DNA from: an uncultured Myxococcales bacterium
Lineage (GTDB): Bacteria > Myxococcota_A > UBA9042
Direction: 5' to 3'
DNA: 64,000 nt
Assembly: GCA_903842345.1 (NCBI GenBank)
Contig: CAIMLR010000004.1
Coordinates: 248,001-312,000 of the forward strand
Shown here: piece by piece, positions 1-64,000 of the stretch
Layout: every line of letters begins with the position of its first letter
Position numbering within the stretch: position 1 is the first letter of the stretch
Position numbers and translations under genes: made by a program
Notes under the pieces: generated by a model
What the model was told of the DNA's origin: nothing
The model's database searches: none
What the model saw: the letters and a program-made list of their open reading frames with translations, nothing else

Positions 1-459
1 GGCGTTGGCCTTGGGATAGCTGCCGGCGACGCCGCTTTGGTTGACCTTGCGGAAGCAGCCGTTGGCGGTGGTGCACGGCGGCAACCCAAATTGCGTGCGG
101 TACGCGGCCAAGTCAGCCTCGGCGCTTGGGTAGTCGTAGGCATCGACCACGGCGACTGTCACACCCGTGCCAGCGGTCGTCGACGGCAGGGCATACGCGG
201 CCTGCAAGTCGGCGGGACGCAGCCCGGTCGAGTAGGTGGCACCAACCAGCGGCTGGCCTTTGGCGTCCGTGCCCACCCACGCGTGGCAGCGCGCTTCGCC
301 GTCCGTCGCCGGTCCCGGACAAACAGCCGCAGCGTTGGCGTGGCCGCTGAGCGCCCCTTCGATGTTGTCTGTGCCATCGCCCGTCACAGCAGGCGTGGAA
401 ACACACCCTGCGAGGAGTGACAGACCAAGGAACCAGGGAACGAAGCCGCTGCGTTGCAT
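1..459 (-). CDS. Sedolisin-like (S53) secreted protease lipoprotein, N-terminal part
   Basis: The first 153 residues of a protein whose C-terminus lies beyond the window edge. ATG at 459 follows a strong AGGAGG six bases upstream. A lipoprotein signal ends in LLAGC (Cys19). The next part contains LRPADLQAAYALP, then GTGVTVAVVDAYDYP and FGLPPCTTANGCFRKVNQ. These resemble the start of S53/subtilisin-type peptidases, where the VAVVDAYDYP-type strand opens the catalytic domain. No long propeptide precedes the domain. The catalytic Glu/Asp/Ser residues lie outside the window, so activity cannot be judged. Probably an outer-membrane-anchored or secreted serine protease. Family call from motif memory; partial gene. 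Confidence 0.75.
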   Translation of the reverse strand, partial: MQRSGFVPWFLGLSLLAGCVSTPAVTGDGTDNIEGALSGHANAAAVCPGPATDGEARCHAWVGTDAKGQPLVGATYSTGLRPADLQAAYALPSTTAGTGVTVAVVDAYDYPSAEADLAAYRTQFGLPPCTTANGCFRKVNQSGVAGSYPKANA

Positions 460-689
460 GGGAACCTCCTCGGAGGCGGCGCACTCACATCTGCGGATGC
501 CCGCTCCTGTGGGCCGGCGTGGAAACCGCAGCCCGCTTCAACAATAGGTCGTATCCGCCGCGCCGCAGGTGCAAATCTTCCGCCGCGGCGCACGCTCCCG
601 ATCGGGTCGGCGGGCCAGCAGTGCAATGGCAAAGGGTACTGCAAACCCTGAGCTGCCGTGCGCCCCGAGTCGGCCAGCGGAGGCAGCGT

Positions 690-718
690 TTGCACCGGCG
701 TACGCCGCGGCGTATCGT
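690..718 (+). promoter_or_regulatory. Sigma70-type promoter without an obvious gene
   Basis: TTGCAC (690-695), 17-bp spacer, TATCGT (713-718). The surrounding ~45 bases closely match the promoter of the MNT/HEPN pair at 5089-5117. No gene follows on the plus strand, only the 12-bp repeats. Confidence 0.5.
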
Positions 719-745
719 GCCAGCAGCCACCGGCGCTTTGGACCC

Positions 746-769
746 AAAGTGGGTACAAAAGTGGGTACA
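746..769. repeat. Perfect tandem 12-bp repeat AAAGTGGGTACA
   Basis: Two identical copies of AAAGTGGGTACA lie head to tail. A third exact copy is at 932-943, and a degenerate one (AAAGTGGGCACG) is at 5885-5896 just before exonuclease III. Function unknown; all copies are intergenic. Confidence 0.8.
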
Positions 770-1050
770 GAAGCGCTGCTCATCGCACCTGCTCGCTGGT
801 CACGCGGAGTTCCAGCCAACATGAACATCGTCACCTGCGAAGTGGCGGGGTCTTTGCGATCAGGTAGTTGACAATCATTCCAAAGTGTTACGGTCGCTCA
901 CGATCGCGCTGGATCGCCCTGCGTCCAGGCAAAAGTGGGTACAGAATCCGCCGCCTGGCGATCGCCTACGCTCCGCGAGGTGCCGGCGGCGGAGGTCATT
1001 TCGTCGTGCGTCATCGCCTCGGCTGCGCCGTCCTTGCCGTCCAGTTCGTC

Positions 1051-4000
1051 TCACAGGCACGCGCCCGCCGCGCACGCCTTGCCGACATCGCACTGGCTGC
1101 CGTCGCCGAGCAGGACGTGGAAGCAGCCGCCGTGAATCGCGTCGCAGCGGTCGACCGTGCACGGGTTGCCGTCACTGCAGTCCTGCCAGCCTTTGCTCAC
1201 GCACGGCCCCGATTCGGCGCACGTCGCGTTGCCCCACGCGTCGGTGAGATAGCCGCCAGAGAGCAGGCCATCCGCGAATGGCCGCAAACGCCAGGGGTTA
1301 TTGAAGGCGATGCTCGCCCACTTCTGCACCAGATTGCCCCACGCATCGTAGTGCCAGACCGACGTCGCATCGGAGACCAGAAACCCATCGGGCAGTTGCG
1401 CGAGCTCAAATGAGCCAAATGGCCCCAACTCCTTCTGCGAAATGGTCTTGGTTAGCGGATTGAGCAGCCGCGCCGTGACGACGCCATTGTTGCCATTGTC
1501 GCCCAGCACCAGCAGACCTTCGGGCAACGTCGCGATCTGGGCGTTGATGATGTAGTTCGACTTCGCGTCGAGGTCCACGACCTGCAGTACTGCCCCGATC
1601 GTGTCCATCTGCACCAGCCGCGCGGTGCCGAACGGGCCGACGCCGGCAAGGACCAGGTCGCTGCCCACGATCGCCATCGACTGCGCTTTGAGTGATGACG
1701 TCGTCTGCTGCTGGCTCAGCACGTTGCCACTCAGATCAACCGTAGCCATCCACGCCTTGCCCGCCTGCTGCCCGCCGATGACGATCTGCCCGTTCACCTC
1801 CGCCATGCCGACCGCGTGCACGCCCGCGCCGCCGGGAATGGGCTGATGCGCCACGAGCTTGCCGGCGCTGTCGACGACCCAGACGCTGGGCACGAACGTG
1901 TCATCCCACTTCGAGTCGCTCACGCCGCAGAACCTGCCCGCGGCCATGACCAGCGTCGGTGTGTTTTCGGAAGCGGTCACGCCATCGCCCGGGCCGAACG
2001 TCTTGGTCCAGATCGTCTTGCCGAAGCGATCCGTGCGCAGCCAGACGACGCCGACTTTGCCCGACAGGTCCGCGTGCGCCGCGAGCCAGCCGTCGGGCAG
2101 CGCCAGGAGCCCTTCGCTCCCGAAGAAGGCTTTGACGGGTCCAAGGCTGTGGGTGACGACGCACGCGCCGCCCGTGCACACGTTGCCGCAGCCGTCGCCG
2201 CAGCTCGTGCCGTTGCTGACCGGGACACTGGCGCAGGCGCCGCTTACGCAGGTTTCGACGGTGCACGGGTTGTCGTCGTTGCAGGGCTTCACCGATGCGA
2301 GCGGCTTGTGGCTGCAGCCGGATTGACCGCTTGTGCACGCGTCGATCGTGCATGGGTCGCCGTCGTCACACGTGGCTTGGGTCTTCCACTGGCAGTTGCC
2401 TTTGGAGATGCAGACGCCGGTCGAGCCGCATGCGTCCTGGCAGGCCGTGCCGTCGGGCAAGGTGGTCCACGTGCAGCCGTTCGCGAGCGTGAAGCTGACC
2501 GCCGCGCAGCCGTAGCCGCTCGGGCAGTCCGCGACACTCTTGGGGCCGTCGTGCCAGCAGCCACCGTGGCTGGCGTCGCACGCGTCAACGGTGTAGGCAA
2601 GGCCATCGTCGCAGTCGGTCGGCGTGAGCGCACTGCACGGTCCGGATGAGCCGCAGTCGCCGTTCCCCCACGCGTCAAAGGTCGCGAGCGCCTGATGCTG
2701 CTCGTACTGGACCCAGCCGGCGACCGCGATTCGCTTGTCCGTGATGGCGAACTGCGCTGGAGAAACGACGCTCGCGATCGAGGTCGAGGTCCCTGCGTGG
2801 CCCTTCGCGTCGAGGTGGACAGCATAAAGGCTTGGCGGGTCGTAGCGGAGCGCAAGAAACCCGCCGGGGGCCTGGCGCAACGCTCGAATGGCGCCGCTGT
2901 ACGCGAAGTCGTTGCTCCAGAGCTGCTTGCCGCTCGCGTCGGTCCGGAACACGAACGGATAGCTGTAGCTGCCGCTGGTTTCCGTACCGCCGAACGCGAA
3001 CCCGTCGGGCAGCGCGACCAGCCCCGCCGGGAACGCGTTGCCGTAGACGTGATGCCAGAGCTCGACGCCGCTCGCGTCCGTGCGCACGAGCCAGAGCTGC
3101 CCCTTGCCGTTCGGCGCGGTGTCGCCAAGCAGCGCGTATCCGTCCGCGAGGGCGCTGACGGCCACCAACTCGTCATCGCCCGCGGAGTCGTACTGGCCGG
3201 TCCACAGCAGGTTGCCGACCGCGTCCGCCCGCACCAGGAGTCCATCGTGTTTGCTCGCGGCCGCCTGTGTTTGGCCCGCCGCAACAAGTCCGTCCTTCAC
3301 GAGCGCCACCGCCACCAGGCTGCTCGTCACGGTCGGCTCGCCTGCCAACTCCCAGCTCACCGTGCCGGCTTTGTCGAGACGTCGCAGTGACCACGCCTTG
3401 GGCCCCTGGCCCGCCAAGTACAGCCCGTCGCCAGCATCCGCCAGCGCGTACGTGAAGCGATCGGCCAGCGCGCCGCCCACTTGCTGGGAGACGATCTTGC
3501 CGCCGGCGTCCATGCGCAAGAGCCACGGAATCGTCGACCAGTTGTCGTTCGTGCCGGCCATCGCGTAGCCATCGGCCAGGATCGCGACCGCGGAGGGCTT
3601 GCCGGACGGCGTCCCGGCCTGGTCGTAGATGTGCACGCCGACTTGGGCGTTGGCCTTACACACGCCGCTGCCGCACACGTCGCCGAGGCCGCAAGCATCT
3701 GTGCACGTTGTGCCGTCGGGAAGCGCGGTATGGGTGCAGCCGTCGCCGAACGCGCAGGCGTCGCTGGTGCAGGGTTCACCGTCGTCGCAGTTGCTGGGTA
3801 CGCCGCCGACGCACTGGCCGGCCGTGCATGCGGCGCCGATGACACATGGCGTCGTGGAGCAGGGACCAGAGATTGGCGTGTGCGTGCAGCCCGTCGTCGC
3901 GTCGCAGCCGTCGCTCGTGCACGGGCTGTCGTCGTCGCACGCGGGTGCGGCGAGGTGCACGCAGCCGACCGACACCACGCAGCTGTGGACGGTGCACGCA

Positions 4001-4950
4001 AGGCCGTCGTCGCAGCCGCCCCAGCTGGAGACGCAAGCGCCGTCCTGGCAGCTGTCGCCGGTGGTGCAGGCGTCGCCGTCGTCGCACGTGCCGGTGCCGG
4101 GCTTGTGGGTGCAGCCCTTGACCGGGTCGCAGGCGTCAGCGGTGCAGGCATTGCTGTCGTCGCACGGCTTTGGCAGGTGAATGCAGCCGACTGACGGTTT
4201 GCAGGCGTCCTCGGTGCACGGGTCACCGTCGTCGCACGCAATCTTGCTGCCGCCCGTGCACACGCCGGTCGCGCAGCTTTCACCCGTGGTGCAGGCGTCG
4301 CCGTCGTCGCACGCGCCGGTGATCTTCACGACCGGCGTGCACGCGCCCGATGCCACGTTGCACGTCGACTGCCAGCACGCGCTCTTGGTCGCGCACGAGT
4401 CGTCAGCGCCGTCGTCGGTGAGGCCGTTGCAGTCGTCATCGACGCCGTTGCAGACCTCCGGCGCCGGGATGCGGGCGTTGCAGGCCAGCCAATCGCCGAG
4501 GTCGACGCAGATTGTCGGGCCGCTGCATTTGCCGCTGGCGTTGCTGCGCTCGCACGTGCCGGCGAGCTTGTGGCTGAAGGCCCATTCGCTGCACTCACAT
4601 TTGCCGGTGTTGGGCGCGCAATGGCCGCCGCTGCAGCTGTAGGCGTCGGGGCAATCGCTGGTGGCGCTGCAGGCAAAAGAGCAGAAAGTGCCGGTCGTCA
4701 CAGCGGCGTCGCTGTAGCAATGGCCGATGGCAGTGGCGCCCGTGGCGGTGCAGTCGGCGTCGGCGAGGCACGGGCTGCAGAGCGCGTCGGAGGTGAGCAG
4801 GACGGCGGCGGCGCTGACCTCGCCGGGCAAATCGGCGGAAGCGACGTCGACGGCAACCACTGCGTCGAACGTAGGCTCGGTCCCGGGCGCGACCGCGGGC
4901 GAGGTGCACGCGCAGGCGAGAAACGCCACCAGCTCGATTTTGAAGCCCAT
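1051..4950 (-). CDS. Giant Cys-rich lipoprotein with CDDGD repeats, MopE motif and propeller-like repeats
   Basis: A predicted 1,299-residue surface protein. I place the start at ATG 4950 because it gives a short lipoprotein signal (FLAC, Cys13); the in-frame extension upstream only reads through promoter sequence. The Cys-rich head contains EVCNGVDDDCNGLTDDG near residues 165-181, the MopE-type putative metal-binding motif. About ten CDDGDxCT/CTxDxC units follow. Two stretches of LVRTDASG/GLYLAGQ-type repeats look like beta-propeller (delta-60/PQQ-like) blades, separated and closed by more CDDG units. Such mosaics are common in Myxococcota and relatives, but their roles are mostly unknown. 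Likely exported and Ca2+- or disulfide-stabilised; adhesion is only a guess. Monocistronic. Confidence 0.8.
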   Translation of the reverse strand: MGFKIELVAFLACACTSPAVAPGTEPTFDAVVAVDVASADLPGEVSAAAVLLTSDALCSPCLADADCTATGATAIGHCYSDAAVTTGTFCSFACSATSDCPDAYSCSGGHCAPNTGKCECSEWAFSHKLAGTCERSNASGKCSGPTICVDLGDWLACNARIPAPEVCNGVDDDCNGLTDDGADDSCATKSACWQSTCNVASGACTPVVKITGACDDGDACTTGESCATGVCTGGSKIACDDGDPCTEDACKPSVGCIHLPKPCDDSNACTADACDPVKGCTHKPGTGTCDDGDACTTGDSCQDGACVSSWGGCDDGLACTVHSCVVSVGCVHLAAPACDDDSPCTSDGCDATTGCTHTPISGPCSTTPCVIGAACTAGQCVGGVPSNCDDGEPCTSDACAFGDGCTHTALPDGTTCTDACGLGDVCGSGVCKANAQVGVHIYDQAGTPSGKPSAVAILADGYAMAGTNDNWSTIPWLLRMDAGGKIVSQQVGGALADRFTYALADAGDGLYLAGQGPKAWSLRRLDKAGTVSWELAGEPTVTSSLVAVALVKDGLVAAGQTQAAASKHDGLLVRADAVGNLLWTGQYDSAGDDELVAVSALADGYALLGDTAPNGKGQLWLVRTDASGVELWHHVYGNAFPAGLVALPDGFAFGGTETSGSYSYPFVFRTDASGKQLWSNDFAYSGAIRALRQAPGGFLALRYDPPSLYAVHLDAKGHAGTSTSIASVVSPAQFAITDKRIAVAGWVQYEQHQALATFDAWGNGDCGSSGPCSALTPTDCDDGLAYTVDACDASHGGCWHDGPKSVADCPSGYGCAAVSFTLANGCTWTTLPDGTACQDACGSTGVCISKGNCQWKTQATCDDGDPCTIDACTSGQSGCSHKPLASVKPCNDDNPCTVETCVSGACASVPVSNGTSCGDGCGNVCTGGACVVTHSLGPVKAFFGSEGLLALPDGWLAAHADLSGKVGVVWLRTDRFGKTIWTKTFGPGDGVTASENTPTLVMAAGRFCGVSDSKWDDTFVPSVWVVDSAGKLVAHQPIPGGAGVHAVGMAEVNGQIVIGGQQAGKAWMATVDLSGNVLSQQQTTSSLKAQSMAIVGSDLVLAGVGPFGTARLVQMDTIGAVLQVVDLDAKSNYIINAQIATLPEGLLVLGDNGNNGVVTARLLNPLTKTISQKELGPFGSFELAQLPDGFLVSDATSVWHYDAWGNLVQKWASIAFNNPWRLRPFADGLLSGGYLTDAWGNATCAESGPCVSKGWQDCSDGNPCTVDRCDAIHGGCFHVLLGDGSQCDVGKACAAGACL

Positions 4951-4993
4951 TGAGTTCAGGGTGTTGCCGCTCGCGGTTGTTCCGTCGTTGTCG

Positions 4994-5022
4994 ACTGTGC
5001 GCGCGGATCGATGCGGCGTCAA
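4994..5022 (-). promoter_or_regulatory. Promoter of the giant Cys-rich lipoprotein
   Basis: On the minus strand: TTGACG (5022-5017), 17-bp spacer, CACAGT (4999-4994). The -35 is good and the -10 matches only xAxAxT. It lies 44 bases upstream of ATG 4950. Confidence 0.4.
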
Positions 5023-5088
5023 TTCGGAAGGCCGGGGGTGAGGCGGCGCAGCGGTTGCGTGAGCGCGATGCCATCCCGAAGTCAGCGT

Positions 5089-5117
5089 TTGCACCCACCT
5101 CCGCAGCGGCGTATCCT
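5089..5117 (+). promoter_or_regulatory. Promoter of the MNT/HEPN pair
   Basis: TTGCAC (5089-5094), 17-bp spacer, TATCCT (5112-5117), 36 bases before ATG 5154. Nearly the same as the orphan promoter at 690-718, including flanking bases. Confidence 0.65.
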
Positions 5118-5153
5118 GCCACGAGCAGTGCACCGCCGCCGCATCAGGCTGTC

Positions 5154-5477
5154 ATGACGACAAACCCGAACTTGTACGCCGACATCGCCTACCGCATCCG
5201 CGCCGCCACGCCGGAAGTGCAGGAAGTGCTGCTGTTCGGCTCGCACGCGCGCGGCGAGGCACGACCGGACAGCGACGTGGATCTCGTGCTGCTGGTCCCG
5301 GATTCGGCCGACCGCCGCCAAGTCCTGCTCCACGCCCGCAAGAGCTTGCGCGGCATGGGGCTGGGGTTTGACCTGCTGGTGCTGACGCCGACGCAGTGGA
5401 GCGATGCGGGCCGGACGGGCGGCTGGCTGGCAGCGCAGATGGCGCACGACGCGGTGAGGCTGGATGTCGCAGCTTGA
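5154..5477 (+). CDS. Minimal nucleotidyltransferase (MNT), probable antitoxin
   Basis: A 107-residue minimal nucleotidyltransferase of the pol-beta fold. The defining signature is clear: LLFGSHARGEARPDSDVDL at residues 27-44, i.e. the GS motif followed by the DxD metal ligands (Asp41, Asp43). The next gene encodes a HEPN protein and overlaps this one by 14 bases. This arrangement defines the MNT/HEPN two-gene modules. In characterised type VII pairs, the MNT protein AMPylates the HEPN RNase toxin and silences it; that role here is inferred. The ATG chosen sits just downstream of a good promoter and matches the usual MNT length. Confidence 0.85.
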   Translation: MTTNPNLYADIAYRIRAATPEVQEVLLFGSHARGEARPDSDVDLVLLVPDSADRRQVLLHARKSLRGMGLGFDLLVLTPTQWSDAGRTGGWLAAQMAHDAVRLDVAA

Positions 5478-5865
5478 ACGCGCCGACGTCAACGCGTGGT
5501 GGCAACTGGCACAGTCGGACTTGCGGGTCGCGCGGGTGGTGGCTGGCCTCGAACCCGCCGAGTGGCATCTGGTTTGTTTCCTCGCGCAGCAAGCCGGTGA
5601 GAAGGCCCTGAAGGCGCTGCTTGAGCTGGATCACCGACCTGTGCCGCGGAGCCATGACCTCGTGCTGTTGCTCGACCTGCTGCGCGATGTTGCGGCATCC
5701 GACGACGTCGAGGACGACGCGGTGCTGCTTTCGGCGTACGGCGTCTTGCCCCGCTATCCCAGCCCGAAGTTCGCAGCGAACGCCCAAGACGCGGCCGATG
5801 CACTCGCGTCTGCGGAAAGGGTCGTGGCTTGGGCGGCAAGACTCCTGGGAGTGACGGCGCGCTGA
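5464..5865 (+). CDS. HEPN-domain protein, partner of the MNT nucleotidyltransferase
   Basis: 133 residues, all-helical. It shows the PF05168-type HEPN pattern: WWQLAQSDLRVAR near the N-terminus, then CFLAQQAGEKALKALL, then RSHDLVLLLDLL with the conserved His, and RYPSPKFA toward the end. HEPN proteins paired with MNTs are often RNase toxins with an RxxxxH-type centre; here the HDL His is visible but a full Rx4-6H motif is not obvious. This could be a nucleotide-binding HEPN rather than a potent RNase. Start ATG 5464 lies inside the MNT gene, indicating translational coupling. Exonuclease III follows but has its own leader. Confidence 0.85.
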   Translation: MSQLERADVNAWWQLAQSDLRVARVVAGLEPAEWHLVCFLAQQAGEKALKALLELDHRPVPRSHDLVLLLDLLRDVAASDDVEDDAVLLSAYGVLPRYPSPKFAANAQDAADALASAERVVAWAARLLGVTAR

Positions 5866-5947
5866 GAGATGCCGCACTTGGTCGAAAGTGGGCACGTCTG
5901 CGGGCACGACTGAAATTCGTTATTTAGAAAGCGGAGTTGAATCAACC

Positions 5948-6715
5948 ATGCGCATTGTCACCTGGAACGTAAACTCCATCCGCTCCCGCGAATCCCGCCT
6001 TCTCGCGTGGCTGACCGCCCACCAGCCGGACGTTCTTTGCCTCCAGGAACTCAAGCTTGAGGACGCGCTCTTTCCCCACGCCGCCATCGAGGCGCTGGGC
6101 TACCGTGCTGTGACCCACGGCCAAAAGTCCTACAACGGCGTGGCGATTCTGTCGCGACACGAGATCACGGACGTCACGCGGACGCTCGACGACGGCGTGG
6201 CCGACGACCAGGCGCGGCTGATTGCGGGCACGATTCTCGGCGTGCGGGTGGTGTGTGTGTACGTGCCCAACGGCAGCGAGCCGGACAGCGACAAGTACGC
6301 CTACAAGTTGGCGTGGCTCAAGCGGTTGCGCGCGTGGTTCGAACGCGAGGGCGCCGCGGATCGGCCAATGGTCCTGTGCGGCGACATGAATGTGGCGCCT
6401 GACGGCCGCGATGTCGCGCGACCGGCTGAATGGGACGACACCGTGCTGTGCCTGCCGGAAGTGCGCAAGTCACTGCAACACGTGCTGGACTGGGGGCTGA
6501 CCGACGCGTTTCGCCAGCATCGCCCGGAGGCCGGCCTTTACTCCTGGTGGGACTACCGCGGCGGCGGTTTTGAGCGCAACAATGGCCTGCGCATTGACCA
6601 CATCTTCGCCACGCGCGCGCTGACGAGCATCGACGCCTTTGTCGATCGCAACGAACGCCGCGGCGAAAAACCCAGCGACCACGTGCCGCTGGGCGTCGTG
6701 TTTACCGGGATTTAG
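5948..6715 (+). CDS. xthA: Exodeoxyribonuclease III
   Basis: A 255-residue AP endonuclease / 3'-5' exonuclease for base-excision repair. All EEP-family landmarks are present: TWNVNSIRSR (Asn7 region), LQELKLED (metal-binding Glu), GDMNVAPDGRDVARP, the LRIDHIFA Asp, and the terminal SDHVPLG His. Length is normal for the family. I use ATG 5948 rather than the upstream in-frame start because MRIVTWNVNS is the canonical beginning, with a GGAG about 12 bases upstream. It follows the MNT/HEPN pair on the same strand with an 82-base gap that contains a degenerate copy of the 12-bp repeat. Confidence 0.95.
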   Translation: MRIVTWNVNSIRSRESRLLAWLTAHQPDVLCLQELKLEDALFPHAAIEALGYRAVTHGQKSYNGVAILSRHEITDVTRTLDDGVADDQARLIAGTILGVRVVCVYVPNGSEPDSDKYAYKLAWLKRLRAWFEREGAADRPMVLCGDMNVAPDGRDVARPAEWDDTVLCLPEVRKSLQHVLDWGLTDAFRQHRPEAGLYSWWDYRGGGFERNNGLRIDHIFATRALTSIDAFVDRNERRGEKPSDHVPLGVVFTGI

Positions 6716-6789
6716 CCCCGCCGCTGTTGCCGATTCGTTGCATTGACGCTACTTTGAGGACGTCGGGCCGGGCCGGCAAGGAGGGGCGC

Positions 6790-7761
6790 ATGAATCAGAC
6801 TGACGATTTCGTCGACGATACGCTGCTGACCACCATCCTGCCGGGCGTGCAGGTTGGGCCAAATCATCGACTGGGTGAGATTGATCAGGGCCGCGCAGGG
6901 CCGACGATCGTCCTGTCAGGCGGCATGCACGGCAATGAACCGGCGGGCGTTCGGGCGATTCAGCGCATCCTGACGACGCTGCGTGGCGACAACGCACCGG
7001 TCGCGGGGCGGCTGCTGGGCTTGGCGGGCAACGTTGGGGCGCTGCGGCTGGGCGTGCGGTACACGGATCGCGACCTGAATCGCTCGTGGGATGTCGCGTC
7101 CGTGACGGAATTGCGGGCGACGCACGGGCATACCGCGGAGGACGTGGAGCAACTGGAGCTGCTGCACGCGTTTGACGAGGCCGTGGCGCACGCACGCGGG
7201 CCGATTGTCCACCTCGATTTGCACAGCATGTCGGCCGATGGCGTGCCATTCATCGTCGTGTGCGACCACCCGCAGAGCGTCCAGCTGGCGCGCGGCCTGT
7301 GCCTTCCGGGCATTGCCGGGCTGGAAAAGGCGATTCCGGCGACGACGATCGAGTATTTCACGACGCTCGGTCACATCGCGCTGGCGGTGGAAGGCGGCCA
7401 GCACGAGGCCGAGTCGACGGTCGATACGCTGGAGTCGGTGGCGTGGCTGCTGCTGGCGTCCCTGGGCGCGATCGCCTGGACGACGGTGCCGGATTTGCAG
7501 CAACGCCGCGATCGCCTGCGCGCCCGCGGATTGGACGTTCCGGCGGTGAAAGTGACGTATCGGCACGGCATTGCGCCGGAAGACCATTTCCGCATGAAGC
7601 CGGGCTACCGCAACCTGCAGCCGGTCCACGCAGGCGAAGTGCTGGCCGAGGATGACCGCGGTCCCGTGCGCGCGCCGGCCGATGGCTGGATTCTGCTGCC
7701 GCTTTACCAGGCCGTGGGGACCGACGGGTTCTTCATCGGCAGCCGCGCGGCGACCGCTTAG
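6790..7761 (+). CDS. Succinylglutamate desuccinylase/aspartoacylase-family zinc hydrolase
   Basis: 323 residues of the M14-like AspA/AstE family, which remove an acyl group from an amino acid or trim a C-terminal residue. Zinc ligands are visible in GGMHGNEPAG (His and Glu) and in LDLHSMSADG (second His). The general acid/base Glu is likely the one in ALAVEGGQHE. DRDLNRSW is a typical substrate-binding stretch. The C-terminal ~90 residues form the beta-rich domain of the family. AAGGAGG at 6778-6784, five bases before ATG 6790, fixes the start. The substrate is not predictable: no arginine-succinyl operon surrounds it. A convergent M20 peptidase ends three bases away. Confidence 0.85.
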   Translation: MNQTDDFVDDTLLTTILPGVQVGPNHRLGEIDQGRAGPTIVLSGGMHGNEPAGVRAIQRILTTLRGDNAPVAGRLLGLAGNVGALRLGVRYTDRDLNRSWDVASVTELRATHGHTAEDVEQLELLHAFDEAVAHARGPIVHLDLHSMSADGVPFIVVCDHPQSVQLARGLCLPGIAGLEKAIPATTIEYFTTLGHIALAVEGGQHEAESTVDTLESVAWLLLASLGAIAWTTVPDLQQRRDRLRARGLDVPAVKVTYRHGIAPEDHFRMKPGYRNLQPVHAGEVLAEDDRGPVRAPADGWILLPLYQAVGTDGFFIGSRAATA

Positions 7762-7764
7762 CCG

Positions 7765-9159
7765 CTAGTTCTGCTTGAGAATTCCCGGCGCCGACAGTTC
7801 CCCGTAGAGATGCACGTTCGCCAGCACCGCCTTGCGGAACACGCCGAGGTGCAGCGACTCGTTGGGGCCATGCGCCGTCGATTCCGGGTCCATGACGCCG
7901 TTCAGGATGAGCGGCAGATCGCCAAAGCGCTGACCAAAGATCGCCACGAACGGAATCGAGCCGCCCACGCCGACGCGCACCGGCTTGTGGCCCCACGCCG
8001 CGAGATAGGCGCGATCGACCGCGTCAAACGCCGGGCCTTTGGGCTCGTAGTACCAGCCCATCCCCGCGCCGCGCTCCTGCGTCGCCGAAACCAGCACGCC
8101 CTGTGGCGGATCCCGCAACAGCTCGACCTGCATCGCCGCCAGCATCTGTTCGGGCGTCTGATCGGGCGCGAGCCGCACGGAAAGGACGGCCGTCGCCGCC
8201 GCGCGCAGGGCGTTCTTCTTGCGTTCAGGCGTCGGCAGCGTCGTTGACACAACGGTGATCGCCGGCTGCAGCCAGAGCCACTCCGCCGCCGAACGACCGC
8301 GCACGGGCAGCGGATCGACGCCCGGCAGGAGGTGCGCGCCGCGGCGGATCACTTCGTTCTCGATTGGCACCGCAGCGGCCGCCGCATGGCGCGAATCCGG
8401 ATGCTTGACCAAGCCAACGCTCGGCCGACCATCGGCGTCCACGACGCGCGTGATGAGCTGCATCAGCGCGGTGGAAACGTCCGGCACCATGTTCCCCCAC
8501 AGCCCGGAATGGCCATCGGCCTCCAGCGCCTCCACGCGGACCACGACCTCAAAAACGCCGCGCAGCGACACGGTCAGCCCCGGCACTTCCGTCGACGGAT
8601 TCTCGCAATCCGTCAGGATCATCGCGTCCGCCTGGAACGCCTCCGGATACGCGTCCATGTACGGTTCCAGGTGCGTCGAGCCGATCTCCTCCTCGCCTTC
8701 AATGATGAGCCGGATGTTGCACGGCAGCTTGCCCGTCGCCGTGAGCCACGCCTCAATCGCCGCGAGGTGCGACACCCAGCCGCCCATGTCGTCAGACGAT
8801 CCGCGACCGTACAGGCGGTCGCCCACGCGCGTCGGCTCATGCGGCGGCGTCCGCCAGCCTTCGCCGCCATCGACCGGCTGCAGATCCAGGTGACCGTAGA
8901 TGAGGATCGTCGGCGCCGTCGGCCCCGCGTGCAGCCACGACGCCGCAACGCACGGCAGGGCGCCCGGCAGCTGGAGCACCTGCGCGCTCAAGCCGAGCGC
9001 GGTCAGGTCAGCAGCCACAAGATTCGCCAGGCGCAGGACGTCGGGCGCGTGCGTCGCGTCACACGAGACCGCGGGAATGCGCAGATACGCGCACAGGCGC
9101 TCGAGCGCGGGTTCAATTTGCGCTTCAGCAGCGGCGAGGACGGATGCGGGCGTGGTCAT
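7765..9159 (-). CDS. M20-family metallopeptidase (dipeptidase-like)
   Basis: 464 residues. Di-zinc ligands of the M20 family can be placed: YGHLDLQPV (His, Asp), GRGSSDDMGG (bridging Asp), EGEEEIGS (catalytic Glu plus ligand Glu), ILTDCENPS (Asp) and STAHGPNES (late His). A lid/dimerisation domain begins near the SLRGVFEVVVRVEAL strand. This pattern suits the ArgE/DapE/CNDP dipeptidase branch. Start ATG 9159 has AAGGAGG seven bases upstream. No signal peptide, so cytoplasmic. Neighbours give no pathway; a general peptide or acyl-amino-acid hydrolase is the safe reading. Confidence 0.88.
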   Translation of the reverse strand: MTTPASVLAAAEAQIEPALERLCAYLRIPAVSCDATHAPDVLRLANLVAADLTALGLSAQVLQLPGALPCVAASWLHAGPTAPTILIYGHLDLQPVDGGEGWRTPPHEPTRVGDRLYGRGSSDDMGGWVSHLAAIEAWLTATGKLPCNIRLIIEGEEEIGSTHLEPYMDAYPEAFQADAMILTDCENPSTEVPGLTVSLRGVFEVVVRVEALEADGHSGLWGNMVPDVSTALMQLITRVVDADGRPSVGLVKHPDSRHAAAAAVPIENEVIRRGAHLLPGVDPLPVRGRSAAEWLWLQPAITVVSTTLPTPERKKNALRAAATAVLSVRLAPDQTPEQMLAAMQVELLRDPPQGVLVSATQERGAGMGWYYEPKGPAFDAVDRAYLAAWGHKPVRVGVGGSIPFVAIFGQRFGDLPLILNGVMDPESTAHGPNESLHLGVFRKAVLANVHLYGELSAPGILKQN

Positions 9160-9265
9160 GGAGCCTCCTTGGAGGCGCACAGACTACACAGGGCGACCTC
9201 ATCTGGATACCAAGTTTGATCGGGTCAGACCTGTTGCATTCAGGACTGAGACCGCGAACGTGCAC

Positions 9266-9293
9266 CTCCGCGGGCACGCCGCGGTGCCGGAGG
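9266..9293. terminator. GC-rich hairpin between two minus-strand genes
   Basis: CTCCG..GGCAC pairs with GTGCC..GGAG to make a two-part stem. No T-run follows on either strand. It sits just past the end of the SirB1-like gene, so it may aid termination, but this is weak evidence. Confidence 0.35.
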
Positions 9294-9332
9294 CTGTGAC
9301 GTTGGATTCGGAGAGCGTGTCTCGCCAGTCGC

Positions 9333-10163
9333 TCAGTTGATGTCGACTGCGCCGCGGCGGAGTTCGTCCAGTCGACCCGCAGCAACTTCCGCCGCCGCTG
9401 AACTCGGAAAGCCGTCGACAACCGCGCGGTACAGCATCTCAGCCAGCTGCGTCGCACCAAAGGCGTCCGCGATCTTGGCCTGCACGAGCCGCGGCTCGGC
9501 CTCTCGCGGCCGCAAGGCTGCGTAAAATCGCGCGGTCCGCAACATCTGCCCGGGCGTTTCCAGCCGTTGCCAGATGTGCGCGAGGTTGCGCAGCACGCGT
9601 TCCAGCAGACCATCAACAGGCACCGGATGCAGGAAAGAATCGTTCCATTGCACCGCGCCGCCGCTGAGCTTGCCGACCAACTGCCGGCAATCCATCACGC
9701 TGAGCATGCGCCCGCCGTTGAAGGGATCGGCGAGCACGCCCGTGGAGCCACCAACGCGAACGATGAAGTGTCCGGGCAAGCCGATGCCTTCCACGACGAT
9801 GCCAGCCTGCTCACCAACGAGCATCCAGACCGCGGACAGCAGGATCGGCATGCCGCGACGGGTCGTCAGGACGTCCGACAGGCGCGAGTTGCCCGGCGCG
9901 AAATAGTCTTCCGGATCGCCTTGAAAGCCAGCTTCCGTCACCAGCACGTGCGCGAGCGAGGTCACCGGGTCGCGCAACAGCAGCTCCGCCCGCACTTTCG
10001 CGGCCAAATCGCTGATGGTCTGGCGATGCCCCGCCGCTTGCTGGGCCGAAACGCCGTCAAGTGCCAGCAGGGCGCCGGCCAAATCGCCGTGGCGCACGGC
10101 CACCTCAAAGGCTGCCACCGCCATCCGGTCGGTATCGGACCACAGTTCTGGAACTTGCATCAT
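9333..10163 (-). CDS. SirB1-family transglutaminase-like protein
   Basis: 276 residues. The centre carries the SirB1/transglutaminase-like signature: RRGMPILLSAVW, EGIGLPGHFIVRV (catalytic-type His) and ADPFNGGRML (Asp). Family members usually have Cys/His/Asp triads, but some, as here, show Met-Pro in place of a clear Cys, so peptidase activity is doubtful. The last ~100 residues look like TPR helices (LLERVLRNLAHIWQ, ALRPREAEPRLVQAKIADA), as in bacterial SirB1 proteins. I favour the double ATG at 10163/10160 over ATG 10202. Molecular role unknown in most bacteria. Confidence 0.75.
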   Translation of the reverse strand: MMQVPELWSDTDRMAVAAFEVAVRHGDLAGALLALDGVSAQQAAGHRQTISDLAAKVRAELLLRDPVTSLAHVLVTEAGFQGDPEDYFAPGNSRLSDVLTTRRGMPILLSAVWMLVGEQAGIVVEGIGLPGHFIVRVGGSTGVLADPFNGGRMLSVMDCRQLVGKLSGGAVQWNDSFLHPVPVDGLLERVLRNLAHIWQRLETPGQMLRTARFYAALRPREAEPRLVQAKIADAFGATQLAEMLYRAVVDGFPSSAAAEVAAGRLDELRRGAVDIN

Positions 10164-10208
10164 GGGCCCCGCCGATTGTCGTCCGGCCTTCCAGGATAGC
10201 ATGACAGA

Positions 10209-11051
10209 TTACGCGCCCGCGTGCATTGCCCCAAGCGCGCGATCGGCGTCGCGAAAATGCGCCAACAATTCTGCCGCGACGCCCTGCGGATCCTGACGCG
10301 TGACGGCGTGCCCGCAGCGGTCAAAACGCACGAGCCGGGCGTTGGGAATCAGCCGCGCGAGGCGATCGCTCTCATCGGGTCGCACCAGCAGATCCTGACC
10401 GGGACGAATGACCAACGTTGGCAGGCCCTTGAGGCGCGCCAGCTTGTCCGCCGTGTAGTGCCGCTGAATCGCGGCGTATTGCGAGAGCAGGACGGTCTTG
10501 GGGACCGGATCGCCAAAATCCTCTTCCAGCCCCTGGCGCACGGAGTTGCGCTCAGCCGATTCCAGAAATTCCTGCGGAAATAGCAGGTTCGAGAGCGCGG
10601 CCAGCTTGGCCTGACGGTCCCGCAGCAGCTGCGTCTGGATGAAGTGGAACACGCCTCGGGGCTGCGGGAGTCGCGCCTGCCACCCGCCCGCGTGGGTCGC
10701 CAGAAGCGCCAGGCTCCGCACGCGGTTGCGGGCGTTGAGCGCGACGTGCTGGGCGACCATGCCGCCCATCGACAGACCGACGACGTGCGCCTGCGCCCAG
10801 CCGAGATGGTCCATCAGCCCGACCACGTCGCCCGCCATCTGCGCCATGGAGTACGGTCCGCGCGGCGCCTCTGATCCGCCGATCCCGCGGTGGTCAAAGA
10901 ACGCGACGCGGTGTTCCGCCTGCAGCGCCGGAAGAATCGAACGCCAGCTGCGGCCGGGCACGGTCAAGCCCATGATGAGCACGACCGGCGGCCCGGCGCG
11001 CCCCACGACGTCGTAGTGCAGCTTGAAGGTTCCGAGTTGAACGTGCGGCAT
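10209..11051 (-). CDS. Alpha/beta-fold hydrolase
   Basis: 280 residues with a complete hydrolase triad: the nucleophile elbow GLSMGG (Ser94), an acid in RPGQDLLV, and His in RCGHAV. VLIMGLTVPG forms the oxyanion-hole loop, and FFDHRGIGGS is the usual HG-loop equivalent. No signal peptide. The ATG shares one base with the stop codon of the upstream LysR gene (TAATG), so the two are translationally coupled. That suggests the regulator controls or accompanies this enzyme. Substrate unknown; esterase, lactonase or C-C hydrolase are all possible. Confidence 0.85.
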   Translation of the reverse strand: MPHVQLGTFKLHYDVVGRAGPPVVLIMGLTVPGRSWRSILPALQAEHRVAFFDHRGIGGSEAPRGPYSMAQMAGDVVGLMDHLGWAQAHVVGLSMGGMVAQHVALNARNRVRSLALLATHAGGWQARLPQPRGVFHFIQTQLLRDRQAKLAALSNLLFPQEFLESAERNSVRQGLEEDFGDPVPKTVLLSQYAAIQRHYTADKLARLKGLPTLVIRPGQDLLVRPDESDRLARLIPNARLVRFDRCGHAVTRQDPQGVAAELLAHFRDADRALGAMHAGA

Positions 11052-12019
11052 TATGCGTCTCCGTCGGCGGCTGTGGACGTTTCCGCCGTCGCGGGCGACT
11101 GACGGGTCAGGCAGCCCGGATCGCCCCAGGGCACCTCAGCAAAGTGCGCGACGAGGAAATCGACGAACATCCGCACCTTGACGGACAAATGGCGGTTGTG
11201 CGCGTAGACGGCGCTGATGGCGCCGGTCGTCGTGCGATAGTCGGCGAGGACTTCCACGACCGTCCCGTCGCGCACGTCGCGGCCGCACAGGAACGCGGGC
11301 ATGAACGCGAGCCCCACGCCCCGGCGCACGGCTTCCATGAGAATGTCGCCGTTGTTGGCGCGGAGCGAACCGTCGATCTTGACTGAAAGTTCGCGGTCGC
11401 CGTCGCGAAAATGGTAGACGTCGCCGGTCGTCGACAGGGAATAGAGCATGCAGTTGTGCTGCTGCAGATCCGACGGCACCAGCGGCGTGCCGTGCTGCGT
11501 CAGGTAAGCCGGCGAACCGACGACGAGCATGGGCATCGTGCACAGGCGCTTGGCGATGAGGCTGGAATCGGCGAGACGGCCGATGCGAATGGCGACGTCG
11601 TAGCCTTCATCGACGACGTCAACGAGGCGGTCGTTCAGCACCATCTCAATGCGCAATTCTGGATAGCGGATGGCGAATTCGGCGATCGGCCCGGCGAGGA
11701 AACGGCTGCCAAAGCTGACGGGCGCGCTGATGCGCAAGGTGCCGCGTGGCGCGGAGCTCATGCGGGAAACGGCGAGCTCGGCTTCTTCGGCTTCAGCCAG
11801 GATGCGGGCGCAGCGCTCGTAGAAAGCCGCGCCCACATCCGTCAGCCGCAAACGCCGCGTGGTCCGGTGCAACAGGCGCGCGCCGATGCGGTCTTCCAGT
11901 TGCGCCACGTGTTTGGAGACGGCCGACTTGGACAGGCCAAGCCGCCGCGCTGCCGCCGAAAAGCCCTGCTCTTCGACGACGCGGGCGAAGACCGCCATGC
12001 TGTTCAGGTCCACTGACAT
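11051..12019 (-). CDS. LysR-family transcriptional regulator
   Basis: 322 residues. The N-terminal winged helix-turn-helix is typical: MAVFARVVEEQGFSAAARRL, then LSKSAVSKHVAQLEDRIGARLLHRTTRR. A two-lobed substrate-binding domain follows (RGTLRISAPVSFGSRFLAGP, RRGVGLAFMPAFLC), as in CrgA/AaeR-like LysR proteins. About 25 residues at the C-terminus extend past the usual end and are low-complexity. It overlaps the downstream hydrolase by one base, an unusual co-directional arrangement because LysR genes more often face their target divergently. The MFS gene upstream is also on the same strand, so these three may be linked. Confidence 0.93.
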   Translation of the reverse strand: MSVDLNSMAVFARVVEEQGFSAAARRLGLSKSAVSKHVAQLEDRIGARLLHRTTRRLRLTDVGAAFYERCARILAEAEEAELAVSRMSSAPRGTLRISAPVSFGSRFLAGPIAEFAIRYPELRIEMVLNDRLVDVVDEGYDVAIRIGRLADSSLIAKRLCTMPMLVVGSPAYLTQHGTPLVPSDLQQHNCMLYSLSTTGDVYHFRDGDRELSVKIDGSLRANNGDILMEAVRRGVGLAFMPAFLCGRDVRDGTVVEVLADYRTTTGAISAVYAHNRHLSVKVRMFVDFLVAHFAEVPWGDPGCLTRQSPATAETSTAADGDA

Positions 12020-12110
12020 CGACCATCCAACGGAGCAGAAGTTGCCAAGGGCCGCGCGTGGTTGGGTGCCCGGCCTACGCCGTCACGATGCGCCTTGCCG
12101 GCGCTTCCCG

Positions 12111-13427
12111 TCAATCGGTTTGCGTGTGGTTCGGCAGCACCGGCGGACCGACCCGCAGCGTCAGGATGAACGCGATGAACGTCAGCACCGCGCCAATCAA
12201 CAGCGGCAACCGACCTTCCACTTCAAAAAGCGCACCGGCCATGACCGGACCGATGACGCGCCCCGCCGCCGACATCGACTGACCAACGCCGAGGAGCCCG
12301 CCCTGCTGTTCCGCTTTGGCGTGCTGGGAGAGCAGCGACGTCGCCGACGGCGTGTTCAGCGCCGAGCCAAAGGCCAGCACGATGGACGCCAGGAACATGC
12401 CCGGATACCAGCCAAACGTGCCGACAACGGCCATGCCAAGGAGACCAATCGTGAGCGTCATCGTGCCAAAACGCAGCAAGGAGCCCTCGCCAAACCGTTT
12501 GACCAGCCGGCCGATGAGCCCGCCCTGGACGATCACCATCGTCAGCCCGACCGCCGCCAGCACCGCGGTTGACAGCACGGCCGCCTGTTTGTGCAGCTGC
12601 TCGACGTTCTCCGTCATCAGCGACTTCACCGGAATCGGCAGCCACGCCTGCTGCGTGAACAGCCCGGAAATCGCCTCGGTCACGGAAAGATCCGGCGTCG
12701 GGACCCAGATGCTCTGGATGAACAGACCGGAAATCTGCTCCATCAACGCGAAGCCGGTGGTGACCGTGAACGTCACAAGCAGCAAGCGCACGACCGACGG
12801 CTTCTTGAGCAGCGCCAGAAGCGCGCCGGGCGGCAAGGCTTTGCGCGCCTCGATGTGCTCCGGGTCCCGCGTCTCCGGCAGGCGGATCCACGCGATGATC
12901 CAGTTGATCAGCCCGAGACCCGCGGCGACGTAGGAGGGCAGCGCGAGGTCGATCTTGCCGAGAATGCCGCCGAACACCGGGCCAAGCACAAAGCCGATGC
13001 CAAAAGCCGCGCCGATCATGCCCATCCCGCGGGCGCGTTCGGACGGCTCCGTCGTGTCCGCGATGATCGCCTGCGCCGCGCCGATGTTGGCGTTGCCAAA
13101 ACCGGCGAGGATGCGGGCGGCAAAGAGCATCCACAGCTGCGAGGCCAGGCCGAACCAGAGATAGCCGACGCAGGACACCGCGACGCTCATCAGGATGACC
13201 GGGCGGCGACCGATGCGATCCGAGAGGCGGCCCCACATGGGCATGAAGATCAACTGCATCAGCGAGTAGGCCGCGCCGAGCAAGGTGATGACCTTGGGCG
13301 TCGCGCCAAAATGCTGGGCGTAGAAGGGGGCGATGGGTATCACCAGACCAAACCCGAGCAAGTCGAGGAGGATGGTCAGGAATACGATGGGGAGAACTTG
13401 TTTGGCTGTGGGCCGAGGAAGTGCCAT
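12111..13427 (-). CDS. MFS drug exporter of the TetA type
   Basis: 438 residues with about 12 membrane helices. The loop-2 motif A is exact (WGRLSDRIGRRPVI), and LLGFGLVIPIAPFYAQ in helix 1 plus ILAGFGNANIGAAQAIIAD in helices 4-5 match TetA/multidrug antiporters. An enlarged central loop (about residues 240-285: IPVPDLS/QEAISGL-like) lies between the two halves. Proton-driven export of a small molecule across the inner membrane is expected; no substrate can be named. It begins only about 10 bases after a plausible -10 box and has no Shine-Dalgarno, so the transcript may be leaderless. A LysR-hydrolase pair follows on the same strand. Confidence 0.88.
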   Translation of the reverse strand: MALPRPTAKQVLPIVFLTILLDLLGFGLVIPIAPFYAQHFGATPKVITLLGAAYSLMQLIFMPMWGRLSDRIGRRPVILMSVAVSCVGYLWFGLASQLWMLFAARILAGFGNANIGAAQAIIADTTEPSERARGMGMIGAAFGIGFVLGPVFGGILGKIDLALPSYVAAGLGLINWIIAWIRLPETRDPEHIEARKALPPGALLALLKKPSVVRLLLVTFTVTTGFALMEQISGLFIQSIWVPTPDLSVTEAISGLFTQQAWLPIPVKSLMTENVEQLHKQAAVLSTAVLAAVGLTMVIVQGGLIGRLVKRFGEGSLLRFGTMTLTIGLLGMAVVGTFGWYPGMFLASIVLAFGSALNTPSATSLLSQHAKAEQQGGLLGVGQSMSAAGRVIGPVMAGALFEVEGRLPLLIGAVLTFIAFILTLRVGPPVLPNHTQTD

Positions 13428-13436
13428 GGGACGCGG

Positions 13437-13464
13437 AGGATAGCACGCCTGTCGCGAACGTCGA
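13437..13464 (-). promoter_or_regulatory. Promoter of the MFS gene
   Basis: On the minus strand: TCGACG (13464-13459), 16-bp spacer, TATCCT (13442-13437). The ATG at 13427 would lie about three bases after the transcription start. Confidence 0.4.
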
Positions 13465-13554
13465 CTGGCGCGCTCGGGCTTTGACGAAGTTGTGCTCGCC
13501 AGCCCCGCACGACTCGCTTAGACTCGCGCGCCCCCGGTCAGGAGCGGGTCCCCC

Positions 13555-14019
13555 ATGCAGCTCAGCGACATCACGCACGATCGCAACGCCTACTCGTTCA
13601 GCACGGAAATCCGCGTGCGGCTGTCGGAGACGGATGCCGTCGGAATCGTCTACTTTGGCAGTTTTTCCGTGTACATGGACGTCGGGCGGATGGACTATCT
13701 GAACCACCTGGGCCTGCAGAAGCAAGGCGGCCCGGTGCGCGATCTGATCCCCGGCGCGGTCGTCGCGGCGCACCTCAACTTTCACGCCCCCGCGCACTAC
13801 AACGACATCCTGGTCGTCAACGTCCGCCTCGCGCGGGTCGGCGCCACGAGTTACACGTTCCACTTCCTGATGGTCAACAAGCGCACGCCCAAGGTCGTCG
13901 CGTCGGGCGCGCTGACGTTGGCTTGGCTGGACGACGCGTTCCGGCCGGTCCGCATTCCCGACGCGTTCCGCGCGGGCGTGCAAGCGTTCGAGGGCGATCG
14001 CGTGGCGATTTCCGGCTAG
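13555..14019 (+). CDS. Acyl-CoA thioesterase, YbgC/FadM (4HBT) family
   Basis: 154 residues of the hot-dog fold. The active-site stretch VRLSETDAVGIVYFGSFSVYMDVGRMDYL matches the 4HBT pattern in which the Asp of 'TDA' is catalytic. A second conserved block is LNFHAPAHYNDIL, the thioesterase core strand. It hydrolyses an acyl-CoA in the cytosol; chain length is not predictable. AGGAG about 11 bases before ATG 13555 supports the start. The stop codon overlaps that of the convergent lipoprotein gene in a CTAG palindrome. Confidence 0.88.
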   Translation: MQLSDITHDRNAYSFSTEIRVRLSETDAVGIVYFGSFSVYMDVGRMDYLNHLGLQKQGGPVRDLIPGAVVAAHLNFHAPAHYNDILVVNVRLARVGATSYTFHFLMVNKRTPKVVASGALTLAWLDDAFRPVRIPDAFRAGVQAFEGDRVAISG

Positions 14020-14804
14020 TTCTTGAACGGTTGGGCGACTGCATCAAACGTGCCGTTTTCCCCGCCCAGACAATTTCCGCCCGCGTACTTGCCGGACATC
14101 GCGGTCGCGGTCTTGGTCGTGGCAATGACGATGGACGTGCACGGACAGCTGCCCTGGCATTCCGTCCAGACGTGCGTCTCCGTGCCCACGTGCTTGACCT
14201 GAGCGACGATGGAGCCGCACGCCAACAAGCTGCAATTGCTGGAGGACCAGCTGCCATCGTAGAACTGGCCGTTCTCGTCAAAACACAGCCGCATCGTGCC
14301 GATGCCGCCGGTCTTGGCGGTGAAGGCCCAGTTTTCCCGGGTCGGCTTGGCGCTGAAGCGCTTGAGTCCGGCGAAGAATTTGGGATTGACCAAGGTGAGC
14401 AGGACGCCGTCAAAACTGGCCTGTCCGCCGCCGACAAACCACGTCGGCGCGCCGTTGGGGCACTGATCGACCGCGACGCTTGTGAACGTCAGGGCGCCGT
14501 TTTGCCATTGGAGTTGAGATGTTGCGCTGCACGGGCCGACCGCGGCGTGCCACGTGGCGAGCCCAGCGGGGGTGATGGTCAAGTCGCCGCCGCACTCCAG
14601 CCACGTCCCGGTGAGCCAAGCGGGCAGGCCGGTCGCTGTGAGTTCGCTCGGGATGTCGAGCGCTGCGTCGATCGCGGTATCGCTGACCAGGGTGTCGCTG
14701 ACCGCGATCGCGTCGGCTTGGCCAGCGCCGGCGCCCGTCGCCACATCATCGCTGCAGCCACACATCAGCGCCGCCAGCAGCCACACGCTCCACCCTCGCG
14801 TCAT
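14016..14804 (-). CDS. Lipoprotein of unknown function
   Basis: 262 residues with a lipoprotein signal (LLAALMCGC), then an Asp/Ser/Thr-rich linker. The mature domain starts near LPAWLTGTWLECGGDLTITP and contains eight or more Cys in pairs, e.g. CSATSQLQW and ECQGSCPCTS. The pattern TGTW...GTMRLCFDENGQFYDGSW...SGKYAGGNCLGGENGTF suggests a small beta-barrel that recurs in myxobacterial lipoproteins; no named family recognised. GGGAGG lies in the 10-base gap after the DNA methylase, so the two are probably co-transcribed. The function of that link is unclear. Confidence 0.75.
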   Translation of the reverse strand: MTRGWSVWLLAALMCGCSDDVATGAGAGQADAIAVSDTLVSDTAIDAALDIPSELTATGLPAWLTGTWLECGGDLTITPAGLATWHAAVGPCSATSQLQWQNGALTFTSVAVDQCPNGAPTWFVGGGQASFDGVLLTLVNPKFFAGLKRFSAKPTRENWAFTAKTGGIGTMRLCFDENGQFYDGSWSSSNCSLLACGSIVAQVKHVGTETHVWTECQGSCPCTSIVIATTKTATAMSGKYAGGNCLGGENGTFDAVAQPFKN

Positions 14805-14814
14805 GCGCCCTCCC

Positions 14815-15651
14815 CTACCACGTCGTCAGCAGGCGATCGGCGACGTGTTCCGCCTCCAGACTTTGTCCGGCCATCTGAAACCGCCGCAGCATCGATCGCC
14901 CCAGTTTGACCTCCATATCCTGGGCAAACAAGCCCTCGGGAATGGCGACGTTGCAGATGCGGTCCCCGGAACGCTTGGAGCCGTCCAGACTCAGCGCCAC
15001 GCGCACGCCGCGCCCGCGCGCGCGCTCCACCGCGCCAAACAGCCGCTGCAGGCTGAAGGTCTGCGCGCCGTAGAGGTTCTTGCCGCAGTCCTGGTAGGGC
15101 GGGTCGCAGTAGACGAGGTCCCCCGGCCCGGCAGCGTCGATTTGCGCCTCAAAATCGCCCGCGACAAACACCGTCCCGGCCAGGCGCGGCTGCCATTGCG
15201 CCAGCGCGTCGGCAAACTTGGCCAGCGGCAGCGCACGGTGGATGCCACAGGGCGTGTTCATCGTGCCCTGTTTGTCAAAACGGATGACGCCGCCGTAGCA
15301 GGTGCGCGCGACAAAGAGCAGGTCATCCGGATCGCCGGTCGCGTTGTAGCGATCGAGAATTGCACGGTAAACGGTCTTGCGGTCTTGGGTCGTGAACGCC
15401 GTGAAGCGTTCCTCGTAGGCAGCATAGACCGCCTGCGGATCGGTCTGCACGCGCTGCCAGATCTGCACCAGCGGCGCGAGCACGTCCGACGCAACGGCGT
15501 CACGCGGCGCAAGCGTGCCGAGGACCGCGCCTGAACCGACGAACGGCTCGTAGTACCGGCGAAAATCAGTGGGGAAATGGCTGGTGATGGCTTCCGCGAC
15601 GCGGTGCTTGTTGCCAATCCATTTCAGGAGCTGTCGGCTGGGCGCGTTCAT
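14815..15651 (-). CDS. D12-class (Dam-like) DNA N6-adenine methyltransferase
   Basis: 278 residues. SAM-binding and catalytic motifs are in the alpha-class order: LLKWIGNK at the N-terminus (variant of KWAGGK), YYEPFVGSGAVL (motif I), DVLAPLVQIWQ, and YCDPPYQDCGKN (DPPY catalytic motif IV). It transfers a methyl group from SAM to adenine N6, Dam/EcoRV-methylase style. No restriction endonuclease gene is nearby, so it is an orphan regulator or remnant. The first Met with the LKW motif (15651) is chosen; the longer frame upstream only shadows other genes. Followed by a lipoprotein gene. Confidence 0.9.
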   Translation of the reverse strand: MNAPSRQLLKWIGNKHRVAEAITSHFPTDFRRYYEPFVGSGAVLGTLAPRDAVASDVLAPLVQIWQRVQTDPQAVYAAYEERFTAFTTQDRKTVYRAILDRYNATGDPDDLLFVARTCYGGVIRFDKQGTMNTPCGIHRALPLAKFADALAQWQPRLAGTVFVAGDFEAQIDAAGPGDLVYCDPPYQDCGKNLYGAQTFSLQRLFGAVERARGRGVRVALSLDGSKRSGDRICNVAIPEGLFAQDMEVKLGRSMLRRFQMAGQSLEAEHVADRLLTTW

Positions 15652-15718
15652 GCTTGGGCCCCGCACGCGGCGGATGGGCTTGTGGATTCGTACATCGTGG
15701 CTCCCTGAAACCGCCGCC

Positions 15719-15747
15719 ACCGTAGGCTGAACGCGGCACGGCTGCAA
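15719..15747 (-). promoter_or_regulatory. Promoter of the DNA methylase
   Basis: On the minus strand: TTGCAG (15747-15742), 17-bp spacer, TACGGT (15724-15719). It is about 70 bases upstream of ATG 15651, back to back with the promoter of the hydrolase. Confidence 0.5.
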
Positions 15748-15753
15748 GGGCAA

Positions 15754-15783
15754 TTGACACCGCTGGCGCGCGCCGCCCATGCT
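15754..15783 (+). promoter_or_regulatory. Promoter of the hydrolase-amidotransferase pair
   Basis: Perfect TTGACA (15754-15759), 18-bp spacer, CATGCT (15778-15783). Transcription would begin near 15790. That leaves a leader with GGAGAGG ahead of GTG 15811 and argues against an upstream start. Confidence 0.5.
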
Positions 15784-15810
15784 GCGGTTCAGCCGATGGA
15801 GAGGAACGAC

Positions 15811-16749
15811 GTGGCGGCAATCCAGACCGACTTTCACACCGTGCGCGGGCTGCGTCTCGCGGTGCATCGCTGGGGCGACCCCGCGCTGCCGTCCGTGCTT
15901 TTTCAGCACGGCTTTCTCGATCACGGCAAGAGTTTCGCGGCGATCGCGGAGCACGTCTGCGATCGCTGGCACATCATCGCGCCGGACGCGCGGGGGCATG
16001 GCGATTCCGGCTGGGTCGGCTCTGGCGGTTACTACCACTTTGCCGATTTCTGGCACGATCTCGATGGCCTGCTGCGCGACTATCAGCCGCAGCACGTCGT
16101 GGCGCACTCGATGGGCGGCATGATCACGGCGGCGCTCCTGGCGGTGCGGCCGGGGCAAACGCAGAGCTTGGCGCTGCTCGATGGCATGGGGCCGCTGGAG
16201 TCGCCTGTGGACGCATGGCCCGCGCGGCTGGAAGCGTGGCTGGACGCGCTGCGGATCCCGGGCTTTACCGGCGACGTGGCCGAACGGCGTGCGGCGCGGC
16301 GGACGATGCCGACTGTCGCAGACGCAGCGGCGCGGCTGCAAAAAGCCAATCCGCGACTGCCGGCGCAAATGGCGCTGCGGCTGGCGGCGACGAATACGGA
16401 ACCGCTCGGGAATGGCCTGGTCTGGCGGCACGATCCGCTGCACCGGACGCCGTCCGCGCGGCCGTTTCGCATCGACGAGGCCATGCAGTTGTGGGCCAAG
16501 CTGCCGATGCCGGTCCTGTCGATCTACGCCGAACACAGCGAGTGGCTGCCGCCGGACCTCCACGCACGCCACGCGGTTGTGCCGCGGCTGCATGCCGGGG
16601 TGCTGCGCGGCGTGGGTCACAACCTGCACCATGAACAGCCGGAAACGCTTGCGCCGATGCTGGAATCCTGGTGGCAAGCGCCGGGCCAGTGTTTGCCGGA
16701 CGGCCTGGCGCCGGGCGAGCCGGGGCGCGGCCGGACCGTTGGCGATTGA
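15811..16749 (+). CDS. Alpha/beta-fold hydrolase
   Basis: About 312 residues. Features: FQHGFLDHGKSF (oxyanion-hole HG), APDARGHGDSGWVG, the nucleophile elbow VAHSMGGMI, and a catalytic His near GVGHNLHHEQPE. The acid is less clear (SIYAEHSEW occupies the usual Asp strand, with Glu). I choose GTG 15811 because GGAGAGG lies six bases upstream; ATG 15796 would add five residues without a ribosome site. No signal peptide. The next gene starts three bases after the stop, so the two form an operon. Esterase, epoxide hydrolase or peptidase remain possible. Confidence 0.82.
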   Translation: MAAIQTDFHTVRGLRLAVHRWGDPALPSVLFQHGFLDHGKSFAAIAEHVCDRWHIIAPDARGHGDSGWVGSGGYYHFADFWHDLDGLLRDYQPQHVVAHSMGGMITAALLAVRPGQTQSLALLDGMGPLESPVDAWPARLEAWLDALRIPGFTGDVAERRAARRTMPTVADAAARLQKANPRLPAQMALRLAATNTEPLGNGLVWRHDPLHRTPSARPFRIDEAMQLWAKLPMPVLSIYAEHSEWLPPDLHARHAVVPRLHAGVLRGVGHNLHHEQPETLAPMLESWWQAPGQCLPDGLAPGEPGRGRTVGD

Positions 16750-16752
16750 ACG

Positions 16753-17436
16753 ATGATCGAAATCGTGCTGTGCAATCTCAACTTGCAGGCTGCCGAACGC
16801 GGCGGGTGCGAGCGCATTGCGCAGGCGATCCAGACGCTGCTGCCAGAAGCCCACATCCGGCTCCTGCATTTTGCCGAGATTCGCCGCGATCCGGCGCTGA
16901 TTGCCCGCGCGACGGCGCTGGTGCTGGGGCCCCAAGGCACGCCGTTTTCCGCCTACGATCGGGCTTTCCTGCCGTGGCTGCGGGCGCTGGCTGAGGTGTT
17001 CCCGGGGCCGATGCTCGGCGTGTGCGGCGGCATGCAGGCGCTCGCGCTCGCGTGGGGCGGTCGACTGACGACGGCGTTCGGCGAGTCGGTTGGGGAGAAC
17101 TACGACGGTTTGCGCAAAGTTCGCGGGCCGCTGGACGTGCGACTGGACGTCGCGGCGCTGCCGGCCTGGCTGCCCGACGCGTCGCGGCGCAAGCTGCTGC
17201 GGTGGCGGGATCTGGGCGGTCAGTGTTTTGAGAGCCACGTGGAGCAGCTGGCGGAAGCGCCGAGCGCGTTTGTGACCGTGGCGTGGAGCGACGTCACGCC
17301 CGTCGAGGCGATGGCGCACCGGCGGCGGCCGATTCTCGCAAGCCAATTCCATCCGGAGTTGGGCTGGGACGACGGCTGCGAAGCGGGTCGGGTCTGGCTG
17401 CAGGCGTGGCTGGAGCTCGTGCGCGCGTTGGCGTGA
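16753..17436 (+). CDS. Class I glutamine amidotransferase-like protein
   Basis: 227 residues. The triad of class I (GATase1) enzymes is complete: Cys91 in MLGVCGGMQ, and His200/Glu202 in SQFHPELGW. VLGPQGTPFS is the substrate loop before the nucleophile. It would hydrolyse glutamine or a gamma-glutamyl bond (as GGH/PuuD-like enzymes do). No synthase partner is adjacent, so a gamma-glutamyl hydrolase role is as likely as ammonia supply. ATG three bases after the hydrolase stop. It ends directly against the convergent cyanophycin-operon protein (TGA then TCA with no gap). Confidence 0.83.
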   Translation: MIEIVLCNLNLQAAERGGCERIAQAIQTLLPEAHIRLLHFAEIRRDPALIARATALVLGPQGTPFSAYDRAFLPWLRALAEVFPGPMLGVCGGMQALALAWGGRLTTAFGESVGENYDGLRKVRGPLDVRLDVAALPAWLPDASRRKLLRWRDLGGQCFESHVEQLAEAPSAFVTVAWSDVTPVEAMAHRRRPILASQFHPELGWDDGCEAGRVWLQAWLELVRALA

Positions 17437-18279
17437 TCAGCGCGGCTCGGCCTTGCCCGCCATGATCCGCTCACCCAGCGCGGCAAAATGCCCGGTCAAT
17501 ACGTCCGCATGGTGCCGCGTCTCGACCGGATCGACGTTCGGGTGCACCGTAAAGAGCTGCCCCGAGCGGGCCACGTAATCGGGCAGGCGCAGGGCCGCGA
17601 GAAGCGCGTCGCGCGCCGCAACCGGATCGGCGTCAATTCGCAGCGCAGCGTTCATGATTTTGCGCCGCAGCGCGGCAAAAAGGAACATCGGCGAGCCATT
17701 CATGTCCGCGGCCACGTGGTGGAATTCCGCCGGCCAAGTGTCGTCGAAATTCCGGGTCAAGGGCTCCCAATCCGCGCCTTGGCGCGCCGCCAGAATCAGC
17801 GAAAACAGCCCAACCTGGCCGAGAAAATGCTCCGGAGCAAAGAACTTCTCGGCGTGACACAGGTCGTGGAGCGCGAACTCAAAGTTGCTGGCCTCGTGAC
17901 CGGTGGGCACGCCTTCTGGCAACAGCGAGACAATGCGTTCGCCGCGCGCCTGCACGGCCAGCAGGTCCAGCGGATCGGGGATCGCGAACCGCGCGTGCAA
18001 CCGGCGCGTACCGTGCGCCCAGGCGTTCAGGCACTCCGCGACCTGCTCCTCCACGCGGTAGACGTGGCGCTCCGACAGCGTGGCGACGGCTATGTCATCG
18101 ATCTCGCACGGCAACTGTGGGTTACGCACACCCTGCCGCCAGCGCCGATCGGCCGTGCGCATCGCGCCGCGCAGGACAAACGTGCAGGCCAAAACGCCGG
18201 GCTGGACAATCGCGGCCTCGCCAGCTGCGAGGGCGGCGCGCCAATGCGCGTCAAGTCCGGGCAAAGCGTCAACGTTCAC
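17437..18279 (-). CDS. Unknown protein coupled to cyanophycin synthetase genes; His/Glu-rich helix
   Basis: 280 residues, no signal peptide, no family recognised. It looks mostly helical. A striking cluster, EFALHDLCHAEKF (Glu134, His138, His142, Glu144), is followed by EFHHVAADMNGS (Glu185, His187, His188). Together these resemble a di-metal site in a helical bundle, but this is inference. TPEGVPTGHE-like and RFAIPDPLDLL segments are other likely conserved patches. Its ATG overlaps the stop of the Mur-ligase-like gene by four bases (ATGA), and that gene overlaps cphA the same way. It is thus the third gene of a tight cyanophycin operon. A role in polymer processing or arginine/aspartate supply is possible; nothing in the sequence proves it. 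Confidence 0.72.
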   Translation of the reverse strand: MNVDALPGLDAHWRAALAAGEAAIVQPGVLACTFVLRGAMRTADRRWRQGVRNPQLPCEIDDIAVATLSERHVYRVEEQVAECLNAWAHGTRRLHARFAIPDPLDLLAVQARGERIVSLLPEGVPTGHEASNFEFALHDLCHAEKFFAPEHFLGQVGLFSLILAARQGADWEPLTRNFDDTWPAEFHHVAADMNGSPMFLFAALRRKIMNAALRIDADPVAARDALLAALRLPDYVARSGQLFTVHPNVDPVETRHHADVLTGHFAALGERIMAGKAEPR

Positions 18280-19937
18280 GACTCAACCGCTCCTGCCGCA
18301 CGCAACTGGGCAATCGCCGCGGAAAAATCGTCGTGGATGAGCAGGATCAGCAGATGCCCGGGCTGGGCGTCGCGCAGCGTCTCGGCGATGCCGCTCGGCT
18401 CATCCGCAGTCGTGACAAGCGCGGCCTCGGGCACGCCTTCAAGCGTGTAGTAGCGGTGCAGGACCGTCGTGATTTCAGCCTTTTCCCGACCGCGCAGGTA
18501 GTGGTCCGTGTCCTTGAGGACCACGCGATCCGGCCGAAACGCGAGCGTTGCGGTCACGAGCGCGTGCATCAGCGCATCGGTGCGGTCGCCCGCCTGGCCA
18601 ACAAGCAACGTGCGCTGGGTTGACGGCCACGCGTCAATCAGCGCCGCCACTTGCCGGACGCCATCGGGATTGTGGGCAAAGTCGACGAGGATCGTCGCAC
18701 CGTTCAGGTGCAGCACGTTGGCGCGCCCCGGGTTGTCGGCGACCGTGGAGCCAAAAGCCGCCAGACCGGCCGCGATTGCCGGAACCGGCACAGCCATCGC
18801 ATGCGCCGCGAGCGTCGCCGCCAGGGCGTTGGCCACGTTGTGCGGCGCGTGGCCAGCAAACGTCGCCGGAATGTCCGCGAGCCGCGCGACGAATTGCCGA
18901 CCCGCCGCCGTTTCGAGGAAGATCGCCCCGTCCTGCGTCCACGCGCGCGTGCGCCCGGGCAGGCACGAAAGGTCGCCGTAGTGCTGCGAGAACCACGCGA
19001 GCGCGTAGGGCCCATCGGGCAAATGCAGGCGTTGGGCCGCGGCCACGAGCGGCTCGCACCCGGCGTTCAGGAGCAACAGGCCGCCGGGACGGATGCCTCT
19101 GCGAATCGCCAACTTGGCGTCCGCCATCGCATCTTCCGTCGCCACTTGCGGGTCCAGATGGTCGTCGCTGACGTTGGTCACCAGCGCAGCGTCCGCCCAC
19201 CGCGACGCCAAACCGCGCCGCAGCAAACCACCGCGCGCCGTCTCGAGCGCCGCCGCCTGCACCTGCGGATTGCGCAACACCTGGCGCGCGCCGCCCGGGC
19301 CAGTCCAGTCGCCCGGCGTCACAAGGCGGCCGTCCAACATCAGGCCGTCTGTCGACGTATTGCCCGCGAACAGACCGTGATGCCGCAGGATGCGCGCGAG
19401 CATCCGCGCCGTCGTCGTCTTGCCGTTGGTCCCGGTGATGAGCGCGTGCGGGATCGTCTGGAGCCGCTCCGGCACATCCGGCGTCGCGGGCAGCTCATCC
19501 AGCTGCCACGTCTGGCCATGCGCGCCCAGACCCAACGTCAGGCCCTCGTCGTCCAGCAGCCACGGCAGGCCTCGCGCATCCGCCGCCGCGATCCACGCCA
19601 TCGCCCGCGGCTGCGCCTCCGCATCCGCCAGCGCGTGCAGGGCGACCAGTTCCACCGGCGCTTCTGCACACGCCGCCTCGGCAAGCTCTGCCGCAGTTCC
19701 GAGTTGATCGATCGGCGCCGTGAACGCCCACGTCGCACATCCCGCACCCGTCGTCCGGCCAAACGCGGGATCGGGCCACGCCAACGCCGCCGCCGCCGCG
19801 GTCACGCGCTGACGCCATGACGCAAACGCACCCTCCGCGTCGTCACCCGGGGCGAACTCAACTTCCACCGCAGCGCCGGGAGCCGCTAACCACCAGCTTG
19901 GCCCCGTCAGGCGCCGCGCAGCAACGGCTCGCATCAA
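18276..19937 (-). CDS. Cyanophycin-synthetase-like Mur ligase lacking the ATP-grasp domain
   Basis: 553 residues. Residues 165-540 are a Mur-ligase-type module: P-loop ITGTNGKTTTARML (168-180), LETARGGLLRRGL, TNVSDDHLD, GHAPHNVANALAA and LVDFAHNPDGV. These match blocks of the full CphA encoded just upstream (e.g. AITGTNGKTTTSRML, LETARGGMLRAGL). Residues 1-150 resemble the CphA N-domain (ADARGLPWLLDD vs EARGIPWIRLND). The ~270-residue ATP-grasp module, which adds Asp in CphA, is missing: the N-domain joins straight to the Mur module. So it may ligate arginine or a related residue only, or act as a CphA partner. Overlaps cphA and the downstream gene by 4 nt each. Confidence 0.88.
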   Translation of the reverse strand: MMRAVAARRLTGPSWWLAAPGAAVEVEFAPGDDAEGAFASWRQRVTAAAAALAWPDPAFGRTTGAGCATWAFTAPIDQLGTAAELAEAACAEAPVELVALHALADAEAQPRAMAWIAAADARGLPWLLDDEGLTLGLGAHGQTWQLDELPATPDVPERLQTIPHALITGTNGKTTTARMLARILRHHGLFAGNTSTDGLMLDGRLVTPGDWTGPGGARQVLRNPQVQAAALETARGGLLRRGLASRWADAALVTNVSDDHLDPQVATEDAMADAKLAIRRGIRPGGLLLLNAGCEPLVAAAQRLHLPDGPYALAWFSQHYGDLSCLPGRTRAWTQDGAIFLETAAGRQFVARLADIPATFAGHAPHNVANALAATLAAHAMAVPVPAIAAGLAAFGSTVADNPGRANVLHLNGATILVDFAHNPDGVRQVAALIDAWPSTQRTLLVGQAGDRTDALMHALVTATLAFRPDRVVLKDTDHYLRGREKAEITTVLHRYYTLEGVPEAALVTTADEPSGIAETLRDAQPGHLLILLIHDDFSAAIAQLRAAGAVES

Positions 19938-22738
19938 TCGGCCTCTTCCGGCCGCGGCAGTCGCACGCCGCGCTCATCGCGCACCAGACCGGCGACGCTC
20001 AGCGGCACTTCATCCTCCTGCGGCTGCGCGCTCACGCCCTGCGGCTCCTGAGCTTCCTCCGGCGGCCGCCCCCCCTGCTGCTGATGGTGGTAGATGATTT
20101 GCTTCCAGGACCGCGTGACCTTGTCGCAGAAGACCAACAGCAAATCTCCGGGCTTGCAGCGATCCAGCGCGTCCTGCAGTGCGTCGACTTCGTGCGTGAT
20201 AATCGTCAGCTTGTCGGGCGGGAAACCGTTGGCGATCAGGCCTTTTTGCAGCAGCAACGGCACCTCGCGGTCGGCGCGACCGCGCGCGTTGTCGTCCCGC
20301 CGCAGGATGATTTCATCAAACGAGTGCGCGGCAATGCGCGCCACTTCCAGGATGTCTGAATCGCGGCGATCGCCCGGCGCCGCCAACACGCACACGCGCT
20401 TGCCACCTTGCCCCAACACGCCGCCCGCCACGAGGTTGTCGACCAGCGCGCACATCGCCTGGACCGCCGCCGGATTGTGGCCGTAGTCGAGCAGCACCTT
20501 GAAACCGAGGCCGTCATAGACGTTCATGCGCCCCGGCGTCTGGAAGAACGTCGAGTCAAACGTCCGCAGCCCGTGGCGAATGTCGTCGAGCTTGACGTGC
20601 ATCGCGTAGGCCATCGCCGCGGCAAACATGGCGTTCTGCACGTTGTGCATCGCCTTGCCTTCCAGCGTCGCCGGAATCAGGTGCGTCCAGAGCAGCGGCA
20701 GGTGCTGGCCGCGGTCGTACAGCGCAATCATGTGACCGTTGACGCCCGCCTCGAGCGCGACCGCCTTGCCGCCCGCGCGGATGTGCTCGCGGACCAGCGC
20801 GTGCGCCGGATTCATCGTGACGTACCACACGTGCTTGGCCTGGCTGTGGTCGGCCATGTGCAGGCACAAGTCGTCGTCGGCGTTGAGCACCACGGCTTCA
20901 CGCGCCACTTCAATCGGAATCCGCTTCACCGCCGCAAGCTGCTCCAGCGTGTCCACGCCGCCGAGCCCCAGGTGGTCCGCGCTCACGTTCAGGCAGCACG
21001 CGACGTCCGGCCAGCGATAGCCAAGCCCCGCGCGCAACATGCCGCCCCGCGCCGTCTCCAGCACCGCCACCGTCACTTTCGGGTCGCGCAGCACCATTTG
21101 CGCGGACATCGGCCCGGTCATGTCGCCTTCCACCGTCCGCTGGCCGTCAATGTAGACGCCATCGGTCGTGGTGAGCCCGACAATCTCGCTGCGCAGCTTG
21201 AAGATGTGCGCCAACATGCGCGACGTCGTCGTCTTGCCGTTCGTGCCGGTAATCGCGGCGATGGGAATGCGCGCCGACGTGCCCGGCGGAAACAGCATGT
21301 CGATGACTTTGCCTGCCACGTCGCGCGGCTTGCCTTCGCTGGGCGCCACGTGCATGCGGAAACCCGGCGCAGCGTTCACTTCGCAGATCGCGCCGCCGAC
21401 TTCCCGGTAGCTTCGCGTCATGTCCTGCGTCAGAAAATCCACGCCGATCACGTCCAGGCCAATCGCGCCCGCGACGCGCACGGCCATCTCCACGTTGTCC
21501 GGGTGCACGGAGTCGGTCAGGTCAATCGCCGTGCCGCCGGTCGACAGGTTGCCCGTCGAGCGCAGGTACAGGATCTCGCCCTCGGGCAGCACGCTCTCGC
21601 GCGTCACGCCCGCCTGCTCCATCAGCCGCTCAGCCTGGTGGTCAAACGCCAGTCGGGTCAGCACTTTTTCATGACCGATGCCGCGCCGCGGATCGCTGTT
21701 CACGATGTCGACGAGCTCGCCAATCGTGTGCTTGCCGTCGCCGACCACATGGCCGGGCACGCGCTTTGCGACCGCGACGAGTTCGCCGTTGATCACGAGC
21801 ATCCGGTGGTCAAAACCCGCGACAAACGTCTCCACCAACACCGCGCGACTGTGCTCCGCGGCCTTTTCAAACGCGAGCGCGACCTGGTCTGAAGTCGTCA
21901 GGTTGATGGACACGCCGCGCCCGTGGTTGGCGTTGAGCGGCTTGACGACGACCGGAAAGCGAATCGACCGCGCGGCTTTGACCGCGTCCTCCGCCGAATA
22001 CACCATCTCCTGACGCGGCACAGGCAGCCCCAGATCCGCAAGAATCTTGTTGGTCTCCTGCTTGTCGCTGGCGATCTCCACGGCGATGTGCCGCGTTTCG
22101 CTGGTGACCGTCGCCTGGATGCGCTTCTGCAGCTTGCCGTGACCAAACTGCACGAGCGAATGGTCGTTCAGGCGAATCCACGGAATCCCGCGCGCTTCCG
22201 CCGCCCGCACGAGGCTGCCCGTCGACGGCCCCAGAGCGCGGCGCTGCGCTTGGCGGATCAGGTCGTCCAGCTCCAATGAAAAGTTGAAGTCCGGATCCAG
22301 CTTGGCGTCCGGCGCCAGTTCCGCCGGCACCAGGTGGTGCAGCAGCTTCATCGCGAGCTCCGCCGCCGCTTGGGCGACGCGCGCTTCTTCGTACTCAAAC
22401 ACCACGTGATATTCACCGTGATGCCCGGAGCCGCGCGTCTTGCCAAAGCTCACGCGCGCGCCGGCGAGATTCTGCAGTTCAATGGCGACGTGCTCCAGGA
22501 CGTGGCCCATCCAGGTGCCGCCATCTTGGCGCAGCCGCTGGACGAAACCGCCGCGCACGCCGGGACTGCACGTGTGTTCCCAAAGGGTCGGCACGCGCTC
22601 CAGGAGCGCATCGACAAACCCCGGGATCGCGTCCGAGGGCTGGTCCTCAAGCGGCCCCAACTGCAACGTCCAGCGCATGACTGGAAAGTGCGCGTAAAGA
22701 TTGGGACCTTGATAGACGCGGGTTTCTGTGACGTGCAT
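19934..22738 (-). CDS. cphA: Cyanophycin synthetase
   Basis: 934 residues. It makes multi-L-arginyl-poly-L-aspartate from Asp, Arg and ATP, without ribosomes. Three parts are visible: an N-domain (1-160, WMGHVLEHVAIELQNLAG is typical); an ATP-grasp domain (about 220-485, DKQETNKILADLGLPVP, VVVKPLNANHGRGVS, EVNAAPGFRMH) that adds Asp to the backbone; and a Mur-ligase domain (about 490-880, ITGTNGKTTTSRML, LNVSADHLGLGG, LLDYGHNPAAV) that adds Arg. Length is near the family norm. The C-terminus adds a Gln/Pro/Glu-rich tail. First gene of a three-gene operon with 4-nt overlaps. No cyanophycinase (CphB) is in the window. Confidence 0.96.
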   Translation of the reverse strand: MHVTETRVYQGPNLYAHFPVMRWTLQLGPLEDQPSDAIPGFVDALLERVPTLWEHTCSPGVRGGFVQRLRQDGGTWMGHVLEHVAIELQNLAGARVSFGKTRGSGHHGEYHVVFEYEEARVAQAAAELAMKLLHHLVPAELAPDAKLDPDFNFSLELDDLIRQAQRRALGPSTGSLVRAAEARGIPWIRLNDHSLVQFGHGKLQKRIQATVTSETRHIAVEIASDKQETNKILADLGLPVPRQEMVYSAEDAVKAARSIRFPVVVKPLNANHGRGVSINLTTSDQVALAFEKAAEHSRAVLVETFVAGFDHRMLVINGELVAVAKRVPGHVVGDGKHTIGELVDIVNSDPRRGIGHEKVLTRLAFDHQAERLMEQAGVTRESVLPEGEILYLRSTGNLSTGGTAIDLTDSVHPDNVEMAVRVAGAIGLDVIGVDFLTQDMTRSYREVGGAICEVNAAPGFRMHVAPSEGKPRDVAGKVIDMLFPPGTSARIPIAAITGTNGKTTTSRMLAHIFKLRSEIVGLTTTDGVYIDGQRTVEGDMTGPMSAQMVLRDPKVTVAVLETARGGMLRAGLGYRWPDVACCLNVSADHLGLGGVDTLEQLAAVKRIPIEVAREAVVLNADDDLCLHMADHSQAKHVWYVTMNPAHALVREHIRAGGKAVALEAGVNGHMIALYDRGQHLPLLWTHLIPATLEGKAMHNVQNAMFAAAMAYAMHVKLDDIRHGLRTFDSTFFQTPGRMNVYDGLGFKVLLDYGHNPAAVQAMCALVDNLVAGGVLGQGGKRVCVLAAPGDRRDSDILEVARIAAHSFDEIILRRDDNARGRADREVPLLLQKGLIANGFPPDKLTIITHEVDALQDALDRCKPGDLLLVFCDKVTRSWKQIIYHHQQQGGRPPEEAQEPQGVSAQPQEDEVPLSVAGLVRDERGVRLPRPEEAD

Positions 22739-22773
22739 GGCGATTCGCAGCGTCCGATGGGACGGGAACGCGG

Positions 22774-22802
22774 AGTGTAGCGACAGATCCTGCGGTCGCC
22801 AA
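22774..22802 (-). promoter_or_regulatory. Promoter of the cyanophycin operon
   Basis: On the minus strand: TTGGCG (22802-22797), 17-bp spacer, TACACT (22779-22774). It lies 35 bases before ATG 22738. Confidence 0.6.
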
Positions 22803-22997
22803 TCGCCAAAGCGCGGTAGAATCAGCGATCAGCGTCACAAGGAGGTGACACAAATTGTAACTCGCGCAAGTTTGACTCTTCTGGTAGGATTTGCCCGCCC
22901 GGTCGATTGGCCGAGGTTTTTTCATAGCTTGGCGCGGATTTCCGCGGCCGGAGGCACACTCCCGCCGGGCCCGCGCTACCGCGCACGGAGTGCAACT

Positions 22998-25900
22998 ATG
23001 TTCCTGCCCTCACCCCGTTTCACCGTTGGTGTCTGTGCCATCGCGGCCCTCGCCGTCCTGACTTCCGCTTGTGGCGACGCGCACACGGCGGGAACGGGCA
23101 GTGACGACCTCGGCATCGGTCTGGGCCTGCAGCCCGGTCAGCTCGCGTCGCTCGAGTCGGTCGACACGCAGCTCAACGAGACCAAGGTCACCGCGGGAAC
23201 GACGGTCACAGTGACGTGCATCGGCCAGCCGGGCGAGGTGAAGATTCCGCTGCCGACGTACAACGTCACGCCGAACAAGGGCGTCACGACGGACAAGGCC
23301 AACTTGACGGCGACGCTGACGGGCACGTACCAGGTGCAGTGCACCCTGCCCGACCGCCAGACCAATCCCAAGGACAAGTCGGCCATCCTGACCGTCAACG
23401 CCGGTCCGGCGACGGCTCTGACGACGACGATCAATCCCGGCACGATTCACGCGGGCGACGTCGCGAGCGCGGCTTGCTCCGGCAAGGACCAGTATGGCAA
23501 CGACGTGGGCAAGGACGGCATCGCGTGGACGTTGGCGATCGACCCGCCGACTGCTGGCACGATCACGGACCTGACCGTCACCGGTTGGATCGCGGGCAAC
23601 GCGACGGTCAAGTGCGGCCTCGACAGCTCCCCTGACGCCACCAGCGATGGCGCGCCGCTCGTCATCACCGCGGGCGCCGCGTACAAGACCACCGCGACCG
23701 TGACGCCGCCGACGTTTGAAGCCGGTGCCGGCAGCACGCAGGTCACCTGCGCCGCCGTGGATAAATGGGGCAACACGGTTGACGCGTCCGGCGCGACGCT
23801 CATGTACCCCAAGGACCTGACGTCGGGCAGCGGCGGGCTGACGACAACGAAGTCCGGCAAGTACGACATCCTGTGCATGATGACCGACGTCACCAAGGAC
23901 AACGCCACGCCGGGCACGCTGACTGTGACGCCGGGCGCGCCGATCTCGATGACGCTGATGCCCAAGCCCAAGCAGCCTTTCTACAAGATCGACGACACGA
24001 TCAAGATGTTTGGCCTGGGCAAGGACAAGTTTGGCAATGACGTGCCGGAGATGCCGCTGCAGCAGCCGTGCGCGGTCGATCCGCCCGAGGGCGTGACGGT
24101 GAACGCTGGCGGCAAGAGCTACTCCTTCAACACCGACGGCCACTACCACTTCGCCGGCATCAGCCAGGACTACCCGAGCCTCTCGGCGGAGACCACGCTC
24201 ACGTGCGATTCCGTCGGTCCGATGGTGCTCATCACGGAGCCGAAGCGCGGCGCAACGCTCAACGGCGACCCGCTGGTCCACGTCAAGGGCACCGTGATCG
24301 ACGCGACCAGCGCGCTCAAGTCCTTCACCATCGGCGGTCAGGTCGTGACGGTCGCGGGCGATGGCTCGTTCTCTTTCGACATTCCGAGCGTCTGGGGCAT
24401 GAACCCGATCGAATGGGAAGCGCATGACGAGTGGGACAACATCTCCACCGGCGTGCAGACCTACTACTACTCGACCAAGTGGTACCTGTCTGACTTCAAC
24501 GCGCCCAAGGACAGTGAAATCAACGACGCGATCGGCATCTGGCTGTCGCAGACGGTCCTCGACCACCCGCCGCATGATCACGTCCACCCGCATGACATCG
24601 CGACGGTGCTGGAAATCGTCCTTGGTTCGCTGGATCTGAGCTCGCTCCTCGGCGCGAACGGCATCCCGGTGAACGTCCCGATCGCCGGCCCGATCGCCAT
24701 CAACGGCAACATCTACATCAAGAACGTCAAGCTGGGCGACCCGTCGAAGAACGACGGCTATCCGGTCATCGCGATGGAAGTCCTGCAGGGCGGCATCCAC
24801 GTCGGCGCGACGATCTACTCGTTCTCGGCGGACATTGAGATGGACATCCAGACCGCGTTTGGCCTGCCGCCCGTCAAGGTGACGATCCAGATCACGGCCG
24901 ACAAGATCGACCTGGGCATTGACCTGTTCCTGACCAAGGATCCCGCGACCGGCAAGCTGGTGAGCACGGCGAAGAACACGACGCTGCAGTTCACCAACCT
25001 GAAGGCGCTGCCGATCAATGGCCCGCTGTCCAATGTGATCAACCCGATCCTCGGCCAGATTGAGTCGGCGATTCTCGCACCGCTCACCAACCTGCTGACG
25101 GGCATCCTCGGGCCGACGCTCAACAACACCATCGGCGGTGCGCTGGGCAACGCGCTGGGCGCGCTCGCGATCAACACGACGATTCCGCTTGGGCCGTTCA
25201 TCGGCAAGGGCGCGCCGGCCAACCTGAAGCTGACGTCGGACATCGGGACGCTGTCGTTCCAGGCCAAGCAGGGCATCGTGTTCGGTCTGGCGGCGTCCAT
25301 GACGGCGGAGAAGAAGGTGCCGCACGACATTCTCGGCTCGATTGGTCGCGCCGGTTGCCTGGCGGACAAGGCCAAGCCGGAAGTCTTCAACCCGACTGAG
25401 AAATACGGTCTGGAAGTGGGCCTGGCGGACGACTTTGTCAACCAGCTGCTGGAAGCGATTTGGAATGGCGGGCTGCTGCAGTTGGCGCTGGACTCGTCGG
25501 TGCTTGGCAACGTCGATCTGTCGACGTATGGCGTGAAGGACCTGTCGGTCGAGACCGATTTCCTCCTGCCGCCGATCCTGAACACCTGCGCGGACGGCGA
25601 CTGGCTGACGTTGCAGATCGGCGATCTGGGCATCCACGCGATGCTGAGCTTCAGCGGCACGCCGATTGACATGTACGCCTACGCGATGGTCACGGCCAAG
25701 GTGAAGATTGAGGCCGTTGCGGACCCGAAGAACCCGGGTTCCAAGGCGATTTCCCTGACGCTCGACCCCAAGAGCGTCGCGCTCAAGCTGGAAGTCACCA
25801 AGATCAACTCGGAGGCGCTGGCGTTCAAGGACATCTTCGTGTCGCTGATCACCGGCCTCGTGCCCAGCCTCGTCGGCGGCATCTCCGGTGGCCTCGGCGC

Positions 25901-26030
25901 GATTCCGCTGCCGTCCATCGACCTGTCGACCCTGTCGCCGTCGATCCCCAAGGGCACGACGCTCGGCATCGACATTCAGGAAATCGCCAACGTCGCGGGC
26001 TACACGTACATCCGCGGCTCGATCAAGTAG
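22998..26030 (+). CDS. Large lipoprotein with Ig-like repeats and a possible TULIP/BPI-like half
   Basis: 1,010 residues. ATG 22998 opens a lipoprotein signal ending LTSAC; the in-frame upstream extension has no signal and is rejected. Residues ~45-400 hold four or so Ig-like beta units of about 90 residues (TVTCIGQPGE, VASAACSGKDQYGNDV, VTCAAVDKWGNTVD), with recurring Cys pairs and a KDKFGNDVPE-type loop. An Ig/cadherin-like piece (VLITEPKRGATLNGDPLVHVKG) follows. The last ~400 residues are amphipathic beta/alpha sequence including DDFVNQLLEAIWNGGLLQL near residue 813. That is reminiscent of the BPI/TULIP lipid-binding fold; low certainty. Probably anchored in the outer membrane. Followed by the PAD lipoprotein gene. 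Confidence 0.75.
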   Translation: MFLPSPRFTVGVCAIAALAVLTSACGDAHTAGTGSDDLGIGLGLQPGQLASLESVDTQLNETKVTAGTTVTVTCIGQPGEVKIPLPTYNVTPNKGVTTDKANLTATLTGTYQVQCTLPDRQTNPKDKSAILTVNAGPATALTTTINPGTIHAGDVASAACSGKDQYGNDVGKDGIAWTLAIDPPTAGTITDLTVTGWIAGNATVKCGLDSSPDATSDGAPLVITAGAAYKTTATVTPPTFEAGAGSTQVTCAAVDKWGNTVDASGATLMYPKDLTSGSGGLTTTKSGKYDILCMMTDVTKDNATPGTLTVTPGAPISMTLMPKPKQPFYKIDDTIKMFGLGKDKFGNDVPEMPLQQPCAVDPPEGVTVNAGGKSYSFNTDGHYHFAGISQDYPSLSAETTLTCDSVGPMVLITEPKRGATLNGDPLVHVKGTVIDATSALKSFTIGGQVVTVAGDGSFSFDIPSVWGMNPIEWEAHDEWDNISTGVQTYYYSTKWYLSDFNAPKDSEINDAIGIWLSQTVLDHPPHDHVHPHDIATVLEIVLGSLDLSSLLGANGIPVNVPIAGPIAINGNIYIKNVKLGDPSKNDGYPVIAMEVLQGGIHVGATIYSFSADIEMDIQTAFGLPPVKVTIQITADKIDLGIDLFLTKDPATGKLVSTAKNTTLQFTNLKALPINGPLSNVINPILGQIESAILAPLTNLLTGILGPTLNNTIGGALGNALGALAINTTIPLGPFIGKGAPANLKLTSDIGTLSFQAKQGIVFGLAASMTAEKKVPHDILGSIGRAGCLADKAKPEVFNPTEKYGLEVGLADDFVNQLLEAIWNGGLLQLALDSSVLGNVDLSTYGVKDLSVETDFLLPPILNTCADGDWLTLQIGDLGIHAMLSFSGTPIDMYAYAMVTAKVKIEAVADPKNPGSKAISLTLDPKSVALKLEVTKINSEALAFKDIFVSLITGLVPSLVGGISGGLGAIPLPSIDLSTLSPSIPKGTTLGIDIQEIANVAGYTYIRGSIK

Positions 26031-26042
26031 CACCGCGCTGCG

Positions 26043-26066
26043 TCGCCGCCCGGAATTCGGCGGCGA
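26043..26066. terminator. Perfect 8-bp hairpin after the large lipoprotein gene
   Basis: TCGCCGCC and GGCGGCGA pair around an eight-base loop, 12 bases after the stop codon. No T-run follows, so it may terminate poorly or act on RNA stability. Confidence 0.4.
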
Positions 26067-26104
26067 TGCGGCGCGCGTTTGCCCGCACCTGACGCACTGC
26101 GTCG

Positions 26105-26133
26105 TTGCGAGACCGTCACAAAACCGCTAGGGT
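26105..26133 (+). promoter_or_regulatory. Promoter of the PAD lipoprotein operon
   Basis: TTGCGA (26105-26110), 17-bp spacer, TAGGGT (26128-26133), 66 bases before ATG 26200. Confidence 0.45.
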
Positions 26134-26199
26134 GCATGGCGCGCCGGGCTTGCCAGTCCGATGCGACGGTACGTTTACGCTTTTTCCCGCGAGATCGTC

Positions 26200-28161
26200 A
26201 TGCACAATAAGCTGTTCTTCAAGCGTTTCTCCACCCGAAACGGCCTTTCAGCGGCGGCGCTCTGCATGCTCGCGAGCTGCGGGACGACGACGACGCTGTC
26301 GCCGACGGACGATGTGGCAAGTGACACGGGCGCCGACGTTGCGCTTGTCGTCACGCCGATCGTCGATCTGGTCGTGGATGCGAACCGCGACGGCGTGGCC
26401 GATCTCGCCAATGCCGACGATCAGGCGCATGGCAACGAATGGAGCGCGGCGTTTGGCGCGTCCTATCTGGTCAACCTGGACGACGACGACGGGGACAAGA
26501 TTGAGGACGTCCTCGACACCTTCATCAACGGCAGCGATGACGAACTCGACCTCGCGCCCATCAGCGTCGCCGCTTGGCCGGACGCGCCCGATGGGTACGT
26601 CGGCGTGCTGCAACTCGACAATCCCGAGAAAGTCCGCCTTTGGAAGAACGGCGCCAACGGCTGGGAGCTCGTCGCCGGCGTGAACAACGACTGCGTGCCG
26701 ACCTTCTCGTCCTGCACCGGCGCGGACGACACCTGCTCGGACACGACCGCCAAGGCCGGCATCCTGACCGCCTCGGAACTGCGCACGGGCATCAAGCTCG
26801 GCGTGGAAGGCCGCGACTTCCGCCGCGACGAGACGTGGGACGGCAACGTGCGCGTCACGATGTGGATCGGCCAGGGCGCCGACGCGAAAGCCAAGCCGAT
26901 TCCGACCAAGGCGCTGGCCGACGGCAAGAAAACCGTGCTCCTGCACGTCGCGCCGTGGATCCTCAACGGCAACACGACGCCGTTTGACGAAGTCCGCTCC
27001 GCCAACTACTTCAGCGAGTTCACTGCCGACCTGAAGACCGCGCTCGGCGCGACCGGCGCCAACGTCAAATACACGATGTACGGCAATGGCTCCAGCGGCG
27101 GCAAATGGAATGACGCGTGGACCCAGGACTACTACCAGACGGCGTGGACCTCCATTCCGCAGGGCAAGGACGCCGACGGCAAGACCAAGATTCACGGCAT
27201 GCGCGTCGTCAACGCCCGCCCGTGGGGCCGGTATGACGCGAACTGCGTGGCCAAGCTCATGCCCATCACGTGGCTGCGCGCCAACTACCTGAACAAGGAC
27301 AAGGCCGTCATCGCCATCTACCAGGTGCCCAACACCGGTTCCAGCTTCGACAGCCACGGCAACCACGACCTGCTGCCGGCGTATGAGAACGGTCAGGACA
27401 AGTTCCCGATCGGCCGCATCATCCACGGTTCGGGCATTCTGCCGGAAACGCACGCGTTCTATGACGCGCAGGGTCCGCAGTCGCCGTCGCTTGTCGTAAA
27501 GACCGATTGGCTGCTCGTGGGCCACGTGGACGAAGTGCTGAGCTACACGCCCGCCAAGACGGATCGCGGCTGGAAGCTGCTGATCGCGTCCAACAACCTG
27601 TCCAAGCAGATGCTGCAGAAGCTGGCGGACGACGGCCACGCCGACGCGCTGCTGTTTGACGGCAAGAACACGTACAAGAGCGCGACGGACGGCACGATGG
27701 TCCCGGCGGCGCGGTCGGTGACGGCGACGTTGAATGACTCGGACCTGATGCAGTGGTCCCAGGAAGCGCAGGCGGAGGCCGACGGCGTTCGCAAGACGGT
27801 CAAGGACGCGACGGGCCTGACGGATGCGGAGATCATCGAGATGCCGTTCCTGACCGAGGAGGTCGATGGCGGCAAGATCGCGTGGCAGCCGGGTACCGCC
27901 AACATGCTGCTTGTCGGCAACACGATGGAGATTCCCAACCCGTTTGGTCCCAAGATCAACGGCGTGGACGTGTACGCGCAGGACCTGAAGGACCGGCTGG
28001 GCACGCCGCTCAACGCGCTGGGCTCCGATGGCCAGGGCATGAAGGTGTTCCTGATCGACGATTTTGAGGGCTACCACATCAACGAAGGCGAAGTGCACTG
28101 CGGCACCAATCCGGAAGGTCCGCCGCAGCCGAGCATGCTCTGGTGGCTGATCAAGCACTGA
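26200..28161 (+). CDS. Protein-arginine deiminase (vertebrate-type PAD) lipoprotein
   Basis: 653 residues. It converts peptidyl-arginine to citrulline, Ca2+-dependently in animal PADs. A lipoprotein signal ends LASC, then a short linker. The PAD middle domain shows its acidic Ca-binding strand (VVDANRDGVADLANADD, LVNLDDDDGDKIED). The catalytic domain holds all four key residues: Asp310 (DAWTQDYY, cf. human PAD4 Asp350), His442 and Asp444 (VGHVDEVLSYTPA; His471/Asp473) and Cys634 (GEVHCGTNPEG; Cys645). NMLLVGNTMEIPNPFGP and SFDSHGNHDLLP also match the animal family closely. The N-terminal cupredoxin-like PAD domain is absent. Start ATG 26200 is chosen because it begins the signal peptide. Two secreted proteins follow. 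An outer-surface or periplasmic enzyme is inferred. Confidence 0.93.
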   Translation: MHNKLFFKRFSTRNGLSAAALCMLASCGTTTTLSPTDDVASDTGADVALVVTPIVDLVVDANRDGVADLANADDQAHGNEWSAAFGASYLVNLDDDDGDKIEDVLDTFINGSDDELDLAPISVAAWPDAPDGYVGVLQLDNPEKVRLWKNGANGWELVAGVNNDCVPTFSSCTGADDTCSDTTAKAGILTASELRTGIKLGVEGRDFRRDETWDGNVRVTMWIGQGADAKAKPIPTKALADGKKTVLLHVAPWILNGNTTPFDEVRSANYFSEFTADLKTALGATGANVKYTMYGNGSSGGKWNDAWTQDYYQTAWTSIPQGKDADGKTKIHGMRVVNARPWGRYDANCVAKLMPITWLRANYLNKDKAVIAIYQVPNTGSSFDSHGNHDLLPAYENGQDKFPIGRIIHGSGILPETHAFYDAQGPQSPSLVVKTDWLLVGHVDEVLSYTPAKTDRGWKLLIASNNLSKQMLQKLADDGHADALLFDGKNTYKSATDGTMVPAARSVTATLNDSDLMQWSQEAQAEADGVRKTVKDATGLTDAEIIEMPFLTEEVDGGKIAWQPGTANMLLVGNTMEIPNPFGPKINGVDVYAQDLKDRLGTPLNALGSDGQGMKVFLIDDFEGYHINEGEVHCGTNPEGPPQPSMLWWLIKH

Positions 28162-28207
28162 TTCCAATCGCAGACGCACAACGCAAACTTTCGGGACGAG
28201 GCTGAAG

Positions 28208-29200
28208 ATGATGAAGCACAAGATGATTTCCCTGGCGCTGACGATGACCTCCCTGGGTCTGGCCATTCCCGCGCTGGCCAATGAGCCGACCGGGCTGGCG
28301 ATCCAGGCCGGGCTGTTGGCGCCTGCGGACCGCACGGCGCTGCAGAACGCGGTGATGGCCGATCGGCTGGCGCGGCCGGCGGCGTATGACGTGGTGGCGG
28401 TGGCCAAGGGCTGTCGGCCCGAGGGCTGGATGACGGCGCGGACGCCGGAGCCAAATTGCAGCCGCGAGTTGCGCGCGCTGGGTCAGGCGGGGCTGCTCCC
28501 GATGCTGAGCGCGCTGGCGCTGGATTGGGCGCCGCACGGCCTCTCGACGGACGCGGCAAAGCGCACGCAGGAAGAGCGCGCGCTGACCGTGGGCATGCTG
28601 GAAGCGATCGGCGCGCTGCGCGACACGCGCGCCCGTCCGGTGCTGCACGCGATGTGGCTGCAGGCCCGTGGCCGTCCGGAGATGCTCGCGCCGCTTGGCC
28701 GGCAGATGACGGTCGCGCGCGCCAATGCGGAGGCCCTGGGTCGGCTCGGCGGCGCGCTGGAGCTGCAGGCGCTGCAGTCCCACCTCCGCGCGGAAGATCC
28801 GCTGTACACGGCGGCGATTGCCGGTCTGGGCGCATGCAAGCGCACGGATTCCGCGCAGTTGCTGGTGACGGCGCTCGCGGCCGCGAAGGATGATGCGGCG
28901 CAGCGTTGGATCGTGCAGGCGATGGGCGCGCTGGCGTCGAGCTGGTCGTGGAACGCGCTGGGGCGCGTGCGCATGGAAGACGGCCTGCGGGTCCGCCAGC
29001 GTGTGACGGAAGCGCTGATTCCGCTGCTGGCCAAGACCCAGGGCGAGTCGCGCGAACGCGTGGTGCAGTCCCTGCAATTGGCGGACCTGCCGGACCTGCC
29101 GGCGCGCCTGACGCCGCTGCGGGCGACCGCGGATGCGACGCTGCAGCATGACATCGACGACCTGCTCGGCCGCGTCGCGCGGGCGCATACCGCGCGCTAG
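28208..29200 (+). CDS. Secreted HEAT-repeat-like protein
   Basis: 330 residues with a Sec signal (cleavage after ALA-NE). The mature part is built of helical pairs such as ERALTVGMLEAIGALRDTRARP, NAEALGRLGGALELQALQSHL and DPLYTAAIAGLGACKRTDSAQL, the HEAT/PBS-lyase-like pattern seen in many myxobacterial periplasmic proteins. Two Cys near the start (KGCRPEG, NCSRE) may form a disulfide. It lies 46 bases after the PAD gene, with its own weak GAGG ahead of a tandem ATG. Probably a periplasmic scaffold; no enzyme motif seen. Confidence 0.7.
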   Translation: MMKHKMISLALTMTSLGLAIPALANEPTGLAIQAGLLAPADRTALQNAVMADRLARPAAYDVVAVAKGCRPEGWMTARTPEPNCSRELRALGQAGLLPMLSALALDWAPHGLSTDAAKRTQEERALTVGMLEAIGALRDTRARPVLHAMWLQARGRPEMLAPLGRQMTVARANAEALGRLGGALELQALQSHLRAEDPLYTAAIAGLGACKRTDSAQLLVTALAAAKDDAAQRWIVQAMGALASSWSWNALGRVRMEDGLRVRQRVTEALIPLLAKTQGESRERVVQSLQLADLPDLPARLTPLRATADATLQHDIDDLLGRVARAHTAR

Positions 29201-29209
29201 CCCCGGCTG

Positions 29210-30430
29210 ATGAAGCGCCTCCTGACGCTCGCGCTGCTGCTGACCGCGAGCCAAGCGCGGGCCGACGAGACGCCGGCGTTTTCCAAGACGACGGCGCTGC
29301 AGGCCAAGCTGCTGACTTTCCTGACTGGCGGCCAGCCGCCGGGCCAGCCCAACGACGCGATTCCCGGCCTGACACAGCACGAATCGCCGCCGACTTGGCT
29401 GGTGCATTGGCAGTCGTCCCTGCTGAGCGAGCTGCAACACCCGGACCTGAGCCAGAGCCACCATCCGCTGCTGCGCGCGACGCTGCAAGTCGTCCAGCTG
29501 CAGGGCGCGACAAAGACCGCGGCACAGCCAATTCTCGCGGCGCCCCTGCCCGTGGACACGCTGGCGTGCCCGCACGACGCGCCGGTCCGCGTGCACGTGC
29601 AAGTGCTGCATCCGGGCGATGACGTGACGCCGCCGTGGCTCGGCGTGGACATCGCATGCGTGGACGCAAAGCCAACGCTGCGCCGGCAGGTACGTCTGCT
29701 GGTTCAGGCAACTGCGCAAGGCCAGGTGCAGCGGGCGTTTGGCCTCGCGTGGACGCACAACGTGCCGCTGACGTCCCAGCCGGAATCCCAGGCGACGCCA
29801 GAATTTGTGCTGCACCCGACGCTGCTGGACAAGCGGTTCACGTGGCTCGTCGCGCTGCCGACCGGCGGCTGGTTGGCGCAGTTGCAGGCCGTGCGGACCG
29901 GGACGTGGCTGTCCGACAACGCCCTGCCGCGTTTTGAGGACATGGCGACGGGCGACGACGAGTCCCGCGACGCGGACCGCTACACGCTCCTGCTGGCCGA
30001 GGATGGGACGCCGCGCGCCGCGCTGCTGCACGGTCCCATCGATGCGGACGGCCGCCTACCGCTGTGGCGGGAAGGCGCGTGGGACCTCGCGCTGCCGCAA
30101 CAGGTGGCCGATGAGCCGCTGCGGACGCTGATCCTGCAGCGCGTGGCCAAACCGGCGACTGCCGAAGGGTCCCATCTGGGCCGCGCCTGGACGCATGCGG
30201 GCTACGCGCTGTGGCAGGTGACGCGGGATGCGGTGCAGTCCGTGGAACTGCCGCTGGCGCCGCTGGATCAGGAGGGCGTGTGGGATTGCGACAGCGAGCC
30301 GCCGGTCCAGAGGCTGCTGTGCGTCTTTCGCCGGCTGGGGCCAAGCAGCGAGGCGACGACGGAGAAGCGCCAGTTCGCCGTGGTGCCGGGGCCGGTCGCG
30401 GCGTTCAAGCTGCTGCCTGCCAACGACTGA
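29210..30430 (+). CDS. Secreted protein of unknown function
   Basis: 406 residues with a Sec signal (LLLTASQARA-DE). The mature protein is rich in Leu/Gln/Thr with few Cys (LACPHDAPV, VDIACVDA, WDCDSE, LLCVFR, possibly two disulfides). Beta-type strands predominate (FTWLVALPTGGWLAQLQAV). No family recognised. It starts nine bases after the HEAT-like gene, so the PAD, HEAT-like and this gene likely share a transcript. It ends directly against the convergent SDR gene (TGA then TCA). Confidence 0.65.
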   Translation: MKRLLTLALLLTASQARADETPAFSKTTALQAKLLTFLTGGQPPGQPNDAIPGLTQHESPPTWLVHWQSSLLSELQHPDLSQSHHPLLRATLQVVQLQGATKTAAQPILAAPLPVDTLACPHDAPVRVHVQVLHPGDDVTPPWLGVDIACVDAKPTLRRQVRLLVQATAQGQVQRAFGLAWTHNVPLTSQPESQATPEFVLHPTLLDKRFTWLVALPTGGWLAQLQAVRTGTWLSDNALPRFEDMATGDDESRDADRYTLLLAEDGTPRAALLHGPIDADGRLPLWREGAWDLALPQQVADEPLRTLILQRVAKPATAEGSHLGRAWTHAGYALWQVTRDAVQSVELPLAPLDQEGVWDCDSEPPVQRLLCVFRRLGPSSEATTEKRQFAVVPGPVAAFKLLPAND

Positions 30431-31429
30431 TCAGAACCGCGTCGTCCGCAGTCGCGGCGATTTCCGTCCGCCTTCCACGCTGCCGTCAAAGACGTCCCGC
30501 CGCAGCGCCGCCGCCACCGCTTCGCGCACGCCATAGACGTGGCGAAACCGCAGGACTTCGCGCGCCCGCGAGCCATCCATCGTCGCCGCATAGCGGATGT
30601 AGTCGAGCTCCGCCGCCGGAAACTCCGCAAAACGCATCTGGAACAGCCGATTCACGACGGTCGGAAGCAGCACGTGCGGCAGCTCCAGCGTTTCCTTGCC
30701 CGCCACTTCAATCAGCTTGCGCAGCGGCAACGCATCCGGCCCCACGATGTTGAACACGCCGCGCACGCCCGGCGTCGCCGCCGCCAGCACCGCCGCCACT
30801 GCGTCTTCTTCGTGCAGCACCTGCAGCATCGGATCAAAACCCATCAACACCGGCACGCGCGGCAGGCGCAGGTAATTGGACACCGCGTTGTGCGTCGCGC
30901 CGAGGATGTGCGCCGGACGCAGCACCACCGTCTCGATCTCCGGATGTTTCCAGAACCATGACTGCGCGGTCATGTCCACGGCGATGAGATCGCGCAGCGC
31001 CGCGAACCGTTGCGCGCCCAGAAGCGGCGCGTCTTCCGTGATGAAGCTCGGATTGTCGCCCGCCGGTCCGTACACGTCGCCCGTCGAGAGAATCACCACT
31101 TTGGGGACGTTGTAGCGATGGGCAAATTCGAGGATCTGCTGCGTCCCGCGAATGTTCCACGTGTGGTGCTCGCGCGTGTCCTTGCGCGGATCGTGCATGA
31201 CGCCGAGGTGAAAGATCACGTCAACTTGCCGGGTGCGAAACAGCTCCTCCGCGCCCTTGCGCCGCAGGTCGATGCGCAGGTGTTCGACGTCCGCCGGCTT
31301 GCGCGGAAACGCCCGCCGGTCGATGCCCGCCACTTGCACGCCTTCCTGCCGATGCAGCCGCCGCGCCAGGAGCTGCCCCAGACGACCGCCTACGCCGGTA
31401 ATGACCACGAGCGACTGTTTGCGCACCAT
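30431..31429 (-). CDS. NAD-dependent epimerase/dehydratase-like SDR, atypical active site
   Basis: 332 residues of the extended SDR fold. The dinucleotide loop ITGVGGRLGQLLA (TGxxGxxG) and the downstream LSTGDVYGPAG strand are clear. In the usual YxxxK place the sequence reads GAQRFAALRDL, i.e. Phe and Arg instead of Tyr and Lys, so normal oxidoreductase chemistry is doubtful. LRPAHILGATHNAVSNYL is a typical substrate region. Start ATG 31429 has GGAGG just upstream; the longer frame is rejected. The divergent neighbour is a sugar epimerase. It could be a binding or regulatory SDR. Confidence 0.8.
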   Translation of the reverse strand: MVRKQSLVVITGVGGRLGQLLARRLHRQEGVQVAGIDRRAFPRKPADVEHLRIDLRRKGAEELFRTRQVDVIFHLGVMHDPRKDTREHHTWNIRGTQQILEFAHRYNVPKVVILSTGDVYGPAGDNPSFITEDAPLLGAQRFAALRDLIAVDMTAQSWFWKHPEIETVVLRPAHILGATHNAVSNYLRLPRVPVLMGFDPMLQVLHEEDAVAAVLAAATPGVRGVFNIVGPDALPLRKLIEVAGKETLELPHVLLPTVVNRLFQMRFAEFPAAELDYIRYAATMDGSRAREVLRFRHVYGVREAVAAALRRDVFDGSVEGGRKSPRLRTTRF

Positions 31430-31483
31430 CTTGCCTCCGGGCACTTCCATCGCACACGCCGCGTCCGCTGGCAAGTAGAGGAC

Positions 31484-31512
31484 TTGGCGCGGCTGCCGCT
31501 TGCCCCTATGCT
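31484..31512 (+). promoter_or_regulatory. Promoter of the sugar-epimerase gene
   Basis: TTGGCG (31484-31489), 17-bp spacer, TATGCT (31507-31512), 34 bases before ATG 31547. Confidence 0.6.
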
Positions 31513-31546
31513 ACGGCCGCCGATGCATCCATCGGCACGGGGTCAC

Positions 31547-32490
31547 ATGCACGTGTTGGTGACAGGGGCCGCAGGCTTTATCGGTTCGCATCTCTGCGAG
31601 CGCCTGCTGCGCGATGGCCACACGGTCACGGGGCTCGACCATTTCAACGCGTTTTATGATCCGGCGCTCAAGGAGCACAACGTCGCGGCGATCCAGCAGG
31701 TCGGCGGTGAACGCTTCACGCTGGCGCGCGTGGATCTGCGCGATCTCCCGGCGCTGCAGGCGACGATGGTCGGCGTCGATGCCGTTGTCCACCTCGCGGC
31801 GATGGCGGGCGTCCAGCCGTCGATTCGCGATCCGCTGATCTACGAGGACATCAACGTCCGCGGCACGTTGCACGTTCTGGAGGCGATGCGCGAGGCCGGC
31901 ATCAAGCGGCTTGTGTTCGCGTCGAGCTCGTCGGTCTACGGCAATGCCCAGCGCGTGCCGTTCTCCGAGGATGAGCCCGTCGACCGGCCGATCTCGCCCT
32001 ACGCGGCGACCAAGAAGGCGGGCGAACTGCTCTGCCACACTTGGCACCACTTGCACGGGATTTCCGTCATCTGCCTGCGCTTTTTCACCGTCTACGGCCC
32101 ACGGCAGCGCCCGGACTTGGCCATCGCCAAGTTCATCCGCATGATCGCCAACGACGAGCCCATCGCGCTGTACGGCGACGGCTCGTCAAGCCGCGACTAC
32201 ACGTACGTGCTGGACACCGTGGACGGCATCGCCCGCGCGCTGGCGGCGACGACCGTGCCGCGCTACGAGATCTTCAACATCGGCAACTCGGGGCCGATTG
32301 CGCTGCGCGAGCTTGTTGCGCACATCGAGACGGCGGTCGGCAAGGCGGCGCGCATCCAATGGCAGCCGATGCAGCCGGGCGACGTCGAGCGCACATGGGC
32401 GGACCTGACGCACGCGCAGGCCGCGCTGGGGTACCTGCCGCAGACGCCGATCGCCGATGGCATCGCCGCGCAAGTGGCTTGGTATCAGGA

Positions 32491-32503
<13 letters not shown>
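31547..32503 (+). CDS. NAD-dependent nucleotide-sugar epimerase (UDP-glucuronate 4-epimerase-like)
   Basis: 318 residues. VTGAAGFIGSHLCERLL is the NAD-binding loop, ASSSSVYG supplies the catalytic Ser, and SPYAATKKAGE the catalytic Tyr/Lys. The GLDHFNAFYDPALK segment (xYDPxLK), FFTVYGPRQRPDLA and LYGDGSSSRDYTYV are characteristic of uronic-acid/UDP-glucose 4-epimerases. It interconverts a UDP-sugar C4 epimer pair for surface polysaccharide. ATG 31547 is used because MHVLVTGAAG is the usual opening. The 3' end overlaps the convergent acyltransferase by 13 bases. Confidence 0.9.
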
Positions 32504-36202
<3,699 letters not shown>

Positions 36203-36204
36203 GG

Positions 36205-36561
36205 TCAGTCGCTGGAGACGTCGCTGCTGAACGCGTCCTCGTCGAAGGCGGGGTAACCGCAGCGGCCGTTGCTGCACGCGATCGGGCCGGGGGACATGCA
36301 GTCCGGCATCGCGACGCTCGTGCAGTGCGCGCCGGCTTTCTGCTTGGCAGCGTCAAACGCGGCTTTGGCGTTGACGTTGATTGCCGAGCGCGGGCAGCGG
36401 TACGTGCACATGCTGCCGCGAACAGACAGCTCCTCGACACCGACGCAGTCGGTCGCGACCGTGCACGATTGGTCAAACTGGCTGGCGAGGACGTCCGCGT
36501 CGGACTGGCAGCCAGCCAGCGGCGCGAGGGCCAGCAGCGCCAGAAGCGGGAAAAGCCGCAT
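36205..36561 (-). CDS. Small Cys-containing lipoprotein
   Basis: 118 residues. A clean lipoprotein signal (LALAPLAGC) is followed by QSDADVLASQFDQSC and four further Cys in the CTVATDC / CTYRC / CTSVAMPDC / CSNGRCGY pattern. This small disulfide-rich domain recurs in myxobacterial lipoproteins. GGAGG six bases upstream supports ATG 36561. Its ATG shares one base with the stop of the larger Cys-rich lipoprotein gene, so they are co-translated. Role unknown. Confidence 0.75.
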   Translation of the reverse strand: MRLFPLLALLALAPLAGCQSDADVLASQFDQSCTVATDCVGVEELSVRGSMCTYRCPRSAINVNAKAAFDAAKQKAGAHCTSVAMPDCMSPGPIACSNGRCGYPAFDEDAFSSDVSSD

Positions 36562-37763
36562 CACGGACCTCCAAACGGCAAGCAGGCTGGCCACGACGGG
36601 CCGCCAAACGGCGTAGGCACGGTCTGGCAGGCCAGTCCGGCGGGACATTCGCCTTTGGCGGTGCACGGAATCGCGCACATCGGCGGAGTTCCGGGCGCGC
36701 CGGCGAGAGGGCCGACGCATTGGCCGTCGCCGCCGGGGCCAAAGCCCGCGCAGCCGCCGGGGAGTGGCGTGCACGTACCGCCGCTGCACTTGGCGCACGG
36801 CATGGAACAGAGGCCGGCGCTCGATCCGCTCGCACCAACGCATTGGGTACCGTTCGTGCACGCGCCCCCGCCGCCGCAGGGAAGGCCGGCGATGCCGGTG
36901 GGTGGCACGCACTGGCCGCCCGCGACGCAGACTTTGCCGGTGGGACACTCAAATGCGCTGACTTTGAGGCAACCGCCGACTTCCTCGCACTGCACAATCT
37001 TGCCGCCTTCGCAGTGGGTCGCCTCGCCCGCGCAGTCGCTCTCACACGTGACGCACGCGGGGAGGTTGGTCGCGCTCGTGCACACGCCCATCGTGACGGC
37101 GGGGTCGCAGCTTCCCTGCGGCATCTGGCACGTCTGGCCGATGGGGCAAAGCGCGCCGCCGGGGCCGCCGCAGTTGGCGGGTTGGCAGCCCTGATCCCAG
37201 CCGTTGCCAAAGCAGAGCGTGCCGTCCGGGCACGCTTCGACGGCGCCTTGCGCGCAACTGGCGCCGCTGCAGCACTTGGGGTCGTAGCCGTTTTCCTCGC
37301 AGCTCATGGTGTGGTCGTGGCGGACGTGGCGGTTGCCAACGCAGACGGTCTCCGATTGGCAGGGAAAGTCGATGTAGACGAAACTGTCACACGGGCCGCC
37401 ATCGGGCGCGTCGCCGCTGTCCGCGACGTCAGCAGTGTCCGCCACGTCGACAACGTCCGTCGTGGCGTCGTCATCGGCCGAGTCCGAGCCATCGCCAAGG
37501 CCGTCGACGCCACAGGTCTTGGCGCAGGAGCCAATGCCGCCCATCGTGCTGCAGGCGAATCCACCGTCCGGGCAGGTGATTTTGCCGTCGGTGACGCACG
37601 GTTTGCCGGAGATCACGCCGCCCACGCAGCAGGCGGTGTCCGTGATGGGGGAGCAGACGACCTCGCCGCCCTGCGCGTCCGCAGGCGCGGGGACGGTGCC
37701 CGATCCGCAGGCGGTGACCAGCGCACTTGCCACCAGGAGCCAGAAACGGATACGACGCAACAT
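36561..37763 (-). CDS. Cys-rich lipoprotein, dickkopf-like repeats
   Basis: 400 residues. Lipobox ALVTAC, then a short Pro/Ala linker and tandem Cys-rich units: SPITDTACCVGG, CDSFVYIDFPCQSETVC, GYDPKCCSGASC, CPDGTLCFGNGWDQGC, CPIGQTCQMPQGSC, CPTGKVCVAGGQC, CNGG-like ends. The repeating CPxGxxC...C pattern is typical of myxobacterial 'tryptophan-poor' secreted proteins and resembles dickkopf/EGF modules. An Asp-rich stretch (DGSDSADDDATTDVVDVADTAD) separates the first two parts. ATG 37763 has GGAGG nine bases upstream. Upstream gene of a two-gene operon with the 118-residue lipoprotein. Function unknown. Confidence 0.75.
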   Translation of the reverse strand: MLRRIRFWLLVASALVTACGSGTVPAPADAQGGEVVCSPITDTACCVGGVISGKPCVTDGKITCPDGGFACSTMGGIGSCAKTCGVDGLGDGSDSADDDATTDVVDVADTADVADSGDAPDGGPCDSFVYIDFPCQSETVCVGNRHVRHDHTMSCEENGYDPKCCSGASCAQGAVEACPDGTLCFGNGWDQGCQPANCGGPGGALCPIGQTCQMPQGSCDPAVTMGVCTSATNLPACVTCESDCAGEATHCEGGKIVQCEEVGGCLKVSAFECPTGKVCVAGGQCVPPTGIAGLPCGGGGACTNGTQCVGASGSSAGLCSMPCAKCSGGTCTPLPGGCAGFGPGGDGQCVGPLAGAPGTPPMCAIPCTAKGECPAGLACQTVPTPFGGPSWPACLPFGGP

Positions 37764-37778
37764 GTAGCCTCCACACCT

Positions 37779-37806
37779 ACCCTACGACGAAGGCAGGGAC
37801 TGTCAA
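37779..37806 (-). promoter_or_regulatory. Strong promoter of the two Cys-rich lipoproteins
   Basis: On the minus strand: perfect TTGACA (37806-37801), 16-bp spacer, TAGGGT (37784-37779), immediately ahead of GGAGG and ATG 37763. The leader would be about ten bases. Confidence 0.55.
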
Positions 37807-38007
37807 ATGGGAGCAAACAGCGTGCCAGCGCGCGGTCGATCCACACAGCGTTGAATCTGCGGCGCTATCAGGCATTTCAGCGCGATCCGGCGGCGTGCTC
37901 GTGTTGCATTTTCCTACATCCGTTGAGAAATACCACACGCGCAGCGCGCTGCCCTTCCGCGACGGGAACCGCTACACTCGGACCGGGGGGAGACAGTGAG
38001 GAGCGTC

Positions 38008-39318
38008 ATGATTGCGCGAACCGTGTTTTTCGGCGTTTTTGCCTCGGCTCTGCTGCTTTGCCCCGCCTGCGGCGATGACGCGCAGGTCTTTGGCCAGGGC
38101 CAGGTCGACGCGGAAAGCGACCTCGCGATCGCCAGCGACGTCGGCGGCGACGCCACCCCGACCAGTGACGTCGGCCCCGACATCGTCGACGACACGACCG
38201 ACCCCGCGCCCGGCGGCCAATGCCAATCCTGCGAAAGCAAAGCCGATTGCGGCGCGTCGTTTGACTGCATTGCGCTCCTGAACGGCAGCTTCTGCGTGAA
38301 CAAGTGCCAAAGCGCGCTGGATTGTTCCAGCAAGTTCACCTGCGACAAGGCCGACACGAAAGACGCCGGGATGCACTGCCTGCCGCCCAACTACGCGTGC
38401 GCGGGCTGCCTCGTCACCGGTTGCCCGACCGACCAAATCTGCGATCCGATCAGCGGCAAGTGCGGCGTCGGCAAGGCGCCCTGCACGCCGTGCAAGAAAC
38501 CCAGCGACTGCGGACCGGGACTGAAATGCGCCGCGCTCGCGAGCCCCGACTTCACGACGCAAACCCTCTGCATGCCGGATTGCAGCAACAACGCGTACTG
38601 TCCGCAGGGCAGCGTTTGCCAAAAGACGGACGCCGGCAACGTCTGCGGCTTCACCGGGCTCGCATGCTGCTACGGCAGCCAATGCCAGGCGGACCCGGGC
38701 TGCGCGAACTGCGCCGGCAAGTGCATCCTCGGCAGCTGCGTGGAATGCCTCCTGGACAAGGAGTGCCCCGGCGGCCACTGCGACGGGACGAGCCACAAGT
38801 GCGTCAACACCGCAGGCTGCCCGGACGCCAAGCCGGTCAAGCTCGCCGACGGCACGTGCGCCCAGTGTGGCAAGGACAGCGACTGCAAGCCGAGCATGAA
38901 ATGCGACATGACGGCGCACGCGTGCATCGCCGATCCCAACACGTGCAAGGCGTGCAACGCGCCGTACCCGGACTGCGTGCAAGTGAACGGCACGTGGAGC
39001 TGTGTCGAGTGCGCAAGCGATGCGACCTGCGCGGCGAAAAAGGCCGGCACCTGCTCCGGCATCACGTTCTCGTGCAGCGCGTGGGGCGACCCGGGCCCGA
39101 CTACGGGCAACTGCAAACAGGACAGCGACTGCAAGAACTTCGGCCCCACCGCGTATGACCTCGCGTGCGACGCGACGACCAGCGGACTGTGCTACGACAA
39201 GGCGCTGAAATGCGACAACATCGTGGCGTTCTGCAACGGCGCCAAGGGCTGCACCTGCCAGCCTGTCGGCCCCGATGGGCCCGACGTCGTCGTCGGCAAG
39301 TGCACCTGCGGTTTCTGA
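38008..39318 (+). CDS. Cys-rich lipoprotein
   Basis: 436 residues with a lipoprotein-type signal (SALLLCPAC), an Asp-rich linker, and then about 20 Cys-rich units such as CQSCESKADC, CVNKCQSALDC, CPTDQICDPISGKC, CTPCKKPSDCGPGLKC, CPDCSNNAYCPQGSVC, CGKDSDCKPSMKC. The CxxDxxC-PxGxxC alternation is like the two lipoproteins encoded 250 bases away in the opposite direction, so the three are a divergent family cluster. AGGAG five bases before ATG 38008 decides the start over GTG 37996. Function unknown; secreted and disulfide-bonded. Confidence 0.75.
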   Translation: MIARTVFFGVFASALLLCPACGDDAQVFGQGQVDAESDLAIASDVGGDATPTSDVGPDIVDDTTDPAPGGQCQSCESKADCGASFDCIALLNGSFCVNKCQSALDCSSKFTCDKADTKDAGMHCLPPNYACAGCLVTGCPTDQICDPISGKCGVGKAPCTPCKKPSDCGPGLKCAALASPDFTTQTLCMPDCSNNAYCPQGSVCQKTDAGNVCGFTGLACCYGSQCQADPGCANCAGKCILGSCVECLLDKECPGGHCDGTSHKCVNTAGCPDAKPVKLADGTCAQCGKDSDCKPSMKCDMTAHACIADPNTCKACNAPYPDCVQVNGTWSCVECASDATCAAKKAGTCSGITFSCSAWGDPGPTTGNCKQDSDCKNFGPTAYDLACDATTSGLCYDKALKCDNIVAFCNGAKGCTCQPVGPDGPDVVVGKCTCGF

Positions 39319-39401
39319 ACACGACGACTTGGTTCGAATAGCCAATTTCGTCGGTCAGACCGACTGCATCCCGGAGTAGGACCGCTGATCTCCGACTTCG
39401 C

Positions 39402-40523
39402 TCAGCGCGTGTGGCCCAGTGCCGCTGCCAGCGCCGCGACGACCTCGTCCTGCTGCGCGCCCGTCATCCCGTGAAACACCGGCAACGCCAGCGAATCATG
39501 CGCCCACGCTTCTGAGTGCGGCAGCGGTCCGCGCGGCAGCTGCTCCCACGCCGGCTCCATGTGCGCCGCCAGGATGCCGCGCCGCGCGCCAATACCCTGC
39601 TCGTTCAGCGTCTTGAGCACTGCGTCGCGCATGCCGCCCGGAATCCGCACGCACCCGGTCTGCACGTTCCACTGGACGTTGCCCGGCGGCGTGATCGCGC
39701 GAACCTGCGGGAGCGCCGCGCCCAGGCGCGCGATGTAGCCCTGCCAGACGCGCTGGCGGTCAGCGAGAATCGCGTCCAGGCGATCCATCTGCACGCTGCC
39801 GATCGCGCCCTGGATGTCGGTCAGCCGGTAATTCCACGCGGGCTCCGCGAAACCTTCACGCACCGCGTTGCCGTGACGCGCGTCCGCCGCCACCGTCATC
39901 CCGTGGTTGCGCAGGCGCTTCAGGCGTTCGGCGACGTCGGCGTCATCCGTCGTCACCGCGCCGCCCTCGCCCATCGTCAGTACTTTGCGGGGATGGAAAG
40001 AAAAGACTGCCAGATCAGCTGCTTCCGTCACCGGCTTGGCGTCCACGAGCGTGCCGAGGGCGCACGCCGCGTCCTCGATCAGCCGCGCGCCGTGTTCTCG
40101 GCACAACTGCCGCAGCGCCGCCCGGTCGCACGGCACGCCGAGCTGGTGCACCGCCAGCACCGCGCGCGTCCTGGACGTCCACACGGATCGCACGGTTTCC
40201 GGTGTCATGACGGGGAGTTCCGCAGACACATCGGCAAACACCGGCGTCGCGCCGACCATCCACACCGCGTTGGTTGACGCGATAAACGACAGCGACGGCA
40301 CGATCACCTCGTCGCCTGGACCGATGCCCGCCGCGACGAGCGCGAGGTGCAGCCCCGTCGTCGCTGAAGTCACCGCAACGGCATATTTCGCGCCAGCGCG
40401 CGCTGCAACTTTGCGCTCAAATTCGGCCACATGCGGCCCCTGCGCCACCCAGCCGGAGCGCAGCACCGCCAGCACCGCGGCTTCTTCTTCAGGACCAAAA
40501 ACCGGCTGGATAATCGGCAGCAT
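39402..40523 (-). CDS. DegT/DnrJ/EryC1/StrS aminotransferase (first of two)
   Basis: 373 residues, PLP-dependent sugar aminotransferase. PLP Lys is in SFHPRKVLTMGEGG; other family marks are ATTGLHLALVAAGIGPGDEV, VPSLSFIASTN, IEDAACALG and YRLTDIQGAIG. It transfers an amino group to a keto-sugar nucleotide for surface polysaccharide. MLPIIQP at 40523 is the usual start; the longer frame reads intergenic sequence. The second DegT enzyme (45510-46604) is in the same region, so two amino-sugars may be made, or one is a paralogue. Confidence 0.9.
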   Translation of the reverse strand: MLPIIQPVFGPEEEAAVLAVLRSGWVAQGPHVAEFERKVAARAGAKYAVAVTSATTGLHLALVAAGIGPGDEVIVPSLSFIASTNAVWMVGATPVFADVSAELPVMTPETVRSVWTSRTRAVLAVHQLGVPCDRAALRQLCREHGARLIEDAACALGTLVDAKPVTEAADLAVFSFHPRKVLTMGEGGAVTTDDADVAERLKRLRNHGMTVAADARHGNAVREGFAEPAWNYRLTDIQGAIGSVQMDRLDAILADRQRVWQGYIARLGAALPQVRAITPPGNVQWNVQTGCVRIPGGMRDAVLKTLNEQGIGARRGILAAHMEPAWEQLPRGPLPHSEAWAHDSLALPVFHGMTGAQQDEVVAALAAALGHTR

Positions 40524-40864
40524 CGCGACCTCGTGCGGCGGACGCCGCGGACGGATCCGAGAATACGGCGGCAGACGATGGGGGTCGAGGAATTTGGCCG
40601 GTCGCGTCGAGCGCTTCGCCGGGGGAACACCCACCCGTCGTGGGTGGGACTCCTGGGTATTCGGTCGCCGGCGCTTTTTGCCGCGGCGCCGCGAATTTTG
40701 TCACACAACCGCCACCGCAAGCGTCCAGACCGGCGCGCCGATTGCCGCTCGCCTGTGTGCGTGGTAGGCTTCCGCGCCCGGAAGACCCGCCAAATGCCGG
40801 GCCATCCTCGCAAATTCAAGGACTTCTTGACCGAGCCCAGACGCTCGTGTAGCCGGAGACTCTC
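40524..40864. other. Non-coding stretch between divergent aminotransferase and thiolase genes
   Basis: About 340 bases with no gene. It holds the thiolase promoter at 40742-40770. Otherwise nothing recognised. Confidence 0.5.
40742..40770 (+). promoter_or_regulatory. Promoter of the thiolase gene
   Basis: TTGCCG (40742-40747), 17-bp spacer, TAGGCT (40765-40770), 94 bases before ATG 40865. Confidence 0.5.
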
Positions 40865-42049
40865 ATGCGTGAAGTATGGATTGTTGGTGCAGCGCGGACC
40901 CCGATTGGCTCTTTTTCTGGCAGCCTCGCCTCGCAGACGGCCGCCAAGCTCGGCGCGACGGCGATCAAGGCCGCGCTGGAACGCTCCGGCGTGCCGCACG
41001 ATCAGGTCGATGACGTCTACATGGGCTGCGTGCTCCCCGCCGGTCAGGGTCAGGCGCCCGCGCGCCAGGCCGCGATCTTCGCAGGTCTGCCCAACTCCAC
41101 GCCGTGCACGACGGTCAACAAGGTCTGCGGCTCCGGCATCAAGACCGTCATGCTGGCAGCCAGCCAGATCCGCGCGGGCGACGCTGAAGTCGTCATCGCC
41201 GGCGGCATGGAAAGCATGAGCAACGCGCCCTACTACCTCCCCGGCGCGCGCGACGGCTACCGCCTCGGCCACCAGCAGGTCGTCGACGGCCTGATCAAGG
41301 ATGGCCTGTGGGACGTCTACAACGACTTTCACATGGGCAGCGCCGCGGAAATTTGCGCCAAGGACAAGGGCATCACGCGGGAAATGCAGGACGCGTTCGC
41401 GACCGAGTCCTATCGCCGCGCCAATGAAGCGGTCGCGGCCGGCCTGTTTGCCGCCGAGATCGCGCCGGTGACGATTGTTGGCAAGAAGGGCGAGCAGACG
41501 ATTGTCGACACCGACGAAGAGCCGGGACGCGGCAATCCGGCCAAGTTCGCGGGGCTGCGGCCGGCGTTTGACAAGGCGGGGACTGTCACCGCGGCCAATG
41601 CCAGCTCGCTCAACGACGGCGCGGCGGCGTTGGTGCTGATTTCCGGCGAGAAGGGCCGCGCGCTGGGCCTCAAGCCGCTGGCCAAAATCGTCGCGTACGC
41701 CACGCATGCGCAGGCGCCCGAGTGGTTCACGACTGCGCCGATCTTCGCCATCGAAAAGGCGGTCGCCAAGGCCGGTCTGACGGTTGCGGAAATTGACCTG
41801 TTTGAGATCAATGAAGCGTTCTCGGTTGTCTCGGTCGCGTGCGGCCAGGGCCTGAACCTCGATCCGGCCAAGGTCAACGTCCACGGCGGCGCGGTGGCGC
41901 TCGGTCACCCGATCGGCGGCTCCGGCACGCGCATCCTTGTCACGTTGCTCCACAACCTCGCGCGCGCCAACAAGCAATTCGGCGTGGCGTCGCTCTGCAT
42001 CGGCGGCGGCGAGGCCGTGGCGCTCGTCGTCGAACGCGAACTGACCTGA
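40865..42049 (+). CDS. Acetyl-CoA acetyltransferase (thiolase II type)
   Basis: 394 residues. All three catalytic residues sit at the exact positions of the Zoogloea biosynthetic thiolase: Cys88 (NKVCGSGIK), His348 (GGAVALGHPIGGSG) and Cys378 (LCIGGGEA). GGMESMSNAPYYLP is the CoA-binding loop. It condenses two acetyl-CoA to acetoacetyl-CoA or runs the reverse. Which pathway it serves (polyhydroxyalkanoate, isoprenoid/mevalonate or amino-acid degradation) is not shown by neighbours, which are mainly polysaccharide genes. Confidence 0.95.
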   Translation: MREVWIVGAARTPIGSFSGSLASQTAAKLGATAIKAALERSGVPHDQVDDVYMGCVLPAGQGQAPARQAAIFAGLPNSTPCTTVNKVCGSGIKTVMLAASQIRAGDAEVVIAGGMESMSNAPYYLPGARDGYRLGHQQVVDGLIKDGLWDVYNDFHMGSAAEICAKDKGITREMQDAFATESYRRANEAVAAGLFAAEIAPVTIVGKKGEQTIVDTDEEPGRGNPAKFAGLRPAFDKAGTVTAANASSLNDGAAALVLISGEKGRALGLKPLAKIVAYATHAQAPEWFTTAPIFAIEKAVAKAGLTVAEIDLFEINEAFSVVSVACGQGLNLDPAKVNVHGGAVALGHPIGGSGTRILVTLLHNLARANKQFGVASLCIGGGEAVALVVERELT

Positions 42050-42126
42050 GCCTTTGGCCCAAAGCCGTGCTGACGGCAACGAAGTAGCGCGTCCGGTCAG
42101 CGGCACGGCGAACAAGGTGGTTTCCA

Positions 42127-43056
42127 ATGCGAGTTTTGGTGTTGGGCGGGCATGGTTTTGCCGGACGCAGTGTGGTCACCGCGCTGCTGGACGCGGAGCA
42201 TGAGGTCAGCGTCGCGTCGCGTCGCGATGGCCTTGATCTGACGTCGCTCGACCAGACGCTCGCGTGGTTCACGGCGCAGAAGCCGGACGTTGTGGTGAAC
42301 TGCGCCGCGCTGGTCGGCAGCCTCAACTTTGTGACAGAGCGCGCGGCGGAGGTCGTCGATACCAACCTCCGGATGCTGACCAACATCTACCGCGCGCTGG
42401 CGGAACGGCTGCCGCATGCCGTGTTGATCCAGCCAGTTGCAAACTGCGCGTTTCCGGGTGAGCTGACGCTGTACCGCGAGCAGGATCTGTGGTCGGGGCC
42501 GATTCACCGCTCCGTGCTCTCGTATGGTGCGACGCGGCGGATGATGACGGTCCTGGCGGAGTGCTACGCGATGCAGCACGCCATCCGCACCATCACGCTG
42601 TTCACGCCGAACATGTACGGTCCGTTTGACTCGCCCGATCCCAACAAAGCCCACGCGCTCAACGCCCTGTGCGCACGCGTGGTCAAGGCGGACATCGCGC
42701 ACGCGGACATTACCGCGTGGGGGACGGGCGCGCCGGTGCGCGAGTGGCTGTATGCGGGGGATTTTGCCCGGGTTATCACGGCCGTGTTGGACGAGTTGAC
42801 CGATCCGCGCTGGGACACGCCGTTCAACATTGGCCAGAAGGACGGGATGTCGATCGCCGCGCTGTTGGACCTCGTCATCGCGTCAGCGGCGTACCAAGGG
42901 GCGGTCCATTGGGATCGCGACAAGCCCGACGGCGCGCCGCGCAAGGTCATGGACGACGCGCTGTTTCGCCAGCTGCTGCCCAATTTCGCGTTCACGCCGC
43001 TGGCTGAAGGCATTGAAGAGACGGTCGCGTGGTACCGCTCGATCTATCCGTACTGA
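42127..43056 (+). CDS. GDP-L-fucose-synthase-like SDR with altered catalytic residues
   Basis: 309 residues of the extended SDR fold. GGHGFAGRS is the dinucleotide loop; AQKPDVVVNCAALVGS, WGTGAPVREWLYAGDFA and FNIGQKDGMSI match GDP-fucose synthase/4-keto-6-deoxymannose reductases. In place of the SSCIYP Ser it has VANCAFP, and in place of YxxxK it has SYGATRR (Tyr133, Arg137). So at least the Lys and probably the Ser of the catalytic triad are lost or changed. Directly upstream of gmd, whose product is the normal fucose-synthase substrate, with a gap of 21 bases. It may be a reductase with unusual chemistry or a non-catalytic relative. Confidence 0.8.
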   Translation: MRVLVLGGHGFAGRSVVTALLDAEHEVSVASRRDGLDLTSLDQTLAWFTAQKPDVVVNCAALVGSLNFVTERAAEVVDTNLRMLTNIYRALAERLPHAVLIQPVANCAFPGELTLYREQDLWSGPIHRSVLSYGATRRMMTVLAECYAMQHAIRTITLFTPNMYGPFDSPDPNKAHALNALCARVVKADIAHADITAWGTGAPVREWLYAGDFARVITAVLDELTDPRWDTPFNIGQKDGMSIAALLDLVIASAAYQGAVHWDRDKPDGAPRKVMDDALFRQLLPNFAFTPLAEGIEETVAWYRSIYPY

Positions 43057-43077
43057 AATGGCCCACAAGGAGTTGCG

Positions 43078-44055
43078 ATGACCAAGCGCGCATTGATCAC
43101 CGGCATCGCCGGCCAGGACGGGTCCTATCTGGCGGAGCTGCTGCTGGAGAAGGGCTATCAAGTCCACGGCATCATTCCGCGGCGTTCCACGCCTGAGACG
43201 CAAACGATGCGCATTGAGCACATCGGCGCGCAGCTGAACCTGGAATATGGCGACGTGCTGGATCTGGCGAGCATCTACCGCGTGATGAAGGCGGTGCAGC
43301 CCCACGAAGTGTACCACTTGGCGGCGCAGTCCCACGTCCAGGTGTCCTTCTACGAGCCGATGCACACGACGAGCGTAGTCGGGCTGGGCACGCTGAACAT
43401 GCTGGAGGCGACGAGCGAGTTTGTGCCCCACGCCAAGTTTTATCACGCCGCGTCGTCTGAAATGTTTGGCAATACGCCAGACTATCCGATCGACGAGAAT
43501 TCGCGCATGGTGCCGGTTTCGCCCTACGCCGCCGCCAAGCTGAACGCGTATCACATGACGCAGATCTACCGCGTGTCCAAGAAGATGTTCGCGGTCAACG
43601 GGATCTTGTTCAACCACGAATCGCCGCGGCGCGGGCTGAACTTCGTGACGGCCAAGGTCGTGCGCGGCGCGCTGTCGATCAAGCACGGCGAGGCGACGAC
43701 GCTGGAGCTGGGCAATCTGGACGCAAGCCGCGACTGGGGCCATGCGCGCGACTATGTGGAAGCGATGTGGCTGATGCTCCAGCACCATGAACCGGACGAC
43801 TACGTCGTGGCGACTGGCCGCGAAGTGACCGTGCGGGAGATGGTGCGCTACGTGTTTGAGAAGGTCGGGCTGGGCGATTACGAGCCATACGTGCGGCTGA
43901 ATCCGCGCTACGTGCGGCCGTACGAGCTGGTGCACCTCCAGGGCCACGCGTACAAGGCAGAGCGCATCCTTGGCTGGAAGCCGAAGTACACGTTTGAGGG
44001 GATGATGGACGAGATGATCGTCGAAATTGAGGCGCGGTTTTGGCCCAAGGGCTGA
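43078..44055 (+). CDS. gmd: GDP-mannose 4,6-dehydratase
   Basis: 325 residues. ITGIAGQDGSYLAELLL is the signature N-terminus; RIEHIGAQLNLEYGDVLD, HAASSEMFG (Ser/Thr-Glu of the dehydratase site), SPYAAAKLNAYH (Tyr/Lys) and ESPRRGLNFVT are all Gmd hallmarks. It turns GDP-D-mannose into GDP-4-keto-6-deoxy-D-mannose, the branch point to GDP-fucose, rhamnose or perosamine. AAGGAG before ATG 43078 fixes the start. It forms an operon with the upstream fucose-synthase-like gene. Confidence 0.96.
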   Translation: MTKRALITGIAGQDGSYLAELLLEKGYQVHGIIPRRSTPETQTMRIEHIGAQLNLEYGDVLDLASIYRVMKAVQPHEVYHLAAQSHVQVSFYEPMHTTSVVGLGTLNMLEATSEFVPHAKFYHAASSEMFGNTPDYPIDENSRMVPVSPYAAAKLNAYHMTQIYRVSKKMFAVNGILFNHESPRRGLNFVTAKVVRGALSIKHGEATTLELGNLDASRDWGHARDYVEAMWLMLQHHEPDDYVVATGREVTVREMVRYVFEKVGLGDYEPYVRLNPRYVRPYELVHLQGHAYKAERILGWKPKYTFEGMMDEMIVEIEARFWPKG

Positions 44056-44059
44056 ACGG

Positions 44060-45496
44060 CTAGGCCGGCGTGGGACCGCGCAGCATGTCCCGGAACGAAA
44101 TGTACACAAACGGCAGGTAGCACGCGCAGGCCAGCGGAATCCGCACCGGCCATGGCACGTTCACGGCGTGCAGCGCCAGCGTGACGGCGCCCGCGCAGAC
44201 CGCGCCCACGAACGGCCAGCGCCACACGCCGAGCTGCAACGAGCCCACGGCCTTGCGATACGCGGGCAGCGACACGAGCCAGCCGGAGAGGTCGACGAAC
44301 GCGATCGCGATGGCGCCGCCCAAGGCCCCATAGCGCGGCACGAGCAGCAGGCCGCCGCCAACGGAGACGATAGTCGAGACGATGACGACTGCGAGCATCA
44401 CGCGGTCACGGCCGTAGGAGATGAGGCAGTTCGTGTAGCCGCAAATCGCGTAGTTGAACAGCACCGCGGGCGCCATGATGCGCAGGAGCGGAATGGCCTC
44501 CGCGTACTTGGCGCCGTAGATGACGCCGATGATCGCGTCCGGCTCGGTCAGCATCATCGCCGCGACAAGCATGCCCGGCACGATGTGGACGCGGGCAAAA
44601 AGCTGGGCCTCGCGCGCCGCCTGATCCGGCGCCCCCACGACCGTGCGCGCGAGCCGCGGGAAAAAGGCGCCCGCGAGGATGGTCGGAATGGTCGACGCCA
44701 GTTCCACAAGGCGGTAGGACGAGAGGTAGACGCCCAGCTCCCGCTCACCCATAAAACCGCGGACAATCAGGCTATTGGCGTAGTGCAGAACCACGACAAG
44801 CGCCGCCATGATGCCGAGCGGGAGGGACGCCCGGAGCGCACCGGTCACCTGCAGCCAGGTCGGCCACTCGAGGTGGACGCGCAGGTGCCGGACGATGACC
44901 CAGTAGCTGCCGCCGATCGACGCCGCACCGGAGAGGAACGCGAGGATCGGGACGTGGTAGAGATCCGCGGGGCCATGGACCCACGTGAGCAGACCGATTG
45001 TGGAGAGCAGGCTGACGACGACGCCGAAGCCTGCGGTGATGCGCGCGAGCTCGAGGCCGTTGAGCACCCAATCCGCCGACAGGGCCTGCAGCAAGAGGTT
45101 CATCGCGGACAGCATCACGACCATGCGTTCCTGGGGATCCGGCAGCGAGGTGAACGCGAACACGGTGGCGCCGAGGAAGCCGACGAGCGACAGAAGGAAC
45201 TGGGTGCCGTTGACGATGATGAGAAGGCGACCGGCCGCCGCGCGGTCCTGGGCGATGGCGCGGACGCCCCAGGCGGTGAGGCCAGGCGACAGGAGAATGG
45301 ACGCGTAGGCGGTGACGGAGAGGCCAAACCCGATTTGGCCGTAAAGTTCCGGGCCGAGGTGGCGTGCGGCCCAGCCGAGCGTGGCCAAGCCGAGGATGCG
45401 GTTGAGAATCGCCGCGCCGCCGAGCGAGAGCAGGTTGCCGGCAAAGGGCGAACGGCGGATGCGGCCAAGCAGCGACTGCGGCGCGGGTTCAGTCAC
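44060..45496 (-). CDS. Wzx-like polysaccharide flippase (MATE/MurJ superfamily)
   Basis: About 478 residues with roughly 14 membrane helices. The N-terminus (GNLLSLGGAAILNRILGLATLGWAARHLGP) and later ELGVYLSSYRLVELAS plus TILAGAFFPRLAR fit oligosaccharide flippases. It moves undecaprenyl-linked repeat units across the inner membrane. GTG 45496 is chosen: it begins the protein right after the aminotransferase stop, with a 13-base gap. That makes aminotransferase and flippase an operon. No Wzy polymerase or ligase is recognised nearby, unless the multi-span protein at 50805-52274 is one. Confidence 0.87.
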   Translation of the reverse strand: MTEPAPQSLLGRIRRSPFAGNLLSLGGAAILNRILGLATLGWAARHLGPELYGQIGFGLSVTAYASILLSPGLTAWGVRAIAQDRAAAGRLLIIVNGTQFLLSLVGFLGATVFAFTSLPDPQERMVVMLSAMNLLLQALSADWVLNGLELARITAGFGVVVSLLSTIGLLTWVHGPADLYHVPILAFLSGAASIGGSYWVIVRHLRVHLEWPTWLQVTGALRASLPLGIMAALVVVLHYANSLIVRGFMGERELGVYLSSYRLVELASTIPTILAGAFFPRLARTVVGAPDQAAREAQLFARVHIVPGMLVAAMMLTEPDAIIGVIYGAKYAEAIPLLRIMAPAVLFNYAICGYTNCLISYGRDRVMLAVVIVSTIVSVGGGLLLVPRYGALGGAIAIAFVDLSGWLVSLPAYRKAVGSLQLGVWRWPFVGAVCAGAVTLALHAVNVPWPVRIPLACACYLPFVYISFRDMLRGPTPA

Positions 45497-45509
45497 GTCG
45501 GCGCCCCAT

Positions 45510-46604
45510 CTACCACCCCGCGCGGACGGCGGCGATGATGCGCGCGATGTCGTCAGCGGTGAGCCCTTCGTGGACTGGCAGGTTGATCTGCGATGCGTCG
45601 AATTCCGCCGTGTGCGGCAGGTCAGACAGCCCGCCAAAGACGGCATTGGTGTCAATGCGCAAGTGGCACACGGAGGCCGGGACGCCGCGGGCTTTGAGCG
45701 CGCGGACAAAATCGAGGCGCCGCTCGACGCGCATCCCGTACAGCCACCACGAGCTCACGCGATCGTGCGGCCGCGCGTGCAGGCGTACGCCGGGGACGTC
45801 CGCGAGCGCCGCATCAAACGTCGCCGCAATCGCGCGACGGCGGGCCAGGCGATCGGGCAAGTCCGCAAGGTTGGCCAGCCCGAGCGCGGCGCAATAGTCG
45901 TTCAGGTGATACTTGTAGCCAATGTCATGGAGGTTGTACTCGCGTTCACCGAGCTCGCTCATCGGGCTGGCCGCGCGGTCGATGCCAAACCAGCGGCGCC
46001 GGAACACTTCGCGCGCGTCCGTGGCGTCCGTGCAGCAGACCGCGCCGCCGTCGCCGGTGGTCAGGTGCTTGATGGCCTGGAAGGAAAAAGCCGTAAAGCG
46101 GGAAATCGCGCCGACCGGCTTGCCGCGATAGAACGCGCCGATCGCGTGCGCGGCATCTTCACAGACCGCGATCCCGTGGACCGCAGCGATCGCGCCGATC
46201 TCGTCCATATCACACGGCAGCCCGGCCCAGTGAACCGGCAGGACGGCCTTGGAGCGCGGCGTGATGGCGGCGGCAAAACCGGCCGGGGAAAGGTTGCCCG
46301 TCGTCGGGTCAATGTCGGCAAAAACCGGCTTGGCGCCGCACATGAGGATCGCCAGCCCCGTCGCGATGAACGTCTGGGCGGGCAGGATGACCTCATCGCC
46401 CGGGCCGACGCCCGCAACAACGAGCGCCAAGTGCAGCGCCGTCGTCCCGCTGTTGACCGCCGCCGGATGGGCGAGCCCGAGCTGCTCCGTCAGGGCGGCC
46501 TCAAAAGCCTTCACGCGCACGCCTTCACTCAGCCGCGTCGACTCCAGCGTCTCGCGGACGGCCGCCAGCGCGTCAGGGGCCACATGTGTGTGAAAAAACT
46601 CCAT
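45510..46604 (-). CDS. DegT/DnrJ/EryC1/StrS aminotransferase (second, perosamine-synthetase-like)
   Basis: 364 residues. PLP Lys in SFQAIKHLTTGDGG; AAVNSGTTALHLALVVAGVGP, LPAQTFIATGLAI, CEDAAHAIG and YHLNDYCAALGLANL complete the family core. In a cluster with gmd, the natural substrate is GDP-4-keto-6-deoxymannose, and the product GDP-perosamine. The start MEFFHTH at 46604 is typical though without a clear ribosome site. It lies directly upstream of the flippase and downstream of GT2. Confidence 0.87.
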   Translation of the reverse strand: MEFFHTHVAPDALAAVRETLESTRLSEGVRVKAFEAALTEQLGLAHPAAVNSGTTALHLALVVAGVGPGDEVILPAQTFIATGLAILMCGAKPVFADIDPTTGNLSPAGFAAAITPRSKAVLPVHWAGLPCDMDEIGAIAAVHGIAVCEDAAHAIGAFYRGKPVGAISRFTAFSFQAIKHLTTGDGGAVCCTDATDAREVFRRRWFGIDRAASPMSELGEREYNLHDIGYKYHLNDYCAALGLANLADLPDRLARRRAIAATFDAALADVPGVRLHARPHDRVSSWWLYGMRVERRLDFVRALKARGVPASVCHLRIDTNAVFGGLSDLPHTAEFDASQINLPVHEGLTADDIARIIAAVRAGW

Positions 46605-46706
46605 CTCATCGACCCGTTGCGCTGTTTGGGTGCGCGAAAGAGCCCGGCGGTGTGCCAAGGCGTCGTTTGGTTGCCGCGACCGCGGCGCGGGTTCACGCCG
46701 CCCGGT

Positions 46707-47555
46707 TTATAGGCCCAGCCGCGAGCGAATCGCCCGGACCTTGCGCAGCGGGTGAAAGCCGTACTTGTGCGCGACCTTGCCCACTTCGTGCTGGAGCGTC
46801 GGCACGCCCAGGAGGCTGCTGCGGCGGTGCCACAGGGTCCACGCCACGTCGCGCGGCTCCCCGTACTCCAGGTTGATCCGCAGCACGTCGCGGGACAGCT
46901 TCCAATTCTTGGTAATCACGCCATTTTCACCCGTGATCACGTAGTCCACGAGGATATCCGGCACAATCGCCATCTTGGCGCCCTTGCTGATCGCCCGCAC
47001 CCAGAACTCCGTGTCGCCGCACGTCATGTCCAGCCGCAGCGGCCCCAGACGCGTCACCAGCGATTTCCGCATGAACGTCGCCACGCTGTTCATCCCGTGC
47101 TGTTGCCGCAGCACGTTGCGCTTTGAAAGTTGCGCCAGATCCAGCACGTGGGTCACTGCCTCTTTTTCGCGGTGCCCGTGCTCGTCTTCCCGCCACAGCT
47201 GCGCCTGGCCCCAGAGCACGTCCACATCGGGGTGTTCGTCCAGGTATTTCAGGGCGATCGCACACGCGCCGTGCCGCAGGGAATCGTCGTCGGGCAGCCA
47301 CTTCACGATGTCGCCCCGGGCGAGCGCGAAGGCCTTGTTCCAGGCGTCGTACTCGCCGCGATCGCGCTCGGAGAGCCACCGCACGCGCGTCCCGTAGCTC
47401 TGCAACAACGCAACCGTGCCGTCCTTGGAGCCGCCATCCACCACCACGATCTCGCGGTTGGGCTCGTCCTCGGCCAGCAGATGGTCGAGGTTCTCCTTGA
47501 GCCGCGCCGCGCGGTTGAACGTCACGATGCAAACGGAAATTCGAGGCTGATCCAT
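46707..47555 (-). CDS. Family 2 glycosyltransferase
   Basis: 282 residues. A GT-A fold: ISVCIVTFNRAARL at the start, EIVVVDGGSKDGTVALL (nucleotide-binding), and LPDDDSL (the DxD-type metal site). The acceptor part carries CGDTEFWVRAISKG. GT2 enzymes move an activated sugar onto the growing repeat unit in the cytosol; donor and acceptor cannot be named. ATG 47555 starts the IS-V-C-I-V-T-F motif and has GGAAGTG upstream. Confidence 0.92.
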   Translation of the reverse strand: MDQPRISVCIVTFNRAARLKENLDHLLAEDEPNREIVVVDGGSKDGTVALLQSYGTRVRWLSERDRGEYDAWNKAFALARGDIVKWLPDDDSLRHGACAIALKYLDEHPDVDVLWGQAQLWREDEHGHREKEAVTHVLDLAQLSKRNVLRQQHGMNSVATFMRKSLVTRLGPLRLDMTCGDTEFWVRAISKGAKMAIVPDILVDYVITGENGVITKNWKLSRDVLRINLEYGEPRDVAWTLWHRRSSLLGVPTLQHEVGKVAHKYGFHPLRKVRAIRSRLGL

Positions 47556-47744
47556 GCAATTCACTTCCGGCGTTGGCGGCTGGCGGAACATCCTCGCGAT
47601 GTGGCGCCTGACCGGCAGCATGACGCCAAGCACAGCCGACTGCAAGGTCACGCGCGGCGGCACCGGCGGTACGCGCTCGCGGTCCAGTCCGGGATGGGGC
47701 AGGTCTGACCCGCGGAATTTGCGCTTCGAATCAGGTCGGTGGAC

Positions 47745-48584
47745 CTAGAAGAACTCCGCGTCCGCCGGTTGCAGCGCCCAAGCCCGCCAGTCGGCGAGGT
47801 GCGCCACGGCCGGATCCAGCACCCGCACGCAGAAGTACCGCTCTTGCGCGACTGGCTGAAACCCCAGGTCCCGCAGCGCCTGCCACATCGCCGTGTGCGG
47901 AAGCGCCCACGTCGTCACACGCTCCACGCCCTCGGTCGCCAGCGCCAGCGCCGCCGCGCGGATGGCCATCTGGGAGCCCTGGACCAGCACGAGATCGCCA
48001 AATCGTCGGCCCGTCACCGGATCCTGGAACAGCTTGGTCAGCACGGGGCCGTGCCACGTGTAGCGGTAGTCCGGGTGCGCGTCGAACCGCCACTGCAGCT
48101 CCGACGGCGTCCACGCAAACTGCGCACGGGCAGGTGCCAGCGGCTGCGGATCGGCGCTCTGCCCCAGCGGCCGATCGGTCGGCCACTCGAGCGCGTCCAG
48201 CTTGCCCAGGACGTCCCACTGCAGCGCGCGCGCCACGGCATTGCGGCCATTCAAGTTGGGGAGCACGCACACCGCCTGCAGATCCGGCAACTCGGCCAGC
48301 ACCCGCGCGCCCATGGCGGCAAAAGCGCCGGTGCCACGCAAGGTCGGGTCGAGCAGCAGATCGATCGCTTGGCCCACGCGCGTCCCGTCCGCGAGACGCC
48401 GCGCCTGCATCCCGAACATGCCCATCGCCTGGCCGTCGATGTCCGTGACCACGACGCGGGTGGGCCACGCGCTGTCAAAATACTGCCAATGAAAATACGC
48501 GTCGGTCTTCTTGCGGGCGTACTGCGCGTTCATGAGGTCGCGCAGGCGGGGAATGTCCGCGCGCGTTGCCAATCGGTACTGCAT
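47745..48584 (-). CDS. GNAT-family N-acetyltransferase-like protein
   Basis: 279 residues. The first ~130 fit a GNAT fold: RLATRADIPRLRDLM, VVVTDIDGQAMGMFGMQ (core strands), DLLLDPTLRGTGAFAAMGARVL (acetyl-CoA pyrophosphate loop of the R/QxxGxG/A type) and CVLPNLNGRNAV. The second half is a further GNAT-like repeat without the loop. ATG 48584 has AGGTGG upstream. In the polysaccharide region it is a candidate sugar N-acyltransferase, e.g. for the perosamine expected from Gmd plus DegT, but other substrates are possible. Confidence 0.78.
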   Translation of the reverse strand: MQYRLATRADIPRLRDLMNAQYARKKTDAYFHWQYFDSAWPTRVVVTDIDGQAMGMFGMQARRLADGTRVGQAIDLLLDPTLRGTGAFAAMGARVLAELPDLQAVCVLPNLNGRNAVARALQWDVLGKLDALEWPTDRPLGQSADPQPLAPARAQFAWTPSELQWRFDAHPDYRYTWHGPVLTKLFQDPVTGRRFGDLVLVQGSQMAIRAAALALATEGVERVTTWALPHTAMWQALRDLGFQPVAQERYFCVRVLDPAVAHLADWRAWALQPADAEFF

Positions 48585-48665
48585 CGCCACCTGCCGCACG
48601 GCCCGCTGTGCCGCATCCCGAGTCTGGGCACGCTGTCCTGCGGGCGTCAAGCCGGGCCGCTGCTG

Positions 48666-48694
48666 CTGACTCTGCGGAAAACCTGCGCTACACT
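48666..48694 (+). promoter_or_regulatory. Promoter of the E1 dehydrogenase pair
   Basis: CTGACT (48666-48671, TGAC core of the -35), 17-bp spacer, TACACT (48689-48694), 41 bases before ATG 48735. Confidence 0.5.
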
Positions 48695-48734
48695 GACGGC
48701 CCCACTGCGCCTGCAACGCGCACCGAGTCCGCCG

Positions 48735-49733
48735 ATGACTGCGACCCCCTGGAAAGCGCCCAAGCTCGACGCCAAGCTCAAGATTGCCATTCACGACAAG
48801 ATGGTCCTGAGCCGCGCGACGGAAGAAATGCTGATCCGCATGATGCGCACGGGTCACGGCTATTTCTGGATTGGCGGGCCCGGCGAAGAGGGCTTCAACG
48901 TGCCGCTGGGCTTGCTCACCAAGAAAGGCCACGGGCCGGACTACGATTACCTGCACCTGCACTACCGTTCGAGCGCGACGATCCTGGCGATGGGCTCGGA
49001 GCCGATCGACATGCTGCGACAAATGCGCTCCACGGCGACCGATCCGTATTCCAAGGGCCGCAACTTCGTGAATCATTTTGCGATCAAGCCGTGGAACGTC
49101 GTACCCGTGACGCCGACGATTGAAACGCAGTACGCGACCGTGATTGGCACTGCGCACATGCAGCGGCGCCATGGCGGCGATGGCCTGTCCTACGTGACCG
49201 GCGGCGACGCGGGGTCAGCGGAAGGCGATTTCTGGACGTGCATGAACTGGTCAACGCGGCCCGACCACGAACTGCCGGTGCTGATCCTGCTGACGCAGAA
49301 CCAGTTTGGCATCTCCACGCCGTCGTCGCAGACCCAGAACAACCGCCACTTGAACGAGCGCGCCAACGGTTTTGGCATCCGCAACGCGTGCGTGGACGGC
49401 AACGACCCGATCGCGAGCTTCCACGCGATTGTCGAGGCGATGGAGTACGTGCGCCACGAGCGCAAGCCGTATTGCCTGCAGGCCAACGTGTCGCGGCTGT
49501 ACGGCCATTCCTCGAGTTCGGGTGCCAATCGCTACGATGAGCCGGATTGCATCGCGCCCTACGAGCAGCGCCTGATCCGCGAAAACCTGATGACCCAAGC
49601 GGAAATCCAGGCCGTGTGGGACAAGCACAACGCGCAACTGGCGGAGGATCTGCAAAAAGTGATTGCGGAGCCCATGCCGGGCAAAGAGCACGTTCTGCAA
49701 CACGTTTGGCATGAAGGCCCGGCGGGCAACTAG
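48735..49733 (+). CDS. Thiamine-dependent dehydrogenase E1 alpha subunit
   Basis: 332 residues. YVTGGDAGSAEGDFWTCMN is the thiamine-diphosphate motif (GDG-like ... N), and MVLSRATEEMLIRM with HGYFWIGGPGEEG is the substrate-side start. HLHYRSSATILAMG, SRLYGHSSSSGANRYD (phosphorylation-loop region) and VLILLTQNQFGISTP are typical of branched-chain/acetoin/pyruvate E1 alpha. Works with the beta subunit encoded nine bases downstream. It decarboxylates a 2-oxo acid and hands the acyl group to an E2, which is not in view. Confidence 0.9.
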   Translation: MTATPWKAPKLDAKLKIAIHDKMVLSRATEEMLIRMMRTGHGYFWIGGPGEEGFNVPLGLLTKKGHGPDYDYLHLHYRSSATILAMGSEPIDMLRQMRSTATDPYSKGRNFVNHFAIKPWNVVPVTPTIETQYATVIGTAHMQRRHGGDGLSYVTGGDAGSAEGDFWTCMNWSTRPDHELPVLILLTQNQFGISTPSSQTQNNRHLNERANGFGIRNACVDGNDPIASFHAIVEAMEYVRHERKPYCLQANVSRLYGHSSSSGANRYDEPDCIAPYEQRLIRENLMTQAEIQAVWDKHNAQLAEDLQKVIAEPMPGKEHVLQHVWHEGPAGN

Positions 49734-49742
49734 GGAGTTACC

Positions 49743-50798
49743 ATGGCAAATCTCGCACAGGCCATTCGACTCGCCCTGCATTACGCGGAGGAAAACCTCG
49801 GCGTGACGGACATTTTTGGCGAGGACGTCGGCGCGCCGCTCGGCGGGGTCTTTACCGCGACGCAGGGCCTGAAGACCGCGTGGAACACACCGCTGGACGA
49901 ACGCGGCATCATCGGCATGGCGCTCGGCATCGCGTATGCGGGCGGCAAGCCCGTCGCGGAGATCCAATTCTGCGACTACATCTACAACTGCATCGATTTG
50001 CTCAAGCTGTGTGGCAACGTCACGTGGTCGTCCGCGGGCGAGTACCACGTCCCGATGGTGCTGATGACGCCGGTCGGCAGCGGCATCCACGGCTCGATGT
50101 ACCACTCGCACAGCTTTGAGAGCATCGCGACGCACATCCAGGGCTGGAAGATCGTGATGCCGTCCAATCCCAAGGACGCGTACGGCCTGCTGTTGTCGGC
50201 GATCGCGGAGCCCAATCCGGTGCTGTTCCTGGCGCCCAAAGCGCTGATGCGCCAGAAAGGCGCGGAACTGATCCCAGGCGAGCCCGCGGATGAGCGCACG
50301 CTGCACAACCTCATTGACGCGCCGCTGGGCGATCGCTCCGACTGGCAGCCGAATTGGCCGCCGGTGGAGGACTACCGGGTGCCGATCGGCGAGGCAAAGA
50401 TCGCGCGCGCGGGCACGGCGCTCACGGTCGTGACGTACGGGCGCATGCTGCCCGTGAGCGTGACGGCGGCGGAGACGCTGGCCAAGGAAGGCGTGGAAGT
50501 GGAGGTCATCGACCTGCGCACGATCTATCCGTTTGACCTGCCGATGGTGAAGGCGTCCGTGGAGAAGACCGGCCGTCTGCTCGTCATCAACGAGGACACG
50601 GAAGTCACCAATTTTGGCGAGCACATCATCCGCAAGGTGATGGACGAAGCGTTTTACAGTCTGGAAGTGAAGCCGGAGCTTTTGGCGGGTCTGGACGTGC
50701 CGGGCGTGGGCCTCGCGTGGGGCTACGAGCAGAACAGCGTGCCGCAGCAGGACGACGTGCTCGCGGCGATGCGCCGGCTGGCGAACGAGCGGGCGTAG
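49743..50798 (+). CDS. Thiamine-dependent dehydrogenase E1 beta subunit
   Basis: 351 residues. NLAQAIRLALHYAEENLGVTDIFGEDVG and LDERGIIGMALGIAYAGGKPVAEIQFCDY match the beta-subunit core; SGIHGSMYHSHSFESIATHIQGWKIVMPSNPKDAYGLL and LLVINEDTEVTNFGEHI are also typical. It forms the alpha2beta2 E1 with the upstream gene. GGGAG before ATG 49743. No E2 or lipoamide dehydrogenase gene follows, so the complex is completed from elsewhere. Confidence 0.93.
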   Translation: MANLAQAIRLALHYAEENLGVTDIFGEDVGAPLGGVFTATQGLKTAWNTPLDERGIIGMALGIAYAGGKPVAEIQFCDYIYNCIDLLKLCGNVTWSSAGEYHVPMVLMTPVGSGIHGSMYHSHSFESIATHIQGWKIVMPSNPKDAYGLLLSAIAEPNPVLFLAPKALMRQKGAELIPGEPADERTLHNLIDAPLGDRSDWQPNWPPVEDYRVPIGEAKIARAGTALTVVTYGRMLPVSVTAAETLAKEGVEVEVIDLRTIYPFDLPMVKASVEKTGRLLVINEDTEVTNFGEHIIRKVMDEAFYSLEVKPELLAGLDVPGVGLAWGYEQNSVPQQDDVLAAMRRLANERA

Positions 50799-50804
50799 CG
50801 GCGA

Positions 50805-52274
50805 TCAGCGCGCGAGGCTGGGCTGCAGGAACAGGCTGTCCGCTTCCGGCGGCAGGTCGGCCAGTTCCCAATGCATCCGGCTCAGTTCAAGCAGGTGGTC
50901 CTGGCAGGTCGGCAGCGGCCGGTGGATGCACATGGCCAGCGGCCTCTCCCCGCGCTGGAGTTCGGCATGCAGCGCCGCGATGATCGTCTCCCGCATCGCC
51001 GAGCCGCGTGAGAAGGCGCCCATCGCCGGCAAGTTCTCCGAGCGCAGCGCAAAGATGACCGGCCACGCTTGCCAGTAATCGCCGGCAAAATAGCGGATGT
51101 GCCGTTCCTTGGCGACGTGAAGCGGCGCGGCGACGGCGGTGAACGCGTCGTAGGCCATCACGGGCGTCCACGGGCGAACGGCGAAGCACGCGAAGGCAGT
51201 CAGGCACGCGCCAATGATCGCAGCAGGCAGTCGGCGCAGCGCGAGGTCCTCGATGCACGCGGTCAGTGCGACAGCGAACACGAGGATGGGCGCGAAGACG
51301 AGCGGCATGAAGTAGCGAAATGCGCAGCCGTTGTCCTGGACCCAGCGGTTGCTGAGAAAGAACAGCCACCAGCAGACGCCAAAACCGAGCACGGCGCGCA
51401 TCGCGCGGCGAAGATCCAGCGGCAGGATCGCGATGCCGCGCTGTTGCAGCCCAAGCGACACGGCGACGAAGAGCGCGACGAAATAGCGCGGCCGGATGGC
51501 GTTGTTGCGCAGGTCGGCGATGCTTTGCTGGAGCGCGGCAGGCACGGTCGTGGGCGAAAATTGCAGGTAGGACGACGGCGAGTGCAACGGATACGTCCGC
51601 GAAAGGACCGTCCACACAGCGAAGAGCGCCACCGCGCGCAGCAGGAATCCGCGCCACGCACGCTCCTGACCCAGCCGCGCCTGAAAGGCCCAGAGCGCGG
51701 CAGCCAGAAGCAGCGTCGCCGGGTTCAGCCCCAGTGACACGGCGAGGAGCAGCGCGCAGAGCCACGGCGCCGCACGCAGCGAACTCCGCCGACGCCAGAG
51801 AAGCGCCGCCCAAATCAACAGCGCGAACGAGAGCGCATACGGCTGCGGCCCCGCGGCGAACTGGTACAGCGCAAACGGCCGCAACAGCAGGAGTGGCAGC
51901 GCGACGAGGAGACTGAACAGCAACGGGCGCCGCAGCGGCGGCGGCGGACCGGGCAGGAGCAGACAGGCCACCTCGGCCACACCTTCCAGCAGCAGGAAAT
52001 ACGCCGCGGCGTTGGCGCACAATTGCAGCAGCAGGTTCCATTGCAGGGACGCGACGGGCGAAAACAGCAGCGGCAGCACGCCGGCCAGCCGATCCTGGCC
52101 CCAGTAGAACAGCGTCAGGTGCTGTGTCGACATGAGGGCTGGAATCACCGCATCCGCGTCCATGAAAGCCGGTGCGAGGCGATTGACCAGCACGGGCGCC
52201 AGGAGCACGCACGCGAGCCACAGCGGCCAGCGGCGCTGCAGCACGGTGAGAGGATGAGCGGGATTCGGGGGCAT
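50805..52274 (-). CDS. Multi-span membrane protein, possible glycosyltransferase-like
   Basis: 489 residues with about 9-11 hydrophobic helices (LACVLLAPVLVNRLAPAFMDADAV, LFSLLVALPLLLLRPFALY, AAIIGACLTAFACFAV). The first extracytoplasmic loop contains APAFMDADAVIP, and a later loop WVQDNGCAFRYFMPLVFAP. The topology resembles GT39/GtrII-type or Wzy-like proteins, but the DD/DE catalytic pair is not clear. Start MPPNPAHP at 52274 is chosen because the upstream frame is non-hydrophobic filler. It lies next to the polysaccharide region, so a polymerase, ligase or acyl/glycosyl transferase is possible; not identifiable by sequence alone. Confidence 0.65.
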   Translation of the reverse strand: MPPNPAHPLTVLQRRWPLWLACVLLAPVLVNRLAPAFMDADAVIPALMSTQHLTLFYWGQDRLAGVLPLLFSPVASLQWNLLLQLCANAAAYFLLLEGVAEVACLLLPGPPPPLRRPLLFSLLVALPLLLLRPFALYQFAAGPQPYALSFALLIWAALLWRRRSSLRAAPWLCALLLAVSLGLNPATLLLAAALWAFQARLGQERAWRGFLLRAVALFAVWTVLSRTYPLHSPSSYLQFSPTTVPAALQQSIADLRNNAIRPRYFVALFVAVSLGLQQRGIAILPLDLRRAMRAVLGFGVCWWLFFLSNRWVQDNGCAFRYFMPLVFAPILVFAVALTACIEDLALRRLPAAIIGACLTAFACFAVRPWTPVMAYDAFTAVAAPLHVAKERHIRYFAGDYWQAWPVIFALRSENLPAMGAFSRGSAMRETIIAALHAELQRGERPLAMCIHRPLPTCQDHLLELSRMHWELADLPPEADSLFLQPSLAR

Positions 52275-52339
52275 GGCGCGCACGTCAGGCGGCTGGCGAC
52301 CCGCCGCGTGTTGCAGCGTGCGGTGCGGCGTCGGCGCGG

Positions 52340-53245
52340 TCAAGGTGCGGCGGGCAGGCCGTTGAGCGCGCGCACAAGCGGCAGGAGGCCGCCGACATGA
52401 TACCAATCCAGCGCGACGATGTTCGGCAACTGGCCAAACTGCTTCTGGCACTTCAGCACGTGCGCGCTCAAGCCCGGCTCGGCGTTGGCCTGCGTCGCCA
52501 GCACTTCATGGCCGGTCAGCCCGGCCGTCAGAAAATGGTTGATGAGCAGCAGCGGATTCCCCGCCTTGCCGCGCAGCCGATCGCAGGAGAAATCCGCAAC
52601 CGTCCCCGCCGAATACGGATTGTCCTGCGCGTAGTCTTCATATCCGTGATGCCACGGCGCCGGTCCGCCGCCCGACTCCACCAGGATGAACACCCGCGTC
52701 CTGGCGTCGATCAGCGCCTGCAGCGTCGGAAACGGTTGGTCGCGCGGCTGGTGCAGGCACATCGACAGCATTCCAGACGTCGTGAGCGCATCCGTGATGG
52801 CCTGTTCCGGCACGTAGTCCTCGATGACAAAGACGATGACCTCGCGCGGATGAGCGTCCAGCCAGGTCTTCATCTTGGCAAACGCGTGGTCCAGCGGCTC
52901 GTAGCCCAACTGACACAGGCCGTGGCACAGCATCGCCTTGCCCGCGGGCTGATCCGGCGTGTTCTCATCGGCCGGATGGGCGTCAATGAGGAACGCGCGG
53001 ATCCCGTCGTCCAGTTGCGTCAGCAGTCCGTGCTGCTGGTTCGCGAAGTTCCAGCCTTCATCGGCGTTGGACATCGCGTTGTGCGCGCCGGCGAGCGCGA
53101 CTTCACTCAAGCGGCGATCGCACAACTCGACGGCGCCATTGCAGGGCAGTGGCTGCGCAGCCGGACCTGCCGTGGGGGCCGACGTGCATGCCGCCAACAG
53201 GACTGGGAGAAAGCGCGCGAAGGCGCAAAGGCGAGCCATGGACAT
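52340..53245 (-). CDS. PI-PLC X-domain-like lipoprotein
   Basis: 301 residues. Lipobox LLAAC (Cys20). The mature domain starts RLSEVALAGAHNAMSNADEG, with His55 where bacterial PI-PLCs have the first catalytic His; LDDGIRAFLIDAHPA and MLCHGLC (His108, second catalytic His) follow. EVIVFVIEDYVPEQAI and NPLLLINHFL are further TIM-barrel strands. Such proteins cleave inositol or other phosphodiesters without Ca2+, by acid/base His pairs. It is anchored outside. Three genes further on is another phosphodiesterase-type lipoprotein (54111). Confidence 0.8.
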   Translation of the reverse strand: MSMARLCAFARFLPVLLAACTSAPTAGPAAQPLPCNGAVELCDRRLSEVALAGAHNAMSNADEGWNFANQQHGLLTQLDDGIRAFLIDAHPADENTPDQPAGKAMLCHGLCQLGYEPLDHAFAKMKTWLDAHPREVIVFVIEDYVPEQAITDALTTSGMLSMCLHQPRDQPFPTLQALIDARTRVFILVESGGGPAPWHHGYEDYAQDNPYSAGTVADFSCDRLRGKAGNPLLLINHFLTAGLTGHEVLATQANAEPGLSAHVLKCQKQFGQLPNIVALDWYHVGGLLPLVRALNGLPAAP

Positions 53246-53450
53246 ACCGCGTGCGGACGCCGCCGCCGCCGCATCGTCGCGGTTTCGTCATGGTGGCGTC
53301 AACCCATCGTCACACAACGCCCGGCTTCGCCCGTGGACGGCGCGATGACGGGAAAACCGGCGGTTTGGCATGACACAATAAACACAATTCTTCATTGGTA
53401 AAAAACCGATAGATCTACGACGGTACCAGCTCGTTACGCACCGGAGAGCC

Positions 53451-54050
53451 ATGCGCCAGACCCTCCACATCGCCCTGATGTCCTCGCTGCTGCTTTGTGC
53501 GGCGACGTTCGTTCACGCGGATGAACCCGCATCGACGCAGCCGTCGGTGGAAGATCGCCTCGCCGCGGGGGAAGTCATCGTCACCCAGCGACGCGTCGAA
53601 GGTTTTACGATCCCGGCGCTGACGGTCGATGCGGTGCTGGACGCGCCCGCTGAACGCGTCTGGGCGGTGCTGGGCGACTGCCATGGCTACCGCAACACGA
53701 TGCCGCGGGTGTACGACTCCGTCGAGACCGAACATGCCGGCGCCAAGACCGTGTGCAAGTGGCGCGTGAACATGCCGTTTCCGTTCAGCGATCTGGAGAC
53801 CGTCGTCGAATCCCGGAACGTCGTGACGGACACGCGCTGGACGCGCGACTACCATCAGGTCAGCGGCGATTTCCTGCAAAACACCGGCTACTGGCACCTG
53901 GAGCGCTTTGGCGAAGGCGGCAAGCGCACCCGCGTCTATCACCGGACTTTCGCTGTGATGGCGACCTCGATTCCCGACGGTTTCGTCAAGCGCGGTCAGG
54001 TCAAGGCGATGCACGAGATGTTCGGCAAGCTCCGGACCGCGCTGAAGTAG
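53451..54050 (+). CDS. Secreted START/SRPBCC-domain protein
   Basis: 199 residues. Sec signal (cleavage around FVHA-DE). The mature domain has the SRPBCC pattern: LTVDAVLDAPAERVWAVLGDCHGYRNTMPRVYDSVE, then RWTRDYHQVSGDFLQNTGYWHLERF and a C-terminal helix VKRGQVKAMHEMFGKLRTAL. This is the hydrophobic-pocket fold of START/polyketide-cyclase-like proteins, seen in lipid or hydrophobic-ligand binding. GGAGAG before ATG 53451. Periplasmic lipid binding is possible. Confidence 0.8.
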   Translation: MRQTLHIALMSSLLLCAATFVHADEPASTQPSVEDRLAAGEVIVTQRRVEGFTIPALTVDAVLDAPAERVWAVLGDCHGYRNTMPRVYDSVETEHAGAKTVCKWRVNMPFPFSDLETVVESRNVVTDTRWTRDYHQVSGDFLQNTGYWHLERFGEGGKRTRVYHRTFAVMATSIPDGFVKRGQVKAMHEMFGKLRTALK

Positions 54051-54110
54051 CCTTTTTGTGACAGGGATTCTACGCTTCCGTGACAGGCTCACGCCTGCTC
54101 GCGGAGTTCC

Positions 54111-55103
54111 ATGTTCCAGCGCCTTGCCCTCCTCAGCTTTCTTGCGTTGACCGGTGCTTGCAGCAGCGAATGCGGCAGTAACGCCAAGTGCGCCACCGGT
54201 GGCTTCGAAAACGTGAGCGACGACGCTTCCGCCGACACCAGCACAGACATCAGCGCCGAAGTCACCACGACGGCCAGTCCGACCTGGCGCGACTCGCTCA
54301 AAGTTTGCTGGACCGACCTCACGTGCAAGCGCGCGTTCGTCATCAGCCACGGCGGCGACTGGAGCATCGACGACTTTCCATACGACTCCGAAGGCGCGTT
54401 CCACCGCGCGGCGGACAAAGGCGCGGACGGCATCAAGACGGACGTGCACGTGACCAAGGACAACGTCGCGGTCGTGACGCATTCCAGCCCGCTGCTCAGC
54501 TATGAAACGACCGATTGTGGCGGCAAGAAAGTCGAGGAGATGACCGCGGACGAAGTGACCAAGTGCCACATTTTCCCGTCCGACACGGAGACGTTTCAGC
54601 GACTGGACACGGTGCTGGAATGGGCGCGCGGCAAAGTCGTGCTGATGCTGACGGTGAAAGAGCCGGTGGACTTTCCGCGGGCGATCCAGACGGTGATGGA
54701 GCACAACGCGCTCGACTACGTGTTCCTGGAGGCGGGCGTGGGCGACCTGCAGAACGCGGTGACCCAGTCGCCCGACTGGCAGAAGTCCTGGTACAACGCG
54801 AGCGTGGACAACGAGGCCGAGCTGGACACCGTGATCCAGACGGTGAAGAGCCCGCGCGTGGCGTTCCTGGAAATCAGCGTGGCGTATCAGGAAGCGGAGA
54901 ACGCCAAGATGGCGGCGCTGCTGAGCCAGAAGATTCACCCGGCGGGGATGCGCGGCTTCGTGTCGACGATTCACCTGCCGGCGGTTGCCGACCATCAAGC
55001 GCTGTGGGACGCGGGCTTTGACGTCATCATGACGTACAACCTGGACAATGCGCTTGTGGCGCGCAAAGCGGTGAACGCGGCGCGCGGGATTGCGCCCAAC
55101 TGA
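54111..55103 (+). CDS. Glycerophosphodiester-phosphodiesterase-like lipoprotein, degenerate site
   Basis: 330 residues. Lipobox LTGAC. A GDPD-type TIM barrel starts AFVISHGGDWSIDDF (His80) and continues GADGIKTDVHVTKDNVAVVTHSS (Asp111, His124). In canonical GDPDs the segments are HRG, ExD and HD; here HGG, KTD (Glu replaced by Lys109-Thr-Asp) and HS are seen. The general-acid His is therefore in place, but the metal-binding Glu is lost. KVVLMLTVKEPVD matches the KxE strand only loosely. So activity may be altered or absent. Has GGAG upstream; terminator-like structure of the convergent small gene follows. Confidence 0.75.
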   Translation: MFQRLALLSFLALTGACSSECGSNAKCATGGFENVSDDASADTSTDISAEVTTTASPTWRDSLKVCWTDLTCKRAFVISHGGDWSIDDFPYDSEGAFHRAADKGADGIKTDVHVTKDNVAVVTHSSPLLSYETTDCGGKKVEEMTADEVTKCHIFPSDTETFQRLDTVLEWARGKVVLMLTVKEPVDFPRAIQTVMEHNALDYVFLEAGVGDLQNAVTQSPDWQKSWYNASVDNEAELDTVIQTVKSPRVAFLEISVAYQEAENAKMAALLSQKIHPAGMRGFVSTIHLPAVADHQALWDAGFDVIMTYNLDNALVARKAVNAARGIAPN

Positions 55104-55110
55104 CATCGGC

Positions 55111-55153
55111 AAAAACGCTTCAGGCCGCCACAGCGAACTGGGACGGCCTGAAG
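55111..55153 (-). terminator. Intrinsic terminator of small membrane protein gene, copy 1
   Basis: On the minus strand, CTTCAGGCCG...CGGCCTGAAG forms a perfect 10-bp stem, followed by CG and TTTTT (55115-55111). It ends the 89-residue gene at 55182. The second copy is at 59324-59365. Confidence 0.85.
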
Positions 55154-55181
55154 GCGGGACGGGCTGGTTCCGCGGGCGGGG

Positions 55182-55451
55182 CTACTTCTGCGCGTGGCGC
55201 TGCTGCTTGGCGACCGGCGCCTGGACGCTCTCTTTGAGCGCCGCGACGATGGCGCCAGGCTGCGGATTGGCGGCAACCGGAATATCGAGCGGCTTGGCAA
55301 CGTTGGCCAGCGCGACGTCTTTTTGCGCGCTGAAGACGGTCTTTTCGAGGATCATCAGCACGCCAACGAACGCGAGACTGGCAAACAGGATGATGCCCGG
55401 CGCGAAGAAGAGGATGCTGAGGAAGAGCTGGCTGGTGTAGGTGGTGTCCAT
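55182..55451 (-). CDS. Small single-span membrane protein, copy 1
   Basis: 89 residues. MDTTYTSQLFLSILFFAPG opens one long hydrophobic helix (about residues 9-37), ending LMILEKTVF. The tail is soluble, with KPLDIPVAANPQPGAIVAALKESVQ and a basic end. GGAGG six bases before ATG 55451. A paralogue of the same length (59387-59656) shares most of the helix (SQLxLSILFFAPG...VGxLMxLEKT), the leader and the terminator. Nothing identifies its function; it could be an accessory subunit of a membrane complex, stress or holin-like peptide. Confidence 0.75.
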   Translation of the reverse strand: MDTTYTSQLFLSILFFAPGIILFASLAFVGVLMILEKTVFSAQKDVALANVAKPLDIPVAANPQPGAIVAALKESVQAPVAKQQRHAQK

Positions 55452-55456
55452 GGTGT

Positions 55457-55538
55457 GCCTCCGATTGTTTCTGCCGCTTGGGTTCTGCCGCCTGTTCGTG
55501 GTGGCTTCCAGCGGACTTCCTGATACACAAGGTACGCG
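55457..55538 (-). promoter_or_regulatory. Conserved leader/promoter of small membrane gene, copy 1
   Basis: About 82 bases nearly identical to 59662-59742 (about seven differences and a one-base gap), including minus-strand TACCTTGTGTATCAGGAAG and the GGAGG ribosome site. Weaker similarity runs on to about 55608. Confidence 0.65.
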
Positions 55539-55677
55539 TCGCAGCTGAACCGCAGTATTGGCCAAAGCCGCCAATTTGCTCGGGCAACTGCACCAATCTG
55601 CGGTGGTGCGTTTGCACCATGTCTGGCACGGCGCGAGGCATTCGCGAGGCGATTATGTGTCAACTTGTGAATGGCAA

Positions 55678-55706
55678 TTGCGCTCCAGTCCGCGGTCCAG
55701 CATGGT
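55678..55706 (+). promoter_or_regulatory. Possible promoter of the cytochrome/DUF1501 pair
   Basis: TTGCGC (55678-55683), 17-bp spacer, CATGGT (55701-55706), 39 bases before ATG 55745. Confidence 0.35.
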
Positions 55707-55744
55707 GTAAAAAGGCGCCCACGGCGGGCGTTTTGCGGGTGTCC

Positions 55745-58036
55745 ATGAAGCGTGTGCCTCCGATCGTGATGCTGCCGGTCATCGTCCTGTTGTGCGCCGC
55801 GTCCTGCGCATCCGGCACCAAAACGACGCTGACGGGGCAGGCCGGCCCGGAAGGTTGCGTTTCCACGCGCGCGTTTTTTGAAGAGCAGGTGTGGAACGCC
55901 TTCATGGCGGACAACTGCGCCGGCTGTCACAGCCCGCAAGGCGTTGCGCGCAATACGGATTTGGTGCTGCAGGCCAATACGACGCCCGGCAACATCGACC
56001 ACAACCTGGCGGTGGTGGAGAAGCTGGCGCTGGTGCGCGTCCAGGGCGAGCCGCTGCTGCTGCGCAAAGCCCGTGGCGAACTGGACCACGGCGGCGGCGC
56101 GCGCCTGATGACGGACAGCGACGGGTACAGGGCGCTGATTGCGCTTGTGGACCGCGTGGAGAATCCGGTCGCGTGCACGGATACGCCGGGCGCGAGTCCG
56201 CTGGCCGCGCGCGTGACGCTGCTGGACGCGAAGTCCTCCCTGCGCCGCCTGACCTTGGCGCTGGCCCAGCGGCTGCCGACGGCGGCCGAACTGCAGGCGG
56301 TGACCGACGGCGACGAGGCCGCCCTGCCCGCGCTTGTCGACGCGATGCTGGAAGAAGAGGGCTTCTACCGGCGCATGGCGCTGTTCTGGGACGACAAGCT
56401 GCTGACTGGCCGCTACATGGGCGGCTCAAGCGCCGTGAACCTGCTGGACGGCAAGGATTTTCCCCAGCACAACTGGGTCAACGACGCCAAGATCGAGCCG
56501 GACGACGCGCTGCGCAAGTTGGGCCAGGGCGTCGTCAACACCGCGCTGGCGCACGAACCGCTGACGCTGCTGGGCCACGTGCTGCGCGAACATCGGCCGT
56601 TTTCGGAGCTGCTGACGGCAAACTACATCTTCCAGGATCCGCTGACCGCGCGCGCGTACGGCGTGACGACGGGCTTTCAGAACGCGAGCGATCCGGCGGA
56701 GCTGCGGGAAATCCAGGTGCCGGGCATTCCGCACACGGGCGTGCTGACGACGGCGGTCTTCCTCAACCGCTTCACGACGACGCCGACCAACCGCAATCGC
56801 CACCGGGCGCGGACGGTCTTTGACCTGTTCCTGGCGACGGACATCCTCAAGCTCGGCGACCGGCCGATTGACCCGACGCAGGTGACCGACCATACGCCGA
56901 CGCTGTTCAACGCCGATTGCACGGTTTGCCACACGGTGATGGAGCCGCTCGCCGGCACGTTCCAGAACTGGGACGACAAGGGCCGGTATCGCCCGCCCAA
57001 GGACGGCTGGTATCCGGACATGTGGCCGCCGGGCTTTGGCCAGACGGAGCTGCCCGCCGCGGATCGACCGCATGCGTTGCAGTGGCTGGCGCAGCAGGTG
57101 GTCGCTGATGACCGCTTTGCCATGGGCGCGGTGAACGTGCTGCTGGAAGGCCTGCTGGGGCGCAAGCCGCTGGTGCCGCCGGAGAAGGACGACCCGGCGT
57201 TTGCCGCCAAGAAGCTGGCGTGGGATCTGGAGCAGGCGGAGCTGAACGCGGCGGCGGATGCGATGCGCGGTGCCCAGTTGGAGCTGCGGGCGGCCGTGAA
57301 ACACCTGGCGTTGTCGCCGCTGTTCCGCGTCGGCGGCGTGGCGCAGGACGCGTCAGACGATGAGCGGGCGGCCGTGGCGCTGTTGGGCGGCGATCGCTGG
57401 CTGACGCCGGAGGAGCTGGACACCAAGGTGCACGTGACGATTGGCAACGTGTGGCCGCGATGGGACGGCAAGAGTTGGCTGCTCAACGACTACCGGCTGC
57501 TGTATGGCGGCATCGACGGCGACGACATCATCACGCGCGTGCGGGCGCCCAACGGCGTGATGCTCGCGGTGGTGAAGCGCATGGCCAATGAGATGGCGTG
57601 CAAGTTCGTGACCGCGGATTTTGTCCGCGCCAAGGCGCAGCGCCGGCTGTTTCCGCTTGTGGAGCACTCGTACGCGCCGGAGGATTCCAACGGGTTTGCG
57701 ATCACGGCGGCGGAGACGGCGATCAAGAAGAACATCCAGCATCTGCACGAACTGTTGCTGGGTGAAACGCTGCAGTTGGGCGATGACGAGCTCGAGCGGA
57801 CGTGGCTGCTGTTCGTCGAGACGTGGCGGGAAGGCCAGTTGGCCGTCGCCATGGGCAGCAAGAACGGCGGCGTGGACCCATGGATGAATGGGCAGTGCCA
57901 GGCGCACGAGGACCCGGACACGGGCGCCAAGCTGGACGACCAGCACAAGATTGAGCAGGACCCGAACTACGTGCTGCGGTCCTGGATGGCCGTGGTGAGC
58001 TACTTGATGCAGGACGCCAAGTTCCTGCACCAGTGA
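55745..58036 (+). CDS. DUF1588/DUF1592-like cytochrome lipoprotein with two CxxCH haem sites
   Basis: 763 residues. Lipobox AASC. Two c-type haem motifs are visible: CAGCH (Cys58, Cys61, His62) and CTVCH (Cys392, Cys395, His396). The latter lies in TVCHTVMEPLAGTFQNWDDKGRYR, the DUF1588-type block. RRLTLALAQRLPTAAEL and LLTANYIFQDPLTA are the DUF1592-type parts. Such proteins pair with DUF1501 proteins, as here (12 bases downstream). Known from Planctomycetes and Myxococcota; their reaction is not firmly known. The in-frame upstream extension is dropped because the signal peptide begins at ATG 55745. Confidence 0.85.
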   Translation: MKRVPPIVMLPVIVLLCAASCASGTKTTLTGQAGPEGCVSTRAFFEEQVWNAFMADNCAGCHSPQGVARNTDLVLQANTTPGNIDHNLAVVEKLALVRVQGEPLLLRKARGELDHGGGARLMTDSDGYRALIALVDRVENPVACTDTPGASPLAARVTLLDAKSSLRRLTLALAQRLPTAAELQAVTDGDEAALPALVDAMLEEEGFYRRMALFWDDKLLTGRYMGGSSAVNLLDGKDFPQHNWVNDAKIEPDDALRKLGQGVVNTALAHEPLTLLGHVLREHRPFSELLTANYIFQDPLTARAYGVTTGFQNASDPAELREIQVPGIPHTGVLTTAVFLNRFTTTPTNRNRHRARTVFDLFLATDILKLGDRPIDPTQVTDHTPTLFNADCTVCHTVMEPLAGTFQNWDDKGRYRPPKDGWYPDMWPPGFGQTELPAADRPHALQWLAQQVVADDRFAMGAVNVLLEGLLGRKPLVPPEKDDPAFAAKKLAWDLEQAELNAAADAMRGAQLELRAAVKHLALSPLFRVGGVAQDASDDERAAVALLGGDRWLTPEELDTKVHVTIGNVWPRWDGKSWLLNDYRLLYGGIDGDDIITRVRAPNGVMLAVVKRMANEMACKFVTADFVRAKAQRRLFPLVEHSYAPEDSNGFAITAAETAIKKNIQHLHELLLGETLQLGDDELERTWLLFVETWREGQLAVAMGSKNGGVDPWMNGQCQAHEDPDTGAKLDDQHKIEQDPNYVLRSWMAVVSYLMQDAKFLHQ

Positions 58037-58048
58037 CCGGAGGCTGAG

Positions 58049-59305
58049 ATGAATCGGCGCGATTTCTTGCATCTGGCTGGACTGGCGGGGCTGACGCTCG
58101 CGGTGCCCTCCGTGGCGCGACGGAGCTGGGCTGGCAGTCCGGACATTGACACGACGCGGCTGTGGGTCTTTGTGCACGCGGGCGGCGGCTGGGATCCGAC
58201 GCTGCTGTGCGATCCGAAGGGCGGCGCGGCGACGGATCCGGCGGCGGTGGATCACTACGACCCGGCGACGATCGCGGCGTATGGCAACCTGCGTTGCGCG
58301 CCGTTGCCCAAGGTCCAGGCGTTCTTTGCCGCGCACGGCGACAAGGTGCTTGTCCTGAACGGCGTCGACTGCCAGACCAACAGCCACGATGCGGGGACGC
58401 GGTTTACGTGGTCCGGGCATCTCTCAGAAGGCTGGCCGTGTATGGCGGCGCTGGTGGCGGCGCAGACGGCGCCGAACCGCGCCTTGGCGTTTGTGAGCTA
58501 CGGTGGCTACGACAACACCGCGGGCGTGGCACCGCTGACGCGCCTCGGTTCGCCGGACACATTCGCGCGACTGGCGCATCCGGAGCTGCTGGATCCAACC
58601 CAGCCGGCGCGCTACCACACCGCGGCCACTTCAGCGCGGATTGAGGCAGCGGCTCAGGCGCGCCTGCAGGCGATGAACGACCGGCCGATGTCCCCGCGCG
58701 CGCATGCCAACGCATCCGCGCTCTACGCGCTGCGGACGGGCGAAAACGACTTGGGCAAGCTTGTCGCCGCGCTGCCGCCCAAGCTGGACGCGGATCCGCT
58801 GAAGCAGCAGGCGCAGTTGATCGTCGCCGGATTTCAGTCCGGCTTGGCGGTTTCAGCCAACATGACGCGCGGCGGCTTTGACACCCACGGCGACCACGAT
58901 GCCAACCACATCCCGGCGATGGAGAACCTGATGGACGCCGTCGGCTTCCTCTGGGACACCGCCGTCGCGGCGGGTATCGCCGATCGCCTGACCGTCGTTG
59001 TCGGCTCCGATTTTGGCCGGACGCCGCAGTACAACGCGGGCAAGGGCAAGGACCACTGGAGCGTAACCTCCGTGCTCGCGATGGGCGCGGGCGTGACCGG
59101 CAATCGCGTGGTGGGCGCGACGACGGCGGACGTCAAGGCGCTGACGGTCAACCCGCAGTCGCTGGCGCTGGACCCGGGCGGGATTCGCCTGACGCCCGGC
59201 TCGATTCACCGCTCGCTGCGGCAACTCGCCGGGCTGGAAGGAACGCCGTGGGCGGCGAAGTTCCCGATTACCGACCCGCTGCTGCCGCTCCTGACCGGCG
59301 CGTAG
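58049..59305 (+). CDS. DUF1501 protein with Tat signal
   Basis: 418 residues. MNRRDFLHLAG is a twin-arginine signal (RRxFL). The mature protein shows the DUF1501 features: HAGGGWDPTLLCDP near the start, SNMTRGGFDTHGDHDAN-like segment (FDTHGDHD) and VVGSDFGRTP-x-YNAGKGKDHW at the end. This is an alkaline-phosphatase-like fold; Asp/His residues for metals can be seen but the substrate is not known. GGAGG precedes the ATG, 12 bases after the cytochrome gene. The Tat route suggests folding with a cofactor in the cytosol. Confidence 0.9.
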   Translation: MNRRDFLHLAGLAGLTLAVPSVARRSWAGSPDIDTTRLWVFVHAGGGWDPTLLCDPKGGAATDPAAVDHYDPATIAAYGNLRCAPLPKVQAFFAAHGDKVLVLNGVDCQTNSHDAGTRFTWSGHLSEGWPCMAALVAAQTAPNRALAFVSYGGYDNTAGVAPLTRLGSPDTFARLAHPELLDPTQPARYHTAATSARIEAAAQARLQAMNDRPMSPRAHANASALYALRTGENDLGKLVAALPPKLDADPLKQQAQLIVAGFQSGLAVSANMTRGGFDTHGDHDANHIPAMENLMDAVGFLWDTAVAAGIADRLTVVVGSDFGRTPQYNAGKGKDHWSVTSVLAMGAGVTGNRVVGATTADVKALTVNPQSLALDPGGIRLTPGSIHRSLRQLAGLEGTPWAAKFPITDPLLPLLTGA

Positions 59306-59323
59306 CGGCCCCGTACCGGGCGG

Positions 59324-59365
59324 CAAAAATGCCTCAGGCCGCCGCGTTCTTGTGCGCGACGGCCT
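59324..59365 (-). terminator. Intrinsic terminator of small membrane protein gene, copy 2
   Basis: On the minus strand, CAGGCCG...CGGCCTG stem, then AGGCATTTTTGCC (T-run 59328-59324). Parallel in sequence to copy 1 (GGCCTGAAGCGTTTTTGCC). Confidence 0.8.
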
Positions 59366-59386
59366 GGGCTCCGGCACCGTGTGCGT

Positions 59387-59656
59387 TTACTGATTGACCT
59401 TGCGCTGGTGGTTCGCGGTGGACGCGCTCATCCCCTGCTTGAGCGCGGTGACGATGCGACCCGGCGCCGGATTGCCCGAGAGGGCGAAATCGGCCGCCGC
59501 CTGCGCGGGCAGGAGCACGAGCGCCGGCTCGTGGTTGGCGAGGGTCTTTTCCAGGAGCATCAGCAACCCGACGAAGGCCAAGCCCGCGAAGACGACGAGG
59601 CCCGGTGCGAAGAAGAGGATGCTGAGAAGGAGTTGGCTGGTGAAGTTGGTATCCAT
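59387..59656 (-). CDS. Small single-span membrane protein, copy 2
   Basis: 89 residues, same length as copy 1. MDTNFTSQLLLSILFFAPG begins the hydrophobic helix, ending LMLLEKT. The soluble tail is divergent (LANHEPALVLLPAQAAADF, then NPAPGRIVTALKQG, matching NPQPGAIVAALKES of copy 1). GGAGG precedes ATG 59656. Both copies are downstream of, and convergent to, secreted-protein genes. Function unknown. Confidence 0.75.
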   Translation of the reverse strand: MDTNFTSQLLLSILFFAPGLVVFAGLAFVGLLMLLEKTLANHEPALVLLPAQAAADFALSGNPAPGRIVTALKQGMSASTANHQRKVNQ

Positions 59657-59661
59657 GACGG

Positions 59662-59742
59662 GCCTCCGGTTGTTTCTGCCGCTTGGGTGCGCCGCCTGTT
59701 TGCGGCGGCTTCCAGCGGACTTCCTGATACACAAGGTACGCG
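59662..59742 (-). promoter_or_regulatory. Conserved leader/promoter of small membrane gene, copy 2
   Basis: 81 bases matching 55457-55538, including minus-strand TACCTTGTGTATCAGGAAG and GGAGG. The strong match outside the coding region implies recent duplication or shared control. Confidence 0.65.
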
Positions 59743-59929
59743 CCTGCCCTCCGCCGCAACATCGCGTGAAACGGCCAATCTGCACGGGCGTCGGCACCAA
59801 TTTGCCGTGGAGGCGCCACGCCAGTGCGCATGGCCCGTTCGCGCCATGCCAGGGTGTGCTTGACCGATCCAGTGGCCCGGCGCAGAGTCGCGGCGTACGC
59901 GGCGGCGACCGCAGAAACAGGGGCAAATC

Positions 59930-60751
59930 GTGACGACATTGGCGGGCAAGACGATCTTTATCTCCGGCGCAAGCCGCGGTATCGGCAAGGAAATCGCACT
60001 GCGCGCGGCACGCGACGGCGCCAATATCGTGATTGCCGCCAAGACGGCGGAGCCCAATCCGCGGCTGCCCGGCACCATCTACACCGCGGCCGCAGAGATT
60101 GAAGCGGCCGGTGGCCATGCCCTGCCGCTGATGGTGGATATTCGCGACGACGAGGCCGTCCAGTCCGCCGTGGCACAAGCCGTCGCGCGCTTTGGCGGGA
60201 TCGACATCCTCATCAACAACGCCAGCGCCATCGCGATGACCGGCACGCTCGATACGCCGATGAAGCGGTACGACCTGATGATGGACATCAACGTCCGCGG
60301 CACCTTTCTCTGTTCGCAGACCTGCCTGCCGCACCTGCAGCGCGCCGCCAACCCGCACATCCTGGTGCTGTCACCGCCGCTGAACATGGCGCCCAAGTGG
60401 TTTGCCGAGCATCCAGCCTACACGGTCTCCAAATACAGCATGAGCATGTTGGCGATGGGGATGGCGGAAGAATTCCGCACGGCTGGCGTGGCGGTCAATG
60501 CGCTGTGGCCGCGCACGCTGATTGCGACCGCCGCGCTGCAGGTGGCCAACGCCGGCTTGGGCGAATGGGGGCGCACGCCGCAGATCATGGCAGACGCCGC
60601 GTACGCGATCCTGACGCGACCGTCGCGCACGACGACGGGGCAGTTCTTCATCGACGAAGACGTGTTGCGCGCCGACGGTGTGACCGACTTTGACCGGTAT
60701 CTGGTGACGCCGGGACGCGAGCCGATTATTGACCTGTTCGTGGACGGTTGA
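59930..60751 (+). CDS. Short-chain dehydrogenase/reductase (HSDL2-like)
   Basis: 273 residues of the classical SDR fold. SGASRGIGKEIALRAARDGAN is the cofactor loop, INNASAI the NNAG-type motif, VLSPPLNM supplies the catalytic Ser and YTVSKYS the Tyr/Lys. The long insert IAAKTAEPNPRLPGTIYTAAAEIEAAGG and FIDEDVLRADGVTDFDRY are features of hydroxysteroid-dehydrogenase-like-2 proteins, which act on fatty or lipid-like substrates. GTG start at 59930 with AGGGG upstream. It overlaps the 3' end of the oleD gene by 26 bases in the opposite direction. Lipid substrate is inferred from family and neighbourhood. Confidence 0.88.
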   Translation: MTTLAGKTIFISGASRGIGKEIALRAARDGANIVIAAKTAEPNPRLPGTIYTAAAEIEAAGGHALPLMVDIRDDEAVQSAVAQAVARFGGIDILINNASAIAMTGTLDTPMKRYDLMMDINVRGTFLCSQTCLPHLQRAANPHILVLSPPLNMAPKWFAEHPAYTVSKYSMSMLAMGMAEEFRTAGVAVNALWPRTLIATAALQVANAGLGEWGRTPQIMADAAYAILTRPSRTTTGQFFIDEDVLRADGVTDFDRYLVTPGREPIIDLFVDG

Positions 60752-61724
60752 GCGACTCCGCCAGGAGCGCCAGGCCTTCCTGAACCGTCACCTGCGGCGC
60801 GTAGCCCAGATCCCGCCGCGCGGCATCGATGTTGTACCAGTGCGCCGTGGCCAGTTGCCGCGCCAGAAAGCGCGTCATCATCGGCTCCTCCTCGCGGCGC
60901 AGCAGCGTCCACACCAGTTCCAGCACCGCGCCAGCCAGCCACGCCACGCCCGGGGCAATGGAGCGGTCGCACGGCGGCAGCCCCGCCGCCGCGAGCATGC
61001 CGTTGATAAGCTGCTTTTGCGGCATCGGCTCGCCTTGGGTGATGAAGTAGGCCTTGCCCGCGCACGCGGCGCTCGGTTCCACGCGATCCAGCGCGTTCAG
61101 GTGCGCCGCCGCCGCGTTGTCGATGTAGACTGAGTCGATCCATTTCTCGCCGCCGCCGACCAGCCGCAGCCGCCCCGCGCGCGCCCGCGCCAGCACCCGC
61201 GCCGTGAGCTGCGTGTCGCCCGGCCCCCAGATGAGGTGCGGCCGCAGCGCGACGGTCGCCAGCTGTCCGCCATTGGCCGCGAGCACGTGCGCCTCCGCCA
61301 ACGCCTTGGTCTGCGGATACGGCGCGGAGAAGTGGGTCGCAACCGGCGCGCTCTCGTCGATGTTCGCCACGTCCCCGCCCGCGTGGACCACGGACGGCGT
61401 CGACGTGTACACGAGCTTGCCGATGCCCAACGTCCGGCACGCGGCGATGACGTTGTCGGTCGCCTGGACGTTGGCGCTGTGGAAGCTCGCCGCCGATCCC
61501 CAGACGCCGGCCTTGGCCGCGACGTGAATGACCGCGTCGGCGCCCCGCAACGCCTCCAGGCACGCGCGGGCGTCGCTCAGGTCCGCGCGCACGACGTCCA
61601 CACCCAGCGCGCGCAAGTCCGGCACATCGCTGCGCTGCACGCTCCGCACGGATTCCCCCCGCGCCAGCAATTGCCGGACGATGGCGCCGCCCAGGAAACC
61701 ACCGCCACCGGTCACCGCGATCAT
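60726..61724 (-). CDS. oleD: 2-alkyl-3-oxoalkanoate reductase OleD
   Basis: 332 residues, extended SDR. VTGGGGFLGGAIVRQLL is the cofactor loop; VYTSTPSVVHAGGDVANIDES supplies the catalytic Ser; PYPQTKALAE has the Tyr and Lys. The STPSVVH...IDESxP and PHLIWGPGDT stretches match OleD/3-beta-HSD-like proteins. OleD reduces the beta-keto acid made by OleA to a beta-hydroxy acid in long-chain olefin synthesis. ATG 61724 overlaps the oleC stop by four bases, so the two are coupled. Confidence 0.9.
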   Translation of the reverse strand: MIAVTGGGGFLGGAIVRQLLARGESVRSVQRSDVPDLRALGVDVVRADLSDARACLEALRGADAVIHVAAKAGVWGSAASFHSANVQATDNVIAACRTLGIGKLVYTSTPSVVHAGGDVANIDESAPVATHFSAPYPQTKALAEAHVLAANGGQLATVALRPHLIWGPGDTQLTARVLARARAGRLRLVGGGEKWIDSVYIDNAAAAHLNALDRVEPSAACAGKAYFITQGEPMPQKQLINGMLAAAGLPPCDRSIAPGVAWLAGAVLELVWTLLRREEEPMMTRFLARQLATAHWYNIDAARRDLGYAPQVTVQEGLALLAESLNRPRTGQ

Positions 61725-63382
61725 GGCCGCTCCTGCGTTGTCCGTTCCTGCGCCCACACCGCCAGCACTTCGCGGCCGATCTTGGCGTTGTGGCGAATAT
61801 CGACCGGGAACGCCGGATACGTCAGGAACCGCACAATCCCACGCGTCGCCGGGAACTGCTGCGCCAGCGCCGCCAGCTCGGCAAAAAGTGGGGCGTCCGC
61901 CAGCGCATGCCCCGGCTCGCGCTCCACGCACACAAGCGGCTGCACCACGCCCTCGACCGTCACCGGCACCAGCGCCGTCCGCCGCACCGCCGGATGGGTA
62001 TTCAGCACTTCCTCGACCGGCGCCGTGTGCAGCACACGATCCGCCATCTGCACGCGGTGCGATTTCCGGCCGCAATACCACAGCCGCCCCTGGGCATCGA
62101 GGTAGCCCGTGTCGCCCATCCGGTGCCACAGCCGATCGCCCGCGGAAATCTTCGCCAGCGCGTTGGCTTGCGGTCGGCCAAAATACGCCTGCGTCGTCGT
62201 TGGTCCCAGCACGCAGATCTCGCCGATTTCGCCCACCGCCAGTTCCGTCACATCCCGCCAATCCGCAAGCGCGCCATCGTCCACGGCGATAATCCGCACA
62301 TCATTGGGCGCCACCACGTGGCCCACGCAGACGCCCGCCCCCTGCTCGGTCGCCGCGCGCGTCTCCTCCAGCACTTCCCGACTGCCGACGTTGCTGACCG
62401 GCATGCACTCCGTCGCGCCATACGGCGTGAACACTTGCGCGTCCGGCGGCAGCAGCAACTGCATCCGCTCCAGGGTCTGCACCGACGCCGGCGCACCCGC
62501 GCTGATCACACGCCGCACCGTCGGCCACTTCGCGCCCGTTTGCTCGGCGTGGCGGCTCACGGTCGCCAGCAGCGCCGGCGAGCCAAAGACGTTGGTGACC
62601 TGAAACTGCTGGATGAGCGCGAGCAGCTCCAGCGGATCGACGTTCGCCGGCCGGGTGAAATCCATCTGCGGGAGAATCGTGGTCATGCCCAGCGCCGGAT
62701 CAAAAAGCGCAAAAGGCGGAAAAGTCGGAAGGTCGATTTCCCCCGGCACGATGCCGTACGTCGCGCGAATCAACTCCACCTGCGCGATGAAGTGGCGGTG
62801 CTGGTATTCCACGCCCTTGGCCACGCCCGTGCTGCCGCTTGTGAACAGCACCGCCGCGAGATCCTCGCCCCGCGTAGCGGCCATGACCGCATCGCCGTGG
62901 GCGCCCAACCGCAGCGCTTCCTCCAACGTTGCGCCGCCCCACAGCCAGCGCCGGCCAACGGTCACGAGGTGCCGCACGGTCGGCTTGCCCCAGCCCAGCA
63001 GAACCCGCGCGACGTGCGCCATCGGAATGCCGATGAAACCGTGCGGCGCCACCTCTGCCAGGCATTGCTTGAGCTGTTTGCGGCCCAGGCCCGGATCGAT
63101 GAGCACCGGCACCAACCCCGCCTTCCACAGCGCGAACATCACGCTGAAGAAATCCAGGCTCGGCTTGACCAGCACGACGATCCGCTCCCCGCGCTGCATC
63201 CCCAATTTCAACAGTCCGCGGGCGATCTGGTCGGTGCGCGCGTCCAACTCGGCAAAAGTCAGCGTCGCAAAGATGCGCTGGCCGGCAGCGTCGCGACCGA
63301 TCGTCTCGACAATCGCTGGCTGCGTCGGCCGCTCGGCCGCCATGTGCGGCAGGAATGCGGCGATATTTGCCCGATCGGCCAT
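61721..63382 (-). CDS. oleC: Beta-lactone synthetase / AMP-dependent ligase OleC
   Basis: 553 residues of the ANL superfamily. P-loop LFTSGSTGVAKGVEYQHRHF, VTNVFGSPALLATV, FTPYGATECMPV and MGDTGYLDAQGRLWYCGRKSHR are the adenylation motifs, and AKIGREVL holds the late Lys. In the olefin pathway OleC turns the beta-hydroxy acid into a beta-lactone with ATP. The size and the gene order with a dehalogenase-like hydrolase and OleD support OleC over a generic fatty-acyl-CoA ligase. Follows oleB by six bases. Confidence 0.92.
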   Translation of the reverse strand: MADRANIAAFLPHMAAERPTQPAIVETIGRDAAGQRIFATLTFAELDARTDQIARGLLKLGMQRGERIVVLVKPSLDFFSVMFALWKAGLVPVLIDPGLGRKQLKQCLAEVAPHGFIGIPMAHVARVLLGWGKPTVRHLVTVGRRWLWGGATLEEALRLGAHGDAVMAATRGEDLAAVLFTSGSTGVAKGVEYQHRHFIAQVELIRATYGIVPGEIDLPTFPPFALFDPALGMTTILPQMDFTRPANVDPLELLALIQQFQVTNVFGSPALLATVSRHAEQTGAKWPTVRRVISAGAPASVQTLERMQLLLPPDAQVFTPYGATECMPVSNVGSREVLEETRAATEQGAGVCVGHVVAPNDVRIIAVDDGALADWRDVTELAVGEIGEICVLGPTTTQAYFGRPQANALAKISAGDRLWHRMGDTGYLDAQGRLWYCGRKSHRVQMADRVLHTAPVEEVLNTHPAVRRTALVPVTVEGVVQPLVCVEREPGHALADAPLFAELAALAQQFPATRGIVRFLTYPAFPVDIRHNAKIGREVLAVWAQERTTQERP

Positions 63383-63388
63383 GGTCGC

Positions 63389-64000
63389 CTAGACGTCGCG
63401 AATAAATGCGGCGATGCGCGGCACCAATTCAGCGGCGGCATCTTCCAGCACGTAGTGGCCAGCATTCTCAAAATACAGCACTTCCGCCTGGGGAAAATGC
63501 TTCTGCCAGACGCGGAGGAACGCGTCGTCAAAAACAAAATCGCGGCCTGCCCAGCCGATCAGCATCGGCAGATGTGCCAACTTGTGCAGCTGCGCCTCCG
63601 TGTCCTTGACGATGTCAAAGCCCGGCGCGCCCGGCTGCAGCGGAATATCCTGCACGAAACGCAGCGTCGCGATGCGGTTGGCCCACGAGTCATACGGCGC
63701 GGTGTAGGCGCGGCGCACGTCCGCCGGCATTTGATTGTGGGTCATCGCCATGCGCGTCGCCGCCAACGAGAACGCATTCCCGCCGCGCACGAGCAGCGCG
63801 CCCAGCGGCGTGCGCGTCAACGCCAGCGGCCAAGGGAATTTCTTGTCTTCCGGCAGCGGAAACGCGCCCGTGTTCAGCACCACCAGCTTGGCGACCTGCT
63901 CTGGATGCTGCACCGCCCACGCGAAGCCGATCATCCCGCCCCAGTCGTGCACCACGAGCGTCAGCGGCTCGTTGAGACGCAGGGAATCGATGAACCGCGT
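63389..64000 (-). CDS. oleB: Beta-lactone decarboxylase OleB (haloalkane-dehalogenase-like), C-terminal part
   Basis: Only the C-terminal 203 residues are in the window; the start lies beyond 64000. The nucleophile is Asp in VVHDWGGMIGFAWA, as in haloalkane dehalogenases, and GRDFVFDD plus AGHYVLEDAA carry the late acid and catalytic His. In the ole pathway OleB decarboxylates the beta-lactone to the cis-olefin. The stop precedes oleC by six bases, the common B-C-D order. oleA (thiolase-like first enzyme) is expected near but is not in view. Confidence 0.88.
   Translation of the reverse strand, partial: TRFIDSLRLNEPLTLVVHDWGGMIGFAWAVQHPEQVAKLVVLNTGAFPLPEDKKFPWPLALTRTPLGALLVRGGNAFSLAATRMAMTHNQMPADVRRAYTAPYDSWANRIATLRFVQDIPLQPGAPGFDIVKDTEAQLHKLAHLPMLIGWAGRDFVFDDAFLRVWQKHFPQAEVLYFENAGHYVLEDAAAELVPRIAAFIRDV

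Follow-up and report, generated by a model that had tools for sequence, protein, structure and literature searches.

Protein-arginine deiminases (PADs) have been found in 0.76% of bacterial species (PMC8826395), and a 2022 review called their functions in bacteria and fungi completely unknown (PMC9174705). Two-domain enzymes (PADI), which have the domains PAD_M and PAD_C and no PAD_N, are known from fungi, actinobacteria, and proteobacteria (PMC8826395). Three-domain enzymes include vertebrate PAD1-4 and cyanobacterial PADI, and the surface-anchored deiminase of Porphyromonas gingivalis (PPAD) is a pentein-fold enzyme of another Pfam family, PF04371. Here we describe a PAD gene in a window of 64,000 nucleotides from an uncultured Myxococcales bacterium, the window being the whole stretch of DNA that was analyzed. 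We propose that this gene and the HEAT-repeat gene beside it encode a putative surface protein-citrullination module, composed of a two-domain lipidated PAD and a dedicated HEAT binder, and we put the probability of this reading at about two in three. The features on which the argument draws are as follows.

22998..26030, + strand: large lipoprotein upstream of the PAD, with a Glucodextran_B-like domain and a BPI/LBP match under the cut-off (Pfam)
26200..28161, + strand: PAD (PAD_M and PAD_C), predicted outer-membrane lipoprotein, 653 aa (PF03068, PAD4 match, orthologs)
26269..26280, + strand: lipobox LASC, residues 24 to 27 (predicted lipidated Cys27), after the n-region KLFFKRF and a hydrophobic stretch (sequence reading)
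26473..26550, + strand: PAD_M Ca3/Ca4/Ca5 loop with N92, D94, D96, D103, D106, D114, and D117 (PAD4-ligand alignment)
26929..28146, + strand: PAD_C catalytic domain, residues 244 to 649 (Pfam PF03068)
27127..27129, + strand: catalytic Asp310, D350 in PAD4 (PAD4 alignment)
27211..27231, + strand: NARPWGR, residues 338 to 344, a window-clade motif (clade alignment)
27298..27300, + strand: Asp367, the Ca4 "switch," D388 in PAD4 (PAD4 alignment)
27355..27369, + strand: HGNHD, residues 386 to 390, altered Ca1 segment, FGNLE in PAD4 (alignment)
27523..27531, + strand: catalytic His442 and Asp444, H471 and D473 in PAD4 (PAD4 alignment)
28099..28101, + strand: catalytic Cys634, C645 in PAD4 (PAD4 alignment)
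28208..29200, + strand: PAD partner, a HEAT-repeat alpha-solenoid with the Sec signal MMKHKMISLALTMTSLGLAIPALA (HEAT_2, AF2, adjacency)
28439..28441, + strand: partner Arg78, invariant in 57 of 57 sequences (alignment; AF2 pLDDT below 50 around the residue)
29210..30430, + strand: uncharacterized 406-aa protein, 9 bp after the partner gene, a family-level neighbor (neighborhoods)

The PAD open reading frame is intact from its ATG at 26200 to the stop codon at 28159 to 28161. An alternative in-frame start lies upstream at 26161, and no clear ribosome-binding site was seen upstream of the start codon. Pfam PF03068 matches residues 244 to 649 at 1e-59 (202.9 bits; cut-off, 25), and human PAD4 as a single sequence matches the protein at about 2e-36 (phmmer). 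PAD_M was under Pfam detection when the single sequence was used; a profile of 29 homologs aligned with PAD4 positions 113 to 661 (chain 116 to 664), which comprise PAD_M and PAD_C, at 3.6e-122. That the protein belongs to the PAD family is near certain. Because five relatives from other MAGs encode PADs that are 47 to 83% identical to it (best segment), a sequencing or frame artifact is excluded, and orthologs occur in all five members of the window genus that were searched.

The first-pass annotation, made from the window sequence, had read the gene as a lipoprotein carrying all four PAD catalytic residues and a Ca-binding middle domain, missing the N-terminal domain, and standing apart from the PPAD family. 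These points were borne out. D350, H471, D473, and C645 of PAD4 align exactly with D310, H442, D444, and C634 as numbered there, and each is conserved in 88 or 89 of 89 bacterial homologs; the loss of a catalytic residue, which would have counted against that reading, was not seen here. The 29-homolog profile covers PAD_M, and every Ca3/Ca4 ligand is present. Only about 24 residues separate Cys27 from PAD_M, so PAD_N is absent, and PF04371 gave no Pfam match to the protein. The AF2 model, built with six sequences in the input, reached a pLDDT of 43, and for that reason we make no claim about pocket geometry.

The lipobox of that annotation was likewise recovered, both by direct reading and under a looser rule; the strict rule misses it because Asn14 lies in or near the h-region. 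The strict rule detects a lipobox in 57 of the 84 distinct PADs from Myxococcota (less than 1 expected in shuffles); many of the misses are visible lipoboxes or N-terminally extended proteins. Lipidation thus appears to be a habit of the phylum rather than something special to this gene. No lipobox is present in the three Streptomyces/Embleya PADs, whose N termini look like ordinary Sec signals. From its sequence, the window PAD is likely a surface lipoprotein.

The main new result is the gene that follows, which the first-pass annotation of the PAD had overlooked. It starts 46 bp past the PAD stop codon, with GAGG preceding the start, and encodes a protein for which AF2 predicted a confident alpha-solenoid (pLDDT, 86; pTM, 0.86); a HEAT_2 domain was found in 29 of 31 partner homologs. 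The closest folds are the alphaRep binders (Foldseek, 2e-4), and Foldseek found no solved structure closer than these. The HEAT family shares its fold with those solenoid binders but differs from them in being exported (Sec signal) and in being found only beside PADs.

We counted HEAT adjacency over distinct loci with room for a neighbor, after same-genome duplicates were removed. A HEAT gene lies beside the PAD and on its strand at 22 of 22 loci of the window clade and at 34 of 34 loci of a second long clade (56/56 in total; for the clades, see the tree below). With two upstream exceptions it is downstream. None was found at the 25 short-clade loci or the 3 Streptomyces/Embleya loci. Across 379 Myxococcota genomes there are 66 strong HEAT homologs, 64 of which adjoin a PAD, lying downstream of it at 48 to 400 bp between matched domains except for two that lie upstream at 642 bp. 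Each of the remaining two is a fragment in a genome that does have a PAD, though on a different contig; every PAD-free genome lacks a strong homolog. Weaker matches, at about 1e-11, come from HEAT proteins of a generic kind. Of two HEAT-less PADs that were inspected, one belongs to the short clade and the other looks degenerate. Pairwise distances among PADs and among their HEAT partners are correlated (Mantel r = 0.81; 0 of 2,000 permutations as high), which, together with the pairing, indicates that the module is inherited together. It is very likely that the two proteins are functionally linked.

Arg78 is the only residue that is invariant among 57 distinct HEAT sequences, and the stretch around it is the only part of the model with a pLDDT below 50. 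It stands in a KRGR context in much of the second clade and in R-N/T-x-x-P in the window clade. Since the protein linked to this arginine deiminase has one strictly conserved arginine, placed on a flexible loop, that residue may serve as a substrate or pseudosubstrate. In one study cited by PMC10542456, RGG-motif proteins made up about one-fifth of PAD4 substrates, a weak parallel. We hypothesize from the genetic linkage that the HEAT protein is a binder, and from one conserved loop residue that it may be a pseudosubstrate; inhibitor, aiming device, and substrate are all possible roles.

Indirect evidence on what the enzyme acts upon comes from related loci. Across the family to which the window belongs, the genes run in the order large lipoprotein, PAD, HEAT, 406-aa protein. 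The large lipoprotein (22998 to 26030, + strand), of which most family genomes have several paralogs, is present in 22 of 22 family genomes; since PAD-free members carry it too, we rejected it as a PAD-specific partner. Five PAD-free genomes (G008, G009, G011, G014, and G017) of the family keep it and show no trace of PAD or HEAT. In place of the pair they have one or two lipoproteins of 800 to 1,000 aa with PF04371 (1e-25 to 1e-33) and the motifs EGGN, GHID, and AIHCIT, whose best PDB match is P. gingivalis PPAD (1.4e-10), with agmatine deiminases ranking lower. Some of these end in a MYXO-CTERM sorting tail, and a Cys-rich stretch is also present in the PF04371 reading frames L116, L117, L118, L119, L120, L100, and L096. 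Other genomes hold both types, in the order lipoprotein, PAD, HEAT, PF04371, 406-aa protein. By count, eight family genomes have PAD only, six have PF04371 of the PPAD-like type only, seven have both, and one, which is incomplete, has neither.

PPAD, a pentein deiminase, is likewise surface-anchored, and lipoproteins resembling it are found at the PAD locus of family members. It differs in its Pfam family and in having no PAD_M Ca sites. Two unrelated deiminases share one surface locus or replace each other there, which indirectly supports protein modification by the window PAD. This suggests that the Porphyromonas-type surface deiminase and the PAD module do related work, and protein deimination by the window PAD is, on sequence grounds, probable.

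An alternative hypothesis is that the PAD serves nutrition by deiminating free arginine, peptides, or some other small guanidine compound at the cell surface, with the HEAT protein as a structural accessory. R372 and R374 of PAD4, which we take to be contacts to the substrate backbone, have no conserved counterparts at the aligned positions of the window clade, although R340 and R344 lie nearby, and this makes peptidyl-arginine specificity uncertain. Related penteins use small molecules, and in this genus a synthetase for cyanophycin, an Asp-Arg polymer, is encoded just upstream. Nonetheless, PF03068 enzymes of known activity act on proteins, and the cyanophycin gene is no neighbor of PAD in other genera. 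The window genome has a separate PF04371 protein that matches at agmatine-deiminase strength, and the PF04371 enzymes at the PAD locus in relatives resemble PPAD more closely than they do agmatine deiminases. We therefore regard a nutritional role as unlikely. The synthetase itself lies at 19934 to 22738 on the - strand (TIGR02068, above the cut-off), followed by a Mur-ligase-like protein (18276 to 19937, - strand) that may be a shortened second synthetase. We also considered a link between the PAD and this arginine-rich polymer and set it aside: the two genes are neighbors only within the genus, and the PAD is predicted to be exported. Elsewhere in the window, a 1,360-aa protein (1051 to 5133, - strand) matches the Dictyostelium (slime mold) repeat PF00526 at 1e-29 and is probably a Cys-rich repeat protein.

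The strict pairing could also mean that the PAD is an antagonistic, toxin-like enzyme used against other cells and that the HEAT protein is a periplasmic immunity protein of the producer. PAD and HEAT occur one to one and are gained and lost jointly, the HEAT protein carries a Sec export signal, solenoids can be inhibitors, and predation is frequent in Myxococcota. The PAD is, however, an anchored lipoprotein by prediction, with no delivery domain; most genomes have a single PAD-HEAT module, no secretion apparatus was seen beside the PAD, and HEAT distances track those of the PAD, whereas immunity proteins are usually more diversified. We judge this explanation quite unlikely and retain the citrullination module as the preferred reading.

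The calcium sites, for which we took the PAD4 ligand lists from PMC3559651 and PMC13023937, show a mixed pattern. Sites Ca3 and Ca4 are complete in the PAD4 alignment (N92, D94, D96, D103, D114, D117, and the switch D367). At Ca5, D168 and E252 of PAD4 are present as D106 and E203, and E170 is a Phe. Ca2 is lost: E351, D369, S370, and N373 of PAD4 correspond to Y311, V336, V337, and R340. Ca1 is altered (E353Q, E411D, and FGNLE to HGNHD, PAD4 numbering). Within the window clade, Arg340, at the position of the Ca2 ligand N373, is Arg in 22 of 22 sequences, and the His at PAD4 position 410 and W347 are kept in all 22. By its position, Arg340 could possibly replace the charge of the calcium ion. 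Given the modified Ca1 site, Ca dependence is uncertain.

With Ca2 lost and Ca1 altered, the protein might be a pseudoenzyme or inactive remnant whose catalytic domain has degraded Ca sites, and one family member, L024, has indeed lost D473 and C645. The four catalytic residues and W347 are nevertheless invariant in 22 of 22 window-clade sequences, and the Ca-site changes are common to the clade and conserved, which argues against decay and makes an inactive enzyme very improbable. L024 (G035) is a divergent PAD homolog, with D473 changed to Ser, C645 missing, D350 changed to Glu, and no HEAT partner; it is likely a pseudoenzyme. L136 (G315:C121), a PAD-like frame with piecemeal matches and no HEAT, is possibly a decaying copy.

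A tree of 74 PADs over 542 columns was built with human PAD4 and bacterial PADs; it holds no cyanobacterial or fungal sequences, and PAD4 is a single long branch in it. PAD4 and a short Myxococcota clade fall on one side of a split with 100/99 support; the window clade, the HHL-type Myxococcota PADs, and three Streptomyces/Embleya PADs fall on the other. The window clade (21 tree rows, all Myxococcota) itself has 100/99 support, and forcing it together with PAD4 was rejected (AU P = 0.003). The phylogeny proposed in the first-pass annotation does not support the animal side, nor is its description of a "full vertebrate-type" enzyme supported: PAD_N is missing, Ca2 is lost, Ca1 is altered, and the tree separates the protein from PAD4.

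Compared with the two-domain PADI (PMC8826395; PMC9174705), the window PAD has the same domains and catalytic residues, keeps Ca3, has lost Ca2, and falls on the Streptomyces side of the tree. It differs in its lipidation signal, its HEAT partner, and its HGNHD and NARPWGR motifs. Its linker between PAD_M and PAD_C reads NGNT where sister clades have HHL, so that the triple-His linker motif of two-domain PADI is missing, and its switch position is Asp rather than the Gly of actinobacterial and fungal enzymes (PMC8826395). Because the linker motif is missing and the switch Asp is kept, we consider the window clade a distinct variant of the two-domain type. With vertebrate PAD1-4 and the cyanobacterial three-domain PADI it shares the catalytic tetrad, the Ca3/Ca4 network with the switch Asp, and a similar linker; it differs from them in lacking PAD_N, in its Ca1 and Ca2 sites, in its side of the tree, in its predicted export and lipidation, and in its pairing with HEAT. 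That this bacterium acquired an animal/cyanobacterial-type PAD (clade A of PMC8826395) is extremely improbable, since the identical catalytic residues, the retained switch Asp, and a linker (VAPWILNGNTTPFDEV) closer to that of PAD4 (VAPWIMTPNTQPPQEV) than to the HHL linker of other bacterial PADs are outweighed by the split and the AU test, which reject an animal-type identity within the present tree sampling, and by the absence of PAD_N and of the Ca2 ligands.

The first-pass annotation had also called such enzymes rare in bacteria, which holds across bacteria as a whole (0.76% of species, PMC8826395) and fails in Myxococcota, where PF03068 was above the cut-off in 94 of 379 genomes, 62 of 236 genera, and 5 of 5 genomes of the window genus. 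Ca sites 2 and 4 have been called exclusive to animals and late cyanobacteria (PMC8826395). The short Myxococcota clade keeps the Ca2 ligands E351 (27/27), D369 (25/27), and S370 (25/27). This clade (L060, L066, L057, L061, L084, and others) groups with PAD4, and most of its members have lost the Ca3/Ca4 ligand D179; at L077 (G126), two PAD genes of the short clade stand in tandem. A single genome can hold several PADs from different clades (L085/L110 in G283; L090 and L028 in G149), contradicting a published remark that no species holds both PAD types, and each of the four PADs of G283 has its own adjoining HEAT match. A mobile or phage origin found no support, with no match to the PAD in 50,697 phage records or in viral contigs; the only plasmid or megaplasmid relatives are four actinobacterial sequences at about 26% identity. 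A defense-system role was dropped, as PADLOC gave no match.

We postulate that the PAD is exported, lipidated at Cys27, and anchored on the outer membrane, where it would citrullinate arginines of proteins in the periplasm, on the surface, or outside the cell. Calcium from the surroundings would be bound by the Ca3/Ca4/Ca5 network, and the active-site Ca2 ion would be dispensable, with Arg340 possibly substituting for its charge. The HEAT protein, as a dedicated binder, would regulate the PAD or direct it to its targets, most likely through its loop arginine. Offered to the active site, that residue would act either as a pseudosubstrate, blocking activity while the PAD is being exported, or as a genuine substrate; this loop-arginine mechanism is a hypothesis that we consider less likely than not. 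The pair would be acquired or lost together, and close relatives have a Porphyromonas-type surface deiminase instead of it or alongside it. The fullest version of the proposal, a two-protein Myxococcota surface citrullination system in which the HEAT loop arginine switches or aims the PAD and the Porphyromonas-type deiminase does the same job in sister genera, is tentative.

We found no literature linking PADs with myxobacteria or with a HEAT partner (subscription literature lay outside the scope of the search), and as far as could be searched the PAD-HEAT pairing is unreported. A strictly linked, dedicated partner gene turns the function of bacterial PADs into a testable question. The survey further indicates that within a single bacterial phylum PADs are frequent and for the most part predicted surface lipoproteins. 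It also reveals, in a short Myxococcota clade, animal-type Ca2 ligands that had been described as confined to animals and late cyanobacteria, and it places deiminases of two unrelated types at a single locus. These results bear on the origin and the original purpose of animal citrullination.
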